Assembly (NCBI RefSeq): GCF_008830185.1
Contig: NZ_WAGX01000003.1
Location: 186,001 to 250,000, forward strand
Length of the DNA: 64,000 nucleotides
From: Candidatus Galacturonatibacter soehngenii
Lineage (GTDB): Bacteria > Bacillota > Clostridia > Lachnospirales > Lachnospiraceae
Direction of reading: 5' to 3'
The notes under the pieces: generated by a model
What the model saw: only the letters and a program-made list of their open reading frames with translations
Databases searched by the model: none
What the model was told of the DNA's origin: nothing
Translations under genes and position numbers: made by a program
In this document: piece after piece, positions 1-64,000 of the stretch
Position numbering within the stretch: position 1 is the stretch's first letter
How the letters are laid out: each line of letters opens with the position of its first letter

Positions 1-3000
1 GGACCAATTATCATCGGTCAGGCGGCAGAATTTGATTATGCCGGGACGCAGGCATGTCGTTCTTTGAGAGAAGAAGGCGTTAGTGTAATATTAGTAAATT
101 CAAATCCTGCTACTATCATGACGGATAAAGACATTGCAGATATGGTTTATATTGAACCATTAACAGTAGAGGTAGTGGAAAGTATTATTTTAAAGGAAAA
201 GCCAGATAGTGTACTTCCAACGCTTGGAGGACAAGCAGCTCTTAATCTCGCTATGGAACTTGCTGAGTCAGGTTTTTTACAAAAGCATAACGTAAAACTA
301 ATAGGAACAACTCCAGAAACTATAAAAAAAGCAGAAGATAGAGAAGAGTTTAAAGATACCATGGAAAAGATTGGAGAGCCTTGTGCCGCTTCTATGGTTG
401 TAAATAATGTAGAAGATGGAATTGCTTTTACGAATACAATTGGATACCCGATTGTACTTCGTCCAGCCTATACTCTAGGTGGAAGCGGTGGAGGAATCGC
501 TCATAACGAAGAAGAATTGGTAGATATTTTGTCCAATGGTCTTCGTTTAAGCCGTGTAGGACAGGTTTTAGTGGAGCGCTGTATCTCTGGCTGGAAGGAA
601 ATCGAATACGAAGTAATGCGCGATAGTATGGGCAATTGCATTACGGTTTGTAATATGGAAAATATTGATCCTGTAGGCGTTCATACGGGCGACAGTATTG
701 TTGTAGCACCTTCTCAAACATTAGGTGATAAAGAATATCAGATGCTTCGTACATCCGCACTTAATATTATCAATGAATTAAAGATTACTGGAGGTTGTAA
801 TGTACAATACGCTCTTCATCCAGATACTTTTGAATACTGTGTTATCGAGGTTAACCCTCGTGTAAGTCGTTCCTCTGCGCTTGCATCCAAGGCAACTGGA
901 TATCCAATTGCTAAGGTTGCTGCAAAAATAGCACTGGGCTATACGCTCGATGAGATTAAGAATGCGATTACAGGAAAAACATATGCAAGCTTTGAGCCTA
1001 CGCTTGATTATTGTGTTGTTAAAATCCCAAGACTTCCATTTGACAAGTTCATTCATGCAAAGAGAACGTTAACGACGCAGATGAAGGCAACTGGAGAAGT
1101 TATGAGTATTTGTAATAACTTTGAAGGTGCGCTAATGAAAGCGATTCGTTCACTCGAACAGCATGTAGATAGCCTAATCATAGACGAATATAAAGAGTTA
1201 TCAAATGATAAAATTGAAGAGATGCTAGCAGTTGTTGACGATAGAAGAATTTTTGTCATTGCAGAAGCGATTAGACGTGGATTTAGCTATGAACAAATAC
1301 ATGAGATTACAAAGTTTGATAACTGGTTCATTGATAAAATAGCCATTCTTGTTGAAATGGAGCAAAAGCTTCAACAAGAAGAACTTACGGTTGAAACCTT
1401 AAAAGAAGCAAAACGCTTAGAGTTTCCTGATACCGTAATTGCCAAGTTAACAGGAATTGAAGCTGCAAAAATCAAAGAAATGAGATACACAAACAACATT
1501 GAAGCCGCATTTAAAATGGTTGATACCTGTGCAGCAGAATTTGAAGCGAGCACACCTTATTATTATTCGGTATTTGGAAGCGAAAACGAAGTGGCAGAAG
1601 ATAAGGAAAAGAAGAAAAAGGTACTGGTACTTGGCTCTGGACCAATTCGAATTGGCCAAGGAATTGAGTTTGACTTTTGTTCCGTTCATTGTACCTGGGC
1701 GTTTAAAGAGGAAGGTTATGAAACAATCATTGTAAATAATAACCCAGAGACGGTAAGTACAGACTTTGACATTGCGGATAAATTATACTTTGAGCCTCTA
1801 ACACCAGAAGATGTAGAAAATATTGTTCGCTTGGAAAAACCAGACGGTGCAGTGGTTCAGTTTGGTGGGCAGACAGCCATTAAATTAACAGAAGCTCTTA
1901 TGAAAATGGGAGTACCAATCCTTGGAACATCAGCAGAGGACGTAGATGCTGCAGAAGACAGAGAATTGTTTGATAAAATACTAGAAGAATGCCATATTCC
2001 AAGACCAGCAGGAAAGACGGTATTTACAATTGATGAAGCACTTAAGGCGGCTCATGAACTTGGATACCCAGTGTTAATTCGACCTTCCTATGTATTAGGC
2101 GGGCAGGGAATGCAGATTGCAATTAACGACGAGGATATCAAGGAATTCATGGCAATCGTTAATCGTACCGTTCAAGAACATCCAGTTTTGGTAGACAAAT
2201 ATTTGGTTGGTAAGGAAATTGAAGTAGATGCGGTTTGTGATGGAGAAGACATTATTATTCCAGGTATCATGGAGCATATTGAAAGAGCTGGTATTCACTC
2301 AGGAGATAGTATTTCTGTATACCCAGCACAGAGTCTAAGTCCTAAGATTAAAAAAGTAATCGAGGAATATACAAGACGTTTAGCAAAATCATTACATGTA
2401 CGTGGTCTGATTAATATACAGTTTATTGTAAGCAATGATGAAGTTTATGTAATCGAAGTGAATCCACGTTCTAGCCGTACGGTTCCTTATATTAGCAAAG
2501 TAACGGGAATTCCAATTGTTAAGCTTGCAACAAAAGTAATTGTTGGTAATACAATCAAAAGTTTAGGCTATCAGTCGGGATTACAGCCAGAAGCAGAGTA
2601 TTTTGCAATCAAAATGCCGGTATTTTCTTTTGAAAAAATTAGAGGAGCGGAAATCAGTCTTGGACCAGAAATGAAATCTACAGGTGAAGTGCTAGGCATC
2701 GCAAAAACCTTCCACGAAGCTTTATACAAAGCGTTTATTGGAGCTGGAATTATACTGCCAAAGCATAAGCAAATTATTCTTACGGTAAAAGACTCCGATA
2801 AGATTGAAGCAATTGAAGTGGGACGTCGTTTTGAAGCATTAGGTTATAAAATATTTGCAACAAGAAGTACGTGCCAAATCTTAAATGAAAACGGTATTCG
2901 TGCAATCAAAATCAATAAGATAGAGCAAGAATCACCAAATCTTCTTGATTTGATATTAGAGCATAAGATTGACCTTGTAATCGATACTCCATCTCAAGGA

Positions 3001-3156
3001 GCTGCAAAGAGTAACGATGGATTCTTAATACGAAGAAATGCAATTGAAACAGGCGTACATTGTCTGACTTCTCTTGATACTGCCAATGCTCTTTTAACAA
3101 GCTTAGAACATGCCAATGATCAAGAATTAACATTAATTGATATTGCCACAATTTAA
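1..3156 (+). CDS. carB: Carbamoyl-phosphate synthase large subunit (5' end outside window)
   Basis: Makes carbamoyl phosphate from bicarbonate, ATP and ammonia supplied by the CarA glutaminase, feeding arginine and pyrimidine synthesis. The reading frame is open from base 1, where the visible protein begins GPIIIGQAAEFDYAG, so only about 10-20 N-terminal residues are missing. 1051 residues are visible, against about 1060-1075 for the family. The two homologous synthetase halves are clear: the second begins near base 1618 with a repeat of the N-terminal motif (GSGPIRIGQGIEFD), and each half has an ATP-grasp segment (RPAYTLGGSGGG and RPSYVLGGQGMQ). An MGS-like allosteric domain forms the last 120 or so residues. 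A strong hairpin follows the stop. carA is probably just upstream, outside the window. Confidence 0.97.
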   Translation, partial: GPIIIGQAAEFDYAGTQACRSLREEGVSVILVNSNPATIMTDKDIADMVYIEPLTVEVVESIILKEKPDSVLPTLGGQAALNLAMELAESGFLQKHNVKLIGTTPETIKKAEDREEFKDTMEKIGEPCAASMVVNNVEDGIAFTNTIGYPIVLRPAYTLGGSGGGIAHNEEELVDILSNGLRLSRVGQVLVERCISGWKEIEYEVMRDSMGNCITVCNMENIDPVGVHTGDSIVVAPSQTLGDKEYQMLRTSALNIINELKITGGCNVQYALHPDTFEYCVIEVNPRVSRSSALASKATGYPIAKVAAKIALGYTLDEIKNAITGKTYASFEPTLDYCVVKIPRLPFDKFIHAKRTLTTQMKATGEVMSICNNFEGALMKAIRSLEQHVDSLIIDEYKELSNDKIEEMLAVVDDRRIFVIAEAIRRGFSYEQIHEITKFDNWFIDKIAILVEMEQKLQQEELTVETLKEAKRLEFPDTVIAKLTGIEAAKIKEMRYTNNIEAAFKMVDTCAAEFEASTPYYYSVFGSENEVAEDKEKKKKVLVLGSGPIRIGQGIEFDFCSVHCTWAFKEEGYETIIVNNNPETVSTDFDIADKLYFEPLTPEDVENIVRLEKPDGAVVQFGGQTAIKLTEALMKMGVPILGTSAEDVDAAEDRELFDKILEECHIPRPAGKTVFTIDEALKAAHELGYPVLIRPSYVLGGQGMQIAINDEDIKEFMAIVNRTVQEHPVLVDKYLVGKEIEVDAVCDGEDIIIPGIMEHIERAGIHSGDSISVYPAQSLSPKIKKVIEEYTRRLAKSLHVRGLINIQFIVSNDEVYVIEVNPRSSRTVPYISKVTGIPIVKLATKVIVGNTIKSLGYQSGLQPEAEYFAIKMPVFSFEKIRGAEISLGPEMKSTGEVLGIAKTFHEALYKAFIGAGIILPKHKQIILTVKDSDKIEAIEVGRRFEALGYKIFATRSTCQILNENGIRAIKINKIEQESPNLLDLILEHKIDLVIDTPSQGAAKSNDGFLIRRNAIETGVHCLTSLDTANALLTSLEHANDQELTLIDIATI

Positions 3157-3190
3157 TTAAATTTATAGTTTGGTATTGCCAAAATACAAC

Positions 3191-3245
3191 AAAATTGCTA
3201 TTTATAATAGTACTGTTTGGTACTATATTATAAATAGCAATTTTT
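3191..3245. terminator. Bidirectional terminator between carB and nfo
   Basis: A long inverted repeat pairs AAAATTGCTATTTATAATAG with the matching sequence ending at 3240, with a short loop around 3212-3220 and a T-run at 3241-3245. It lies between two convergent genes and has A/T runs on both sides, so it can serve both strands. Confidence 0.8.
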
Positions 3246-3262
3246 AGTGTAAAGTATTAATT

Positions 3263-4168
3263 TTATTGATAAGCGGCAATAATTTCTTCTTTCATATTTG
3301 GACGAAAAGTCTTTGTTCGAAGCATTTCTATTTCGAATTTATAAGGAGGATAAGACTTCTTTGAATTTTCGGGATGAGGAATATATGGTGTTTCTAAGAT
3401 TTTTGGTATTTCAACGAAGTCTTTATGATGTACAATGGATAGTAAAGCATCAAAACCGATTTGACCAAAACCAATGTTTTCATGGCGGTCTTTTTTTGCA
3501 CCCATTGTATTTTTGCTATCGTTGATATGAAATACAGCAATTTGATCTTTCCCGATAAAATGATCAAATTGTTCCATAACACCATCAAAATCATGAATAA
3601 TATCATATCCCGCATCATGAACATGACAAGTGTCAAAGCAGACACGAAGACGCTCAGGATGTGTGACACCATCATAAATTCGTGCTAATTCTTCAAAGGT
3701 GCATCCAAGTTCAGAACCCTTTCCAGACATGGTCTCTAAGGCAATGAGGCACTCTGAATTATTAGAAAATACTTCATTTAACCCTTTTATTACTTGCTTG
3801 ATTCCCTTATCAATTCCTTCTCCAACGTGTGAACCAGGGTGTAAGATTAAAAGATTACTTCCAAGAGCAACACTACGTTCCATTTCAAGAATTAGAAAGC
3901 GCACTGCTAATTCAAAAATATCTGGCTTCACACTATTTGCCAGATTGATAATATAGGGTGAATGAACAACAAAATCTGTTAGGTCTTGCAATTTCATAAA
4001 TTTTTTTGCTGCTTCAATATTTAAATCAGAAATCTCTTTTCTTCTGGTATTTTGTGGAGCGCCAGTATATATCATAAAAGTATTTGCATCATAAGAAACT
4101 GCTTCTTTTGCAGAAGCAAGAAACATTTCTTTGCCACTCATACTTACGTGTGAACCAATTTTTAACAT
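3263..4168 (-). CDS. nfo: Deoxyribonuclease IV (AP endonuclease, Nfo family)
   Basis: Zinc-dependent AP endonuclease of base-excision repair that cleaves 5' of abasic sites. The 301-residue TIM-barrel protein starts [16 protein letters not shown] and shows the family metal-binding motifs in order: [56 protein letters not shown] and [10 protein letters not shown] chose ATG at 4168 because AGGAAAGG lies about 8 nt upstream and the family begins here; an upstream in-frame start would add 14 non-family residues. It is transcribed alone, convergent with carB. Confidence 0.95.
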
Positions 4169-4383
4169 ATGATTTTCCTTTCCTGCATTTATTATTTGTA
4201 AGCTCAACATGAAAGTTGACTGTAATGAGTAGATTATACATGTTATTCTTTATAATTACCAGATTTGATTTAATTATAAATTAAAATAAAGCATGTACCA
4301 AACGAAGAAGAATTTCCTTTTCTTGCCTTAGTATGTTAAAATAATAAAAGAGTTTTCTTTAAATAAGTAAATGGAGGAATGAA

Positions 4384-5268
4384 ATGAAGAAAGAAAATGT
4401 TTTTATAAAGATTTGGAGAGTAATTTATCCTGTAGGAATTTATTTTATCATAAGTAATGTGATTAGTTTCGTCTTTTTGCTGATTACTGCTCTGCTTATG
4501 AATATGGATATGATAGTAAGTCAAAATACATTTGATATGGTTGCTTTTCAAGAAGAACTTACGTTGATTTTGTATAAAAATTCCATGATGTTAACTGCTA
4601 TTGCAGCAGCAATTACCATTCCAATTGCATGGTTGCTGTTTCAAAATGATCGAAAAAAAGAATATATTGAATATGAGAAAATAAGTGTATTGTCATATGG
4701 ACTTATCGTATTGTCTGCAATAACAGCGTGCGTTGGAGCGAATCAATTGCTTACAATTATAAGGTTGGATGAAATCTTTCCTGGATACAAACAATTTGAG
4801 CAAGCGATTTTTGGAGGTAACATTCTAATACAGGTGTTAGCGGCTGTTATTTTAGCTCCAGTCATAGAAGAATTACTATTTCGAGGTTTGGTGTTTAATC
4901 GATTGAATCGTTATGCTGGAAAAATACCTGCTATGCTTATCTCAAGTGTGTTTTTTGGGGCCTATCATGGTAATATGGTGCAAGGCGTGTATGCTTTTGT
5001 AGTTGGTATGTTATTTGTATTTATTTATGATAGATATAAGAGTATTTTTGCACCTATTTTAGCACACGTGATAGCAAACTTAACTTCAATTCTTTCAAAA
5101 GAAATAGGAATTTTTGATGTTTTTTATACAAGTGATATAGCCTTTTATACTAGTACGGTAATCGTAATTGTATTGTGTATTGTGTCTCTTGTTCTAATTC
5201 ATAAATTAGTTCGTAGACCAGACGTAAAAACTGTGGATCGAATCGTAAATATAAATGATATTAATTAA
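4384..5268 (+). CDS. CPBP-family intramembrane metalloprotease
   Basis: 294-residue polytopic membrane protein, about 7-8 hydrophobic segments, of the CPBP (CAAX protease and bacteriocin-processing, Abi) family. The diagnostic glutamate pair and arginine are in VIEELLFRGLVFNRL (about residues 160-174). The two histidine motifs follow as FFGAYHGN and ILAHVIANL. The family cleaves substrates within membranes; in Gram-positives some members process peptides or give bacteriocin self-immunity, but nothing nearby names a substrate. GGAGG lies 7 nt before the ATG. It stands alone, with terminator-like hairpins downstream. Confidence 0.9.
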   Translation: MKKENVFIKIWRVIYPVGIYFIISNVISFVFLLITALLMNMDMIVSQNTFDMVAFQEELTLILYKNSMMLTAIAAAITIPIAWLLFQNDRKKEYIEYEKISVLSYGLIVLSAITACVGANQLLTIIRLDEIFPGYKQFEQAIFGGNILIQVLAAVILAPVIEELLFRGLVFNRLNRYAGKIPAMLISSVFFGAYHGNMVQGVYAFVVGMLFVFIYDRYKSIFAPILAHVIANLTSILSKEIGIFDVFYTSDIAFYTSTVIVIVLCIVSLVLIHKLVRRPDVKTVDRIVNINDIN

Positions 5269-5320
5269 AAGTTTCAAAGCATGAATCGTTCTGCTTGATA
5301 TAGAACGAAATCTTTGTGAT

Positions 5321-5346
5321 GAGGTATGCGCTAATGTATACCTCAT
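5321..5346 (+). terminator. Weak terminator-like hairpin after the CPBP gene
   Basis: TGAGGTAT and ATACCTCA form an 8-bp stem around a 10-nt loop, followed by TTGTTT. It is the first of two hairpins in the stretch between the CPBP gene and gltB. Confidence 0.45.
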
Positions 5347-5400
5347 TGTTTATATAGTAGCAAGGTTCATAAAACCTCTCTGAGCATTTGTCACCAGTTT

Positions 5401-5433
5401 TAGAGCGTCTGCAAGCAGACGCTCTATTTTTTT
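5401..5433 (+). terminator. Strong rho-independent terminator
   Basis: A perfect 12-bp stem (TAGAGCGTCTGC paired with GCAGACGCTCTA) with a 2-nt spacer is followed by seven T. It insulates gltBD from the upstream gene. The rest of the 5269-5684 gap holds only the gltB promoter. Confidence 0.9.
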
Positions 5434-5590
5434 GTAGTTAGAACAAAAAAATAGATAGTCGTTTTAGAGTTACTTCATAATATTTGTTTGTTTTAAGGAA
5501 AAAATAAAATATATTTATTCCATATAGTCGGACTAATTTATTGAAAATACTATATTATCAAATTATCTGACAATTAACGAAAAAAATTTA

Positions 5591-5619
5591 TTTACAAGTT
5601 GAAAAAAATGTAGTATATT
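5591..5619 (+). promoter_or_regulatory. gltBD promoter
   Basis: TTTACA at 5591-5596, a 17-nt spacer and TATATT at 5614-5619 make a vegetative sigma-A-type promoter about 60 nt upstream of gltB. Confidence 0.65.
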
Positions 5620-5684
5620 AAAACGAACAAAAAATGTAACTAAAATCAGCTGTTTATATTTGGAAGAAGAGATGAGGTATGACA

Positions 5685-8600
5685 ATGGATAATCAAAAAG
5701 TATGTCCGAAATGCCAAGATACTGGATTGTATGATTCAAGATTTGAACATGATAATTGTGGTATTGGAGCAGTTGTTAATATTAAAGGACTAAAAACTCA
5801 TGAAACTGTTGAGAATGCTTTAAAAATTGTAGAGAATTTAGAGCATAGAGCAGGAAAAGACGCAGAAGGTAAAACGGGTGATGGTGTAGGTATCTTATTA
5901 CAGATATCCCACAAGTTTTTTTCAAAAGCTGTAAAAAATCTTGGAATCACATTAGGTGAGGAAAGAGACTATGGGGTTGGTATGTTTTTCTTCCCACAAG
6001 ATGAGTTAAAGAGAAACCAGGCTAAGAAAATGTTCGAGATTATTGTAAAAAAAGAAGGACTAGAATTTTTAGGTTGGAGAGAAGTACCAATTCAACAAGA
6101 AATATTAGGACATAAGGCACTTGAATGTATGCCTTGTATTATGCAAGGCTTTGTAAAAAGACCAAGAACCATTGCACAAGGACTTGACTTTGATCGTAGA
6201 CTTTATATTGTGCGACGCATTTTTGAGCAAAGCAATGACAATACATATGTAGTTTCATTATCGAGTCGTACCATCGTATATAAAGGAATGTTTTTAGTTG
6301 GACAGCTTCGTTTATTTTTTGAAGATTTGCAAAGCAAAGATTACGAATCGGCAATTGCTACAGTTCATTCCCGTTTTAGTACCAATACGAATCCAAGTTG
6401 GGAAAGAGCACATCCGAATCGTTTTATTGTACATAATGGAGAAATCAACACGATTATTGGCAATGTAGATAAGATGACTGCCCGTGAAGAAACAATGGAA
6501 ACGGGTTACTTAAAAGGTGAATTACACAAAGTACTCCCAGTCATTAATCGTAGTGGATCTGACTCTGCAATGCTTGATAACGCGTTGGAATTTTTAGTAA
6601 TGAGCGGAATGGAATTACCATTAGCAGTTACGATAACCATTCCTGAACCATGGGCGAATAATAAAAACATGACGCAGAAAAAGAAGGATTTTTATCAGTA
6701 CTATGCAACGATGATGGAGCCATGGGATGGTCCAGCCTCAATCTTGTTTTCAGACGGAGATATTATGGGAGCCGTTCTTGATCGTAATGGATTAAGACCA
6801 TCCAGATATTTTATTACAGAGGATGATTATTTGATTCTTTCTTCAGAAGTTGGTGTGTTAGATATAGATCCAACCAAGATTGTTGTAAAGGAAAGACTTC
6901 GTCCAGGTAAAATGCTTTTAGTTGATACCATAAAAGGAATTGTAATCGATGATGATGATTTAAAAAATTATTATGCGAGTAAACAGCCTTATGGTGAATG
7001 GTTGGATCGTAATTTGATTTCTTTAAAATCATTAAAAATTCCAAATCAGAGAGTTCCAGAATTTACAAAGGAAGAACGTTCTAGATTGCAAAAGGCATTT
7101 GGTTATACTTATGAAGAATTTAAAAATTCCATTATGCCAATGGCAAAAAATGCAGGGGAAGCCATTGCAGCTATGGGTATCGATAGCCCAATACCAGTAC
7201 TATCTACGAAGCATCAACCGCTATTTAACTATTTTAAACAGTTATTTGCGCAGGTTACCAATCCTCCAATCGATGCGATTCGTGAAGAGATTGTAACGTC
7301 TACTACCGTTTATGTAGGTGAGGATGGTAACTTACTAGAAGAAAAAGCAACGAATTGTCATGTGCTAGAGGTAAACAATCCAATTCTTACCAATACAGAT
7401 CTCTTGAAAATTAAAAGTATGAAAGTGGAAGGAATGAAAGTAGAAGTAATTCCGATTACTTATTATAAAAATACAAAGTTGGAAAGAGCAATCGAGCATC
7501 TTTTTGTTGAAGTGGATAGAGCACATAGAGAAGGTGCTAACATCTTAATCTTATCAGATCGTGGTGTGGATGAAAATCATGTTGCAATCCCTTCCTTATT
7601 GGCGGTTTCAGCACTCCAACAGCATTTAGTAAAGACAAAGAAAAGAACCTCTGTAGCAATGATTTTAGAAAGCGGTGAACCAAGAGAAGTACACCATTTT
7701 GCTACTTTACTAGGATATGGTGCATGTGCAATCAATCCATATTTGGCACAAGAAACCATTAAACAAATGATTGAAAATAAAATGCTTGATAAAGATTATT
7801 ATGCAGCAGTTGATGATTATAATCAGGCGGTATTACATGGAATCATTAAAATTGCTTCTAAAATGGGTATATCAACGATACAATCCTATCAAGGCTCACA
7901 GATATTTGAAGCAATCGGTATCAGTAGTGAAGTCGTAGAAAAATATTTTACAGATACAGTAAGCCGTATCGGTGGAATTACGTTACAAGATATTGAACAA
8001 GACATTGACGATAGACATTCCAAGGCGTTTGATCCATTAGGTTTGGAAGTTGATTTGACTTTGGATAGTATTGGTTATCATAAGTTAAGAAGTCAAGGTG
8101 AAGAACACCAATATAATCCGCAGACGATTCATTATCTGCAAGAGGCTACAAGACGAGGAGATTACAATCTATTTAAAGAATATACAGCAATGATTAATAA
8201 AGAGACTCATCCTGCTAACTTAAGAGGACTGATTGATTTTAATTATCCAGAAAGTGGTATTCCAATCGAGGAAGTTGAAAGTGTTGCTTCTATTGTTAAG
8301 AGATTTAAAACAGGAGCTATGTCATACGGTTCTATTTCACAGGAGGCACATGAAACATTGGCGATTGCCATGAATAAACTTCAAGGTAAATCAAACAGTG
8401 GTGAAGGTGGAGAGAGTCTAGAAAGACTAAGCATTGGAATGGACGGCTTAAACAAATGCTCTGCAATTAAGCAGGTAGCATCAGGACGTTTTGGTGTTAC
8501 TTCAAAATATTTAGTAAGTGCAAAAGAAATTCAAATTAAAATGGCACAGGGAGCAAAACCAGGAGAAGGTGGACACTTACCGTCTGCTAAGGTGTATCCT

Positions 8601-10241
8601 TGGGTTGCAAAAACCAGACATTCAACACCTGGTGTAGGCTTAATTTCACCACCGCCTCATCATGATATTTATTCCATCGAGGATTTGGCGCAGTTGATTT
8701 ATGACTGTAAAAACGCCAATACCGATGCAAGAATATCCGTTAAGTTAGTATCGGAGGCAGGTGTAGGAACCATTGCGGCAGGTGTAGCAAAAGCGGGAGC
8801 ACAGGTTATTTTAATTTCTGGATATGATGGCGGAACAGGAGCGGCACCTGCAAGTTCTATTCATAATGCAGGACTTCCATGGGAGCTTGGATTGGCAGAA
8901 ACACATCAGACGTTACTATATAACGGACTTCGTAATAAAGTTACCATTGAAACAGATGGTAAATTAATGAGTGGACGTGACGTTGCCATAGCAGCTTTAC
9001 TTGGTGCAGAAGAATTTGGATTTGCAACGGCTCCTCTTGTAACAATGGGCTGTGTTATGATGAGGGTTTGTAACTTAGATACGTGCCCAGTCGGCGTAGC
9101 AACTCAAAATCCTGAGCTTAGAAAACGTTTTAAAGGAAAGCCAGAATATGTCATTCATTTTATGCAGTTTGTGGCACAGGAATTAAGAGAGTACATGGCA
9201 AAGCTTGGCATTCGTACGGTAGATGAATTAGTAGGTAGAACGGATTTACTAAAAGTAAATGATAAAGTAACAAATGAAAGAGCAAGAAAAGTTGATTTAT
9301 CAAAGATTCTTAACAATCCATTTGCTGAGAAAGGCGAAAAAGTAACCTTTGATCCAAAACAGGTATTTGATTTTGAATTGGAAAAAACATTAGATGAAAA
9401 GGTTCTTCTTAAGAAATTAAAACCTGCGTTGGTAAATAAACAAAAAAGAAGCATTGAAATTGATGTTAAAAATACAGATCGTTCTTTTGGAACCATATTT
9501 GGTTCAGAGATAACAAAGTTATACCACGATACACTTGAGGATGATACCTATACGATTAAATGTCATGGTGCTGGAGGCCAAAGTTTTGGTGCGTTTATTC
9601 CAAACGGACTTACCTTAGAACTAACAGGTGATAGTAATGACTATTTTGGAAAAGGACTATCAGGTGGTAAATTAATTGTATATCCGCCTAGAGGAATCAA
9701 ATTCAAACCAGATGAAAATATCATTATTGGTAACGTTGCATTATATGGTGCAACCAGTGGCAAAGCGTATATCAATGGTGTTGCAGGAGAACGTTTCTGC
9801 GTTCGTAACTCAGGAGCACATGCAGTAGTAGAAGGTGTGGGTGATCATGGTTGCGAGTATATGACAGGAGGACGTGTAGTCGTTCTTGGTAAAACTGGTA
9901 AAAACTTTGCAGCTGGTATGAGTGGCGGTATTGCTTATGTATTAGATGAAGACAGTGATTTGTATACTAAGTTAAATAAAGCAATGGTTTCCATTGAGGA
10001 AATCACATCAAAATACGATGTGTTAGAATTAAAAGATATGATTAAGGAACATGTTGCTTATACAAATTCTGAAAAAGGAAAGTTAATTCTAGATAATTTT
10101 GGAACTTACTTACCAAAGTTTAAGAAAATTATTCCACATGATTACAATCGTATGTTGATGACGATTGTTCAGATGGAAGAAAAAGGCCTTAGCAGTGAAC
10201 AAGCACAAATTGAAGCTTTTTATGCAAATACTAGGAAGTAG
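5685..10241 (+). CDS. gltB: Glutamate synthase large subunit
   Basis: Converts glutamine plus 2-oxoglutarate to two glutamates together with GltD. About 1518 residues, the normal size. The class II glutaminase nucleophile is the Cys of HDNCGIGAVV (residue 25 from this start), so a short propeptide is expected to be removed. The central linker is followed by the FMN domain with PGEGGHLPSAKVYPW and the 3Fe-4S loop CNLDTCPVGVATQ, then the GXGXG beta-helix domain near the C terminus. ATG 5685 is preferred because GAGG lies 7 nt upstream; ATG 5679 would sit on that site and add two residues. The propeptide carries a CPKC pair. gltD follows 12 nt downstream. Confidence 0.96.
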   Translation: MDNQKVCPKCQDTGLYDSRFEHDNCGIGAVVNIKGLKTHETVENALKIVENLEHRAGKDAEGKTGDGVGILLQISHKFFSKAVKNLGITLGEERDYGVGMFFFPQDELKRNQAKKMFEIIVKKEGLEFLGWREVPIQQEILGHKALECMPCIMQGFVKRPRTIAQGLDFDRRLYIVRRIFEQSNDNTYVVSLSSRTIVYKGMFLVGQLRLFFEDLQSKDYESAIATVHSRFSTNTNPSWERAHPNRFIVHNGEINTIIGNVDKMTAREETMETGYLKGELHKVLPVINRSGSDSAMLDNALEFLVMSGMELPLAVTITIPEPWANNKNMTQKKKDFYQYYATMMEPWDGPASILFSDGDIMGAVLDRNGLRPSRYFITEDDYLILSSEVGVLDIDPTKIVVKERLRPGKMLLVDTIKGIVIDDDDLKNYYASKQPYGEWLDRNLISLKSLKIPNQRVPEFTKEERSRLQKAFGYTYEEFKNSIMPMAKNAGEAIAAMGIDSPIPVLSTKHQPLFNYFKQLFAQVTNPPIDAIREEIVTSTTVYVGEDGNLLEEKATNCHVLEVNNPILTNTDLLKIKSMKVEGMKVEVIPITYYKNTKLERAIEHLFVEVDRAHREGANILILSDRGVDENHVAIPSLLAVSALQQHLVKTKKRTSVAMILESGEPREVHHFATLLGYGACAINPYLAQETIKQMIENKMLDKDYYAAVDDYNQAVLHGIIKIASKMGISTIQSYQGSQIFEAIGISSEVVEKYFTDTVSRIGGITLQDIEQDIDDRHSKAFDPLGLEVDLTLDSIGYHKLRSQGEEHQYNPQTIHYLQEATRRGDYNLFKEYTAMINKETHPANLRGLIDFNYPESGIPIEEVESVASIVKRFKTGAMSYGSISQEAHETLAIAMNKLQGKSNSGEGGESLERLSIGMDGLNKCSAIKQVASGRFGVTSKYLVSAKEIQIKMAQGAKPGEGGHLPSAKVYPWVAKTRHSTPGVGLISPPPHHDIYSIEDLAQLIYDCKNANTDARISVKLVSEAGVGTIAAGVAKAGAQVILISGYDGGTGAAPASSIHNAGLPWELGLAETHQTLLYNGLRNKVTIETDGKLMSGRDVAIAALLGAEEFGFATAPLVTMGCVMMRVCNLDTCPVGVATQNPELRKRFKGKPEYVIHFMQFVAQELREYMAKLGIRTVDELVGRTDLLKVNDKVTNERARKVDLSKILNNPFAEKGEKVTFDPKQVFDFELEKTLDEKVLLKKLKPALVNKQKRSIEIDVKNTDRSFGTIFGSEITKLYHDTLEDDTYTIKCHGAGGQSFGAFIPNGLTLELTGDSNDYFGKGLSGGKLIVYPPRGIKFKPDENIIIGNVALYGATSGKAYINGVAGERFCVRNSGAHAVVEGVGDHGCEYMTGGRVVVLGKTGKNFAAGMSGGIAYVLDEDSDLYTKLNKAMVSIEEITSKYDVLELKDMIKEHVAYTNSEKGKLILDNFGTYLPKFKKIIPHDYNRMLMTIVQMEEKGLSSEQAQIEAFYANTRK

Positions 10242-10253
10242 GAGGAGAGAACA

Positions 10254-11738
10254 ATGGGAAAGCCAACAGGATTTATGGACTATAAAAGAGAAACAAGCGA
10301 AACAGTAAAGCCTAAGGTAAGAATTAAGAATTTTAACGAATTCCATATTCCTCTATCCAAGGAAAAACAAAGACTTCAAGGTGCTAGATGTATGGAGTGT
10401 GGTGTTCCGTTTTGCCAGTCAGGAATCAACTTAATGGGTATGACAACAGGATGTCCAATCAATAATTTAATACCAGAATGGAATGATTTGGTTTATACGG
10501 ATAATTTGAATCAAGCATACAATCGTTTAGCAAAAACAAATAATTTTCCAGAATTTACAGCTAGAGTTTGCCCTGCTCCTTGTGAAGCGGCATGTACTTG
10601 TGGGTTGAATGCAGATTCTGTTTCAATCAAAGAAAATGAGTATTTAATTATTGAAAATGCATATCAAGAAGGATATGTAAAAGCAAATCCTCCAAAAGTA
10701 AGAACAGGGAAAAAAGTTGCAGTAATTGGTTCAGGGCCTGCAGGTCTTGCGGCGGCTGATCAATTAAACAAACGAGGTCATCTGGTTACTGTATTTGAAC
10801 GAAGTGACCGCATCGGTGGACTCCTCATGTATGGAATTCCGAATATGAAATTGGAAAAACATATTATAGAGCGTAAAATTTCCATTATGGAAGAAGAAGG
10901 TATCGAATTTGTTACCAATGCTGATGTAGGTGGAAATTATAAGGCAAATAAGATATTAAAAGACTTTGACCGTGTTGTATTGGCTTGTGGGGCTTCTAAT
11001 CCTAGAGATATTTTAGTGCCTGGTCGTGATGCAAAAGGTATTTATTTTGCAGTAGATTTCTTAAAGGCTACGACAAAAAGCTTATTGGATTCTGATTTGA
11101 CGGATGGAAATTATATATCAGCCAAAGATAAAAAGGTACTCGTAATTGGTGGTGGAGATACTGGAAATGATTGTGTAGGTACTTCTATACGTCATGGAGC
11201 GGCAAATGTGATTCAGCTTGAAATGATGCCAAAATTACCAGATACCAGGGCAGAAGACAATCCTTGGCCACAGTGGCCAAAAGTTTGTAAAACAGACTAT
11301 GGTCAGGAAGAAGCAATTGCAGTATTTGGAAAAGATCCAAGAGTCTATCAAACAACAGTAAAAGAGTTCGTTGCAAATAAAGAAGGTAATGTATGCCAAG
11401 CAAAGATTGTTACCCTTGATTGGCAAAAAGATGCATCAACTGGTCGAATGAATATGGTTGAGGTAGAAGGAAGTGAACAGACAATAGACGTTGATTTGGT
11501 ACTAATTGCAGCAGGATTTCTTGGGTGTCAAGATTATGTAACAAAAGCGTTCGGAGTTGAACTAAACGAAAGAAGTAATGTAGCGACGCAAGCGGGTAAA
11601 TACAAAACAAACGTGGAGAATGTGTTCACCGCTGGAGATATGCATAGAGGACAGTCCTTGGTTGTATGGGCAATCAGAGAAGGAAGAGAAGTTGCACGTG
11701 AAGTTGATTGTGATTTAATGGGATATACGAATTTGTAA
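10254..11738 (+). CDS. gltD: Glutamate synthase small subunit
   Basis: 494-residue NADPH-oxidising flavoprotein that feeds electrons to GltB. The N-terminal Cys clusters for two [4Fe-4S] centres are visible (CMECGVPFCQSG, then CPAPCEAACTCG), followed by the FAD-binding GSGPAGLAAAD near residue 155, the NADPH-binding GGGDTGNDC near residue 300, and a C-terminal FAD motif around TAGDMHRGQSLVVWA. AGGAGGAGA precedes the ATG. Co-transcribed with gltB and followed by a clear terminator. Confidence 0.96.
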   Translation: MGKPTGFMDYKRETSETVKPKVRIKNFNEFHIPLSKEKQRLQGARCMECGVPFCQSGINLMGMTTGCPINNLIPEWNDLVYTDNLNQAYNRLAKTNNFPEFTARVCPAPCEAACTCGLNADSVSIKENEYLIIENAYQEGYVKANPPKVRTGKKVAVIGSGPAGLAAADQLNKRGHLVTVFERSDRIGGLLMYGIPNMKLEKHIIERKISIMEEEGIEFVTNADVGGNYKANKILKDFDRVVLACGASNPRDILVPGRDAKGIYFAVDFLKATTKSLLDSDLTDGNYISAKDKKVLVIGGGDTGNDCVGTSIRHGAANVIQLEMMPKLPDTRAEDNPWPQWPKVCKTDYGQEEAIAVFGKDPRVYQTTVKEFVANKEGNVCQAKIVTLDWQKDASTGRMNMVEVEGSEQTIDVDLVLIAAGFLGCQDYVTKAFGVELNERSNVATQAGKYKTNVENVFTAGDMHRGQSLVVWAIREGREVAREVDCDLMGYTNL

Positions 11739-11743
11739 AAGAT

Positions 11744-11782
11744 AAGAAGGCTCCTATCAGAAGTGTTGATAGGAGCTTTCTT
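11744..11782 (+). terminator. Terminator after gltD
   Basis: AAGAAGGCTCCTATCA pairs with TGATAGGAGCTTTCTT around a 7-nt loop; the 3' arm is T-rich. Confidence 0.8.
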
Positions 11783-11792
11783 ATAGTAAAAA

Positions 11793-11825
11793 TTAGGTAA
11801 CTTACCTAACATATCTTGTAACTTA
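11793..11825 (+). promoter_or_regulatory. Candidate LytTR operator: direct repeats and a palindrome upstream of the ABC exporter
   Basis: GTAACTTA occurs at 11797-11804 and again at 11818-11825, exactly 21 bp apart (two helical turns). The first copy sits inside a perfect 8-1-8 palindrome, TTAGGTAA-C-TTACCTAA (11793-11809). LytTR-domain regulators typically bind direct repeats about two turns apart upstream of -35, and the operon downstream encodes a LytTR protein. The binding is inferred. Confidence 0.5.
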
Positions 11826-11837
11826 GTGATTCGATTC

Positions 11838-11866
11838 TTGTAATATAAGTTTACTACATATATAAT
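11838..11866 (+). promoter_or_regulatory. Promoter of ABC exporter / LytTR operon
   Basis: TTGTAA (11838-11843), 17-nt spacer, TATAAT (11861-11866). It lies 12 bp downstream of the second GTAACTTA repeat and about 40 nt upstream of the first gene. Confidence 0.7.
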
Positions 11867-11904
11867 GTAAAAGAATTTGATAAGGAAACAAAGGAGGTAT
11901 AGAG

Positions 11905-12843
11905 GTGGAGCATGTGGCAGATACCATAATTGAGGTAAAACATATATCGAAGCATTTTAGTGAGGTTAAGGCAGTTGATGATATCAGTTTTTCGGTACAA
12001 AAAGGTGAGCTATTTGGGTTTTTAGGGGTAAATGGAGCTGGAAAATCGACTACAATTAATATGTTATGTACCTTGTTTGCACCTACTGCAGGAGGAGCAA
12101 ACATTTGCGGATATACGTTAGGAAAAGAAAATGATAAGATAAGAAAGAGTATTGGTGTTGTTTATCAAAATAATTGTCTGGATGGTGAACTTACGGTAAA
12201 AGAAAATTTATTAGTAAGGGGTTCGTTATATGAAAATAATTATAAGAAACTAAAGGACAATCTGTTGAGGGTTAGCTCATTTTTATCGTTAGATGAGATA
12301 CTAAACCGCCCGTTTGCTAAATTGTCAGGGGGACAAAAACGTAGATGCGAAATTGCAAGAGCGTTAATGCATGAACCTGAAATATTATTTTTGGATGAGC
12401 CAACAACAGGGCTTGATCCTGCTACCAGAAAAAACGTATGGAAAATCATTGAGAAGTTAAGAAGTGAGAAAAATATGACCGTGTTTTTAACGACTCATTA
12501 TATGGAAGAAGCGGCAAAAGCAAACCATATTGCAATCATTGATGAAGGTAAGATAAAGCAATACGGAACACCGTTTTCCTTAAAAGAGCAGTTTGTAAAG
12601 GATCATTTAAGATTATTTACAAAACAAAAAGAAGAATTAGAAAAAGAACTACATAAAAATAATCAACACTATGTGGTAAAAGAGGAATGGATTGATATTT
12701 TTCTTTCAAATACAATGGATTCACTTCCTATTATAAATAAAGTAAGACCATTAATTGATGGTTTTGAAGTAATTCAAGGGTCGATGGATGATGTATTCTT
12801 AAATGTGACTGGAAAAAACCATACGAATAGGGAAGAAAAATAA
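11905..12843 (+). CDS. ABC exporter ATP-binding protein (DrrA/CcmA-like)
   Basis: 312-residue nucleotide-binding subunit. Walker A GVNGAGKST is near residue 42, signature LSGGQKRRCE near 140, Walker B ILFLDEPTTGLDP and the H-loop TTHYMEEA follow. About 80 extra C-terminal residues are typical of DrrA-type exporters. It starts with GTG at 11905, placed 6 nt after GGAGGT. It pairs with the permease 13 nt downstream. The substrate is unknown; drug, peptide or lipid export would fit the family. Confidence 0.92.
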   Translation: MEHVADTIIEVKHISKHFSEVKAVDDISFSVQKGELFGFLGVNGAGKSTTINMLCTLFAPTAGGANICGYTLGKENDKIRKSIGVVYQNNCLDGELTVKENLLVRGSLYENNYKKLKDNLLRVSSFLSLDEILNRPFAKLSGGQKRRCEIARALMHEPEILFLDEPTTGLDPATRKNVWKIIEKLRSEKNMTVFLTTHYMEEAAKANHIAIIDEGKIKQYGTPFSLKEQFVKDHLRLFTKQKEELEKELHKNNQHYVVKEEWIDIFLSNTMDSLPIINKVRPLIDGFEVIQGSMDDVFLNVTGKNHTNREEK

Positions 12844-12856
12844 GGGGGGGAATTGA

Positions 12857-13771
12857 ATGATTGGTTTGTATTATATCATAAAGAGAAATATTTTAATTTA
12901 TATAAGAGATAAAACATCAGTATTTTTTTCTTTGCTATCAATGCTAATTGTCATCGGACTTATGGTCTTATTCTTAGGAAATATGAATCGTGATGAGGTA
13001 GTTTACATCTTAGAAAAATATGGCGGTCAAAGAGATAAGGCTCTTGATTTAGCGAATGCAACAAACTTAATTCAGGTATGGACCATCGCAGGATTGCTTG
13101 TGGTAAATTCACTTACGGTTAGTCTTACGATGATTGGAATGATTGTAGAAGATGAAGCGAAAAACCGAATCGAGAGCTTTTATGTGGCGCCAATCAAACG
13201 AAGTAGATTAGCACTAGGCTATGTGAGTGCATCGATTATAATGGCGAGTCTAATTTGTATGATTACGTTAGCAATTAGCCAAGCGTATTTATTTTTAACA
13301 GATTCAACTGTATTTACGGTACAACAAGTAGTACAATTACTGGTTCTAATTATCGTCAATGTATTTGTATACTCCAGCTTGTTATTCCTAATTGCTATAT
13401 TTGTACATAGTGTAAGTGCATGGTCAACATTGGGAAGTTTAATTGGGACTTTGGTAGGATTTGTAGGGGCAATCTACTTGCCGATGGGAATGTTACCAGA
13501 ATCGGTACAAAACGTGTTAAAGTGCTTACCGATTCTACATGGAATCTCTCTAACGAGACAAATAAGTACCCAAATAGCGCTAGAAAATACCTTCCTTGGA
13601 TTACCAGAGGAAGTGAGTAAAGAGTATCAAAGGTATATGGGAATCACTGTAGAGGTAAAGGATCGAATTATATCAAGTGGCTCTCAATTTGTCTTTTTAA
13701 TTGTATGTAGTGTTTTGGCACTCATTGTAGCGAGTATTTTATTAAAGAGAAGGGAAATAAAGAATCGTTAA
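12857..13771 (+). CDS. ABC-2 type permease
   Basis: 304-residue membrane subunit for the preceding ATPase. One N-terminal transmembrane helix (about residues 20-42), a long extracytoplasmic segment, then five hydrophobic helices from about residue 70 to the C terminus, the DrrB/ABC2_membrane layout. A G-rich ribosome-binding site precedes the ATG. It forms an operon with its ATPase and the LytTR/DUF3021 pair. Confidence 0.88.
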   Translation: MIGLYYIIKRNILIYIRDKTSVFFSLLSMLIVIGLMVLFLGNMNRDEVVYILEKYGGQRDKALDLANATNLIQVWTIAGLLVVNSLTVSLTMIGMIVEDEAKNRIESFYVAPIKRSRLALGYVSASIIMASLICMITLAISQAYLFLTDSTVFTVQQVVQLLVLIIVNVFVYSSLLFLIAIFVHSVSAWSTLGSLIGTLVGFVGAIYLPMGMLPESVQNVLKCLPILHGISLTRQISTQIALENTFLGLPEEVSKEYQRYMGITVEVKDRIISSGSQFVFLIVCSVLALIVASILLKRREIKNR

Positions 13772-13824
13772 ACTTGTAAGCAAAAAAGCACATTTATGAA
13801 AGGGCGTTAGAAAGGAAGAAGAGG

Positions 13825-14262
13825 GTGAAGATAATTATTGAAGAGAGAGAACCAGATGAAGAAGACACGATTCTCATTCGATGTAAAGAATTAGACGAAT
13901 CTCTTTTGAAGCTAATCTATCAGTTAAAGACTGATAAAAAGAAAATTGTAGGTACTCAAAATGGAGAAATAACTATGATTGAACTAAATCATGTCTATTA
14001 TTTTGAAGCGGTTGATAACAGAGTCTATTGTTACTGTGAAAAAGAAGTTTATGAAACAAAGCTTCGCCTATATGAAATAGAAAAAGAATATGGTGAAACA
14101 GATTTTTTTCGTGCATCTAAGTCTAGTATAATTAATTTATCAAAGGTAAAAAGTATCAATCCGATTTTTAACGGACGCTTTGAAGCTGTTTTGAAAAATA
14201 AGGAGCGGGTTATTATTTCCAGACAATATGTAGCGGATCTAAAGCAACGCTTTGGAATATAA
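13825..14262 (+). CDS. LytTR-domain transcriptional regulator
   Basis: 145 residues. About 40 N-terminal residues are followed by a LytTR DNA-binding domain (about 45-145) with the typical VYYFEAVDNRVYCY, FFRASKSSIINL and VIISRQYV segments. There is no receiver domain, so phosphorylation by a histidine kinase is not indicated; the input is probably the membrane partner encoded next. It starts with GTG after AAAGGAAGAAGAGG. In Firmicutes, LytTR-DUF3021 pairs often control an adjacent ABC exporter. The spaced repeats at 11793-11825 are its likely target (inference). Confidence 0.88.
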   Translation: MKIIIEEREPDEEDTILIRCKELDESLLKLIYQLKTDKKKIVGTQNGEITMIELNHVYYFEAVDNRVYCYCEKEVYETKLRLYEIEKEYGETDFFRASKSSIINLSKVKSINPIFNGRFEAVLKNKERVIISRQYVADLKQRFGI

Positions 14263-14282
14263 GATAGAAAGGAGTGTTGTGT

Positions 14283-14723
14283 TTGGGAAAGATAAAATCA
14301 ATAATAAACACGTTTTCTTATATTACTACTTGTGTAATAATTGGAACGGCAATTTATATAAAGGTATTTTGGCAAAATACCCAACTCACGGTGGATATTC
14401 TGTGGCAAATTTTATCGGTATCTTTGTTGTGTAGTTTAGGAAACGTTCTTTATTTTGATAATCATAAAGAGTTGGATGAGAAAAGTTTAAAGAAACGATT
14501 TTTGATTCGAATCATCGTACATTATTTGTATATCAATTGTATTGTAATTGGATTTGGATTGATTTATGAATGGTTTTATTTAGATCGAATCGATATGATG
14601 GTTTCCATTTTTATTATGATACTTTTTATTTTTATTCTTATTTGGTTTACCAATTTTTTACGTGATAAAGAACTTGCAGAACAGCTTAATGAAAAGTTGA
14701 AAGAATATTATAAAAAAGAATAG
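14283..14723 (+). CDS. DUF3021-family membrane protein
   Basis: About 146 residues with four predicted transmembrane helices and a short charged cytoplasmic tail ending KLKEYYKKE. The size, topology and position after a LytTR gene match DUF3021. I prefer the TTG start at 14283 (MGKIKSIINTF) because AAAGGAG lies 8 nt upstream; GTG 14274 lies inside that site. Likely the membrane partner or signal input of the LytTR protein; the mechanism is not visible here. Confidence 0.75.
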   Translation: MGKIKSIINTFSYITTCVIIGTAIYIKVFWQNTQLTVDILWQILSVSLLCSLGNVLYFDNHKELDEKSLKKRFLIRIIVHYLYINCIVIGFGLIYEWFYLDRIDMMVSIFIMILFIFILIWFTNFLRDKELAEQLNEKLKEYYKKE

Positions 14724-14730
14724 AACGATA

Positions 14731-14762
14731 AAAGGATAGGGAATCTTGTTACCCTATCCTTT
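14731..14762. terminator. Bidirectional terminator between DUF3021 gene and leuA
   Basis: AAAGGATAGGG pairs perfectly with CCCTATCCTTT around a 10-nt loop. It serves the convergent genes on both strands. Confidence 0.8.
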
Positions 14763-14776
14763 GAACTATAAAAGTA

Positions 14777-16765
14777 TTATTTATTTTTTCGATATTGAAT
14801 TGGCGTCAAACCTATCTGTGTTTTAAATACGCGGATAAAATGTTCTGGGTTTTCATATCCTACCATATTCGAAATATCCTCTACCAACATATTGCTAGTT
14901 TTTAAAATATGACATGCTTTATTGAGACGGCATTCTTTCACTAAATTACCAAAGGTATTGCCTAACTTTTCCTTAATGTATTTTGATAAATAAGGTTCTG
15001 TTAAATGAAAGTGCTCTGCCATTGACGTCAATGTGATATCGTTGTAATGTTCTTTGATGTATGCATGCATTTCTTTTGCACGTTCATCTTGTAATCCATT
15101 ATTCCCGTTTAATTCTCCAAGTCTGTTAATTGCAGTAATCAAAGCTTGAATTGAAGCTTTAATTATATCATCATCAATTCCAACACCCCAATATGTCTTA
15201 TTATTTTCAACAATACCAACATATGCAATAGCCTTGGAGGAAGAACCACGCGTCAAAGAATGCTCGGAGTAATCAACTAAATCATATTCAAAACCAAAAT
15301 ACTCTTTTAAGGCATTGCTTACAGCATCCAAACGCCCATTTCCCATTCCATTTATGATAACTTTTTTACCTTTATGAAATACAGTAAGCTCGGTTTGAAT
15401 ACCATTTTTTTGCTTAAAGTGACATTCATCAACTGCAAAGGTAGAAGGTACGTCAACGTATTCTTCTTTAAAGATTTCATAAATCCACTGAGGAGTCAAT
15501 TCTTTGTGTTCACGATCTGAAACACTCTTTGCCAAGTAACTTACTTCTTCCTTCATTTTATCTGGCATAATAATACCAAAATTATTCTTAAGAATATAGC
15601 CCACTCCCCCCTTGCCAGACTGGCTGTTAAAGCGTATAACATCCGAATCATAGGCGCGACCAATATCTTTAGGATCAATTGGAAGATATGGAACGTTCCA
15701 GATATTATTTTCTTTTGCTTCGTGGCAAGCCATACCTTTTGCAATGGCATCCTGATGAGATCCTGAAAATGCAGTAAATACTAATTCGCCCGAGTAAGGC
15801 TGTCTTTCATAAACATGCATACGAGTCAAACGTTCATAGACTTCTGCAATCTCAGGTAAATTACTAAAATCAAGATTAGGATCAACTCCATGTGAAAACA
15901 TGTTCATAGCAACTGTAATAACATCAAGATTGCCTGTTCTTTCACCATTTCCAAATAATGTTCCCTCCAAACGATCTGCACCTGCAAGCAAACCAAATTC
16001 AGCGTCACTGATACCGCAGCCTCTGTCATTGTGAGGATGAAGAGATAAAATTACATTTTCTCTATAGTCTAGATTCTTATGTATGAATTCTACTTGACTG
16101 GCAAATACATGAGGCATAGCATTTTCAACTGTTGTTGGAATGTTAATAATTGCCTTATTATTACTGGTTGGTTTCCATACATTTAAAACAGCGTTACACA
16201 CCTCAAGGGCATAATCGACTTCTGCACCCGGAAAACTTTCAGGGCTGTATTCGAATTGGAAATTACCTTCTGTTTCCATGGCAAGTTTTTTTAATAATTT
16301 TGCACCTTGAATGGCAATTTCTTTTACTTCTTCCTTAGATTTTTTAAATACTTGTTCCCTTTGAGCAACGGATACAGAATTATATACGTGCACAATTGCA
16401 TTTGGCGCTCCTTTTAAAGCCTCAAAGGTTTTCTTGATAATATGTTCTCTTGCTTGTGTTAATACTTGAATTGTAACATCAGATGGAATCATATTTCGAT
16501 CAATTAATGCTCTGACGAATTCAAATTCTGTTTCAGAGGCAGCAGGAAATCCAACTTCAATTTCTTTGAAGCCAATTTTAACTAGTAATTGAAAAAATTC
16601 CAACTTTTCCTCAAGACTCATTGGTTCGATTAAGGCTTGATTGCCATCACGAAGGTCGACGCTACACCATATTGGGGCTTTATCAATTGCGTCTTTTTTT
16701 ACCCAGTCATAAGTCACATTAGTAGGCATAAAATACATCTTTTCATACTTTGTAAAATTTTTCAT
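14777..16765 (-). CDS. leuA: 2-isopropylmalate synthase with C-terminal AraC-type DNA-binding domain
   Basis: First enzyme of leucine synthesis: acetyl-CoA plus 2-ketoisovalerate gives 2-isopropylmalate. 662 residues, about 100 more than the long LeuA form. Visible order: HMGL-type TIM barrel (about 30-305) with [10 protein letters not shown] at 36-45, metal ligands in HPHNDRGCG, and [12 protein letters not shown]; a linker; an allosteric/dimerisation domain (about 440-560). Residues 563-662 form a complete AraC/XylS two-helix-turn-helix domain: [20 protein letters not shown] for the first HTH, and [20 protein letters not shown] then [11 protein letters not shown] for the second. The frame is continuous with no internal stop. 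RBS AGAGGAAG precedes ATG 16765. A leucine T-box leader lies upstream. I know of no characterised enzyme-regulator of this kind. Confidence 0.93.
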
Positions 16766-16820
16766 TCTTTCTTCCTCTTTTCTATAAAATTAAGTGGACA
16801 AGTCCGCGTTTACTATTAAT

Positions 16821-16870
16821 AAAAAAGTCCTTCATCTCAAACTGATTACTCAGTATAGAGACGAAGGACT
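16821..16870 (-). terminator. Attenuator terminator of the leuA T-box
   Basis: A 13-bp stem with one mismatch, 19-nt loop and T6 on the minus strand; the 5' arm lies just beyond the T-box core so that the antiterminator can compete with it. Confidence 0.85.
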
Positions 16871-17135
16871 ATATAATCGACTTCGCGGTACCACTCTAAT
16901 TCACGGCTATTTCATGAATCCTTCACGATTAGCACATGCACTCTATCGATACAGCCAATTGGCTTATATCGACTCCCTTTAACGCAAGGATTACGTCTAA
17001 CACTACTTTTACAACTAATAATTGTAAGTTCGAATAGCAGTTCCAAGGCTAGTTCCTTATATTCTGTCTGTTACTTCACACCAACCAGTAACTCTCTGAA
17101 AGCCAGGCAATAAGTAATACTCCTTTTCATAACCT
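16821..17135 (-). promoter_or_regulatory. T-box leader of leuA, leucine (CUA) specifier
   Basis: Read on the minus strand, this shows the conserved stem I segment CAGAGAGTTACTGGTTGGTG, the specifier-loop segment GGAACTAGCCTTGGA with CTA (Leu) at 17052-17050, the 14-nt T-box core AGAGTGGTACCGCG near 16884-16897, and a terminator whose stem AGTCCTTCGTCTC/GAGATGAAGGACT (16870-16826) is followed by a T-run. Uncharged tRNA-Leu should favour the antiterminator and raise leuA transcription. The 16766-17391 gap otherwise holds only AT-rich sequence before the sigma-factor gene. Confidence 0.93.
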
Positions 17136-17391
17136 TTGATGATTTAAGTTTTACATTGAAATAATAATATCATAGGCGAAACAATACTTCTAGTACTAAA
17201 TTTAATCAATTTGATTGATAAAATTTAATATAAGCATCCTATTATTATTAATTTCTTTTGTAGAACTACAATATTGATTATAATGAAACGTATCAGATTA
17301 AAATTTTTTGTATTTTTTGTAGTAATAGTAAAACAAATAACGTTATTATTAATATAACAATAATTTTTGGGATATGAGTGGAGGAAAAAAG

Positions 17392-17943
17392 ATGTTGATA
17401 TATCTTTCGATGATAGAAACAGAGGAAGAAAAGCATAAGTTTGTACAAGTGTATGAAACGTATCAATATTTTATGTGGTATGTTGCAAATGAAATTTTAC
17501 ACGACAAATATCTGGCAGAGGATGCAGTTCAGGAAGCATTCTTGGCGCTTACCAGACATTTGGATAAAGTAGAGGAGGTTAAGAGTACGAAAACAAAGAA
17601 TTTTATCGCCACAATTGTAAAAAGTAAATCAATTGATATGATTCGAAAGAAAAAAAATGAAATAGAAGAATACGAAGAAGAAATAGTAGGAGAAAGTAAA
17701 GAAAATATTTTAGAAGAATACATACAAAAAGAAGAACACAACAAGATTGTGAATGCCATTCATCAAATGGAGGAGTTATACCGTGTTGTATTCGAATATA
17801 AATATCTTCATGAGCTATCAGATAAAGAGATTGCAGAAATTTTGGAGGTGACTCCTAAAGTTGTCAATGTAAGATTGTTTCGAGGCAAAAAGAAGTTAAA
17901 AGAGTTACTTATGAAGGAGGATAATAAATATGCAAAGCAGTAA
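17392..17943 (+). CDS. ECF-type sigma-70 family sigma factor
   Basis: 183 residues. Region 2 is recognisable around YLAEDAVQEAFLALTRH, and region 4 around HELSDKEIAEILEVTPKVV followed by RLFRGKKKLKE, with an acidic linker between. Start ATG 17392 is chosen because TGGAGG lies about 7 nt upstream; the ATG at 17374 would place that RBS inside the gene. The stop overlaps the next gene by 14 bp, suggesting translational coupling. Two downstream genes encode a single-pass membrane protein and a lipoprotein, the usual setting of an envelope-stress ECF sigma with its anti-sigma. Confidence 0.9.
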   Translation: MLIYLSMIETEEEKHKFVQVYETYQYFMWYVANEILHDKYLAEDAVQEAFLALTRHLDKVEEVKSTKTKNFIATIVKSKSIDMIRKKKNEIEEYEEEIVGESKENILEEYIQKEEHNKIVNAIHQMEELYRVVFEYKYLHELSDKEIAEILEVTPKVVNVRLFRGKKKLKELLMKEDNKYAKQ

Positions 17944-18619
17944 TGAAAAGTTACGTAAAGCATTAGAGGATAGTTTAGAAAAAGATTTATCCTTCGTTCC
18001 AGATGATAAAGAAATAAAAAAAATCTATACTCCCTCTCCTAAATTCGAAGAACAAATGCGAAAGCTAATCAAACGTATTAGGATGAAAGAAAAATTCCAG
18101 ATTATTGTTATGAATAAAAAGAAACTTTCTTACGTTGCTGTAGCGGCTATTCTAATTCTTGGAATACGTCTTAGTATGCCATTGATAACAGTTGAGGAAA
18201 AAGGAAATGAAATGGCAACTCGGCCAGAGAGTGCACTTGAATCAAACGACCAATACGAAGCAAAAAATAATGAGAAGTCTGATACTACAACCGAACAATC
18301 CATAACAAGTTCTGGAATGGAAAATGACTTTGAATGGAGCATCAAATCAACGAGTGATGATACTGTAATTCTTATTCTTGCAAATCCTTCAGCAGATGAG
18401 TGGCACTATACGAGTATAACACGTATAGAAAAAATAGATCAGGACAAAGTAAGCGTGGTTTATACGAGCGATAACTTGCAAGAAGAGACACTTGCTTCTG
18501 CTTCAAATATAGAAGAAACATTGAATCGCTTTGATTACAGTATGGATGTAAGTGGTAGATATATCTTATACCGAAATATAAATGAAAACCAAATAACATT
18601 AGAATTAGAAATTCCATAA
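17930..18619 (+). CDS. Probable membrane-bound anti-sigma factor
   Basis: 229 residues: a charged cytoplasmic N-terminal part (about 1-64), one transmembrane helix (about 65-82, LSYVAVAAILILGIRLSM) and an extracytoplasmic part with a Ser/Thr/Glu-rich stretch. I see no sequence signature of a named anti-sigma family such as zinc HxxxCxxC. The role is inferred from its 14-bp overlap with the sigma gene, topology and size. The extracellular part is of unknown fold. Confidence 0.6.
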   Translation: MQSSNEKLRKALEDSLEKDLSFVPDDKEIKKIYTPSPKFEEQMRKLIKRIRMKEKFQIIVMNKKKLSYVAVAAILILGIRLSMPLITVEEKGNEMATRPESALESNDQYEAKNNEKSDTTTEQSITSSGMENDFEWSIKSTSDDTVILILANPSADEWHYTSITRIEKIDQDKVSVVYTSDNLQEETLASASNIEETLNRFDYSMDVSGRYILYRNINENQITLELEIP

Positions 18620-18633
18620 AGGAGGATATGAGT

Positions 18634-19638
18634 ATGAAACGAAGAAAACTGAAACAAATGTTAGCGGGAGTAGTGATTGCTACGAATATTTTAGCATTAG
18701 CTGCTTGTGGAAGTAGTAAAGGTGCAGATACAACAACGGAACAGTCTGTTAATATGGAAAGTTCCAGTGGAGTGGAGATGTCAGATTCAAAAGCTGATAT
18801 GGCAACTCCACAAGAAGGCGCTGTGGGAATTGAAAGTCAAACAGAGATAATGAATGATACAAGTCAAATATCTGGACAGAAGTTAATAAAGGAAGTGAGT
18901 ATGTCCGTTGAGACAAAGACATTTGATGATTTTATCAATGAACTTACCGCTCAAATCGGAAGTTTTGGTGGATACGTAGAAAATTTAGACATAAGTGGTG
19001 GAAGTTATGAATACGAAAATTATCGCTCTGGCTATCTGGTTGCAAGAATACCAGCAGAACGGTTGGATGGATTTGTAAAAATAGTAAAAGATAGAGGCAA
19101 TGTTATTCGAGCCAATGAACAGACCACGGATGTAACACTACAATATGTAGATACAGAAAGTCGTTTAAAAGCACTAAAAATTGAGCAAGAAACTTTAATG
19201 ACGCTTTTAGAAAATGCGACAAAAATGGAAGACATCATAGCAATACAAAGTCAGTTAACTCAGGTAAGATATGAAATCGAGTCAAAAGAATCGCAAATAC
19301 GTACTTACGATAACTTAGTAAATTACAGTACAGTACGAATTGATTTTGCAGAAGTAGATAGAGAAACACAAGTAGAAACAAAATCATTTGCTAACCAAAT
19401 CAAAGCAAAGCTATCCGATAATGTATATGCAATTAAAGAAGGATTTAAGAATTTTCTCATTGAATTCATAGCAGCATTACCTTATCTTATCCTTTGGGGC
19501 GTAATTATTTTTGCATTTGTAATAGGAGGGAAAAAAATCTATAAAAAACACATCAATAAGATTGTAAAAGGTAAGACAATCACTAATAATAAGGAAACAA
19601 TCAATCAAGAAGACAACGAAAAAAATAAAAAAGAATAA
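18634..19638 (+). CDS. DUF4349 lipoprotein
   Basis: 334 residues. Signal peptide with lipobox LAAC (Cys25), an S/T/E-rich linker, then a DUF4349 domain (about 85-260: KLIKEVSMSVETKTFDDFI, GYLVARIPAERLDGFV, and a predicted helical hairpin with TDVTLQYVDTESRLKAL). A C-terminal transmembrane helix (about 285-305) precedes a Lys-rich tail, so it spans the membrane and is also lipid-anchored. Start ATG 18634 is 8 nt after AAAGGAGG. The family's function is not established; with the sigma/anti-sigma pair it forms a cassette that probably responds to envelope conditions. Confidence 0.85.
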   Translation: MKRRKLKQMLAGVVIATNILALAACGSSKGADTTTEQSVNMESSSGVEMSDSKADMATPQEGAVGIESQTEIMNDTSQISGQKLIKEVSMSVETKTFDDFINELTAQIGSFGGYVENLDISGGSYEYENYRSGYLVARIPAERLDGFVKIVKDRGNVIRANEQTTDVTLQYVDTESRLKALKIEQETLMTLLENATKMEDIIAIQSQLTQVRYEIESKESQIRTYDNLVNYSTVRIDFAEVDRETQVETKSFANQIKAKLSDNVYAIKEGFKNFLIEFIAALPYLILWGVIIFAFVIGGKKIYKKHINKIVKGKTITNNKETINQEDNEKNKKE

Positions 19639-19670
19639 CGTGCAAAAATAAGTGCACTATATTATAATGT

Positions 19671-20122
19671 AACTTATCGGAAGGAAATCAAGCGGCTGCG
19701 AAGCAGACATTTGATTTCACCCGATAAGTTAGCGATGGAGCAAAGCTCAAGAGCTACTACACGAAGTGTAGGAATCGGAAGGAAATCAAGCGGCTGCGAA
19801 GCAGACATTTGATTTCACCCGATAAGTTAGCGATGGAGCAAAGCTCAAGAGCTACTACACGAAGTGTAGGAATCGGAAGGAAATCAAGCGGCTGCAAAGC
19901 AGACATTTGATTTCACCCGATAAGTTAGCGATGGAGCAAAGCTCAAGAGCTACTACACGAAGTGTAGGAATCGGAAGGAAATCAAGCGGCTGCAAAGCAG
20001 ACATTTGATTTCACCCGATAAGTTAGCGATGGAGCAAAGCTCAAGAGCTACTACACGAAGTGTAGGAATCGGAAGGAAATCAAGCGGCTGCAAAGCAGAC
20101 ATTTGATTTCACCCGATAAGTT
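19671..20122. repeat. 98-bp tandem array of hairpin units (about 4.6 copies)
   Basis: TCGGAAGGAAATCAAGCGG recurs at 19677, 19775, 19873, 19971 and 20069, a strict 98-bp period. Each unit contains an imperfect palindrome: arms GAAATCAA/TTGATTTC around GGCTGC-GAA-GCAG. The outer arm AACTTATCGG is complete only in the first copy (19671-19680); the right arm CCGATAAGTT ends every copy, the last at 20113-20122. The 43-bp linker has its own hairpins (GAGC-AAA-GCTC and CTACAC-GAA-GTGTAG). Copies differ almost only in the inner loop (GCGAAGC in the first two, GCAAAGC in the last three). No ORF crosses it. It fills most of the 19639-20179 gap. Confidence 0.95.
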
Positions 20123-20179
20123 AGGAAAGTATAATGTAGTGTGCTTTTGTTATGCACATCTTGTAGATTGGAAGTAAAA

Positions 20180-21085
20180 ATGAGAATTACAGAAAAAGAT
20201 AATAATATTATTTTAGAAGAAATGGAATCCTTTGATATAGAACAAATTTTAGAATGTGGACAGTGCTTTCATTTTGAGCAACTTGATGTCAAAGAATATG
20301 TTATTGTTGCAAAGCGTCATTTATTACATATAAAGCAAATAAATGACCAAATCATTTTCTTTCAAACGAGTATGGAGACCTTTCATACAGTCTGGAGACC
20401 CTATTTTGATTTGGACAGAAATTATAATGAAATAAAAAGCTGGCTAATTACAAATGAAAAAACACTTTTAAATAGAAGTGCAGAATTGGAGAAGGCAATC
20501 ACAGAGTATGGCGGAATTCGAATTTTAAACCAAGATTTTTTTGAAACATTGATATCTTTTATCATATCTCAAAACAAACAAATACCGCATATAAAACAGA
20601 TTATTAATACGATTTCTATAAAATATGGAGATCTTGCAGGAGAGATATGTGGCAAATCTTATTATCATTTCCCTACGCTTTTGCAACTTGCTAAAGTTAC
20701 AGAAAATGAACTTCGATTATGTAAGACAGGTTTTCGTGCTCCTTATATTGTAGATGCTTGTGAGAAGTTGCTAAAGGAAATTGTTCTTGAGTCACGTTTG
20801 TTACATGCTGATTCGAATCAAACGATGGAAGAGTTGATGCTGATAAAGGGTGTTGGAATAAAGGTGGCAAGTTGTGTTGCTCTTTTTTCTTTGTCACAGA
20901 GAAATGTATTTCCAATTGATGTATGGGTTAAGAGAATTATGGAAAAAATCTATTTTGAAAAGGAAACAAAAAAGGAAGAAATCGCTTCCTTGGCAAAACA
21001 ATTATATGGTTCTTTTGGTGGATATGCCCAGCAGTATTTATTCTACTACGCGAGGGAAAACAATATCAAAGTAGATGAAAGGTAA
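20180..21085 (+). CDS. ogg: 8-oxoguanine DNA glycosylase/AP lyase (Ogg1-type)
   Basis: 301-residue HhH-GPD glycosylase. The N-terminal beta domain includes FDIEQILECGQCFHFEQ, typical of the bacterial Ogg/AlkA-like group. The helix-hairpin-helix is LMLIKGVGIKVASCVALF, where the Lys of GIKVAS matches the Schiff-base lysine of Ogg1 (KVAD in human). The catalytic Asp lies in NVFPIDVWVKR. It removes oxidised guanine from DNA. Start ATG 20180 follows GGAAG; the family begins here, and upstream in-frame codons lie in the spacer after the repeat array. Confidence 0.88.
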   Translation: MRITEKDNNIILEEMESFDIEQILECGQCFHFEQLDVKEYVIVAKRHLLHIKQINDQIIFFQTSMETFHTVWRPYFDLDRNYNEIKSWLITNEKTLLNRSAELEKAITEYGGIRILNQDFFETLISFIISQNKQIPHIKQIINTISIKYGDLAGEICGKSYYHFPTLLQLAKVTENELRLCKTGFRAPYIVDACEKLLKEIVLESRLLHADSNQTMEELMLIKGVGIKVASCVALFSLSQRNVFPIDVWVKRIMEKIYFEKETKKEEIASLAKQLYGSFGGYAQQYLFYYARENNIKVDER

Positions 21086-21222
21086 TAAGAATAAATCCCT
21101 AAACTGTGTAGTATGATTAATAGAAATAGATGCAATTTTTTTAAAAGTGAGAAAAAATGAGAAAACAAGAGAAAATAAGAGCTATATTGAGATTGTATTA
21201 AAAAATCGATGTGTCAAAACAG

Positions 21223-21251
21223 TTGCATAAATGTAACAAATTAACTAATAT
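21223..21251 (+). promoter_or_regulatory. groESL promoter
   Basis: TTGCAT (21223-21228), 17-nt spacer, TAATAT (21246-21251). The expected start point is just upstream of the CIRCE element. Confidence 0.75.
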
Positions 21252-21262
21252 ATGACTATCGA

Positions 21263-21289
21263 TTAGCACTCGAGTTAAGTGAGTGCTAA
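21263..21289 (+). promoter_or_regulatory. CIRCE operator (HrcA binding site)
   Basis: Perfect consensus TTAGCACTC, a 9-nt spacer and GAGTGCTAA, lying 12 bp after the -10 box and 60 nt before groES. HrcA repression of groESL through this element is established for Firmicutes. Confidence 0.97.
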
Positions 21290-21349
21290 TAAATCAAAAA
21301 CTAAAATAGCTGTATTGACGTGAAAGAAAACGTCAGGAAAGGAGTCAAA

Positions 21350-21634
21350 ATGAAATTAGTACCATTAGGAGACAGAGTTGTAATTAAACAATTAGTAGCG
21401 GAAGAAACTACAAAGTCAGGTATTGTTTTACCAGGACAAAATAAAGAAAAACCACAACAGGCGGAAGTTGTAGCAGTAGGACCAGGTGGAGTAGTAGATG
21501 GTAAAGAAGTAGAAATGCAAGTAAAAGCAGGAGATAAAGTAATATACTCTAAATACTCTGGAACAGAAGTTGAAATTGATGATGAACAGTTCATCATTGT
21601 AAAACAAAGTGATATCTTAGCTGTAATTGAATAA
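21350..21634 (+). CDS. groES: Co-chaperonin GroES
   Basis: 94 residues, MKLVPLGDRVVIKQ at the start and the mobile-loop segment TTKSGIVLPG near residue 22; the standard length. It forms the heptameric lid on GroEL. ATG 21350 follows AAAGGAG; an in-frame ATG at 21320 would extend the protein beyond the family N terminus. First gene of the CIRCE-controlled operon. Confidence 0.97.
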   Translation: MKLVPLGDRVVIKQLVAEETTKSGIVLPGQNKEKPQQAEVVAVGPGGVVDGKEVEMQVKAGDKVIYSKYSGTEVEIDDEQFIIVKQSDILAVIE

Positions 21635-21660
21635 AAAAGACATTATATTTGGGAAAATGA

Positions 21661-23313
<1,653 letters not shown>

Positions 23314-23325
23314 TCATTTGATTTC

Positions 23326-23371
23326 AAAAAAGGATTCGATTATCCAATAACGATAATCGGATTCTTTTTTT
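23326..23371 (+). terminator. Terminator after groEL
   Basis: AAAGGATTCGATTATC pairs with GATAATCGGATTCTTT around a 7-nt loop, then a T-run to 23371. Confidence 0.88.
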
Positions 23372-23448
23372 GTTACATTATAAAATCAGAACCTAGATAC
23401 ATAATATCAAAATAGCTGCAAATACTAAAAAAAAGGAAAGGAGCCACT

Positions 23449-23634
23449 ATGAAAGTTAAAAAAGATATTTATAATAGTATTGATAATTTAAGTGAAAAAT
23501 ATGTAAATGCAGCATCTACAACGGATAGCACTGGATTAATTCCATCAAATCCAGCATCAGAAGAAGAATTAGAGTCTTATAAAGAAATATACAATTTTCA
23601 AGTTCCATTAGAGGATGAGTCTGAAAATAAATAG
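23449..23634 (+). CDS. Small acidic protein of unknown function
   Basis: 61 codons starting MKVKKDIYNSIDNLSEKY with a good ribosome-binding site (AAAGGAAAGGAG) at suitable spacing. The protein is hydrophilic and acidic toward the C terminus, without a transmembrane helix, signal peptide or cysteine. The region is Ser/Thr/Pro-containing in the middle (TGLIPSNPASEEELE). I do not recognise a family. It lies in its own interval between the groEL terminator and a hairpin-rich leader, so it is probably transcribed independently. Confidence 0.6.
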   Translation: MKVKKDIYNSIDNLSEKYVNAASTTDSTGLIPSNPASEEELESYKEIYNFQVPLEDESENK

Positions 23635-23661
23635 TAAATTTGTCTAAATTAATTTACTTGT

Positions 23662-23813
23662 AAAAGGAACCTATAAGTGGTAAAATTGAATTCCTTTTTA
23701 TAAAAGTTTTTATAAAAAGAAAATACCTACCACACGGGTTCCTTTGTCAATCTCAAAGGAAAAGGAATATCCTAAGATATTCTGTCGCTTGGCAAGATAT
23801 TTTAACAAAATAT
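23662..23813 (+). promoter_or_regulatory. Multi-hairpin leader upstream of ABC exporter
   Basis: Five hairpins in a row: AAAAGGAA/TTCCTTTT (23662/23698, terminator-like, followed by TTTTTA), TTTTTATAAA/TTTATAAAAA (23695-23717), TTCCTTTG/CAAAGGAA (23739-23761), GAATATC/GATATTC (23765-23782) and ATATTTT/AAAATAT (23797-23813). The last ends 7 nt before AGGAGG of the ATPase gene. AAAGGAACC (23663-23671) can also pair exactly with GGTTCCTTT (23737-23745), excluding the first and third hairpins. Regulation is inferred. Confidence 0.5.
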
Positions 23814-23832
23814 TACTACCAGGAGGTAAAAA

Positions 23833-24633
23833 ATGATTAAGGTAGAAAAACTAAGTAAGACGTATCAGGTCTTAAGAAGAAATGCGGGGCTAAAAGAAGC
23901 GTTTCAATCCCTCTTTCAAAAAGAATACGAAGAAATAAGAGCGTTAGATGAGGTCACCTTCGATATCCTGGATGGAGAGATGGTAGGCTATATTGGTCCA
24001 AATGGGGCAGGAAAAAGCAGTACCATAAAGGTATTAAGTGGAATATTAACACCTGATTCTGGAACATGCGTAATTGATGGAAGAATTCCATGGAAAAACA
24101 GGAAATCTCATGTGCGAGAGATTGGTGTTGTATTTGGACAACGTTCTCAATTATGGTGGGATGTTCCAGTCATTGACTCATTTGAGTTGATTCGAGATAT
24201 CTATATGATTCCCAAAGAGAAATATGAAAGTAATTTGGAAGAGCTTACCGTGTCACTTTCACTGGAACAAATTATAAAAACTCCAGTAAGGCAATTGTCA
24301 TTAGGACAACGAATGCGATGTGAAATAGCTGCTTCGCTACTACATAGTCCCAAAATTCTTTTTTTGGATGAGCCAACCATTGGCTTAGATGCGGTATCTA
24401 AGCTAGCGGTAAGAGAATTTATCATACAATTAAATCAAAAACATAATACAACTGTAATCTTAACCACGCATGATATGCAAGATATCGAAGCGCTTACATC
24501 AAGAATTCTTCTAATTGGAAAAGGAAAGATACTTTTAGATGGAAGCCTTACTAATTTAAAAGAGCACTCTAGGAATCAAAGTGCATCTCTTGATGAAATT
24601 GTGGCACAGTTATATAGGCAATATGAAATATAG
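23833..24633 (+). CDS. ABC exporter ATP-binding protein (COG4586-like)
   Basis: 266 residues. Walker A GPNGAGKSS near residue 55, a diverged signature LSLGQRMRCEIAA, Walker B ILFLDEPTIGLD and H-loop LTTHDMQDIE. The N-terminal insertion between KTYQV and the ALDEVTF strand is typical of the group that works with two distinct ABC-2 permeases, as encoded downstream. Substrate unknown; relatives are annotated as daunorubicin- or viologen-type exporters. Confidence 0.9.
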   Translation: MIKVEKLSKTYQVLRRNAGLKEAFQSLFQKEYEEIRALDEVTFDILDGEMVGYIGPNGAGKSSTIKVLSGILTPDSGTCVIDGRIPWKNRKSHVREIGVVFGQRSQLWWDVPVIDSFELIRDIYMIPKEKYESNLEELTVSLSLEQIIKTPVRQLSLGQRMRCEIAASLLHSPKILFLDEPTIGLDAVSKLAVREFIIQLNQKHNTTVILTTHDMQDIEALTSRILLIGKGKILLDGSLTNLKEHSRNQSASLDEIVAQLYRQYEI

Positions 24634-24645
24634 GAGGTATGTGAC

Positions 24646-25449
24646 ATGATTAAATACATATCTTTTTTTCGCATGCGCTTTATAAATGGTTTTCAATACA
24701 AAATAGCAGCCTTGGCTGGAATTGTAACCCAGTTTGTATGGGGAGCTATGGAGATACTTTTGTTTCAAGCTTTTTATCGTACAAATGAAAATGCATTTCC
24801 AATGGAGTTTTCGGCACTTACTTCCTATATTTGGATGCAGCAGGCATTTCTAGCATTGTTTATGACTTGGTTTTGGGAAAAAGAATTGTTTGATTCCATA
24901 CAAACTGGAAATATTGCGTATGAATTGTGCAGACCAACGGATATTTATACGATGTGGTTTGTAAGGGGAATGGCGAATCGGGCATCTAAGGCTTTGCTAC
25001 GTTGTGTACCGATTTTATTAATGGCTTATCTACTTCCAAAACCATACGGACTTGTCTTACCCTCTGACTTAGTTTTACTGGCTTGGTTTTTATTCTCTAT
25101 GCTTCTTGGTTTTTTGGTCGTAGTTGCATTTGGGATGATTATATATGGAATTACATTTTATACCGTAAATCCAATGGGAGTTCGTATGGTAAGCCAATCA
25201 CTTGCCGAATTTTTAGCCGGCGCAGTGATTCCTCTACCATTTTTGCCCGATTCAATCAAGAAAGTAGTGGAGCTTTTACCTTTTGCGGCAATGCAAAATG
25301 CCCCTTTTCGAATTTATAGTGGAGATATTAGCGGAAAATACTTATATCAAACAATCTTACTACAAATCATATGGTTAGTTATTATGGTAGTATTAGGAAA
25401 AATTATTATGCATAGTGCATTAAAGAAGCTTTGTATACAAGGAGGTTGA
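24646..25449 (+). CDS. ABC-2 family permease, first subunit
   Basis: 267 residues, six predicted transmembrane helices. The N-terminal FRMRFINGFQYKIAALAGI and central RPTDIYTMWFVRGMANR fit the COG4587-type permease that pairs with COG4586 ATPases. AGGAGG lies before the ATG, and the gene begins 12 nt after the ATPase stop. Confidence 0.85.
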   Translation: MIKYISFFRMRFINGFQYKIAALAGIVTQFVWGAMEILLFQAFYRTNENAFPMEFSALTSYIWMQQAFLALFMTWFWEKELFDSIQTGNIAYELCRPTDIYTMWFVRGMANRASKALLRCVPILLMAYLLPKPYGLVLPSDLVLLAWFLFSMLLGFLVVVAFGMIIYGITFYTVNPMGVRMVSQSLAEFLAGAVIPLPFLPDSIKKVVELLPFAAMQNAPFRIYSGDISGKYLYQTILLQIIWLVIMVVLGKIIMHSALKKLCIQGG

Positions 25450-25461
25450 GAGGAGACTACT

Positions 25462-26238
25462 ATGAAGTTATATTTAAAATATTTAAGCATACATATTAAA
25501 AGTATATTACAATATAAAACATCATTTCTTTTGACTAGCATTGGTCAATTTTTAGTATCCTTCAACGTTTTCCTCGGTATACTTTTTATGTTTCAGAGAT
25601 TTTCCAATGTAGAAGGATTTACCTATAGTGAATGTCTTATGTGTTATTCTATCGTACTTTTATCTTTTTCTTTTGCAGAATGTTTTTTTCGCGGTTTCGA
25701 TATGTTTGCAGGTATGATAGGAAATGGAGAGTTTGATCGAATATTGGTTCGGCCTCGCGGACTTATCTTTCAAGTTATTGGTAGCAAAATAGAACTTACA
25801 AGAGTTGGCAGGGTGCTACAAGCAATTGTTATGTTTTGCTACGCGATTCCTAGAAGTGGTATTATCTGGAGTGCGAGCAAAGTTATAACATTAGTAAATA
25901 TGGTTTTTGGAGGAACAGTTGTCTTTGCAGGGTTATTTGTGATTTATGCTTCGCTATGCTTTTTTACAATAGAAGGTTTGGAATTTATGAATATATTTAC
26001 AGACGGTGCAAGAGAATATGGAAAGTACCCAGTTAATATATATGGTAAAAACGTGTTGAAGTTTTGTACCTACTTGGTACCATTTGCTCTTTTTCAATAC
26101 TATCCGTTTTTATATTTAACAGGTAAAAGTAATCAAATATTTCTTGCCTTCTACCCAATACTTGGAGGTTTATTTTTAATTCCATGTTATCTTCTATGGC
26201 AAAGCGGGGTAAGGCATTATAAATCAACTGGCTCCTAA
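25462..26238 (+). CDS. ABC-2 family permease, second subunit
   Basis: 258 residues, six predicted transmembrane helices, with FDRILVRPRGLIFQVIGSK in the middle. It matches the COG3694-type partner (DUF990 / ABC2_membrane_6). Together with the preceding permease it should form the heterodimeric channel of the exporter. It begins 12 nt after the previous stop and ends before a bidirectional terminator. Confidence 0.85.
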   Translation: MKLYLKYLSIHIKSILQYKTSFLLTSIGQFLVSFNVFLGILFMFQRFSNVEGFTYSECLMCYSIVLLSFSFAECFFRGFDMFAGMIGNGEFDRILVRPRGLIFQVIGSKIELTRVGRVLQAIVMFCYAIPRSGIIWSASKVITLVNMVFGGTVVFAGLFVIYASLCFFTIEGLEFMNIFTDGAREYGKYPVNIYGKNVLKFCTYLVPFALFQYYPFLYLTGKSNQIFLAFYPILGGLFLIPCYLLWQSGVRHYKSTGS

Positions 26239-26259
26239 GACATAGACAAGTAAAATAGA

Positions 26260-26292
26260 ACACCCCCATCAATCTATGGTTGATGAGGGTGT
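26260..26292. terminator. Bidirectional terminator
   Basis: ACACCCCCATCAA pairs with TTGATGAGGGTGT around a 7-nt loop, between convergent genes. Confidence 0.8.
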
Positions 26293-26296
26293 AGAA

Positions 26297-26968
26297 TTAA
26301 TTTTTGGAATATAGATATTCTAAAAATTGAATGCTGTTTTCTTGGTTTTGTGTGTTGACTATAATGCTGTAGTAAGGAGTTTCGGCATATGAATTAGTTT
26401 CTTGAAATATTTTACTATCACTAATATCCATTGCACACATAAATGGATTACCTTCTGAATCTGTCCCTGTAATAAATCTGTCCTTATGTTTCTCATAAAA
26501 ATCAGTAGGAAGGATTGTTTTTAAATCAGCAAAGGCATCTTTATCAACAAAAAAATCGATCATATCTTTATTCATAATAGTGGCATCAATTGTTTTTGCT
26601 GCAAATTGAGCAAACATCTTAGCAGAAGAATTCATGCTATATTCATCAGACATATCTGTTTTCATTTGAATGGATGTATCAAGGTTTAATTTTGTTTTTG
26701 TTTGGTCAATTTGAGCAAATTCTGCAAAATCATCCATTAAGGTGGTTTCGCCTGAACTTACCATATTCGAATTTACCATCGTTACGTATAAATATGTTGG
26801 CTTTGAATTCTCAATCTGGGCATCTACAATTCCATATATGAGAAAGAGACTTGCCGCAATTCCTATAATCCAATACTTATAATATTCCCAAATATAGTCT
26901 ATTTTTTCTTTTACAGTCATTTTGCTTAATTTTTCTTTTTCAATTTGAATTTGTTCCTTGAAGCTCAT
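26297..26968 (-). CDS. Single-pass membrane protein of unknown function
   Basis: 223 residues: a charged cytoplasmic N terminus (about 1-32, with KLSKMTVKEKIDYIWEYYKY), one transmembrane helix (about 33-52) and an extracytoplasmic domain of about 170 residues without Cys-rich or enzymatic motifs I recognise. GGAGG lies 5 nt before ATG 26968; a GTG seven codons upstream lacks an RBS. Monocistronic, convergent with the ABC exporter. The KEKIDYIWEYYKYWII segment resembles N termini of other Lachnospiraceae membrane proteins of unknown role, from memory. Confidence 0.8.
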   Translation of the reverse strand: MSFKEQIQIEKEKLSKMTVKEKIDYIWEYYKYWIIGIAASLFLIYGIVDAQIENSKPTYLYVTMVNSNMVSSGETTLMDDFAEFAQIDQTKTKLNLDTSIQMKTDMSDEYSMNSSAKMFAQFAAKTIDATIMNKDMIDFFVDKDAFADLKTILPTDFYEKHKDRFITGTDSEGNPFMCAMDISDSKIFQETNSYAETPYYSIIVNTQNQENSIQFLEYLYSKN

Positions 26969-27054
26969 TTTTTCCTCCGTTTGGCTCACTGTATTTTTAA
27001 TCTTTTATATTGTAACACAAATTTGTATAAATTCTGTGAAAAATAATTTTTTTC

Positions 27055-27083
27055 TTTCAAAATCCTGAATTGTCGGCTATAAT
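27055..27083 (+). promoter_or_regulatory. Promoter of the two-helix membrane protein gene
   Basis: Perfect TATAAT at 27078-27083, with a weak TTTCAA 17 nt upstream (27055-27060). Confidence 0.45.
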
Positions 27084-27131
27084 AAGAAGGACTTCTATTA
27101 TTTAATAAAAGCGATTTCAGGAGGAAAGAAA

Positions 27132-27623
27132 ATGAATGAAGTATTTATTGAGCAGCTGGTTAAAAGAAAAACAACGTCCAAAAGCATATTAGCAAAGGTT
27201 GCTTTAATATTTGCTACTGTTATTGTATTTGCTTTATCTTTAATTTTACCATTTGGATTGGTATTAGGTATTATAATGGTACTACTGGATGTTTATTTGT
27301 TTAAGATGTTTGATCTTGAATTTGAATATACCTACATCAGAGGCGAACTAAGTGTTGATAAGATTATGGGAAAAGAAAGACGTAAGAAGGCGGCAACTTT
27401 TGATTTATCTAAGTTAGAAATTGTAGCTCCATCAGATTCTTACTTATTGGATTCATTTAGAAACTGTAATAAAGTATATGACTATACTACATTAGAAGAA
27501 GGAGCTAAAGTATATGCTATGATTATACATGGCAATAATGGCTATGAAAAAGTTCTATTTGAACCAAATTCAGAAATGCTTAGCGCAATGAGAGATGCCC
27601 ATCCTCGAAAAATAAATATTTAG
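27132..27623 (+). CDS. Membrane protein, DUF6106-like
   Basis: 163 residues. Two closely spaced transmembrane helices (about 22-65) are followed by a soluble domain containing EFEYTYIRGELSVDKIMGKE and KLEIVAPSDSYLLDS. I associate this pattern with a conserved Lachnospiraceae family (DUF6106); the assignment is from memory. AGGAGG precedes the ATG. It is upstream of guaB but separated by a guaB promoter. Confidence 0.75.
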   Translation: MNEVFIEQLVKRKTTSKSILAKVALIFATVIVFALSLILPFGLVLGIIMVLLDVYLFKMFDLEFEYTYIRGELSVDKIMGKERRKKAATFDLSKLEIVAPSDSYLLDSFRNCNKVYDYTTLEEGAKVYAMIIHGNNGYEKVLFEPNSEMLSAMRDAHPRKINI

Positions 27624-27701
27624 TAAAATAGAAACAAAATAAGAAGGAATGTAGTTACGTTTTCATATTTCGGTCATTAAAAAAATCATTTAAATTTGTA
27701 A

Positions 27702-27730
27702 TTGACATAAATTAATATTTTTGTTAGACT
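27702..27730 (+). promoter_or_regulatory. guaB promoter
   Basis: TTGACA (27702-27707), 17-nt spacer, TAGACT (27725-27730). Confidence 0.7.
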
Positions 27731-27751
27731 AGAGAAACTAGAACAATGAGA

Positions 27752-27786
27752 AGCTGCAGAGGGTATTTATTTTACCCTTTGCAGCT
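27752..27786 (+). promoter_or_regulatory. Stable hairpin in the guaB 5' leader
   Basis: AGCTGCA-x-AGGGTA pairs with TACCCT-x-TGCAGCT around an 8-nt AT loop. No T-run follows, so it is not an ordinary terminator; it may stabilise the mRNA or bind a protein. A small palindrome (CTAG-AGAAA-CTAG) lies at the likely start point. Confidence 0.5.
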
Positions 27787-27806
27787 ACAATATTATAAAG
27801 AGATAA

Positions 27807-29279
<1,473 letters not shown>

Positions 29280-29297
29280 ATATAATCATAAAAAAGA

Positions 29298-29340
29298 AAC
29301 CGTTACTCAAAGTTTTAATGCTAGAGTAATGGTTTTTTTT
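29298..29340 (+). terminator. Terminator after guaB
   Basis: AACCGTTACTC pairs with GAGTAATGGTT (one wobble) around a 15-nt loop; eight T follow. Confidence 0.88.
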
Positions 29341-29420
29341 GCATAGACAATTTATCTTAAAAAATTCTAAAAATATTAATAAAATATTAAAAACTAACAT
29401 AAGGAGATAGTATATAATGT

Positions 29421-29712
29421 AACCTATCGGAAGAAAAACAAGCACGAACGAAGTGAGTATTTGTTTTTACCCGATAGGTTAGCGAAAGAGCAAAGCTCTT
29501 GAGCTAGTTACACAGAGAAACGAAGTTTCGATAGTGTAAGTATCGGAAGAAAAACAAGCACGAACGAAGTGAGTATTTGTTTTTACGCGATAGGTTAGCG
29601 AAAGAGCAAAGCTCTTGAGCTAGTTACACAGAGAAACGAAGTTTCGATAGTGTAAGTATCGGAAGAAAAACAAGCACGAACGAAGTGAGTATTTGTTTTT
29701 ACCCGATAGGTT
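29421..29712. repeat. 116-bp tandem array of hairpin units (about 2.5 copies)
   Basis: TCGGAAGAAAAACAAGCACG recurs at 29427, 29543 and 29659 (116-bp period). Each unit is a palindrome, AACCTATCGG...CCGATAGGTT with inner arms AAAAACAA/TTGTTTTT; only the first copy has the whole left arm. The linker carries GAGC-AAA-GCTC, AAAC-GAA-GTTT and TTACAC...GTGTAA elements. The middle copy has GCGATAGGTT instead of CCGATAGGTT. The left flank TATAATGTAAC and overall design match the 98-bp array at 19671, so the two are one element family. It fills the gap before the amidase genes. Confidence 0.95.
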
Positions 29713-29746
29713 AGCAAAAGAATGTATGAGACGGGGATCATGAGAA

Positions 29747-30394
29747 ATGAAAAAGAATAACAAACGAAAAAGAAGAATTGTTAAAAGACTTTTTTTTGGA
29801 GCAGTTCTTATGCTTATAGTATCTTGTATAGTGATGTTAGTAACACAGATATTAAAACCAAAAGTTGTAAAAAATGCGCCAGATTTTGAAGTTGATTTAC
29901 TTACTATAAATGAATATTCCAGATCAGGGGAAGCAAATAACAAAATAAAGGGGATTGTAGTTCATTACACCGCAAATCCTGGAACTAGTGCATCTCAAAA
30001 TAGGAGCTATTTTGAGGGATTAAAGGAAAGTAAGATAACAAAAGCAAGCAGCCATTTTATTATAGGATTGGAAGGAGAGATTGTTCAATGTATACCAACC
30101 AATGAAGTTGCGTATGCCTCAAATGATAGAAACTACGATACCATATCCATAGAATGTTGTCATCCTGATGAAACTGGTAAGTTTGATGATAAAACATACC
30201 AATCATTAGTTCATCTAACAGCTTGGCTATGCGGTAAATTTGATTTAAAGCCAAAAGATATCATAAGGCATTATGATATTACAGGAAAATTATGTCCTTT
30301 ATATTATGTAGAGAATGAAGCCGAATGGGAGCAATTTATAGAAGATGTAAAGGAATATATTAATACATATGGCGTAAAAGAAGTATTTCAATAA
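29747..30394 (+). CDS. N-acetylmuramoyl-L-alanine amidase (Amidase_2/PGRP fold), first of pair
   Basis: 215 residues: Lys/Arg-rich N terminus, a transmembrane anchor (about 16-40), then an Amidase_2 domain. Zinc ligands as in T7 lysozyme are visible: His in GIVVHYTANPG, and His and Cys in RHYDITGKLCP. SSHFIIGLEGEIVQCIP and NEVAYASNDRN complete the core. It should cleave the amide bond between muramic acid and the stem peptide at the outer membrane face. The ribosome-binding site (ACGGGG) is weak. A paralogue follows 19 nt downstream. Confidence 0.9.
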   Translation: MKKNNKRKRRIVKRLFFGAVLMLIVSCIVMLVTQILKPKVVKNAPDFEVDLLTINEYSRSGEANNKIKGIVVHYTANPGTSASQNRSYFEGLKESKITKASSHFIIGLEGEIVQCIPTNEVAYASNDRNYDTISIECCHPDETGKFDDKTYQSLVHLTAWLCGKFDLKPKDIIRHYDITGKLCPLYYVENEAEWEQFIEDVKEYINTYGVKEVFQ

Positions 30395-30413
30395 ATACAA
30401 AAGGGGCTTGAAC

Positions 30414-31133
30414 ATGCGTAGAAGGTATCGAAGAAGAAATGACGGCTTGGGAAGAATCTCAGCAATCGCTATAATTAGTACAATCATATTAGTTTGTATT
30501 AGCTATTATGCAATATTAAAGAATGAAATCAAACAGTTACCAACAATACAAACAACGGTGAAAGAAGAAGTTGAAGCTGTTAACAATGAAGAAGATATAA
30601 AAAAAGAGGAGATTAAAAAACCGGATTGGATTAAAGAAGATTATGTAGAAATCAATGAATATTCAAGGCCAGGGAAAAAAATAGAAAAAGTAAACGCTGT
30701 AGTTATTCATTATACTGGCAATCCAGGGACAACAGCAGCTCAGCATAGAAATTATTATGGTGAATTAGCAAAAACAAAAGAAGCTTCAGTAAGCAGTAAC
30801 TTTGTAGTTGGAATTGAAGGAGAAGTCGTTCAATGTGTTCCATCTGACGAGGTAGCATATGCATCCAATAATCGAAACTCTGATACTCTATCTATTGAAG
30901 TGTGTCATAAAGATAAAACAGGTATTTTTACAGATGCAAGTTATGAAAGTGTTGTAAAATTAACAGCTTATCTATGTGAGGAGTTTGGACTAAGTGAAGA
31001 TCAAATCATACGTCACTATGATGTGACGGGTAAAAAATGTCCTATTTATTATGTTGAACACGAAGATAAATGGCTTCAATTAAAAAAAGATGTATTAGAA
31101 AGTATGAAGACGGATAGCTGGAAAAAAAATTAA
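30414..31133 (+). CDS. N-acetylmuramoyl-L-alanine amidase, second of pair
   Basis: 239 residues with a very basic N terminus (MRRRYRRRNDG), a membrane anchor (about 14-36), an acidic linker, and the same Amidase_2 domain as its upstream neighbour: VVIHYTGNPGTTAAQHRNYY, SSNFVVGIEGEVVQC and RHYDVTGKKCP. All zinc ligands are kept. The two catalytic domains are clearly tandem duplicates; linkers differ. ATG 30414 is 7 nt after AAAGGGG; a TTG at 30408 is too close to it. Confidence 0.9.
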   Translation: MRRRYRRRNDGLGRISAIAIISTIILVCISYYAILKNEIKQLPTIQTTVKEEVEAVNNEEDIKKEEIKKPDWIKEDYVEINEYSRPGKKIEKVNAVVIHYTGNPGTTAAQHRNYYGELAKTKEASVSSNFVVGIEGEVVQCVPSDEVAYASNNRNSDTLSIEVCHKDKTGIFTDASYESVVKLTAYLCEEFGLSEDQIIRHYDVTGKKCPIYYVEHEDKWLQLKKDVLESMKTDSWKKN

Positions 31134-31139
31134 TAGTAA

Positions 31140-31175
31140 GAGCAATCGAAATTACATATTCCGATTGCTCTTTTT
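31140..31175. terminator. Terminator after the amidase pair
   Basis: GAGCAATCG pairs perfectly with CGATTGCTC around a 13-nt loop; five T follow. Confidence 0.88.
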
Positions 31176-31779
31176 AAGAACTTTTTATAAATCCAGTGTT
31201 ATCTTGCTCATGAATAAAAAAGTTATTTTCGTATTTTGTAACAGCAGTTGTTATAATCTGTTGAAACATCTGATCTACTTCCTCTAAATTGATAGCAGGT
31301 TTAAATATAGTACGTTTTAATGCCAGTGAGTCATTCGAAGACATCAAAGTAGTATCAGGACTTGTGTTAGTATTTGTTTGCGTATCGTAAAAGTCAGAGG
31401 AAGATACAAAAGATAGGTCTTCCTTTGGAGTGCTTGATAAGCGAGACATTTCACTAAGATGTATTAATTTATCCAGAGGAATTTTACCGCTTACGAATTG
31501 TGAATCTCCTAACTTTAACGTGTATTCAATATTATGAAGGTCAGTACTTTGTTGGTTGAAATGATTTGTAATTTCCTTTGATTCCTTTGATATGAGTTGA
31601 TTTCGAATCACCTTCCCGCTTCCCGACAAAAATTCAGCTAAGAAGTCTTCAAAGCTTTTATCTATTACATTACCACTCTCAATTTTTCGACCCTCAAATC
31701 GACTATCAAAATGTTTCGTAAACTGGTGAATTTGAACACCGTTTTCACTAGAAACACGTATATCAATATCTAATATCAT
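31174..31779 (-). CDS. Conserved hypothetical protein
   Basis: 201 residues, soluble, no transmembrane helix or signal peptide. Starts MILDIDIRVSSENGVQIHQF; Ser/Thr-rich middle (about 120-155, with DTQTNTNTSPDTT) and a helical C terminus. I recognise no family. Start ATG 31779 is chosen because GGGAG lies about 9 nt upstream. It is monocistronic, convergent with the amidases, and its stop abuts their terminator. Confidence 0.7.
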   Translation of the reverse strand: MILDIDIRVSSENGVQIHQFTKHFDSRFEGRKIESGNVIDKSFEDFLAEFLSGSGKVIRNQLISKESKEITNHFNQQSTDLHNIEYTLKLGDSQFVSGKIPLDKLIHLSEMSRLSSTPKEDLSFVSSSDFYDTQTNTNTSPDTTLMSSNDSLALKRTIFKPAINLEEVDQMFQQIITTAVTKYENNFFIHEQDNTGFIKSS

Positions 31780-31943
31780 AACAATCTCTCCCAATCTACA
31801 TCCTTGTATAAATAGCTATCACTAGGGATAAGGAACTGGCGTTCACTTATTACTGATACCATTAATATCGGAATATTTTAATGATTCATTAATAGTGGTA
31901 GAAGGTTTTGCACTTAAATTATGAGGGAGAGTTAATTTGTTAT

Positions 31944-32687
31944 CTATTCATACATTACTTCTAACAAAAATAATCCTTGGGGTTCGGCGGGAGTAAGAAA
32001 ATCAGGCGCAACTTCACTTGAAAGTATTGCATTTATTTCGCTTGTTCTTTTACGACCAGCTCCTATTTCCATAAGAATAGTAACGATCATTCTTGCCATA
32101 TTGTGAAGAAAATCATTGGCATGAAGGATGATTTGCAATTCATTTTCGTTATTTAGAATTTCAATGGAATAAATTTCTTTTTCCGTAGATTTATTTTTTT
32201 TGACAGTAGAAAAAGTTTTAAAATCATGTTTTCCAATTAAAAAAGAAGAAGCTTCTTTCATTAGTTTGCTATCTAATTTTGCAAAAGAATGATACATGTA
32301 TTTACGCTCAAAAACACTAGGAAATTCACCATTAGAGATACGATATAGGTATTTTTTACTCTTAGCATTTAGGCTGCTGTGGAATCGGTCGGGAACTTCC
32401 TCAATCGCACGAATCGCAATATCCATAGGGAGGTAGCGATTAAAATAATTTTTGATTTCGTATAACTTTAATACAGATTCTGTTTTAAAATTTGCAGTCT
32501 GCGCATAGGCATGCACCCCTACTTCGGTTCTAGCACCACAATATAGTTCACTTGGTTTTCCAGTCATTTTCTCAATGATTTCGCTTAACTTATTCTCAAT
32601 GGTATTGGTGGATTCTCCCTTCCCAAGACGTTGCCATCCATTGTAGCGACCGCCATCGTATTCTATTGTTAATTTAATGTTTCTCAT
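31944..32687 (-). CDS. TruA-like pseudouridine synthase with Glu at the catalytic Asp position
   Basis: 247 residues with the whole TruA fold: KLTIEYDGGRYNGWQR at the N terminus and MARMIVTILMEIGAGRK near the C terminus. The family catalytic motif GRTDxGVHA reads GARTEVGVHAYAQ: the invariant Asp is Glu (codon GAA, plus-strand 32523-32525), and GR is AR. A second, canonical TruA is encoded at 39122. This copy may be inactive in modification, have changed chemistry or serve as an RNA-binding protein. ATG 32687 and TTG 32690 are both possible starts. Confidence 0.88.
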   Translation of the reverse strand: MRNIKLTIEYDGGRYNGWQRLGKGESTNTIENKLSEIIEKMTGKPSELYCGARTEVGVHAYAQTANFKTESVLKLYEIKNYFNRYLPMDIAIRAIEEVPDRFHSSLNAKSKKYLYRISNGEFPSVFERKYMYHSFAKLDSKLMKEASSFLIGKHDFKTFSTVKKNKSTEKEIYSIEILNNENELQIILHANDFLHNMARMIVTILMEIGAGRKRTSEINAILSSEVAPDFLTPAEPQGLFLLEVMYE

Positions 32688-32872
32688 CAATGTCAGTTAA
32701 TCCTTTCATCCGTGCTGTTTGAATTAAGTTATCTAAAATAACTTACTTAATAAGGTTCTACTTATTATAGTAAATTTTTTATTAGATAACAAGGTAAACT
32801 TAAGGAGGAATTGTACTGTTTCTATAAGTTTGACTTATTAAAGTGTGTTAGAAAATATAAAGGAGATATGCC

Positions 32873-32901
32873 TTGTAAAAAAAATGACTCTAGTGTATGA
32901 T
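32873..32901 (+). promoter_or_regulatory. purH promoter
   Basis: TTGTAA (32873-32878), 17-nt spacer, TATGAT (32896-32901), directly upstream of the ZTP aptamer. Confidence 0.65.
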
Positions 32902-32910
32902 ACATACATA

Positions 32911-32980
32911 AGCTGTATGACTGGCGGAAAGTGAGAGCACTCACAGGGAGTACAGCAAACAAATGCCGACCGCCTGGGCA
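32911..32980 (+). promoter_or_regulatory. ZTP riboswitch (pfl motif) of purH
   Basis: Carries the conserved pfl-motif parts: GCTGTATGACTGGCGG, the intervening helix GTGAG/CTCAC, GGGAGTACAGC closing the first helix, and the hallmark GCCGACCGCCTGGGC at 32965-32979, whose CCGCC can pseudoknot with GGCGG. It binds ZTP/AICAR and normally permits expression of purine/folate genes when one-carbon units run short. purH, whose substrate is AICAR, is the gene it controls. A T-run at 33003-33009 marks the expression platform. Confidence 0.93.
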
Positions 32981-33009
32981 ACCTACATGGTTTCTCAGAT
33001 GGTTTTTTT
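32980..33009 (+). terminator. Expression-platform terminator of the ZTP riboswitch
   Basis: Seven T at 33003-33009 follow a region where AACC (32980) can pair with either GGTT at 32989 or GGTT at 33001. The helix is weak as I read it and probably includes part of the aptamer 3' arm, consistent with mutually exclusive folding. Confidence 0.45.
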
Positions 33010-33103
33010 ATTTTACAAAGGGTCAAGTAGCTTTTGAGCCTAAAATCAAACCATGAGAACATAAAGGGTTTAAACTGTTGAATTTAAATTATGGAGGAAT
33101 GAC

Positions 33104-34660
33104 ATGAGAGCATTGATTAGTGTATCTGACAAAACAGGTATCGTGGAGTTAGCGAAAGAATTTGTGGAATTGGGTATTGAAATCATTTCAACTGGCGGAA
33201 CTTACAGTAAATTAAAGGAAGAAGGAGTAAAGGCGATCGAGATATCTGAACTCACTGGTTTTCCAGAGTGTTTAGATGGACGAGTTAAAACATTACATCC
33301 AGTTGTTCATGCAGGACTATTGGCAATGCGTGAAAAACAAGAGCACATGAAACAATTAGAAGAATTAAAGATTGAAACAATTGATATTGTTATTGTTAAC
33401 TTATATCCTTTCAAATCTACAATTCTAAAGGATGACGTTACAAGAGAAGAGGCAGTAGAAAATATTGATATTGGTGGGCCAACTATGCTTCGTTCAGCAG
33501 CAAAGAATTATCAGGATGTTGCAGTTGTAGTCGATCCAAGAGATTATGATAAAGTATTAGAAGAATTAAAAAAGGATAAAACAGTATCTCTTGATACAAA
33601 ATTTTATCTAATGCAAAAGGTATTTATGCATACATCAAACTATGATACCATGATAGCAGATTATTTAAAAAAGGAAAGACAAGATACAGCATTTCCAGAA
33701 ACCTTGACTATGACATTTGAAAAGGTACAGGATATGCGATATGGGGAGAATCCTCACCAATCTGCTGCGTTTTATAGAGAGATAGGCAAGCGAAAGGGAT
33801 CAATTGTGGATGCCATTCAGTTAAATGGAAAAGAACTATCCTTTAATAATATCAATGATACAAATGGTGCACTTGAGTTGTTAAAAGAATACAGTGAGCC
33901 TACAGTGGTTGCTTGTAAGCATGGGAATCCTTGTGGAGTAGGCAGTGCAGATACCATTATGGATGCTTGGATAAAGGCGTATCATGCTGATAAAACTTCC
34001 ATATTTGGTGGTATCGTCGTGCTTAATCGAGAAGTAACCAAAGAATTAGCACATGAGATGATACAAATATTTTTAGAAGTAATTGTTGCACCTTCTTATG
34101 AAAAAGAAGCGATTGAAATATTGCAGTCCAAGAAAAATGTTCGTGTTTTACAACTTACAGATATTTCAGTACCACAGCCAGAGACGGCATTTGATTTAAA
34201 GAAAGTAAATGGTGGACTGATTGTACAGACAATTGACAGTAAATTATTAACTGAAGATTCTAGGTTAGAGGTAGTTACGAAAACAAAACCAACAAAGGAA
34301 CAGATGCAAGATTTGATGTTCGCATGGAAAATGGTTAAGTTTGTAAAGTCAAATGGAATTGCAATTGCAAAGAATAAGCAGTCAGTAGGTATTGGACCAG
34401 GACAGGTGAATAGAGTATGGGCAACTCAACAAGCGGTAGAACATGCAGTGGAATTAATAGATGAAGAGGCAACAAAAGGAGCAGTACTTGCCTCAGATGC
34501 ATTTTTTCCATTTGATGATTGCGTAGAAGTAGCCCACAAGGCTGGTATCACTGCAATTATTCAACCAGGTGGTTCTGTTCGTGATGAAGATTCCATCAAG
34601 AAATGCGATGAATATGGAATTGCAATGATATTTACAGGAATGAGACATTTTAAGCATTAA
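33104..34660 (+). CDS. purH: Bifunctional AICAR transformylase / IMP cyclohydrolase
   Basis: Catalyses the last two steps of IMP synthesis. 518 residues, normal length. N-terminal MGS-like cyclohydrolase domain (about 1-190, [34 protein letters not shown]) and C-terminal transformylase domain with [13 protein letters not shown], the conserved [11 protein letters not shown], and [25 protein letters not shown] precedes the ATG. Monocistronic, controlled by the ZTP riboswitch. Confidence 0.97.
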
Positions 34661-34673
34661 ATAAAAGGATAAG

Positions 34674-34715
34674 AAAAATAGCAGTTACTTCTTTGAAGAA
34701 GAACTGCTATTTTTA
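34674..34715. terminator. Bidirectional terminator between purH and ABC operon
   Basis: AAAAATAGCAGTT pairs perfectly with AACTGCTATTTTT around a 15-nt loop; A and T runs serve both strands. Confidence 0.88.
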
Positions 34716-34717
34716 AA

Positions 34718-35506
34718 CTATTCCAAATTAAGTTTTTTCGAAATAATATAGTTAGTAATAAAGAAATATAAAACAATGAGAGCGATTGATATGGCATAAG
34801 AGGATAGCATAAGTGGCGTAAAAATTGTTTCGATGTTAAGGTTATCTGTTTGTAATAGTGCAAAAAACCCAAAAGGCATTAGCCCCATTGTTGATATAAT
34901 CTGAGAAATAATATAAAGCACAACATATGCACCCATAGAAAATAATACCTTATGAGTTCTCATTGTCTGCCCGATGGCAATAGAGGTATAAAACATAAGG
35001 AACATATAAATAATGGAGACTAATCCACCAAGGATACCTAAAAACAGTAATGAGCTAATTGATACACCAATTTCATTCCATGCGTATTTAGTTATTTCAT
35101 TCCATGTATCAAAAAAGGATGCGATGGAAGTTTGACTTAATACCAGCAGCAAAATAGAAAATATGGTACAAACGAAATTGATTATGCTCCATACAAAGCT
35201 TACTATTAATTTTGAAAAAATTAAATAAGATGGCTTTACAGGTAGGGTATTCATTAAGTAACCCTCGTCGGTGAATAAGTTTCGATAAAATCTTACAACA
35301 AGATAAATCAAAACAGCAACAGCAACAGCTATTAAAATAAGAACATATATAATAAGTGTCAAGCTGCTTATATATTCATAATTATCATTTTTACTTAAAT
35401 TAATCGCAATGATACCCATTATGGTAGTAATAAACAAAGCGATATGAAGGATACCAAGTGTTTTAGAAGTTGCGTTGAATTCATGTTTAATTAATTTACT
35501 TAACAT
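34718..35506 (-). CDS. ABC transporter permease of GntR-linked operon
   Basis: 262 residues, six predicted transmembrane helices, starting MLSKLIKHEFNATSKTLG. It is the membrane partner of the overlapping ATPase gene (7-bp overlap). The EGYLMNTLPVKPSYLIFSK segment is typical of ABC-2 permeases in Ytr-like operons of Firmicutes. Substrate unknown; YtrA-type systems respond to cell-wall antibiotics, but that link is by analogy. Confidence 0.85.
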   Translation of the reverse strand: MLSKLIKHEFNATSKTLGILHIALFITTIMGIIAINLSKNDNYEYISSLTLIIYVLILIAVAVAVLIYLVVRFYRNLFTDEGYLMNTLPVKPSYLIFSKLIVSFVWSIINFVCTIFSILLLVLSQTSIASFFDTWNEITKYAWNEIGVSISSLLFLGILGGLVSIIYMFLMFYTSIAIGQTMRTHKVLFSMGAYVVLYIISQIISTMGLMPFGFFALLQTDNLNIETIFTPLMLSSYAISIALIVLYFFITNYIISKKLNLE

Positions 35507-36198
35507 TTAAATACCTCCCTAAACAGTGCATCTACTGATTTTCCCTCTTTAAAACGAATATCATCTACCGTAGATTTTAATTTTACTTTTCCATCGGCGA
35601 TAAATACGATATCATCAAGAATATTTTCGATGTCAGATATTAAATGGGTTGAGATAATAATGGAGGCATTTTCATTATAATTGGAGATAATGGTATTTAA
35701 TATATAATCTCTAGCAGCAGGATCAACACCTGCAATTGGTTCATCTAGACAATATAGTTCGGCATCTCGACTCATAACTAATATAAGTTGAACTTTTTCC
35801 TTTGTACCCTTTGACATTGTTTTTAAACGATCATTTGGATTAATATTCAAATGACTTAACATATCATATGCTTTTTCTTTATTAAAATTATCGTAAAAGT
35901 CTTCAAAGAAAACAATGATATCTTTTACTTTTGATGCGTTGTCTAAATAGGTACGTTCAGGCAGATAGGATACGATTTTTTTTGTTTCAATACCGGGTGT
36001 TAAACCATTGATTTTAATTGATCCGCTATCAGGAACTAGCAACCCGTTAATCAGCTTGATTAAAGTGCTTTTGCCACTGCCATTAGGTCCAAGCAAACCT
36101 GTAATGTGCCCAGGCTCTATTTTTAAATCGATACCTGAAAGAGCAGTTTTTAAGCCATATTTTTTTACCAATGACTGACATTCTAAAATATTACTCAT
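35500..36198 (-). CDS. ABC transporter ATP-binding protein (YtrB-like)
   Basis: 232 residues. Walker A GPNGSGKSTL near residue 37. The signature is degenerate (MSKGTKEKVQL in place of LSGGQ), as usual for this group. Walker B ELYCLDEPIAGVDP and H-loop IISTHLISDIE follow. Stop and start overlap its neighbours on both sides (8 bp with the regulator, 7 bp with the permease), so the three genes are tightly coupled. Confidence 0.92.
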   Translation of the reverse strand: MSNILECQSLVKKYGLKTALSGIDLKIEPGHITGLLGPNGSGKSTLIKLINGLLVPDSGSIKINGLTPGIETKKIVSYLPERTYLDNASKVKDIIVFFEDFYDNFNKEKAYDMLSHLNINPNDRLKTMSKGTKEKVQLILVMSRDAELYCLDEPIAGVDPAARDYILNTIISNYNENASIIISTHLISDIENILDDIVFIADGKVKLKSTVDDIRFKEGKSVDALFREVFKC

Positions 36199-36565
36199 TC
36201 TCTTTCCCCCTTAATGCAGATTCAATTAGCTTAATGGTTTCTTCTTTTTTATAACCTAATTGATTCATTCTTTCAAAAAACTCAGTAATCTGTTCGATAG
36301 CAAGTTGATTTTTTACATTTTTTATCATATTCTTGTCCTCCGTTATAAATCTGCCACTGGTACGCTGTGAAAATACCAAACCGTCACGTTCCAGTTCTGC
36401 TAGAGCTTTTTGCATTGTGTTTGGATTAACGGAAGCATCCGCTGCAAGCTCTCTGACTGAAGGTATTTTATCACCAGGGTTATAAACTCCGGAGATAATA
36501 TCCATTTTTAATTTATCTATTAATTGCGAATAAATTGGTCGATCGGAATTAAGATTCCATGTCAA
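36191..36565 (-). CDS. GntR-family (YtrA subfamily) repressor
   Basis: 124 residues. Winged-helix domain IPSVRELAADASVNPNTMQK is preceded by PIYSQLIDKLKMDIISG, and there is a short helical C-terminal domain typical of YtrA. I favour TTG 36565 (MTWNLNSDRPIYSQ), 8 nt after GAGG, since YtrA proteins begin this way; ATG 36571 and GTG 36574 sit too close to GAGG but cannot be excluded. It probably represses its own operon through the palindrome at 36610-36635. Confidence 0.87.
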   Translation of the reverse strand: MTWNLNSDRPIYSQLIDKLKMDIISGVYNPGDKIPSVRELAADASVNPNTMQKALAELERDGLVFSQRTSGRFITEDKNMIKNVKNQLAIEQITEFFERMNQLGYKKEETIKLIESALRGKENE

Positions 36566-36609
36566 GAACATCACCTCATTTCAAAATATTAATGATACAG
36601 TGCCTGTAA

Positions 36610-36635
36610 CATTGTACTAAGTGCTTAATACAATG
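36610..36635 (-). promoter_or_regulatory. Palindromic operator of the GntR-ABC operon
   Basis: A 26-bp inverted repeat with outer arms CATTGTA/TACAATG and inner TAAG/CTTA; 22 of 26 positions are symmetric. It covers the start-point region and touches the -10 box, a suitable repressor site for the adjoining GntR protein. Confidence 0.6.
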
Positions 36636-36661
36636 ATACACGTATAATTAAGAATTGTCAA
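36633..36661 (-). promoter_or_regulatory. Promoter of the GntR-ABC operon
   Basis: On the minus strand: TTGACA (36661-36656), 17-nt spacer, TATCAT (36638-36633). Confidence 0.75.
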
Positions 36662-36767
36662 TAGTTATAATAGAAATGCTGTATTCGAAGTAGAGAGTGT
36701 TTACAAAATGCTAAAAAAAGTTAAAATGTGCAAAAAATTGCAGAATATTTGATAATTATGGTATAAA

Positions 36768-36796
36768 TTGACAAAAAATGTTAGAGTTTATATAAA
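36768..36796 (+). promoter_or_regulatory. Promoter of the chemoreceptor gene
   Basis: TTGACA (36768-36773), 17-nt spacer, TATAAA (36791-36796), a vegetative rather than flagellar (sigma-D) promoter. Confidence 0.7.
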
Positions 36797-36826
36797 TAAT
36801 CATAAAATAGGGGAGGAATAAATAAC

Positions 36827-38527
36827 ATGCATAATGCAAAAACCAAAAAAGAAAACACAAACATATTATATTCTATTAGGACTAAATTTATTTTAACGGT
36901 AATAATCTCTATTTTGATTGCTTCGGCTTTATTTTTAGGAATTGTAATTCCAATTAGCCGAAACGCTATTTCGGAATTAACGAAATCCTATATGCTTGAT
37001 ATGGTAGCGACGCATCGTACCATAATAAATGGAGTAATCGGAGAAAAAGAGGCAACGAGAGAAGAATACAAGGCATTGCTATCTGATGTTAAAATTCACA
37101 ATATGGAGGGGTCCTTTGCCTACTTGGTTAATAAAGATGGAATTATGGAGTATTCACCAACTGCCGAAAAAATAGGACAACCCGTGGAAAATAAAATTGT
37201 AAAGGACTTAGTTGCTAGGTTAAAGGAAGGAGATATCCCAAAAGATAATGTAATTACTTATGATTACAGAGGAGATATCAAGTATGCTAGTTATTCTATT
37301 ACTGCTAAAAACGAGATTTTAGTTATGGCAGCTGATTATAATGAAGTAATGCAACCAATCAATAATATAGTAAAAATTGCGGTTACAAGCAGTATTGTTG
37401 TAGTTGCGGTGCTTTCTTTGTTAGCTTTATTGATGGGAAATATTATAGTAGCCCCTATTCATACCGTGACATCAATTATTAGAAAAGCATCTGAATTTAA
37501 TTTCAGAATTGATTTAAATAATAAAATATACAGTCGTAAAGATGAAACGGGAGAAATGGCACGAGCTGTTCGGACCATGTGTGAGAATCTTAGAAAGATT
37601 GTAGAAGAAATAGAAAAAGCCAAAGAAGGTGTGCTCTTAAGCGTAACAGGGCTTCAAACCGTACTTGACGTTGCATATCAGATGTCTACAGATAATTCAG
37701 CAATAACACAGGAATTGGCGGCAGGTATGGAGGAAACATCTGCGACAACAGAGACAATATTTGAAGATATAGAGAACATGAAAAAGAACGTTCTTGCAAT
37801 CAATGAATTGGTTACAGAAGGAACAAGTTATTCAGGAGAAATTATGGATAGAGCAAACTTACTTTGCGAAACGACAATACAAGCAAGCCAGAAAACAAAA
37901 GATATTTACAGTAAAGTAAGAATAAAAACAGATCAAGCAATGGAAGATGCCAAGGCGGTTGAAGAAATCAATGTATTAACAAGCGCTGTTATGCAAATAT
38001 CATCTCAAACGAGTCTATTAGCCTTGAATGCAAGTATTGAGGCTGCCAGAGCTGGAGAAGCAGGAAGAGGGTTTTCTGTCGTTGCTTCAGAGATTGGTAA
38101 GCTTGCGGAACAAACTTCTAAAGAAGTTGGTAATATCAATCAAGTTGCGGATAAAGTAAATAAAGCGGTAAAAAATATTGCAACTTGTTTGTGGGATACA
38201 GAAGAATTTCTTGGAAATGATGTTTTAAAGGATTATGAGAATTTTATTGATACGGGAGAAAAATATAAAAATGACGCCACTGTTTTTAAGAAAAATATGA
38301 ATGAAATATCAACTTCTATTAAGAGTTTGACGAAATCAGTTTCAATAATAAGTGAGGCATTGGAAGGAATAAATGTAACGATGGGAGAAGCTTCAGCAGG
38401 TGTAACTGATATTGCACAACGAACAGAAGAAATGGCAGGAAACTCAAATGAAACCAATAGGCTTGCAGAAGAAAGTCATAAAAGTGTGAAACAGTTGGAA
38501 AATATTGCAGATAGATTTGCTTTATAA
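36827..38527 (+). CDS. Methyl-accepting chemotaxis protein
   Basis: 566 residues. Transmembrane helix 1 (about 20-42), an extracytoplasmic Cache/PAS-like sensor (about 43-183, [20 protein letters not shown]), helix 2 (about 184-208), HAMP, and a signalling domain with the hairpin tip [20 protein letters not shown] followed by [20 protein letters not shown]. It should report an extracellular ligand to CheA/CheW. No chemotaxis genes adjoin it; the ligand is unknown. GGGGAGG precedes the ATG. Confidence 0.95.
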
Positions 38528-38567
38528 TAACTCGATTTATAATCATTAGAATCAGTATTTGTGATAT

Positions 38568-38596
38568 TTGACATGATTATTGGAAACGTTTATAAT
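38568..38596 (+). promoter_or_regulatory. nrdR-truA promoter with cre-like spacer
   Basis: TTGACA (38568-38573), 17-nt spacer, TATAAT (38591-38596), a consensus promoter. TTGGAAACGTTTAT at 38580-38593 resembles the CcpA cre consensus (WTGNAARCGNWWWC) except for the last base. Confidence 0.75.
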
Positions 38597-38651
38597 AAAA
38601 CAAATATAAACAAAGGATTAACTTAATGGTTATAAGTGTAGGAGGAAATCT

Positions 38652-39104
38652 ATGAAGTGTCCATTTTGTAGTAAAGAAAACACAAGGGTAATAGACTCAA
38701 GACCAGCAGATGATAATAGTTCCATTCGCAGAAGACGTCTTTGTGATGAGTGTGGGAAACGTTTCACCACCTATGAAAAGGTTGAAACAATTCCACTTAT
38801 TGTAATAAAAAAAGATAACAATCGTGAGCAATATGATCGTTCTAAAATAGAAGCTGGGGTGTTAAGAGCTTGCCATAAAAGACCGGTGTCTGTAAATGCC
38901 ATCAATCAGTTAATTGATGAAGTTGAGAATGAAATATTTAATTTGGAAGAGCGTGAGATAGAAAGCAAGCAAATTGGCGAAATCGTCATGGATAAATTAA
39001 AAGACTTAGAAGCGGTTGCATATGTAAGATTTGCCTCTGTATATCGTGAGTTTAAGGATGTTAATACCTTTATGGAGGAGTTAACAAAGATTTTAAATCA
39101 ATGA
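38652..39104 (+). CDS. nrdR: Transcriptional repressor NrdR
   Basis: 150 residues. N-terminal zinc ribbon MKCPFCSKENTRVIDSRP...CDECGKRFTTYE and an ATP-cone domain (about 49-139). It represses ribonucleotide reductase genes in response to dATP/ATP. Strong RBS AGGAGG. No nrd genes are in the window, so it acts in trans. It is followed 17 nt later by truA. Confidence 0.97.
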   Translation: MKCPFCSKENTRVIDSRPADDNSSIRRRRLCDECGKRFTTYEKVETIPLIVIKKDNNREQYDRSKIEAGVLRACHKRPVSVNAINQLIDEVENEIFNLEEREIESKQIGEIVMDKLKDLEAVAYVRFASVYREFKDVNTFMEELTKILNQ

Positions 39105-39121
39105 TGAGAGTGAAGTAAGCT

Positions 39122-39871
39122 ATGAAAAATTATATGTTAACCATTCAGTATGACGGAACTGCCTATAATGGATGGCAAAAGCAAAAAAATACAAAAAATA
39201 CAATCCAAGGAATCTTGGAAAATAAGTTAAGTATTCTTTTGAGTGAACAAATTGAGTTAAATGGCTCAGGAAGAACGGATCGTGGAGTTCATGCGATAGG
39301 TCAGACAGCGAATTTTAAAACAAAGTCAAAGATAGATCCCTCCTTATTTCTTGAAAGGCTAAATCATATATTGCCGTTGGATATTTTAGTAACTAAAATA
39401 GAGGAAGTTGACCTTACATTTCATAGCCGGTTTAGTGCTGTGAAAAAAAAATACAGCTACCATATTTACTACGGTGAAAAACCGAATGTTTTTCGCCGAA
39501 GGTATGTCTACCATTGTGAGGCAAATCTTGATATAGAACAAATGAAAAAAGCTTCTAAGCTTTTAATCGGAGTAAATGACTATAGAGGGTTTTCTTCCGT
39601 AAAAGATGTAGATAAAGATTGCGTAAGACAATTATATGATATTACGTTTGTAGAGGATAAGGAGGAGCTTATCCTTTGCTTTTTTGGAAATGGTTTTCTA
39701 TATAATATGGTAAGAATCTTAGCGGGAACCTTATTAGGTATTGGGAAGGGTGCATTATCGATAGATGATATAGAAAGGACACTTTTAACAAAAAAACGAG
39801 ACTTTGCAGGTGAAACGCTACCTTCCAAGGGGCTCGTATTAGAGAAAGTATACTATGATAGTAGGAAATAA
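39122..39871 (+). CDS. truA: tRNA pseudouridine synthase A (canonical copy)
   Basis: 249 residues. Intact catalytic motif GSGRTDRGVHAIGQ with the nucleophilic Asp, N-terminal YMLTIQYDGTAYNGWQK and C-terminal YNMVRILAGTLLGIGKG. Modifies positions 38-40 of the tRNA anticodon arm. In an operon with nrdR. Compare the paralogue at 31944-32687, where the Asp is replaced. Confidence 0.95.
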   Translation: MKNYMLTIQYDGTAYNGWQKQKNTKNTIQGILENKLSILLSEQIELNGSGRTDRGVHAIGQTANFKTKSKIDPSLFLERLNHILPLDILVTKIEEVDLTFHSRFSAVKKKYSYHIYYGEKPNVFRRRYVYHCEANLDIEQMKKASKLLIGVNDYRGFSSVKDVDKDCVRQLYDITFVEDKEELILCFFGNGFLYNMVRILAGTLLGIGKGALSIDDIERTLLTKKRDFAGETLPSKGLVLEKVYYDSRK

Positions 39872-39893
39872 AACAAGACGATATTTTGTTTAC

Positions 39894-39918
39894 TAACACT
39901 AAACTTATGGTTTAGTGA
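39894..39918. terminator. Hairpin after truA
   Basis: CACTAAAC pairs perfectly with GTTTAGTG around a 5-nt loop, followed by an A-rich tract; the T-run needed for a plus-strand terminator is missing, so its role is uncertain. Confidence 0.35.
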
Positions 39919-39945
39919 AAAAATAAAAAAAATTAAAAAAAAGAG

Positions 39946-39975
39946 TTGACTTAGTAAGGGGTAATGGTATATAAT
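39946..39975 (+). promoter_or_regulatory. Promoter of the structured RNA upstream of speA
   Basis: TTGACT (39946-39951), 18-nt spacer, TATAAT (39970-39975), 477 nt before the speA start codon. Confidence 0.75.
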
Positions 39976-39981
39976 TCAGCT

Positions 39982-40385
39982 TACAGCAAAAGCATTTAGT
40001 AGGTTTTTGCAGGAATTTTTTGACCATTTCTCATTCACGAAATTTCTCATGTGGATTTGAAATTAAGGCCATACGGACAGCCAGGTCAAATGCCGAATTG
40101 GCAACTTGGTTGCCTTATTGATTGAGTATTGTACTCAAATTTTATAAGTTGATGTTTTAATTGAAACATTGAGTTAGTGACTACACAACCGTGTGCATCT
40201 ACATGCACATCACACTTGTGAAACAATCAATAAGAGTGGTAAAAGTAATTCTTGCTATATAGACTCTATATGCTAATATTGGATAAATAAAATGAGAATG
40301 TAAATTCAAATATAAATAATACAAATTAGTGAACGAATTCAAGTGTAAAAGTAGTAGTAGACTGCCTTTGTACTTGATTTTTTTT
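39982..40385 (+). ncRNA. Candidate structured RNA of about 400 nt (leader or independent ncRNA)
   Basis: Lies between a near-consensus promoter and an intrinsic terminator and has no credible ORF. Exact long-range pairings are visible: TTTGACC (40019-40025) with GGTCAAA (40084-40090); CTTATTGATTG (40114-40124) with CAATCAATAAG (40224-40234). The second helix encloses hairpins TTGAGTA/TACTCAA (40122-40138), ATGTTT/AAACAT (40152-40169) and TGTGCAT/ATGCACA (40192-40209). GGCAAC-TTG-GTTGCC (40100-40114) sits between the two long helices. I cannot assign a known class. It is either a regulatory leader of the polyamine operon ending in an attenuator, or a free-standing ncRNA. Confidence 0.65.
40339..40385 (+). 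terminator. Terminator ending the structured RNA, upstream of speA
   Basis: TCAAGTGTAAAAG pairs with CTTTGTACTTGA (two wobbles, one bulge) followed by eight T at 40378-40385. It is 66 nt before the speA start and could act as an attenuator. Confidence 0.75.
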
Positions 40386-40451
40386 GTTTATCAATAATTT
40401 TCATTTGCAAGGGTGATTTGGTTTAGTTTGAAAGTATAGTGGAGGTAAGTT

Positions 40452-41897
40452 ATGCAATTAAATCAAAATCGCATGCCGATTTACGAGGCTTTAAACAATT
40501 TTAAGAAGGAACGTGTGGTTCCATTTGATGTCCCTGGGCACAAGAGGGGAAAAGGTAACGAAGAGCTTACTAATTTTTTAGGGGATAAATGTCTTGCAGT
40601 GGATGTGAATTCAATGAAGCCACTAGATAACTTGTGTCATCCTATGTCAGTCATACGTGAAGCTGAAGAGCTGGTTGCAGATGCCTTTGGAGCAGCCCAT
40701 GGTTTTTTAATGGTTGGTGGAACAACTTCAGCCGTACAAAGTATGGTGTTAGCTGCCTGCAAAGCAGGAGATAAGATTATTATGCCTAGAAACGTACATA
40801 GAAGTGCCATCAATGCATTGATTTTAAGTGGAGCGACTCCTGTTTACGTGAATCCAGGTGTGGATAATCGATTGGGAATAGCCCTTGGTATGTCTTTAAA
40901 AGAATTGGAGAAAGTAATAAAAGAGAATCCAGATGCAAAGGCTATTCTTGTCAATAATCCTACTTATTATGGAATTTGCTCTGATATTAAAGGGATTACA
41001 GAGCTTGCGCATAAGCATGGTATGCTAGTTCTTGCAGATGAAGCACACGGAACACATTTTTATTTTGATGAAAACCTGCCTATTTCAGCCATGGAGGCTG
41101 GTGCAGACATGGCGGCTATTAGTATGCATAAGTCAGGTGGAAGTTTAACACAAAGCTCCTTATTATTACTTGGTCCTAATGTAAATGAAGGCTATGTAAG
41201 ACAGATTATTAATTTAACACAAACTACAAGTGGTTCCTACTTGCTCATGTCAAGCCTTGACATTTCAAGAAAAAATCTAGCGTTACATGGAAGAGATATT
41301 TTTGAGAAGGTAAGAAGCTTGGCTCATTATGCAAGACAAGAAATCAATCAGATTGGCGATTACTATGCATATGCCAGAGAACTTGTGAATAACGATACCA
41401 TTTTTGATTATGATGTAACAAAATTATCGATTAACACTTTAGACATTGGATTAGCGGGAATCGAAGTATATGATTTGTTAAGAGATGAATATGGAATTCA
41501 AATTGAGTTTGGTGATATTGGAAATATATTAGCATACATCTCAGTAGGAGATAGAGAACGTGACATTGAAAGGCTCGTGAGTGCATTAGCTGAAATCCGA
41601 AGAAGGTATAAGAAAGATAGAGCAGGTATGCTTGATCATGAATATATTAATCCAATTGTTACAGTAACGCCTCAGCAGGCATTTTATGGAGAGAAATATT
41701 CCGTGCCGATTGGAGAAAGTATTGGTAAGGTATGTAGTGAATTTGTTATGTGTTATCCTCCTGGAATACCCGTTTTAGCACCAGGTGAGAGGATTACAAA
41801 GGATATTTTGGATTACATTTTATATGCGAAGGAAAAAGGTTGCTTTATGACTGGACCAGAGGATATGAAAATAGAGAATTTAAACGTATTAAAATAG
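40452..41897 (+). CDS. speA: Arginine (Orn/Lys/Arg) decarboxylase, fold type I PLP
   Basis: 481 residues, close to Bacillus SpeA in size. PLP-binding Lys227 in SMHKSGGSLTQSS, with DEAHG at 196-200 and FDVPGHKRG near the N terminus. Probably makes agmatine from arginine; lysine or ornithine specificity cannot be excluded from sequence alone. GGAGG precedes the ATG. First gene of the polyamine cluster, 13 nt before speE. Confidence 0.9.
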   Translation: MQLNQNRMPIYEALNNFKKERVVPFDVPGHKRGKGNEELTNFLGDKCLAVDVNSMKPLDNLCHPMSVIREAEELVADAFGAAHGFLMVGGTTSAVQSMVLAACKAGDKIIMPRNVHRSAINALILSGATPVYVNPGVDNRLGIALGMSLKELEKVIKENPDAKAILVNNPTYYGICSDIKGITELAHKHGMLVLADEAHGTHFYFDENLPISAMEAGADMAAISMHKSGGSLTQSSLLLLGPNVNEGYVRQIINLTQTTSGSYLLMSSLDISRKNLALHGRDIFEKVRSLAHYARQEINQIGDYYAYARELVNNDTIFDYDVTKLSINTLDIGLAGIEVYDLLRDEYGIQIEFGDIGNILAYISVGDRERDIERLVSALAEIRRRYKKDRAGMLDHEYINPIVTVTPQQAFYGEKYSVPIGESIGKVCSEFVMCYPPGIPVLAPGERITKDILDYILYAKEKGCFMTGPEDMKIENLNVLK

Positions 41898-41910
41898 GAG
41901 GAGAAAGCAG

Positions 41911-42762
41911 ATGGAATTTTGGTTTACCGAGCATCATACCCCTGGGGTTAATTTTTCAATCAAGGTAGATAGGCAATTATTTAGTGCTCAAAGTGAAATA
42001 CAGCGCATTGATATTTTTGAATCCAAGGATTTTGGACGCTTCCTTGCTATGGATGGAAATATGATGTTAACCGAAAAAGATGAATTTATTTACCATGAAA
42101 TGATCGTGCATGTTCCAATGGCGGTTCATCCAAATGTTAAGAAAGTATTAGTAATTGGCGCTGGTGATGGCGGAGTGATTCGTGAATTAGCTAGATATGA
42201 AACCATAGAACATATAGACATGGTAGAACAAGATGAGTTGGTGGTAGAGGTTTGTAAAAAATATCTGCCTGTGACTGCCTGTTGTTTGGATGATAAACGT
42301 GTTGAAATCATTTATCAGGATGAACTTAAATTCGTTAGGAATTGTCACAATGAATATGATTTGATTATAGTCGATTCAACAGATCCTTTCGGACCAGCAG
42401 AAGGTTTATTTACAAAAGAATTCTATGGAAGCTGTGAAAAGGCATTAAAAGAAGATGGAATTATGGTAAACCAGCATGAGAGTGCCTTTTATAACGATGA
42501 TGCTATCATGATGCAACGAATTCATAAAAGGATTGTAGAAAGTTTTCCAATTAGCAAAGTCTATCAGGCACATATTCCGACGTATCATTCGGGCTATTGG
42601 CTCTTTGGATTTGCATCGAAAAAGTATCACCCTATTAAAGACTTTAGCAGTACCAGATGGAATGCAAGAGGCCTTCATACAAAATACTATAATACACAGT
42701 TACATGTGGGGGCATTTGCCTTACCAAACTATATTGAAGAATTACTACGTGATGTAGAATAA
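41911..42762 (+). CDS. speE: Spermidine synthase-like aminopropyltransferase
   Basis: 283 residues. The aminopropyl-donor site VLVIGAGDGGVIRELARYE and the catalytic Asp segment IIVDSTDPFGPAEGLF are intact, with the N-terminal beta domain FWFTEHHTPGVNFSIKV. It should transfer aminopropyl from decarboxylated SAM, but no SAM decarboxylase (SpeD) gene is in the window, and the next two genes encode the alternative carboxyspermidine route. The acceptor could be putrescine, agmatine or another amine. Confidence 0.92.
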   Translation: MEFWFTEHHTPGVNFSIKVDRQLFSAQSEIQRIDIFESKDFGRFLAMDGNMMLTEKDEFIYHEMIVHVPMAVHPNVKKVLVIGAGDGGVIRELARYETIEHIDMVEQDELVVEVCKKYLPVTACCLDDKRVEIIYQDELKFVRNCHNEYDLIIVDSTDPFGPAEGLFTKEFYGSCEKALKEDGIMVNQHESAFYNDDAIMMQRIHKRIVESFPISKVYQAHIPTYHSGYWLFGFASKKYHPIKDFSSTRWNARGLHTKYYNTQLHVGAFALPNYIEELLRDVE

Positions 42763-42793
42763 GATAGAATAACAATTACTAGGAGGAATTACA

Positions 42794-43996
42794 ATGGGAA
42801 AAGCGTTAATCATTGGTTGTGGAGGAGTTGCAAAAGTTGCAATTCATAAATGTTGTCAAAACAGTGAGGTATTTGAGGAAATCATGATAGCGAGCCGTAC
42901 AAAAAGCAAATGCGACGAACTAAAAGAGGAATTAGAAAAAAAGACGAAAACTATTATTCATACCGCACAAGTAGATGCGGATAATGTAGAGGAGCTCGTT
43001 AAATTAATAAAGCTATTTCAACCAGACGTTGTTTTGAATTTAGCATTGCCATATCAAGATTTAAGCATTATGGATGCATGTCTTGAGACAAAGACGCATT
43101 ATATTGATACGGCTAATTATGAACCGTTAGATACAGCCAAATTTGAATACAAATGGCAATGGGAATACAAAGAGAAGTTTAAAGAAGCAGGAATTATGGC
43201 ACTTCTTGGCAGCGGATTTGATCCTGGTGTAACGGGGGTATTTTCTGCTTATGCCCTAAAACATGAGTTTGATGAAATCAACTATATTGATATTTTAGAT
43301 TGCAATGGAGGAGACCATGGTTATCCATTTGCAACAAACTTTAATCCTGAAATTAACATTCGAGAAGTATCTGCCAATGGAAGCTATTGGCAAGATGGTA
43401 AGTGGGTAGAGACAAAGCCAATGGAAATTAAAAGAGAATATGACTTTAAAGGAGTAGGCAAAAAGGATATGTATTTACTCCACCATGAGGAATTAGAGTC
43501 TCTTGCAATCAATATTCCAGGTATCAAAAGAATTCGATTCTTTATGACTTTTGGACAAAGTTACCTCACACATTTAAAATGTCTTGAAAATGTTGGAATG
43601 ACATCGATCGAGCCAATTGAATACGAAGGAATGAAAATTGTTCCATTACAGTTTTTAAAAGCAGTTCTTCCAGATCCAGCTAGTCTTGGTCCGAGAACAG
43701 TTGGTAAGACCAATATCGGCTGTATCTTTAGAGGAAAAAAGGATGGTAAAGACAAAACATATTATTTATATAATATTTGTGACCATCAAGAATGTTATAA
43801 AGAAGTTGGTTCTCAAGCAATTAGTTATACCACAGGAGTTCCAGCTATGATAGGAGCAATGCTTGTGATGAATGGAACATGGAGTGGAAAAGGTGTATTT
43901 AATATAGAAGAATTTGATCCAGATCCATTTATGGAAGCATTAAATAAATGGGGGCTTCCATGGGAAGAGGATTTTAACCCAGTATTAGTAGATTAA
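42794..43996 (+). CDS. Carboxynorspermidine/carboxyspermidine dehydrogenase (saccharopine dehydrogenase family)
   Basis: 400 residues, N-terminal Rossmann fold KALIIGCGGVAKVAIHKC and the family segment ALLGSGFDPGVTGVFSAYAL. Members of this group reductively couple aspartate semialdehyde with a diamine to give carboxy(nor)spermidine. The assignment over saccharopine dehydrogenase proper rests on the nspC-type decarboxylase encoded 13 nt downstream. AGGAGG precedes the ATG. Confidence 0.88.
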   Translation: MGKALIIGCGGVAKVAIHKCCQNSEVFEEIMIASRTKSKCDELKEELEKKTKTIIHTAQVDADNVEELVKLIKLFQPDVVLNLALPYQDLSIMDACLETKTHYIDTANYEPLDTAKFEYKWQWEYKEKFKEAGIMALLGSGFDPGVTGVFSAYALKHEFDEINYIDILDCNGGDHGYPFATNFNPEINIREVSANGSYWQDGKWVETKPMEIKREYDFKGVGKKDMYLLHHEELESLAINIPGIKRIRFFMTFGQSYLTHLKCLENVGMTSIEPIEYEGMKIVPLQFLKAVLPDPASLGPRTVGKTNIGCIFRGKKDGKDKTYYLYNICDHQECYKEVGSQAISYTTGVPAMIGAMLVMNGTWSGKGVFNIEEFDPDPFMEALNKWGLPWEEDFNPVLVD

Positions 43997-44009
43997 GAAA
44001 GAGGAATCC

Positions 44010-45134
44010 ATGAATTACGAGAATATACAAACGCCTTGCTATGTAGTGGAGGAAGATAAACTAATAAAAAACTTGGAAATATTAAAAGATGTCATAGATA
44101 AAACAGGCTGTCATATCTTGCTTGCACAGAAGTGTTTTTCCATGTATTCAGTGTATCCACTTATACGCAAGTATTTAAATGGAACGACTTCAAGTGGTTT
44201 GTATGAAGCTAAGCTTGCTCATGAATATATGCATGGAGAAAACCATATTTATGCAGCTGCTTATCGAGAAGATGAAATAGAAGAAATTTTCACAATCTGT
44301 GACCATGTGGTATTTAATTCCTTTGCCCAATGGGAAAAATACAAACCACTTGCGATTAAATATAAAAAAGAGTGTGGTATTCGCATCAATCCTTCCTGCT
44401 CAACACAGGAGGGACATGCGATTTACGATCCTTGTGCGCCTTTTTCTAGAATGGGAGTGACAAAAGATAATTTTAGAGATGATTTGTTAGAAGGCATATC
44501 AGGATTACATTTTCACACATTGTGCGAGCAGAATTCAGATGATTTACTCACTACATTAAAAGCAGTAGAGGAACAATTTGGTTCTTATCTATATCAAATG
44601 AAATGGCTAAATTTTGGTGGGGGACATCATATAACAAGAAAAGATTATGATATAGAGACGTTGATTTATTGTATCAAGCATATGAAAGAGACGTATGATT
44701 TAGAGATTTACCTTGAGCCTGGAGAAGCAGTTGCCTTAGATGCAGGATATCTGGTTACTACGGTGCTAGATATCGTTGAAAACGGTATGAATATAGCAAT
44801 ACTTGATACCTCAGCAGCTTGCCATATGCCAGATGTACTTGAGATGCCTTATCGCCCACAAATTGTTGGGGGATATGATGCAAAGGAAAAACCATATACG
44901 TATCGCCTTGGGGGACCAACTTGTCTTTCAGGAGATATCATAGGAGATTATTCTTTTGAAAAGCCTTTACAAATTGGTTCTAAACTATTATTATGTGATA
45001 TGGCAATTTATTCTATGGTAAAGAATAATACCTTTAATGGAATGAAATTACCTGCAATTGCATTAAAAAAAGGTGAAACAATAGAGATAGTCAAAGAATT
45101 TGGCTATGATGATTTTAAGATGCGCCTTTCCTGA
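44010..45134 (+). CDS. nspC: Carboxynorspermidine/carboxyspermidine decarboxylase
   Basis: 374 residues, fold type III PLP enzyme. PLP Lys41 in LLAQKCFSMYSVYP, then TTSSGLYEAKLAHEYM, glycine loop LNFGGGHHITRKDYD and the dimer-site segment GPTCLSGDIIGDY. It decarboxylates the product of the upstream dehydrogenase to (nor)spermidine. The stop is 33 nt before the histidine kinase ATG with no hairpin terminator between. Confidence 0.92.
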   Translation: MNYENIQTPCYVVEEDKLIKNLEILKDVIDKTGCHILLAQKCFSMYSVYPLIRKYLNGTTSSGLYEAKLAHEYMHGENHIYAAAYREDEIEEIFTICDHVVFNSFAQWEKYKPLAIKYKKECGIRINPSCSTQEGHAIYDPCAPFSRMGVTKDNFRDDLLEGISGLHFHTLCEQNSDDLLTTLKAVEEQFGSYLYQMKWLNFGGGHHITRKDYDIETLIYCIKHMKETYDLEIYLEPGEAVALDAGYLVTTVLDIVENGMNIAILDTSAACHMPDVLEMPYRPQIVGGYDAKEKPYTYRLGGPTCLSGDIIGDYSFEKPLQIGSKLLLCDMAIYSMVKNNTFNGMKLPAIALKKGETIEIVKEFGYDDFKMRLS

Positions 45135-45167
45135 TGGAGGGTGCATTTTAAATTAACGGGGGAAAAA

Positions 45168-46652
45168 ATGCTTAAAAAAAGACTAATATCCTTTTGGAAT
45201 GAACTTTCATTAAAAACAAAACTATATATGATAATGATAAGTGTAGGGGTTTTAATGACTGTGGCAATACTTGTAAATGCAAGTGTGATTTACGGGTTTA
45301 TTGGTGATGTAAAAGTATTAATGGATGATAATCTATCTAGTTATAAGTTTCAGGAAGCACTCAAACAAGAAGCAGATGATTTTGAAAAACTAATCAGAAA
45401 TAATACTTCAGAGAACGAAAAAAAATTTGTACAATCATGTGAAGTAACGCAAAAAAACCTCAGGGCAATACCTTACGACTACAGATTGACTGGAGAAGCA
45501 AGGTATGCAATTACATGGAATATTAAGAATAGTTATGAAGAGTACAAAAAACAAAGAGATAAAGTCTTATCCATGAGATCAAACGAAACGGGATATATCA
45601 AAGAATTATATAAAACTTATCAAATGCAAGATTACATCCAAGACTATGCTGCACGTCTTATGAAGGAGGTCTTGGATGGAGGTAATATTTATTATGAAGA
45701 AAGGGTAGTATTTTTAAAGCGCTTTCCATATGTTATTTGTATTAGTGGCTTACTAGCATTAACACTGTTCTTTTATTTGACAGGAATGTTGACTAAGAAT
45801 ATTATTACCGTATTGTCAGATTTGGTTCATGCTTCAAAGGGGATTGAAAAGAATGACTTTACAGTACGTGATGTCAAATGGGAAGGTAAGGATGAAGTAG
45901 GACAATTAGTTTATGCATTTAATAAGATGAAGCATTCCATGCAAGATTATGTACATACGCTAGAGGAAAAACGTGAAGTGGAAGAAAAACTTCACAAACA
46001 AGAATTAGAGCAGACGAAACTTGAGCAGCGCTTCTCTGAAGCACAGCTACAATTAATCAAAAGCCAGTTGAATCCACATTTTCTTTTTAATACGCTAAAT
46101 ATGATTTTTCGAATGACTCAAATAGAAGAAGCACCAACATCACAGGAAATGTTACGGGTCTTAAGTAACCTTCTTCGATATAGCCTTCGAACCACGGCTC
46201 CATTTGCACCTTTAAATCAGGAGCTAAGGATAGTGGAAGATTACATGTACATTCAAGAAAAACGCTTTGGAGATCGAATCAGTTGGAAAATTGAATGTGA
46301 TGTACAAACCCAGATGATCGAACTTCCTGTCTTTCTATTACAACCATTGGTTGAAAATGCAGTAATACATGGGATTTCTATGAAAGAGGATGGTGGAAGC
46401 ATAAAGATTGCAATTAAACAAAATATGGAGCAATTATACATCGAAGTAAGTGATACAGGTCTAGGTATGAAGTTAGAAAAATTAGAACAGATACGAAGTG
46501 CCATAAAACAACGGGGTAAGGGCGTTGGCATTGGTTTGGGAAATATATACCGAAGAATTTCAGCCTATTATGAACATGGAGAAGTCCAAGTGGATAGTCG
46601 TGAAAATGAGGGTACTCGTATTCAGATTATTTTGGGAAGGAGAAAACAATAA
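45168..46652 (+). CDS. LytS/YesM-type sensor histidine kinase
   Basis: 494 residues. Transmembrane helix 1 (about 19-41), an extracytoplasmic, mostly helical sensor (about 42-184), helix 2 (about 186-207), HAMP, coiled coil, His_kinase domain with SQLNPHFLFNTLNMIFRM, and HATPase with PLVENAVIHGI and DTGLGM. ATG 45168 follows GGGGGAAAA. The stop overlaps the response-regulator start (ATGTA-type, one base). Kinases of this group usually control adjacent carbohydrate ABC importers, as here; it also directly follows the polyamine genes. Confidence 0.93.
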   Translation: MLKKRLISFWNELSLKTKLYMIMISVGVLMTVAILVNASVIYGFIGDVKVLMDDNLSSYKFQEALKQEADDFEKLIRNNTSENEKKFVQSCEVTQKNLRAIPYDYRLTGEARYAITWNIKNSYEEYKKQRDKVLSMRSNETGYIKELYKTYQMQDYIQDYAARLMKEVLDGGNIYYEERVVFLKRFPYVICISGLLALTLFFYLTGMLTKNIITVLSDLVHASKGIEKNDFTVRDVKWEGKDEVGQLVYAFNKMKHSMQDYVHTLEEKREVEEKLHKQELEQTKLEQRFSEAQLQLIKSQLNPHFLFNTLNMIFRMTQIEEAPTSQEMLRVLSNLLRYSLRTTAPFAPLNQELRIVEDYMYIQEKRFGDRISWKIECDVQTQMIELPVFLLQPLVENAVIHGISMKEDGGSIKIAIKQNMEQLYIEVSDTGLGMKLEKLEQIRSAIKQRGKGVGIGLGNIYRRISAYYEHGEVQVDSRENEGTRIQIILGRRKQ

Positions 46653-47485
46653 TGTATCGGATTCTAATAGCGGAGGATGAATTAATTGAGAGAATGATGT
46701 TAAAAAAGACTCTGCAAAAAATATTTGGGGATTTATGTGAGATATTGGAAGCGGAAAATGGAAAAAGAGCATTAGAGGTTTTTAGAAGCACAGACATTCA
46801 TGTTGCTATTTTAGATATTGAAATGCCAGGGCTAAAAGGAATTGAGGCGGCGGAAATTATGCGACGTGAAAAAGAAGGATTTTGTATTATTTTTCTTACG
46901 GCGTACGATAAATTCGAATATGCAAAAAAAGCGATTGCCGTACATGCACTTGAATATTTACTAAAACCATATTCCGAAAAAGAGTTAGTGTCTGTGGTAG
47001 AAGAGGCCCTTCATCTTGCAGAGGAATATGAAAAAAGAAAAGAGGATACCTCCTATGCGCCAAAAGTTATGGAGCTTATGGGAAATAGTAATACGAATAA
47101 GCAAGAAGTGGCTTCAGAAATGCAAATGATACAAGATGAAAACAATGTAAGTCGTTTCAATGTATTAGTATCCTTAGTAGAAGAGTATGTAAGAAGTAAT
47201 TATATGAATGATATTTCAATGCAAGAGGCAGCCAGATGTATCAATTATTCTGATACTTATTTTTGTAAAATGTTTAAGCAACAGTTTGGTCAAAACTTTA
47301 CAACATATTTAACCGAATATCGGATGAATGAGGCAAAAAAGTTACTTAAGCAGCCTAATGTGAGTGTGAAAGAAGTAGGAGCAAGAGTTGGATATCCAGA
47401 TTCTAGTTATTTTGCAAGAGTATTTCGTAGAATTATTGGTGTTAGTCCATCAGAATATCAATTACAAAAGATGAAAGAAATATAA
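46652..47485 (+). CDS. AraC-type response regulator (YesN-like)
   Basis: 277 residues. Receiver domain with phospho-acceptor Asp55 in HVAILDIEMPG, Lys in YLLKPYSEKEL, a linker, and a C-terminal AraC double HTH (about 175-277: MQEAARCINYSDTYFCKMFK and VGYPDSSYFARVFRRIIG). Pairs with the preceding kinase. The palindromes at 47535-47595, before the sugar importer operon, are its likely targets. Confidence 0.94.
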   Translation: MYRILIAEDELIERMMLKKTLQKIFGDLCEILEAENGKRALEVFRSTDIHVAILDIEMPGLKGIEAAEIMRREKEGFCIIFLTAYDKFEYAKKAIAVHALEYLLKPYSEKELVSVVEEALHLAEEYEKRKEDTSYAPKVMELMGNSNTNKQEVASEMQMIQDENNVSRFNVLVSLVEEYVRSNYMNDISMQEAARCINYSDTYFCKMFKQQFGQNFTTYLTEYRMNEAKKLLKQPNVSVKEVGARVGYPDSSYFARVFRRIIGVSPSEYQLQKMKEI

Positions 47486-47497
47486 AATAAATTGTTG

Positions 47498-47535
47498 AAA
47501 AATATTGTCGTTTTTTACATGACAATATTTTTTTT
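47498..47535 (+). terminator. Terminator after the response regulator
   Basis: AAATATTGTC pairs with GACAATATTT around an 11-nt loop; T-run to 47535. Confidence 0.82.
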
Positions 47536-47595
47536 GTTAAATTTAACACAAAAAAATAAAATTATCCTTTGGATAATAAAAATATCCGATATTTT
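47535..47595 (+). promoter_or_regulatory. Three consecutive palindromes upstream of the sugar ABC operon
   Basis: TGTTAAATTTAACA (47535-47548) is a perfect 14-bp palindrome. ATTATCC-TTT-GGATAAT (47561-47577) and AAAATATC-C-GATATTTT (47579-47595) follow. They lie immediately upstream of the TATAAT at 47613-47618, in the place expected for an activator site. Confidence 0.55.
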
Positions 47596-47612
47596 TATGC
47601 AGTAACATCCTC

Positions 47613-47618
47613 TATAAT
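47613..47618 (+). promoter_or_regulatory. -10 box of the sugar ABC operon promoter
   Basis: Perfect TATAAT with only TATTTT at the -35 position (47590-47595), consistent with a promoter that needs an activator. Confidence 0.5.
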
Positions 47619-47656
47619 TTAGATGTAAGGAAGAAGTTATGAAAGGAGGATGAAAA

Positions 47657-49186
47657 ATGGCGGAAGAATTGTTTCGCATGGAAGGAATAAGTAAAAGCTT
47701 TCCGAGCGTAAAAGCCTTGGAAAAAGTTAGTCTTAATGTTTACAAAGGAGAAGTGTTAGGGTTAGTTGGTGAAAATGGAGCCGGTAAATCAACACTTATG
47801 AAAATATTGTCAGGTGTGCATAGAGCTGACGAGGGAGAAATTTTTATTGAAGGAAAAAAAGTTGACATTGATTCTGTTAGTAAAGCACATGAATTAGGTG
47901 TTAGTATCATCATGCAGGAATTAAATATGTGCGGGCACTTAAGTGTTGCAGATAATATCTTTATTGGTAGAGCGCATAAAAAAGGATTGTTTATTGATGA
48001 TAAAAAAATGCATGAGGAAGCACAAAAGATTCTAGATGATTTGGGAATAGAACTAAATACCTATACTCAGGTAAGTAGTCTTAGTGTTGCACAGCAGCAA
48101 ATGGTTGAAATTGCAAAAGCTATTAGTTTCAATTCAAAAATACTAGTATTAGATGAACCAACAGCAACATTAACAGAGAGAGAAATTGATCAGTTATTTG
48201 GAATTATTAGACGTTTACAGGCAAGAGGTGTTGGAATGGTTTACATTTCTCATCGTATGGCTGAATTAAATCAGATTTGTGAACGAGTGACTATCATTCG
48301 TGACGGTCAGTATATTGGTACAAGACATCTAAATGAAATTACAATGGATGAACTGGTAAATATGATTGTTGGTCGATCTCTTGAAGATAAATATCCAAAG
48401 TATAAAAGAAAATTCGGTGATATTGCTTTAGAGGCAAGAAATGTTCGTAGGGGCACCAAGGTAAATGCAGACCATTTTTATGTTAGAAAAGGTGAAATCC
48501 TTGGTATTGCAGGATTAGTAGGTGCTGGACGTACTGAATTAATGCGTTGTATCTTTGGCGCTGATGTTGCTGATAGCATGGAACTTTATTTAGAGGGTAA
48601 GCCTATAAAAGTAAATTCTGTAATTGAAGCAATCAAACATGGTATCGGATATGCAACAGAGGATAGAAAAAGAGATGGTTTAGCACTTAACTTGGATGTA
48701 AAATATAACACCAATATGGCTCATTTATCTAAACTATCTCGATTTGGATTTATCAATGATAAAGAGGGTGCAAAAAATGCAGAGAAGTATGTAAAATTAC
48801 TTCGAACAAAAACACCAAGCATACATCAACTTTGTAAAAATCTATCAGGAGGAAATCAACAAAAGGTTGTGTTGGCAAAATGGCTTTGCAATGATGTAAA
48901 AGTATTGATTGTAGATGAGCCTACACGTGGAATCGATGTTGGTGCAAAGTATGAAGTATATGAGTTGTTTAATAAGCTAAGTGAACAAGGTGTTGCTATT
49001 ATCATGATTTCTTCAGAACTTCCTGAAATATTAGGTATGAGTGATCGAGTTTTGGTAATTCATCAGGGAGAAATCAATGGTGAATTGGATGCCAAAAAGA
49101 CAACACAAGAAGAGATATTGTATCTGGCGGCAGGTTATAACAAGTTAGAAGGAAAAGAAGCTCCAAAATTATCTACAAGGAGCTGA
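47657..49186 (+). CDS. Sugar ABC importer ATP-binding protein (RbsA/XylG/MglA type)
   Basis: 509 residues with two nucleotide-binding domains. First: GENGAGKSTLMK (about 36-47), VAQQQMVEIAKA, ILVLDEPTATLTE. Second: diverged P-loop GLVGAGRTELMR, LSGGNQQKVVLAKWL and VDEPTRGIDVGAKYE. The double-domain structure is specific to monosaccharide importers of the ribose/galactose/xylose class. The sugar cannot be read from sequence. AAAGGAGG precedes the ATG. Confidence 0.94.
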   Translation: MAEELFRMEGISKSFPSVKALEKVSLNVYKGEVLGLVGENGAGKSTLMKILSGVHRADEGEIFIEGKKVDIDSVSKAHELGVSIIMQELNMCGHLSVADNIFIGRAHKKGLFIDDKKMHEEAQKILDDLGIELNTYTQVSSLSVAQQQMVEIAKAISFNSKILVLDEPTATLTEREIDQLFGIIRRLQARGVGMVYISHRMAELNQICERVTIIRDGQYIGTRHLNEITMDELVNMIVGRSLEDKYPKYKRKFGDIALEARNVRRGTKVNADHFYVRKGEILGIAGLVGAGRTELMRCIFGADVADSMELYLEGKPIKVNSVIEAIKHGIGYATEDRKRDGLALNLDVKYNTNMAHLSKLSRFGFINDKEGAKNAEKYVKLLRTKTPSIHQLCKNLSGGNQQKVVLAKWLCNDVKVLIVDEPTRGIDVGAKYEVYELFNKLSEQGVAIIMISSELPEILGMSDRVLVIHQGEINGELDAKKTTQEEILYLAAGYNKLEGKEAPKLSTRS

Positions 49187-49203
49187 CAGAAAGGAAGAAA
49201 AAC

Positions 49204-50223
49204 ATGAATTCATTTAATAAGTTAAATGTTGCTACTAGACGTGCTATTTATTCTTTAGGAATTTTAGTTGCGCTGTTCGCATTATTTTCAATTTTATCAT
49301 TTGATAAGTTTATGGCACCTACAAATTTACAAAATCTTTTGCAACAAATTGTTACATATACCATTATTGGATGCGGATTAACTTTTTGTCTTGTCTGTGG
49401 AGGTAACGATCTCTCAGCAGGAGCATCAATGGCATTATCAGGTATTATTGTAGTAAGCCTTTTAGCAAAAGGTCTTCCATTATGGTTATGTATTATTCTT
49501 TGCCTAACAATGGGAATTTTAACAGGTGTTATGAACGGATTCTTTATTGAAATATTAGGAGTAGTACCTTTTGTTGCCACACTTGCAACACAGTGGGTAT
49601 ATCGAGGTTTAGCCAATGTTATTGTTAATGGAGCACCAGTTTATACAACTACAATTCCTTCAACTAAGGTTCAATCACAGTTTTATTTACTTGGTGGCGG
49701 GAGAATTGGAGGAGACGGACTTCCATACAGTGTTATTATCACATTAGTTTATGCACTTATCTTGGGCGTTGTTTTAGCTAAAAGTAGTATAGGTCGCCAA
49801 ATCTATGCATGTGGTTCAAACTTAGAGGCAGCGAAATTATCTGGTATTAACGCAGTAAAGACTCGTATGTTTGCATATTGTATTTCAGGTTTATCAGCAG
49901 CGATTTGTGGTATCTTAGTTGCATCTCGTTTATCAAGTGCACAACCAACAGCAGGTGTTGGTTATGAAATGGAGGCAATTGCAGCATCTGTTCTTGGAGG
50001 TATTTCAATCCTTGGTGGAGAAGGTACCATTTTAAATACAATAATTGGAGCACTTATGATGGGTGTAATCAGAAACGGTTTGAACTTAAATGGTATCAAC
50101 TCTTTCTGGCAGCAAGTTATTGTTGGATTGATTCTATTAGTTGCAGTAGCATCTCAAACAGCAAATAAAGCAGGAAATTTAGATACGATTAAACGTTTCT
50201 TTAGTAAAAAGCAAAAAGCTTAA
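49204..50223 (+). CDS. Sugar ABC importer permease (RbsC type)
   Basis: 339 residues, about nine predicted transmembrane helices. The family marker GGNDLSAGASMALSG (about residues 63-77) and the EAA-like loop KLSGINAVKTRMFAYCISGL are present. Works as a dimer with the ATPase encoded 17 nt upstream. Confidence 0.94.
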   Translation: MNSFNKLNVATRRAIYSLGILVALFALFSILSFDKFMAPTNLQNLLQQIVTYTIIGCGLTFCLVCGGNDLSAGASMALSGIIVVSLLAKGLPLWLCIILCLTMGILTGVMNGFFIEILGVVPFVATLATQWVYRGLANVIVNGAPVYTTTIPSTKVQSQFYLLGGGRIGGDGLPYSVIITLVYALILGVVLAKSSIGRQIYACGSNLEAAKLSGINAVKTRMFAYCISGLSAAICGILVASRLSSAQPTAGVGYEMEAIAASVLGGISILGGEGTILNTIIGALMMGVIRNGLNLNGINSFWQQVIVGLILLVAVASQTANKAGNLDTIKRFFSKKQKA

Positions 50224-50243
50224 AATAAAAGGAGGATATTAAT

Positions 50244-51305
50244 ATGAGAAGAGTAGCAGCACTATTAATTGCAGGGGTTTTAGCAGTTTCAACTCTTGTA
50301 GGATGTGGCTCAAAAGCACCAGAAAAGGAAACAACTCCAGAAGTTGGTCAAGAAACAAATGATGCTTCAGGTCAAGCAGATGACAGCGCAAGTGAAGACA
50401 AAAAAACAATTTATGTAATCGTTAAAGTACTTGGTAACCAGTATTGGAGTGTATTACAAGCAGGTGCAGAAAAGGCTGGAAAAGAATTAGGATGTAATGT
50501 TGTTATCGTTGGTACTTCATTAGAATCTGACATCGAAGGACAGTTAACATTATTACAAAACGCAGTATCCGCACAGGCAGATGCCATTGTTATTGCACCA
50601 CTTGACAGTGTATCTTTGGATGCACCAATTACAGAAGCTTATAATTCAGGAACACCAGTTGTATTAGTTGATACAGTTATCAACAGCGATAACTACAGCG
50701 CAGCTTTATTAACAGATAACGTTGAAGCAGGTAAAGCAGCAGCAGGGGAACTTTTAAAGAGATTAAAAGATAAAGGTGTAAAAGAAACAGAAGAAGCACA
50801 AGTTGCAATTCAGGTTGGATCTACTGGTTCCCAGACAATCAATGACCGTGTAAAAGGTTTCAATGAGTATTGGGAAGCAAATGCTCCAGAAAGCTGGACG
50901 GTATTAAATGATGATATCAAAGTAAACGAAGGTGACATCAGTAAAGCAGTTGGTTTCTGCCAAGATTTCTTAACAACATATCCAAACCTTAAGGGTGTAT
51001 TTGGACCAAACAATGGTTCTACAGTTGGATTTGTAACTGGTCTTACAGAATCCCAAAGAAAAGATGTATCAATGGTAGGATTTGACTTCTCATCTGAAAT
51101 CGAAACCATGATCAGAGCTGGTGAATTTGATGTAGCATCTGTTGTACAACGTCAATATTTCATGGGATATGATGGTGTAAAAAATGCATTAAAACTTGCT
51201 CAAGGTGGAACAGTAGAAGAGAAGAAGATTGATACTGGTGTTATCTTAGTCGATAAAACAAATGTAGATTCTGAAGAAGTACAAAGTGTTATCAATCCAA
51301 AATAA
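50244..51305 (+). CDS. Sugar-binding lipoprotein (periplasmic-binding-protein type 1)
   Basis: 353 residues. Signal peptide with lipobox LVGC (Cys21), an S/T/E/D-rich linker, then a Peripla_BP_4 domain (about 53-353): QYWSVLQAGAEKAGKELG, DAIVIAPLDSVSLDAPI and GVFGPNNGSTVGFV. It delivers the ligand to the permease; anchored on the outer face of the membrane. The last gene of the importer operon; a strong hairpin follows. Confidence 0.93.
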   Translation: MRRVAALLIAGVLAVSTLVGCGSKAPEKETTPEVGQETNDASGQADDSASEDKKTIYVIVKVLGNQYWSVLQAGAEKAGKELGCNVVIVGTSLESDIEGQLTLLQNAVSAQADAIVIAPLDSVSLDAPITEAYNSGTPVVLVDTVINSDNYSAALLTDNVEAGKAAAGELLKRLKDKGVKETEEAQVAIQVGSTGSQTINDRVKGFNEYWEANAPESWTVLNDDIKVNEGDISKAVGFCQDFLTTYPNLKGVFGPNNGSTVGFVTGLTESQRKDVSMVGFDFSSEIETMIRAGEFDVASVVQRQYFMGYDGVKNALKLAQGGTVEEKKIDTGVILVDKTNVDSEEVQSVINPK

Positions 51306-51323
51306 AACAGATATATTTTCATA

Positions 51324-51367
51324 GCCAATTTATTACGCTTTCCACATTTGTGGAAGGCGTATTGGCG
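51324..51367 (+). terminator. Long hairpin between importer operon and TRAP-type gene
   Basis: GCCAAT...ATTGGC encloses ACGC-T-TTCCAC and GTGGAA-G-GCGT around ATTT. Only GGTTTT follows, so it may terminate partly or stabilise the upstream mRNA 3' end. Confidence 0.6.
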
Positions 51368-51395
51368 GTTTTGAAAGAAGATAGAAAGTAGGGGC

Positions 51396-52409
51396 ATGAA
51401 AAAGAGCAAGATATTGATTGGTGGTTTACTTATTTTTGTCATTTTGGGTCAAGTAGGATATGGATATATAAAGAAGAATATGAAAAAGGAAGCAGTTCCA
51501 GAATATGTTTTTACCTATGCAGAAAATCAAGCTGAAGGCTATCCCACAACGGAAGCAGCATATTTATTTTCTGAACTTGTATATGAACGGTCGCAAGGTA
51601 GAATTAAAATCAATGTACATTCTAGTGGTTTTCTTGGGGATGAGGTGTCTGTAATTGAACAATTACAGTATGGAGGCCTCGATTTTGTAAGGGCTTCAAT
51701 TATGACAATGGGAGAATTTATACCTAAGATTAACGTGTTACAGTTACCGTATTTATATAATGACTCAAATCATATGTGGAAGGTCTTAAATGGAGAAATT
51801 GGGCAAGAATTTATGGATAGTCTAAAAGATCATGGGCTAACAGCCTTGTCTTGGTATGATGCAGGAATGAGAAATTTTTATACAAGACAAAAGGTAGAAA
51901 ACTTGGAGGATTTAAAAGGTCTTAAAATAAGAGTAGCAAAATCGGAGTTTATGAAAGAATTAGTATCCTCTCTTGGTGCGACTCCTGTTGCTATGGATTA
52001 TTCTGAAATATACTCTTCCTTAGAGTTAGGAGAGATTGATGGTGCTGAAAACAATTGGCCTTCTTACGTATCCACAGATCATTACAAAGTGGCAGGATAT
52101 ATGATATTAGATGAGCATAATCAGATTCCAGAACTACAGTTGGTATCTCAAATTACTTGGAATAAATTATCCAAAGAAGATCAAGCAATCATAAAAGAAT
52201 GTGCATTGGATTCTGCCATCTATGAACAAAAGCTTTGGGAAGAGCATGTAAAGACTTCAAGAGAAAGGGCTGTAAAAGCAGGAGTAATTGTTACAGAATT
52301 AAAAAAAGAAGAAAAACAGCGCTTTAGAGAGGCTGCCATGCCTGTTTATAAACTGCTAACACCAGAATATCAGGATTTAATTCAAAGAATAAGAGAGGAA
52401 GACAATTAG
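51396..52409 (+). CDS. Orphan TRAP-type solute-binding protein (DctP family), membrane-anchored
   Basis: 337 residues. An uncleaved-looking N-terminal anchor (KILIGGLLIFVILGQVGYGY, no lipobox Cys), then a DctP domain: the arginine-containing GLKIRVAKSEFMKELVSSLG followed by EIYSSLELGEIDGAENNWP, the TRAP signature. No DctQ or DctM gene adjoins; upstream is an ABC sugar importer and a LytS-type kinase, downstream aroE. It may act as a sensing subunit with the kinase, or serve TRAP permeases elsewhere. RBS GTAGGGG precedes the ATG. Confidence 0.9.
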   Translation: MKKSKILIGGLLIFVILGQVGYGYIKKNMKKEAVPEYVFTYAENQAEGYPTTEAAYLFSELVYERSQGRIKINVHSSGFLGDEVSVIEQLQYGGLDFVRASIMTMGEFIPKINVLQLPYLYNDSNHMWKVLNGEIGQEFMDSLKDHGLTALSWYDAGMRNFYTRQKVENLEDLKGLKIRVAKSEFMKELVSSLGATPVAMDYSEIYSSLELGEIDGAENNWPSYVSTDHYKVAGYMILDEHNQIPELQLVSQITWNKLSKEDQAIIKECALDSAIYEQKLWEEHVKTSRERAVKAGVIVTELKKEEKQRFREAAMPVYKLLTPEYQDLIQRIREEDN

Positions 52410-52428
52410 TAAAAAGTGAATATATAAT

Positions 52429-52470
52429 AAAAAGCCTATCTTTCTATTTATATATAGAAGATAGGCTTTT
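52429..52470. terminator. Bidirectional terminator between dctP-like gene and aroE
   Basis: AAAAGCCTATCTT pairs with AAGATAGGCTTTT; the inner CTAT/ATAG extends the stem. Convergent genes lie on both sides. Confidence 0.85.
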
Positions 52471-52491
52471 ATAATACGAGAAAGATTTTGT

Positions 52492-53358
52492 TTAGGAGAA
52501 AAATTTCTCCTTGATTATTCTTATAGGCATTTCTTGACCAGTCCATAATTTAAAAGCTTCTGCACCTTGATAAAGAAGCATATACATTCCGTTAAAGGTA
52601 TTAAGCCCCGCTTCTTTTGCTAATTTTAATAATTTTGTTTGGGCAGGGTTATAAATAACATCTGATACAATAAGATTTTCATGAAACATACTACTATCAT
52701 TTATAATACTATTGTCTATGTTTGGTGACATACCAACAGAAGTACCGTTTGTTAGAATGGCACTTTCTTGTAGGCTCTTTCTAAGTGAAGTATCATCAGG
52801 CAGTTCGTATAAGCTTGCTTTACAATTCGTTGTAGCATTAATGTTATCGATTAAGTTAATTGCACGGTCGAAAAACTGATCTTTAATACTATAAACATCA
52901 ATGGCGGACACACCATCAAGTGCTGCTTGTGCGCAAATAGCCGTTGCTGCGCCACCTGCACCAAGAAGTGTCATTTTCTTGCCAATGATATCAAAACCTG
53001 CATCTTTTACCGCTTGCATATATCCAACACCATCGGTATTATGGGCTGTTAATATACCATTATCATTCACAACTGTATTAGCAGCTCCAATTAGCTTAGC
53101 AGCAGGAGATAGGTGATCTACGTATTCGCATATTAGATTCTTATCTGGCATGGTGCAGTTAAAACCTCTTACGCCAAGTACTTTTAATCCTTCTACTGCG
53201 GTTTTTAAGTTTTCGGTTCCAACATCAAATGCAAGGTAGACATAATCCAGATTTAATTGCTGAAATGACTCATTGTGCATCAACGGTGAAATGCTGTGGG
53301 AAACAGGGCTACCTAAAAGACCTGTAAGGACAGTGTGACCAGTTATTCTTTCAATCAT
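52492..53358 (-). CDS. aroE: Shikimate dehydrogenase
   Basis: Reduces 3-dehydroshikimate to shikimate with NADPH. 288 residues. Substrate-binding SPVSHSISPLMHN near the N terminus, catalytic Lys in NCTMPDKN (usually NVTxPxK), Asp in HNTDGVGYM, Rossmann loop LLGAGGAATAI and C-terminal GMYMLLYQGAEAF. Start ATG 53358 follows AAAGGCGG; earlier in-frame codons encode a non-family Ile-rich stretch. Monocistronic. Confidence 0.94.
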   Translation of the reverse strand: MIERITGHTVLTGLLGSPVSHSISPLMHNESFQQLNLDYVYLAFDVGTENLKTAVEGLKVLGVRGFNCTMPDKNLICEYVDHLSPAAKLIGAANTVVNDNGILTAHNTDGVGYMQAVKDAGFDIIGKKMTLLGAGGAATAICAQAALDGVSAIDVYSIKDQFFDRAINLIDNINATTNCKASLYELPDDTSLRKSLQESAILTNGTSVGMSPNIDNSIINDSSMFHENLIVSDVIYNPAQTKLLKLAKEAGLNTFNGMYMLLYQGAEAFKLWTGQEMPIRIIKEKFFS

Positions 53359-53508
53359 ATTAATTCCGCCTTTATTCATAATTATAATTTCTATTATGAT
53401 AATAAAAAAAAATTCTAATGTCAAATGCAAACGTAATAAATGACTTGAACCATTTAGAAATCTTATATATAATGGTACAAGAATATTAGAATAGGACGTT
53501 AAGATAAA

Positions 53509-54417
53509 ATGAAAGTAAAAAAAAAAAAGACGATTGCAAGTTTTGGCTTATTAGTTGCTACTCTAATTTGGGGATTTGCTTTTGTCGTGGTAAAAGATGC
53601 ACTTGATTATGTACCACCAGTTTATATGCTTGCATTTCGTTTTACAATAGCAAGCATTGGACTTTTGTTTGTATTTTCAAAAAGACTTCGAATGATTAAT
53701 ATAAATAATGTAAAATCTAGTATTGTATTGGGTATATTATTGTATATAAGTTATTTATTGCAAACCATTGGCTGCCTATATACGACGGCTGGCAAAAATG
53801 CATTTATCACTACAATTTATGTTGTAATAGTTCCATTTCTTTATTGGTTGATTAGTAAGCAAAAGCCAGATATTTATTGTCTTGTTTCGGCCTTTATGGC
53901 GATAATTGGAATCGGACTGCTTTCCCTGAATTCGGATTTAAGTATAAACCTTGGAGATGTATTGACATTACTGTGTGGATTTGGATATGCGATTCATTTA
54001 ATTTACATTAATAAGTATTCAAAATATCAAGATCCCATTATACTAACGTTTTTACAAATTCTTGTAGCAGCTATATTATCTTGGTTAACAGCACCAATCA
54101 TGGATGGAGGTTTTCCAGTAGATGCTACAAATCCCAATATCATGGTCGGAATGTTATATCTTGGTATTGGAAGTACCATGATTGCCTATTTGCTTCAAAA
54201 TATAGGACAAAAATACATTGAACCGTCAACTGCTGCATTATTATTATCTATGGAATCTGTATTTGGTGCCATATTTTCTGTTTTGATTCTGAAAGAAATA
54301 GTAACAATAAAAATGTTGATTGGCTGTAGCTTAATCTTTACGGCAGTTATTATGGCAGAAACAAAGTTTGAATTTATAAGATTAACTGGAAGGAAAAGGA
54401 GTATCGATCATGCTTAA
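53509..54417 (+). CDS. EamA/DMT-family transporter
   Basis: 302 residues, ten predicted transmembrane helices in two homologous EamA halves (LIWGFAFVVVKDAL in the first; SMESVFGAIFSVLILKE in the second). Family members export metabolites or amino acids; the substrate is unknown. The second to sixth codons lie in a run of 12 A (53518-53529). RBS (AGGAC) is weak. Its 3' end overlaps yqeG by 8 bp. Confidence 0.9.
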   Translation: MKVKKKKTIASFGLLVATLIWGFAFVVVKDALDYVPPVYMLAFRFTIASIGLLFVFSKRLRMININNVKSSIVLGILLYISYLLQTIGCLYTTAGKNAFITTIYVVIVPFLYWLISKQKPDIYCLVSAFMAIIGIGLLSLNSDLSINLGDVLTLLCGFGYAIHLIYINKYSKYQDPIILTFLQILVAAILSWLTAPIMDGGFPVDATNPNIMVGMLYLGIGSTMIAYLLQNIGQKYIEPSTAALLLSMESVFGAIFSVLILKEIVTIKMLIGCSLIFTAVIMAETKFEFIRLTGRKRSIDHA

Positions 54418-54916
54418 AAGATTTTACCCAAATGAATATGCCAATTCATCCTATGTTATTAATTATGAAGAGTTGTATCAGAAAGGATTTCGAGGTATTT
54501 TATTTGATGTAGATAATACATTGGTTTCACATGGAGCGAAGGCAGATGACAAGGCAAAAGAATTAATTACGAAACTAAAAAACATTGGTTTTAAAGTTTG
54601 TCTAATATCAAATAATAAGGAAGAAAGAGTAAGAACTTTTAATGATGAAGTTCAAGTACAATATATCTTTAATGCAAGAAAGCCTTCTAGAAAAGGATAT
54701 CAACAGGCAATGAATACCATAGGAACGAATAAAGAAAATACAATTTTTATTGGAGATCAAATTTTTACAGATGTATTTGGAGCAAATCGTGCTGGATTAA
54801 AGACAATACTGGTAAAACCAATCCATCCAAAGGAAGAGATTCAAATTGTTTTAAAAAGATACTTGGAAAAAATTGTGTTGTATTTTTATAAAAAATCTCA
54901 AAATAAAAAGGATTAA
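54410..54916 (+). CDS. YqeG-family HAD-IIIA phosphatase
   Basis: 168 residues. HAD motif I ILFDVDNTLVSHG, motif II LISNNKEER, Lys in NARKPSRKGY and motif IV FIGDQIFTDVFGANRAG. YqeG-type proteins are phosphatases of poorly defined substrate (related to PGP phosphatases). Overlaps the transporter gene, and lies near aroE and efp, a conserved Firmicutes neighbourhood. Confidence 0.92.
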   Translation: MLKRFYPNEYANSSYVINYEELYQKGFRGILFDVDNTLVSHGAKADDKAKELITKLKNIGFKVCLISNNKEERVRTFNDEVQVQYIFNARKPSRKGYQQAMNTIGTNKENTIFIGDQIFTDVFGANRAGLKTILVKPIHPKEEIQIVLKRYLEKIVLYFYKKSQNKKD

Positions 54917-54970
54917 TCGTAAAGTGTTTACATCGTCATTGTAAGTGAAGCAATGGACACAAAAAAATAG

Positions 54971-54999
54971 TTGAAAAAAATGGTCATTTATTATAGAAT
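54971..54999 (+). promoter_or_regulatory. efp promoter
   Basis: TTGAAA (54971-54976), 17-nt spacer, TAGAAT (54994-54999). Confidence 0.65.
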
Positions 55000-55063
55000 A
55001 TTAGAGAGTGTGGTAACAGAACAAGATTTACCATCGGTACTATTTTAAGGAGGAATATCAGAC

Positions 55064-55621
55064 ATGATATCAGCAGGTGATTTTAGAAATGGTATTACAA
55101 TAGAAGTTGATAGTAATATATTTCAGATTATTGATTTCCAGCATGTAAAGCCAGGAAAAGGTGCAGCATTTGTTAGAACGAAATTAAAGAATATTATTAG
55201 TGGTGGCGTAGTTGAAAAAACTTTCAGACCTACAGAAAAATTCCCACAAGCACGTATTGATAGAAATGATATGCAATATCTATATTCAGATGGAGATTTA
55301 TATAATTTCATGGATACTGAAACATTTGAGCAAATTGCCTTAAATGCAGACGAAATTGGTGATGCATTAAAATTTGTAAAAGAAAATGAAATGGTTAAAA
55401 TCTGCTCTCATAATGGTAAGGTATTTGCAGTTGAACCACCTTTATTTGTTGAACTTGAGATTACAGACACAGAACCAGGTATCAAAGGTGACACAGCAAC
55501 AGGCGCAACAAAACCAGCTGTTGTAGAAACAGGCGCAACTGTTTATGTTCCATTATTTGTAAACCAAGGTGATAAAATCAAAATTGACACCAGATCAGGT
55601 GATTATCTATCTAGAATATAA
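55064..55621 (+). CDS. efp: Elongation factor P
   Basis: 185 residues, full length, three OB-like domains. The tip loop [10 protein letters not shown] carries Lys32, the residue modified in Bacillus EF-P. Relieves ribosome stalling at polyproline. The C-terminal signature [16 protein letters not shown] is intact. AAGGAGG precedes the ATG. No EF-P lysine-modification genes are adjacent. Confidence 0.97.
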
Positions 55622-55627
55622 TTATTT

Positions 55628-55670
55628 AAATAGTATATAGAAATTAATATCGGGTTTCTATATACTATTT
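55628..55670 (+). terminator. Terminator after efp
   Basis: AAATAGTATATAGAAA pairs perfectly with TTTCTATATACTATTT around an 11-nt loop; the T-run is weak. Confidence 0.72.
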
Positions 55671-55813
55671 CTTCTATACATAATATGTAAGCAATTAAGC
55701 TTCTTGTTTCGATACGCAATAAATAGATTTATTTCTAAATAAATTCTTGCACATTTCGTGCTTATTTTTCCTATCGTGATTTAAATTCAATGTTAGTTAT
55801 ATTCCGTTTGTAC

Positions 55814-55842
55814 TTGTATGTTAATTTTGGGGTTAATATAAA
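55814..55842 (+). promoter_or_regulatory. Promoter of the DUF5688 gene
   Basis: TTGTAT (55814-55819), 17-nt spacer, TATAAA (55837-55842). The 120-nt leader that follows carries no ORF or strong structure that I see; the rest of the 55622-55964 gap is AT-rich filler with the efp terminator. Confidence 0.5.
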
Positions 55843-55964
55843 TCAATAAAACGTCTTGAAAAATAGTCAGAGAGTCTATGCTTCCAAGATAAGAGGAGGG
55901 GAGTGTCATTTAATCATCAACTTTATTTACCAATATTAAGCTTATTATGAAAGAAGGGGAATTA

Positions 55965-56861
55965 ATGAATTATAAGATTTTTAAAGAAGAAATATGTAAC
56001 TTAATTGCACAAAAAGTTGGAGACGAATGTGAGGTTTCACTTAAGACAATAAGAAAGAACAATGATGTTGTCTTAGATGGTTTGACACTTCGTAAAGAAA
56101 ATGAGAGTATCTCTCCAACTATTTACTTAAATCATTATTATAAAAGTTATCTAACAGGAGAAAGCATTAATGAAATTGTGAACGAGATAATGGAATTATA
56201 TGATGAAAATAATAAGCAGATGAATATCGACACTTCGTTTTTTTCAAACTATGAGTGTACAAAACAACGCATTGTATTTAAAATGATTCATTATGAAAAG
56301 AACAAGATTTTACTAGATAGTATCCCTCATATCAAATTTCTAGATTTAGCAATTGTATTCTATTATTTGGTCCATAGTGAGAAATTCGGAAATGCTACCA
56401 TATTGATTTATAATTCTCATTTAGAGATATGGGGAATCGGAAGTTATGAGATTTTTCAGGTTGCAAAAGCGAATACGCAACGACTATTACCACACAAAGT
56501 GAGTCGGATTGAAGATATTTTAAAGGAAGAATTAGAAGAAGAGTATTGGGATGAGATAGAAGAAGGGGATATACCTATGTATGTCCTAACGAATCATTCG
56601 AAACTAAATGGTGCAGCATGCATGCTTTATCCAGAGGTTTTAAAAGAGTTTTCCCGTACAGTGGGTTGTGATTTATATCTTTTGCCAAGTAGTGTACATG
56701 AAATCATTATCATTCCAAAATCACATAAAACGAAAGTAAGTGAATTGAAAGCAATGGTAAAAGAAACGAATGAGAATCATGTAGAAAAAGAAGAAATATT
56801 ATCTTATAGCGTATATGAATATTTGCAAGAAGAAGACAGATTGCAAATTGCAGTCGAATAA
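55965..56861 (+). CDS. DUF5688-family protein
   Basis: 298 residues, soluble, no membrane segment. Starts MNYKIFKEEICNLIAQKVG; contains ISPTIYLNHYYKSYLTGESI and, in the C-terminal part, LYLLPSSVHEIIIIPKS. I recognise the pattern as DUF5688, a family common in Lachnospiraceae and often multicopy; function unknown. Chosen ATG 55965 follows AAGGGG; an in-frame ATG at 55947 lies before that site. Confidence 0.82.
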   Translation: MNYKIFKEEICNLIAQKVGDECEVSLKTIRKNNDVVLDGLTLRKENESISPTIYLNHYYKSYLTGESINEIVNEIMELYDENNKQMNIDTSFFSNYECTKQRIVFKMIHYEKNKILLDSIPHIKFLDLAIVFYYLVHSEKFGNATILIYNSHLEIWGIGSYEIFQVAKANTQRLLPHKVSRIEDILKEELEEEYWDEIEEGDIPMYVLTNHSKLNGAACMLYPEVLKEFSRTVGCDLYLLPSSVHEIIIIPKSHKTKVSELKAMVKETNENHVEKEEILSYSVYEYLQEEDRLQIAVE

Positions 56862-56892
56862 ACAGATTTATGAATAAACTATAAACTTCCAA

Positions 56893-56921
56893 TTGATTAT
56901 TTGAGGTATTTGAGGTACAAT
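56893..56921 (+). promoter_or_regulatory. Candidate tRNA-Arg promoter
   Basis: TTGATT (56893-56898), 17-nt spacer, TACAAT (56916-56921), about 34 nt before the tRNA. Confidence 0.5.
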
Positions 56922-56954
56922 ACTAGTTGTGGTATTATAACCGAATACAAATAT

Positions 56955-57027
56955 GCATTCGTAGCTCAGGGGATAGAGCAGTGGTTTCCGGTACCACGTG
57001 TCGGGGGTTCGAATCCCTCCGGATGCA
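56955..57027 (+). tRNA. tRNA-Arg (anticodon CCG)
   Basis: Complete 73-nt cloverleaf: acceptor GCATTCG/CGGATGC (one G-T), D arm GCTC/GAGC, anticodon arm GTGGT-TTCCGGT-ACCAC with CCG at 34-36, T arm GGGGG-TTCGAAT-CCCTC, discriminator A. CCA is not encoded. It reads the rare arginine codon CGG. It stands alone between two protein genes. Confidence 0.96.
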
Positions 57028-57205
57028 TAGGAATCAAGTAAAATCAGGTGAATTATTTTTTTCATTGGAGCGTTAAAAAGAATATCATAAAAGATAATAT
57101 TAAAATTTATTTTGTATGATTTGTAAATTCGAAAGATAAAATACATAAAATGTTCACGATTGTGTTATATAATATGGTCAGAGTTCGCAAAATCAGGAGG
57201 TTTAT

Positions 57206-58408
57206 ATGAAACTTAATTTCGAGAATATGAAAGCATTTTTGATAAAAAACAAAAACTATGTGATAATCGCAGTAATATTTGTAATAATGGTTGTAACCTT
57301 AGTAAAGGTATCGAATAACTCTTCTAAGAAGGCAGAAGAGGCAAAATCTGAGGAAGTTATTACGATAGATGAGAAAACACAGGAAGATGCGGAAGAAACG
57401 CAAGCTGAACCTACCAATGATTTGTTGGTAAATGCTTATCCAGAAGTAAATGAATTAATTACGAAGTACTTTACTGCAATGGCGGAAGGTGATATTGATA
57501 CCTTGCTTCAATTACAGAATCCTTTAAGTGAGGAGGAGCAAGCTCAAATTCTTCAAAAGAAAGAATATATTGAAGGTTACGATAATATAACTTGTTATAC
57601 AAAGATTGGACCAGAGGAAAACTCATATATCGTTTTTGTTTATTATGAGATTAAGTTTATTAATATTAACACTCCAGTGCCAGGAGAAATTCCTCTTTAT
57701 GTATGTACCAATGAGGATGGAACTCTTTATATCTATAATGGAGAATTTTCACCAGAAGTAAATTCATACATGGCTAGCATTGCTGCAGGACAAGATGTTG
57801 TAGACTTGCTTAATTCCATTGAAGCTAAGTTTACACAGGCGCAGGAATCGGATCCGGACTTAAAGGAGTTTATCCAGAAATTGACAGGTTCAACCCAAGA
57901 AGAAGCAACCCAAGAGGAAGAGACACAAGAACAACCAGCAGCAGAAGAAACGACACAAGAAGAGCCAGCGCAAGAGCAACCAGCTGATGTTTCAACAGCA
58001 GATGGTTTGCAAGAAGTTAATGAAACCGTATATGCTACCGAGACGATTAATGTAAGAGAAGCAGATAACGAGAATGCGACTAAATTAGGACAACTTTATG
58101 TAGGTGAAAGTACCAAGAGAACTGGCGTGCTTTCCAATGGATGGAGTCGTATTGAATTCAATGGAAAAACAGGTTATGTATTATCCGAATATTTATCTAG
58201 TTCAGGTGGATTGCAAGAAGTAAAATATTTAACTTCAACGGTTAATATCAGAGAACAAGCAGATGAAAACTCAAGTAGAGTTGGAACAGGTTATTTAGGA
58301 ACCAAAGTTACAAGAACAGCAGTGCTAGATAGTGGCTGGAGTAGAATTAACTGTGATGGAGTAGTTGGTTATGTAAAAACTGAATTTTTGGCAGATACTT
58401 ATAATTAG
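57206..58408 (+). CDS. Membrane-anchored protein with two SH3b domains
   Basis: 400 residues. N-terminal transmembrane helix (about 16-34), an acidic linker, an NTF2-like globular segment (about 70-200, containing YFTAMAEGDIDTLLQLQNP), a low-complexity Glu/Gln/Thr/Pro stretch of repeated TQEE and EQPA units (about 230-265), and two SH3_3 domains (about 272-332 and 338-398; each has INVRE/VNIRE and GWSRI). Probably extracellular and bound to the cell wall through the SH3b pair. AGGAGG precedes the ATG. Confidence 0.88.
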   Translation: MKLNFENMKAFLIKNKNYVIIAVIFVIMVVTLVKVSNNSSKKAEEAKSEEVITIDEKTQEDAEETQAEPTNDLLVNAYPEVNELITKYFTAMAEGDIDTLLQLQNPLSEEEQAQILQKKEYIEGYDNITCYTKIGPEENSYIVFVYYEIKFININTPVPGEIPLYVCTNEDGTLYIYNGEFSPEVNSYMASIAAGQDVVDLLNSIEAKFTQAQESDPDLKEFIQKLTGSTQEEATQEEETQEQPAAEETTQEEPAQEQPADVSTADGLQEVNETVYATETINVREADNENATKLGQLYVGESTKRTGVLSNGWSRIEFNGKTGYVLSEYLSSSGGLQEVKYLTSTVNIREQADENSSRVGTGYLGTKVTRTAVLDSGWSRINCDGVVGYVKTEFLADTYN

Positions 58409-58431
58409 ATATGATAAAATAGGTATGGTTT

Positions 58432-58464
58432 AGGATGTCGATAAAGTCGACATCCTTTATTTTT
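58432..58464 (+). terminator. Terminator after the SH3 protein gene
   Basis: AGGATGTCGA pairs perfectly with TCGACATCCT around a 5-nt loop, followed by TTATTTTT. Confidence 0.88.
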
Positions 58465-58567
58465 CCATAATTTTACGATAAAATATTACATAAAAAATCA
58501 TAATATTCATATGCTAATCATACAAATACACTTGAAGACGATAGCAATTATTTTGGAGGTGAAATAT

Positions 58568-58999
58568 ATGATTACCAGTTCAGACAAAGAACTTTTGCAA
58601 GAAACATATAACAATAGTAAAAAGGGTATGGATACTCTTAGTATCTTATTAAACAAAGTTTATGATGATGACTTGAATTATGAAATGAATACCCAACTTC
58701 AACGATATCGTGAGATTAACTCAAAAGTTTCTGACCAGTTAATTGAATCAGGTGTTATGTTGGAAAACAAACCTTTGGATCGATTTAAAATGTGGTCTTC
58801 CATTCAAGCTAACACTATTTTTAATACAAGTACAAAGCATATTGCCAATATGGTAATTCGTGAAAATTCAGTTGGAATGACAGGCGTCATGTCAACTTTA
58901 AAAGAAAATTACAATGCATCAAAACAATCCGTTGAATTAGCGAATGAATTTGTGGCTTTTGAAGAAGAATGTATTCGCAAGTTAAAGAGCTATTTATAG
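58568..58999 (+). CDS. All-helical hypothetical protein (ferritin-like/DUF2383-like)
   Basis: 143 residues, predicted four-helix protein without signal or membrane segment. Begins MITSSDKELLQETYNNSKKG. The pattern of long amphipathic helices resembles DUF2383/ferritin-like proteins, but I see no clear metal-ligand EXXH set, so the assignment is tentative. ATG 58568 follows GGAGGTG; an in-frame ATG at 58511 has no RBS. Confidence 0.72.
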   Translation: MITSSDKELLQETYNNSKKGMDTLSILLNKVYDDDLNYEMNTQLQRYREINSKVSDQLIESGVMLENKPLDRFKMWSSIQANTIFNTSTKHIANMVIRENSVGMTGVMSTLKENYNASKQSVELANEFVAFEEECIRKLKSYL

Positions 59000-59160
59000 A
59001 CTATGAGCTATAAGTAGCTCTTTATCATGGAAATTGTTTTGCAATATTCCTAGTCCTAAAAGGCAATGCCTGCCAAGAATGCCTTGACTATTAGATAAGG
59101 TGAAGTTAAACTATACATACGATTTAATCTATAATTATGATTTAGAGTTGGAGGAACTCT

Positions 59161-59943
59161 ATGAGCAGCAAGATAAAAAGAGAATTTGAAAAAAAACCAA
59201 TAGAACCTATACGTATTAATAAATATTTAAGTGAAGCAGGAGTCTGCTCAAGAAGAGAAGCAGATCGATTAATAGAGGCAGGAAAGATTACTGTTGATGG
59301 AGTATTGGCAGTGATGGGTACAAAAGTAGATGGTACACAAAGGATATGCGTTGAGGGAAAAGAAGTTTTACATAATGAAAAAATGGTATTGTTAGCTTTT
59401 AATAAGCCTATAGGTATTGTTTGTACCACACAGAAAAAAGAAAAGAACAATATTGTAGATTACATTCAATACCCTCAAAGAATTTACCCCGTTGGAAGAT
59501 TAGATAAGGATTCGCAAGGGCTTATTTTAATGACAAACAATGGAGATATTGTAAACAAAATGATGAGAGCCCACAATATGCATGAGAAAGAGTATCTTGT
59601 TTGGGTCGATAAACCAATCACAGAAGAGTTCTTACATGGAATGGCAAAAGGAGTACCAATACTTGACACTGTTACAAGAGAATGTAAAATAACAAAAACT
59701 GGAACGAAATCGTTTCGCATTATAATAACACAAGGTTTAAATAGACAAATTAGACGAATGTGTGAATATTTTGACTATAAGGTAACTAAGTTAGAAAGAA
59801 TTAGGATAATGAATATAAAACTTGGTAAACTAGCACAGGGAAAATATAGAGATATCACCCAAGAAGAATTAAAAGAGCTAGAAAAGTTAATTCAAAAATC
59901 ATCAAATATCACTTCATATGGAGAAAAAAATGGAAGAAAATAA
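59161..59943 (+). CDS. rluF: RsuA/RluB/RluF-family rRNA pseudouridine synthase
   Basis: 260 residues. N-terminal S4 RNA-binding domain (about 17-75, IRINKYLSEAGVCSRREADR) and catalytic domain with Asp115 in VGRLDKDSQGLILMTNNGD. LNRQIRRMCEYFDYKV is the C-terminal family motif and matches the RluF branch (23S rRNA U2604) best; RluB or RsuA activity is possible. GGAGG lies 7 nt upstream. Overlaps ligA by 14 bp. Confidence 0.88.
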   Translation: MSSKIKREFEKKPIEPIRINKYLSEAGVCSRREADRLIEAGKITVDGVLAVMGTKVDGTQRICVEGKEVLHNEKMVLLAFNKPIGIVCTTQKKEKNNIVDYIQYPQRIYPVGRLDKDSQGLILMTNNGDIVNKMMRAHNMHEKEYLVWVDKPITEEFLHGMAKGVPILDTVTRECKITKTGTKSFRIIITQGLNRQIRRMCEYFDYKVTKLERIRIMNIKLGKLAQGKYRDITQEELKELEKLIQKSSNITSYGEKNGRK

Positions 59944-61885
59944 AGTAAAACGTATCAAAGAACTAATCAATATATTAAATAATGCAAATAGGGCTTATTA
60001 CCAAGAAGCAACAGAAATTATGAGTAATTATGAATATGATGCCTTGTATGATGAGTTACTTAAATTGGAGGAAGAAACAGGAGTGGTTCTTGGTAATAGC
60101 CCGAGTGTTAATGTGGGATATGAAATAGTAAGCGAACTCCCAAAGGAACGCCATGAAAGATCTATGCTTTCTCTAAATAAAACCAAATCAGTAGAAGAGC
60201 TGACCGATTGGCTGGGTGAGCAAGAGGCATTATTATCTTGGAAACTAGATGGATTAACTATTGTTCTAACTTACAATCAAGGCGAATTACAAAAGGCAGT
60301 TACTAGAGGAAATGGTGAAATAGGAGAGGTAGTAACCAATAATGCAAAAGTATTTCGTAACCTTCCATTAAAGATTAAGTACAAAGGTGAACTGGTTCTT
60401 CGTGGAGAAGCCGTAATTCGTTATTCTGATTTTGAAAAAATTAACAGTCAAATTATAGATGTGGAAGCAAAATATAAAAATCCGAGAAATCTATGCAGCG
60501 GTTCTGTAAGACAATTAAATAATCAGATTACTGCATCTAGAAACGTAAACTTTTTTGCATTCTCTCTTGTAAAAGCTGATGAGATTGATTTTCATAATTC
60601 AAGAAAAAATCAATTTGAATGGCTTAAAAATCAAGGATTTGAAGTAGTAGAATATAAGATGGTTTCGAAAGAAAACTTGGCAAAGACAGTGGAAAACTTC
60701 TCAGAGCAAATAAAAAGCAATGATTTTCCTTCTGATGGATTGGTAATTGCGTTTGATAACATTTCTTATGGGCAAAGGCTTGGAGCTACGTCGAAGTTTC
60801 CAAGGGACTCTATCGCTTTTAAATGGGCAGATGAAATAAAAGAGACAACTCTATTAGAAATTGAGTGGAGCCCTTCAAGAACAGGATTAATTAATCCTGT
60901 GGCAATATTTGAAGCAGTTGAATTGGAGGGAACGAGTGTAAGTAGAGCTAGCGTCCATAACATTAGTATCTTAAAAAATCTAGAACTTGGCATAGGCGAT
61001 ACCATAGAAGTATACAAAGCAAATATGATTATACCTCAGATTGCTAACAATCTTACGAGAAGTGGAGTATGTCCGATACCTCATTCCTGTCCTGTTTGTG
61101 GTGAAAGTACCTCAATCAGAAAGATTAACGATGTAGAAGCCTTATACTGCGAAAATCCAGATTGTCAAGCAAAAAAGATCAAAGCATTTACTTTATTCGT
61201 AAGCAGGGATGCTCTTAATATCGACGGTTTATCAGAGGCAACTTTGGAGAAATTTATAGCAAGAGGATTTATTAAAGAGTTTGCAGATATCTTTCATTTG
61301 AAACAGTATCAAGCTGAGATAATTGAAATGGAAGGATTTGGACAGAAATCGTTTGATAATTTAATGGCAAGTATTGAAAAGGCAAGAAACACTACATTAC
61401 CAAGGCTCATTTATAGCTTAGGTATACTTAATATTGGATTATCGAATGCTAAGATGATATGCAAAGAATTTAATTATGATATAGAACGATTATTAAATGC
61501 TTCTAGAGAAGAGTTTTCGGAAATAGCAGGTATTGGAGATGTGATTGCCGATAGTATTGTATCGTACTTTGAGAAAGAAAGTAATGTAATCAACCTAAGA
61601 CATGTTTTAAGGGAACTAAACCTAGAAAAGATAGAGATAGATGAAGCAGCGCAAGTATTAAAAGACAAAGTATTTGTTATCACAGGAAGTCTAATACAGT
61701 TTGAAAATAGAAATGCCTTAAAAGAATTGATTGAAGAGAAGGGTGGAAAAGTAACGGGCAGCGTTACATCAAAAACAAACTATCTTATTAATAATGATAC
61801 GACATCTTCCTCCTCAAAAAACAAAAAAGCAAAAGAACTTGGGGTAGAAATTATATCAGAAGAAGAGTTTCTTAAAATGATTTAA
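59930..61885 (+). CDS. ligA: NAD-dependent DNA ligase, divergent copy
   Basis: 651 residues. All domains are present: Ia, adenylation with Lys105 in SWKLDGLTIVL, OB fold, Cys4 zinc finger (CPVCGESTSIRK...CENPDCQAKK), HhH (IAGIGDVIADSIVSYF) and BRCT. Several usually invariant positions differ: RGDGxxGEDVT reads RGNGEIGEVVT, VGRTG reads SPSRTG, and the Ia motif SDxEYD reads SNYEYD. This looks like a specialised or second ligase rather than a typical replicative LigA. ATG 59930 is 7 nt after GGAG; ATG 59918 would remove the spacing. In an operon with rluF. Confidence 0.92.
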   Translation: MEENKVKRIKELINILNNANRAYYQEATEIMSNYEYDALYDELLKLEEETGVVLGNSPSVNVGYEIVSELPKERHERSMLSLNKTKSVEELTDWLGEQEALLSWKLDGLTIVLTYNQGELQKAVTRGNGEIGEVVTNNAKVFRNLPLKIKYKGELVLRGEAVIRYSDFEKINSQIIDVEAKYKNPRNLCSGSVRQLNNQITASRNVNFFAFSLVKADEIDFHNSRKNQFEWLKNQGFEVVEYKMVSKENLAKTVENFSEQIKSNDFPSDGLVIAFDNISYGQRLGATSKFPRDSIAFKWADEIKETTLLEIEWSPSRTGLINPVAIFEAVELEGTSVSRASVHNISILKNLELGIGDTIEVYKANMIIPQIANNLTRSGVCPIPHSCPVCGESTSIRKINDVEALYCENPDCQAKKIKAFTLFVSRDALNIDGLSEATLEKFIARGFIKEFADIFHLKQYQAEIIEMEGFGQKSFDNLMASIEKARNTTLPRLIYSLGILNIGLSNAKMICKEFNYDIERLLNASREEFSEIAGIGDVIADSIVSYFEKESNVINLRHVLRELNLEKIEIDEAAQVLKDKVFVITGSLIQFENRNALKELIEEKGGKVTGSVTSKTNYLINNDTTSSSSKNKKAKELGVEIISEEEFLKMI

Positions 61886-61924
61886 CCTCCATTTGTTTGG
61901 TGAGCCAAATTAATATTACACAAA

Positions 61925-61953
61925 TTGACAACATATGATATATGTTGTAATAT
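61925..61953 (+). promoter_or_regulatory. metA promoter with internal palindrome
   Basis: TTGACA (61925-61930), 17-nt spacer, TAATAT (61948-61953). ACAACATAT-GAT-ATATGTTGT (61928-61948) is a perfect 9-3-9 palindrome filling the space between the boxes, a typical repressor-operator position. Confidence 0.72.
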
Positions 61954-61996
61954 GAATTAACGTAGCAAAATCTAATAAAGTGAGACAGGTGATAAT

Positions 61997-62929
61997 ATGC
62001 CAATTAAGGTACAAAGTGATTTGCCCGCAAAGGGAATATTAGAAACTGAAAATATATTTGTTATGGACGAAGGCCGTGCAATGCATCAGGATATTCGTCC
62101 AATTGAAATAGGAATTTTAAATTTAATGCCTGTAAAGCAGGATACAGAGATACAACTGATGAGAGCATTATCCAATACACCTCTTCAAGTGGATTTGACC
62201 TTTCTTAATGTATCAAGTCATATATCGAAAAATACCTCTTCCAGTCATTTAAATAAATTCTATCGAACATTTGATGAAATTAAGCGAAAAAAGTTTGACG
62301 GACTTATTATTACAGGAGCGCCAGTTGAGCATTTACCTTTTAAAGAGGTAAATTACTGGGAGGAATTAACCCAGATACTAGAGTGGTCAAAAACAAATGT
62401 AACTTCTACTTTTCATATTTGCTGGGGTGCGCAAGCTGGTTTGTATTATCATTATGGAATTGACAAGAAGATGTTGGAGCAAAAAATGTTTGGATTATTT
62501 AAGCATTCTGTTCTCAATCGAAAAGTACCTCTTGTAAGAGGATTTGATGATGAGTTTTATGCACCACATTCCAGACATACTACGGTATCAAAAGAAGAAA
62601 TCCTAAGCAATAAAGAATTAACCATACTTGCTGAGTCAGAAGAAGCAGGAGTATACATTGTAATTGCAAAAGAAGGAAAACAAATCTTTGTTATGGGACA
62701 TCCAGAATATGATAGAGTTTCACTACATAATGAATATCGACGTGACAAAGAGAAAGGATTAGAAATTGATACACCAAAAAATTATTATCCAAAGGATGAT
62801 GATACCTTAAAGCCGCCATTACAATGGAGAGCACATTGTAATAATTTGTATACGAACTGGCTGAATTATTATGTTTATCAGGTAACGCCTTATAACCTAG
62901 AGGATGCCGAGTTGGATTTTTGTATATAG
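61997..62929 (+). CDS. metA: Homoserine O-acetyltransferase (MetA family)
   Basis: 310 residues. Nucleophile Cys142 in [10 protein letters not shown], catalytic His/Glu in [11 protein letters not shown] and [14 protein letters not shown]. Residue 111 is Glu in [10 protein letters not shown]; Glu here is known to favour acetyl-CoA, whereas Gly favours succinyl-CoA, so the product should be O-acetylhomoserine. First committed step of methionine synthesis. The neighbours are unrelated; no SAM riboswitch lies upstream. Confidence 0.94.
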
Positions 62930-62960
62930 TTATCTATTTTCTGTTTGTTGAATGATTAAG

Positions 62961-62986
62961 AACCGCCTTAATAAAGGCGGTTTTTT
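62961..62986 (+). terminator. Terminator after metA
   Basis: AACCGCCTT pairs with AAGGCGGTT around AATA; T-run to 62986. In the remaining gap up to 63253 I see only AT-rich sequence and no clear promoter. Confidence 0.92.
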
Positions 62987-63253
62987 GTATAATAAGAAAA
63001 TTTTATAATTCTCTATTTTACAAATATACTACATAAGAGAGCGTTTGAAAGTAACCATTTGTTCCATATGAAAGGTAGCAATTGCAAAAGTAAAGATAAA
63101 TTTGGCAAAATATACAGGGTATAAATAAAAAAAATAAAAATATACTATAAATATTAAAATCCTACGGTTTTTATTGTGCAAATTAATTGATAAAATAATA
63201 ATGTAATGAGTTTGAAACTTATTAATATAGTAAATTTATGGAGGGATTTGAAG

Positions 63254-64000
63254 ATGAAAAAGAAAATGTTAGCAGCGCTATTGTGTGCAAGTATGGTGGT
63301 ATCACTTTCTGCTTGTGGGTTAAAAACCCCAGAAAAGACAGAAACACCAGTAGCAGAAGAAACCGAAAAGGTAGAAGAAACAACTACTGAATCAAAAGGA
63401 GAAAGTAATTCAGCAATGGTGACACTTGTATTTGCTGAAGTAAATCCATTAGACACAATCGTAGGACAAACAGACACAGCTTTTAAAGAAAAAGTGGAAG
63501 AACTATCAGGAGGAGAAATTAAGATAGATCTTCAAGCAAGTGGTGTTCTTGGATCTGAAAATGACGTACTTGATACAATGCTTGGCGGTGGTGGAACCAT
63601 CGATATGGCTCGTATATCAGCATTTGCATTAACAAGCTATGGCGGAGAAAAATCAAAGCTATTATCTGTTCCTTATACATTTGTAAATCGTGAACATTTT
63701 TGGAACTTTGCAACCTCAGATTTAGCAAAAGAGTTCCTTGTTGAACCTCATGAAAATGGAAGTGGTATCACAGGATTATTTTACGCAGAAGAAGGATTTA
63801 GACACTTCTTTACGGTTAATCCTGTTAATAGTTTAGAGGATTTAAAAGGTATGAAACTTAGAGTTTCAAATGATCCTATTATGAATGGAATGGTAGAAGG
63901 ACTTGGAGCGTCTCCAACTGTTGTTTCTTTTGGAGAACTTTATTCAGCACTTCAAACAGGAGTAGTAGATGGTGCAGAGCAACCAATAGCAAACTATAAG
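63254..64000 (+). CDS. TRAP-type solute-binding lipoprotein (3' end outside window)
   Basis: 249 codons visible, open to the window end. Signal peptide with lipobox LSAC (Cys21), a long P/E/T-rich linker (about 24-52), then a DctP domain (VTLVFAEVNPLDTIVGQTD, ASGVLGSENDVLDTMLGGGG, LRVSNDPIMNGMVEGLG, ELYSALQTGVVDGAEQP). The usual length is about 350, so about 100 residues are missing. DctQ/DctM genes may follow outside the window. GGAGGG precedes the ATG. Distinct in sequence from the orphan DctP at 51396. Confidence 0.93.
   Translation, partial: MKKKMLAALLCASMVVSLSACGLKTPEKTETPVAEETEKVEETTTESKGESNSAMVTLVFAEVNPLDTIVGQTDTAFKEKVEELSGGEIKIDLQASGVLGSENDVLDTMLGGGGTIDMARISAFALTSYGGEKSKLLSVPYTFVNREHFWNFATSDLAKEFLVEPHENGSGITGLFYAEEGFRHFFTVNPVNSLEDLKGMKLRVSNDPIMNGMVEGLGASPTVVSFGELYSALQTGVVDGAEQPIANYK

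Follow-up and report, generated by a model that had tools for sequence, protein, structure and literature searches.

Among described systems, the closest to the protein reported here are trigger enzymes in which a DNA-binding domain is fused to the enzyme, for which passages of PMC8249747 name PutA, BirA and NadR. PutA is described there as binding solely the putA-putP spacer, its own promoter region, and the five E. coli trigger enzymes that this passage lists do not include LeuA. As far as that text describes them, PutA, BirA and NadR resemble the LeuA-AraC fusion of this study in that a metabolic enzyme and a DNA-binding function lie on one chain. The fusion differs from them in its enzyme, which catalyses the committed first step towards leucine, in its DNA-binding domain, which is of the AraC/XylS type and C-terminal, and probably in its sign, since the promoter layout points to activation.

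AraC/XylS regulators (AraC, SoxS, Rns, YesN-type) share with the fusion the DNA-binding domain, by sequence and by fold, as well as a tandem operator ahead of the promoter, whereas the sensor part of the fusion is a whole biosynthetic enzyme. Within this family, Ada is an AraC-type domain joined to a DNA-repair enzyme. In yeast, leucine-pathway transcription is tied to the LeuA step via 2-isopropylmalate by Leu3, a separate zinc-cluster protein; in the fusion, by contrast, regulator and enzyme are on one chain. Mycobacterium tuberculosis LeuA (1SR9, 3FIG, 3HPZ) shares the catalytic, post-catalytic and allosteric domains but is without the AraC domain. The last related system, the T-box leader (RF00230), is likewise present upstream of leuA in the DNA studied here, but there it lies behind an operator that we infer to be bound by the gene's own product. 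A literature search of open-access PMC papers found neither a LeuA-AraC fusion nor LeuA as a trigger enzyme. What is new here is the fusion gene's own predicted operator, a tandem element of about 40 bp before an extended -10 box.

A LeuA with a C-terminal AraC-type domain in one reading frame

The window, meaning the whole 64,000-nucleotide stretch of DNA that was analysed, carries a single open reading frame at 14777–16765 on the minus strand, with an ATG start, zero internal stops and 662 encoded amino acids. A sequence-only reading of this DNA had claimed LeuA and an AraC-type domain in one minus-strand frame, and its coordinates, strand and length proved right. Pfam domains, each above its gathering score, comprise the HMGL-like catalytic barrel (residues 31–308; 15842–16675, minus strand; 2.1e-71), the post-catalytic domain IPMS_D2 (residues 327–393; 15587–15787, minus; 2.2e-33) and the allosteric domain LeuA_dimer (residues 422–549; 15119–15502, minus; 5.3e-27), which is also delimited in the AlphaFold model. 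A variable linker of low conservation (residues 550–561; 15083–15118, minus), with pLDDT below 50 at 551–560, leads to the AraC/XylS DNA-binding domain (residues 562–662; 14780–15082, minus), for which Pfam, the model helices and PDB matches agree. Both helix-turn-helix (HTH) motifs that had been read in this tail were recovered, HTH_18 at residues 582–660 (E 1.3e-18) and HTH_AraC at residues 621–660 (E 6e-12). By comparison with the AraC family, we take the helices at residues 590–601 (14963–14998, minus) and 640–651 (14813–14848, minus), both placed by conservation and the AlphaFold model, to be the first and second recognition helices.

In NCBIfam, the protein scores 803.7 bits against NF002991 (PRK03739 subfamily; cut-off 455) and 673.6 bits against TIGR00970 leuA_yeast, under the cut-off of 697.4. 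When aligned with M. tuberculosis LeuA, it shows the RD and HxH motifs, presumably the catalytic residues of LeuA, at the aligned place, and SLHPHNDRG and one further 11-residue motif are identical or near-identical. Because the AlphaFold model of the barrel is poor (mean pLDDT 67.4, pTM 0.48; 15-row alignment), we left the barrel out and restricted the structural reading to the allosteric and HTH domains. The allosteric domain is modelled confidently, and the C-terminus forms seven helices (561–660) with a block pLDDT of 77–90, falling to 57 for the last two residues. The top Foldseek match of the model is M. tuberculosis LeuA (E 1.4e-43). The structural comparison that had been proposed for the tail yielded an AraC-family fold, with an rmsd of 1.4 over 101 columns to 6swi and of 1.8 over 102 columns to 3lsg, and the domain also matches AraC-family PDB entries by sequence.

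The window's genome additionally encodes a plain LeuA without an HTH on another contig (L002, G000:C8:209083-210729; 53% identity). In all, 62 matches to the fusion protein were found in this genome, mostly to the HTH part only, and two other genomes of the genus have one LeuA match each at E ≤ 1e-100.

Spread, origin and conservation of the fusion

Full-length orthologues exist at 91% and 87% identity in two other genomes of the genus and at 60–70% identity in many genera, which rules out a chance join as well as a frameshift error, the weak point named by the sequence-only reading. The proposed search for the spread of the architecture found the full fusion in at least 89 of 397 Lachnospiraceae genomes, 362 of which have a LeuA at E ≤ 1e-100; two further genomes of this draw carry a split fusion, and one a fusion cut by a contig end. 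At the order level, 172 of 295 genomes had a match at E ≤ 1e-150, and the 17 fusions among the matches listed were all from Lachnospiraceae, with none from other families. A class-level draw gave matches at E ≤ 1e-200 in 83 of 391 genomes; 13 of these 83 were fusions, three of them outside Lachnospiraceae (G739, G873, G875), a family of which Konateibacter and Muricomes are members. The three fusions from other families suggest that the fusion was transferred or arose earlier. On a FastTree tree of the LeuA part only (near-copies L017, L018 and L022 left out), in which 43 of 115 inner branches are open, the HTH label needs at least six changes. The plain LeuAs L020/L023, L058 and L061 neighbour fusions with branch support, the pattern that HTH losses would leave; L064 and L074 also adjoin fusions, but on open branches. 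One gain of the HTH with losses afterwards is the likely history on this tree.

For conservation, we used 95 distinct fusions, leaving out the duplicates L009, L010, L028, L038 and L046 and the fragments L025 and L073. The mean majority fraction was 0.746 in the HTH domain versus 0.732 in LeuA_dimer, and 0.454 in the linker (550–566). In the first HTH, Y592 (94/95), S594 (95/95) and K595 (92/95) are kept; in the second, GYQNVEHFNR, so are E641 (94/95), H642 (93/95) and R645 (94/95). E641 and H642 lie outside the generic AraC pattern. The outcome that the sequence-only reading had named as refuting, homologues lacking the DNA-contact residues, did not occur in these 95 fusions, with the window's genus deviating from the majority at four positions (E590, E638, P640, I644). 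In nine close pairs, HTH pN was 0.013–0.111 versus a pS of at least 0.375, and by this measure the HTH domain is under purifying selection. This selection, together with the orthologues in the genus and in many genera, leads us to reject an artefactual or frameshifted join.

A tandem operator candidate tied to HTH-bearing LeuAs

The predicted operator was first noticed upstream of fusions without a T-box. Its description as a plain ATCAA-N5-TTGAT palindrome was dropped, as the alignment of 52 sites (about 42 columns) gave a tandem element of roughly 40 bp; these first 52 sites were picked by pattern, and the conservation of their core is hence by choice. Over 91 sites, the majority sequence is AnatTAAAAtAnATCAAnaAAAnTGATTAAAtTTancacTt, which we read as two direct half-sites, TTAA-N5-ATCA and TTAA-N4/5-ATCA, 22–23 bp apart. 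Direct half-site pairs are a common form of AraC-family operators. In the window, this operator, O1, occupies 42 columns at 17190–17231 on the minus strand (PWM score 41.1; reference base 17219), and its exact core match at 17202–17219 is the sole one in the window's genome.

We set the PWM threshold at -14.1, the best score among 94 shuffled upstream regions; the best coding-region score was -24.2. Above this threshold, the operator was found in 89 of 94 scored fusions (L036 was left out for its short upstream region) and in both split versions, and in 39 of the 44 fusions outside the matrix-building set; no operator above it was found in L108, L115, L117, L118 and L124. Three of 26 LeuAs without a fused HTH also passed, namely the two split forms and L070 (-13.0). 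With a cut-off of -10 applied to the tree rows, 89 of 94 HTH-bearing LeuAs (92 fusions and 2 split forms) have the operator versus none of 23 plain LeuAs, L070 dropping out. Among these related sequences, only four supported independent HTH pairs exist, and the operator follows the HTH in 3.9 of the 4 on average (sign test p 0.125). All three later-fetched fusions from outside the family have it (34.9, 25.4 and 46.3), as opposed to none of four plain LeuAs of other families (-34.0 to -52.5). Four fusions of one already-represented Lachnospiraceae genus scored 20.7–39.3; neither L166, whose protein is identical to L024, nor L251, from the genome of L096, was counted as an unseen case. Comparison across these LeuAs shows a near-exclusive link of the putative operator to the HTH, and a fixed promoter geometry (see below).

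In the two split forms, the HTH follows LeuA in a different frame (L055, 4663–4980; L056, 2721–3065), and the operator is retained with scores of 42.7 and 17.3, respectively. The frame change of L055 sits at a run of eight A, making a programmed frameshift possible there; L056 has no eight-A run at its frame change. If real, the split HTH may be a separate small protein or be joined through frameshifting.

The operator also varies with the protein. Residue 590, at the start of the presumed first recognition helix, goes with operator base +24: among 87 fusions, C occurs with K in 53, T with E in 14, T with K in one and C with E in none, the other 19 showing further combinations. The window has T and E. 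The 20 top pairs of the covariation scan divide equally between HTH positions (10) and positions within LeuA (10). Because only four supported independent pairs stand behind it, of which 2.7 are concordant on average, the covariation of base +24 with residue 590 is suggestive.

In a subgroup comprising L027, L029, L039 and relatives, the operator is enclosed in an inverted repeat, GGAAAGTGA...TCACTTTCC, with a T run behind it, an arrangement also readable as a terminator of the upstream gene.

Promoter geometry and the T-box leader

Downstream of O1, an extended -10 box, TGATATTAT, lies at 17164–17172 on the minus strand, 47 bp from the operator reference base; judged by this box, leuA transcription would start near 17157. 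Across the fusions, an extended -10 (TGnTAnn[A/T]) starts at exactly +47 in 69 of 91 cases and at 45–48 in 78, and a match to this expression is absent in the remaining 13; the commonest -10 hexamers are TAGGAT (18/69) and TAGTAT (11/69). The fusions outside the family follow suit, with the extended -10 at +47 in two and a near match there in the third. A -35 with at least five of six matches to TTGACA occurs in 2 of 69 (1.5 expected), and one with at least four in 22 of 69 (11 expected by shuffling). The main operator ends about where a -35 would begin. An operator abutting a poor -35 is the usual layout of AraC-family activators. The position of the operator end and the fixed -10 spacing speak for activation, which we consider reasonably probable as the action of the fusion protein.

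A second site resembling ATCAA-N5-TTGAT is common: 51 of the 89 leaders have one that agrees at 8 or more of the 10 positions (7.3 expected by shuffling), and 19 have one that agrees at 9 or more (0.5 expected), counts to which related species contribute much. These sites lie 55–94 bp past the first. Their offsets cluster at 73–74 (24 cases) and at 63 (7 cases), distances close to seven and six turns of the helix. This arrangement suggests repression or looping in many relatives. In the window, the best second site (8/10 at +79) is within the chance rate.

The T-box that had been read upstream of leuA was recovered at 16854–17139 on the minus strand (RF00230, 115.1 bits, cut-off 93; model positions 1–219 of 219), and in our reading its specifier-aligned triplet is CUA (Leu). 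The order in the window is thus operator (17231–17190), extended -10 (17172–17164), T-box (17139–16854) and leuA (from 16765); the presence of both elements in the window rules out that T-box and operator are strict alternatives. Of the HTH-bearing LeuAs, 18 of 94 have the T-box consensus upstream, compared with 17 of 23 plain ones (21/95 versus 18/26 with a looser expression, some of whose matches are doubtful); as far as the few independent pairs can indicate, most lineages with the HTH would seem to have dropped the T-box. The double control by protein and T-box that the sequence-only reading had proposed is hence compatible with the window itself but does not hold for HTH-bearing LeuAs in general.

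Genome-wide specificity of the operator

Of 39 genomes with a fused or split gene, 30 contain the exact core pattern, 29 of them at leuA, as against 1 of 39 other genomes. In the family draw, it was found in 53 of 92 genomes, 49 of them with a match at leuA, versus 13 of 305 genomes outside the fusion set (Fisher 1.8e-28); in 5 of these 13, the listed leuA is on another contig than the match. A stricter pattern (19 bases, one mismatch) gave 52 matches in 80 fusion genomes, 49 of them before leuA, with no match in 30 of the 80; its reversed control gave 2 matches in the same genomes. Of the three other matches of the stricter pattern, one precedes the leuB-ilvD-ilvB operon of G342, and two, in G157 and G124, look like chance (matrix scores of 0.8 and below -19).

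The only second target that we found is an operator of the same type before the leuB-ilvD-ilvB operon of G342 (L226, position 182). Eight exact-pattern matches of fusion genomes lie off leuA; no branched-chain gene was recognised among the frames of 80 aa or more that begin on the same strand within 1.5 kb of them, and the matches in G208 and G038 sit within frames. Among 60 loci, 30 of the aconitase family and 30 of the IlvD family (thereby not every leuC of 25 fusion genomes), 59 were without a strong operator, the one strong site being that of G342. A weak operator (-7.5) precedes leuC of the window's genome and is not kept in L199, the one genus relative compared at this locus. A shared motif upstream of leu/ilv genes, for which the sequence-only reading had proposed to look, was seen at leuA and at one leuB-ilvD-ilvB operon but not at 59 of the 60 leuC/aconitase and ilvD loci. 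With one strong site among these 60 loci, a wide leucine regulon is unsupported, and with 49 of the 52 stricter-pattern matches at leuA the fusion regulator seems close to single-target.

Interpretation of the fusion as a probable trigger enzyme

We propose that this LeuA is a bifunctional 2-isopropylmalate synthase, probably a trigger enzyme that regulates its own gene via the operator. The N-terminal part would produce 2-isopropylmalate, while the C-terminal AraC/XylS domain would bind the tandem operator that immediately precedes the leuA promoter, thereby controlling transcription of leuA, its own gene, the two AraC domains of one LeuA dimer occupying the two half-sites. Activation would follow from the extended -10, the weak -35 and the fixed spacing. 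DNA binding may be set by a ligand of the enzyme part, namely leucine, the substrate or the product, with the short variable linker tying the AraC domain to the leucine-binding allosteric domain. In the window, the T-box would add control by uncharged tRNA-Leu, putting two leucine sensors in series, and in many relatives the second site near the expected transcription start may add a repressing or looping step. The transcription-regulator role assigned to the tail by the sequence-only reading is well supported by two comparative lines of evidence, the selection on the HTH and an operator tied to the fusion.

Could the operator instead serve a separately encoded regulator, the fused AraC domain being a structural or oligomerisation appendage? 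Dozens of AraC-type domains are encoded in the window's genome and the independent evolutionary pairs are few, both of which would suit such a regulator. Yet the operator tracks the HTH in presence and absence, persists in both split forms, occurs in each genome almost solely at leuA and covaries with residue 590 in the first recognition helix; conserved recognition residues, moreover, would be needless in an appendage. We regard a separate regulator as improbable. That the joined frame stems from a sequencing or assembly artefact, or is a decaying chance in-frame join, has next to no probability: L055 and L056 do carry the HTH in another frame, but the window itself gives no support, the fusion is carried by three genomes outside the family and by 89 or more of the 397 within it, and the HTH is under purifying selection.

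A further alternative concerns the sign of control rather than the regulator. The AraC domain might repress its own promoter from the operator, a negative autoregulation like that of PutA, with leucine or 2-isopropylmalate as the signal. The second operator-like site, which lies over or just past the expected transcription start in a subset of leaders, would fit such repression. Against it, the main site ends where a -35 would start, at a fixed distance to the extended -10 (69/91) and with a poor -35, and the best second site of the window does not exceed chance. We thus consider repression rather unlikely and retain a trigger enzyme that activates from its own operator as the preferred reading.

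A more specific form of this reading, which we put forward tentatively and would rate at somewhat below even, is that a single leucine-binding event shuts down the enzyme and at the same time switches the promoter of its gene, with the AraC domain gated by the allosteric domain. Such gating would entail activation from O1 and, in many relatives, repression or looping via the second site (O2) near the transcription start; in the window, leuA would read leucine both as the free amino acid, through the protein, and as tRNA charging, through the RNA. If the trigger-enzyme reading is true, a first-step biosynthetic enzyme acts as its own transcription factor, in a fusion found widely across a major family of gut and rumen bacteria and unreported within the open-access literature searched. 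A general question becomes testable, namely whether one and the same allosteric event can both inhibit an enzyme by feedback and feed back on its gene, and the operator, the promoter and the natural split versions are available as test material. At leuA, protein and RNA control would replace or overlap one another in evolution.

Other elements in the window

Two further RNA elements were found in the window. An RF02440 element (Streptococcus sRNA SpF59, alias ldcC RNA; 63.8 bits) at 40021–40096 on the plus strand lies upstream of a lysine decarboxylase LdcC-like gene (40452–41897; under the cut-off of the LdcC model), downstream of which spermidine/carboxynorspermidine genes occupy 41911–45134; the element looks like the leader of a polyamine operon. 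A ZMP/ZTP riboswitch (RF01750, 59.1 bits) at 32907–32986 on the plus strand stands directly before purH (33104–34660), which is an ordinary arrangement.
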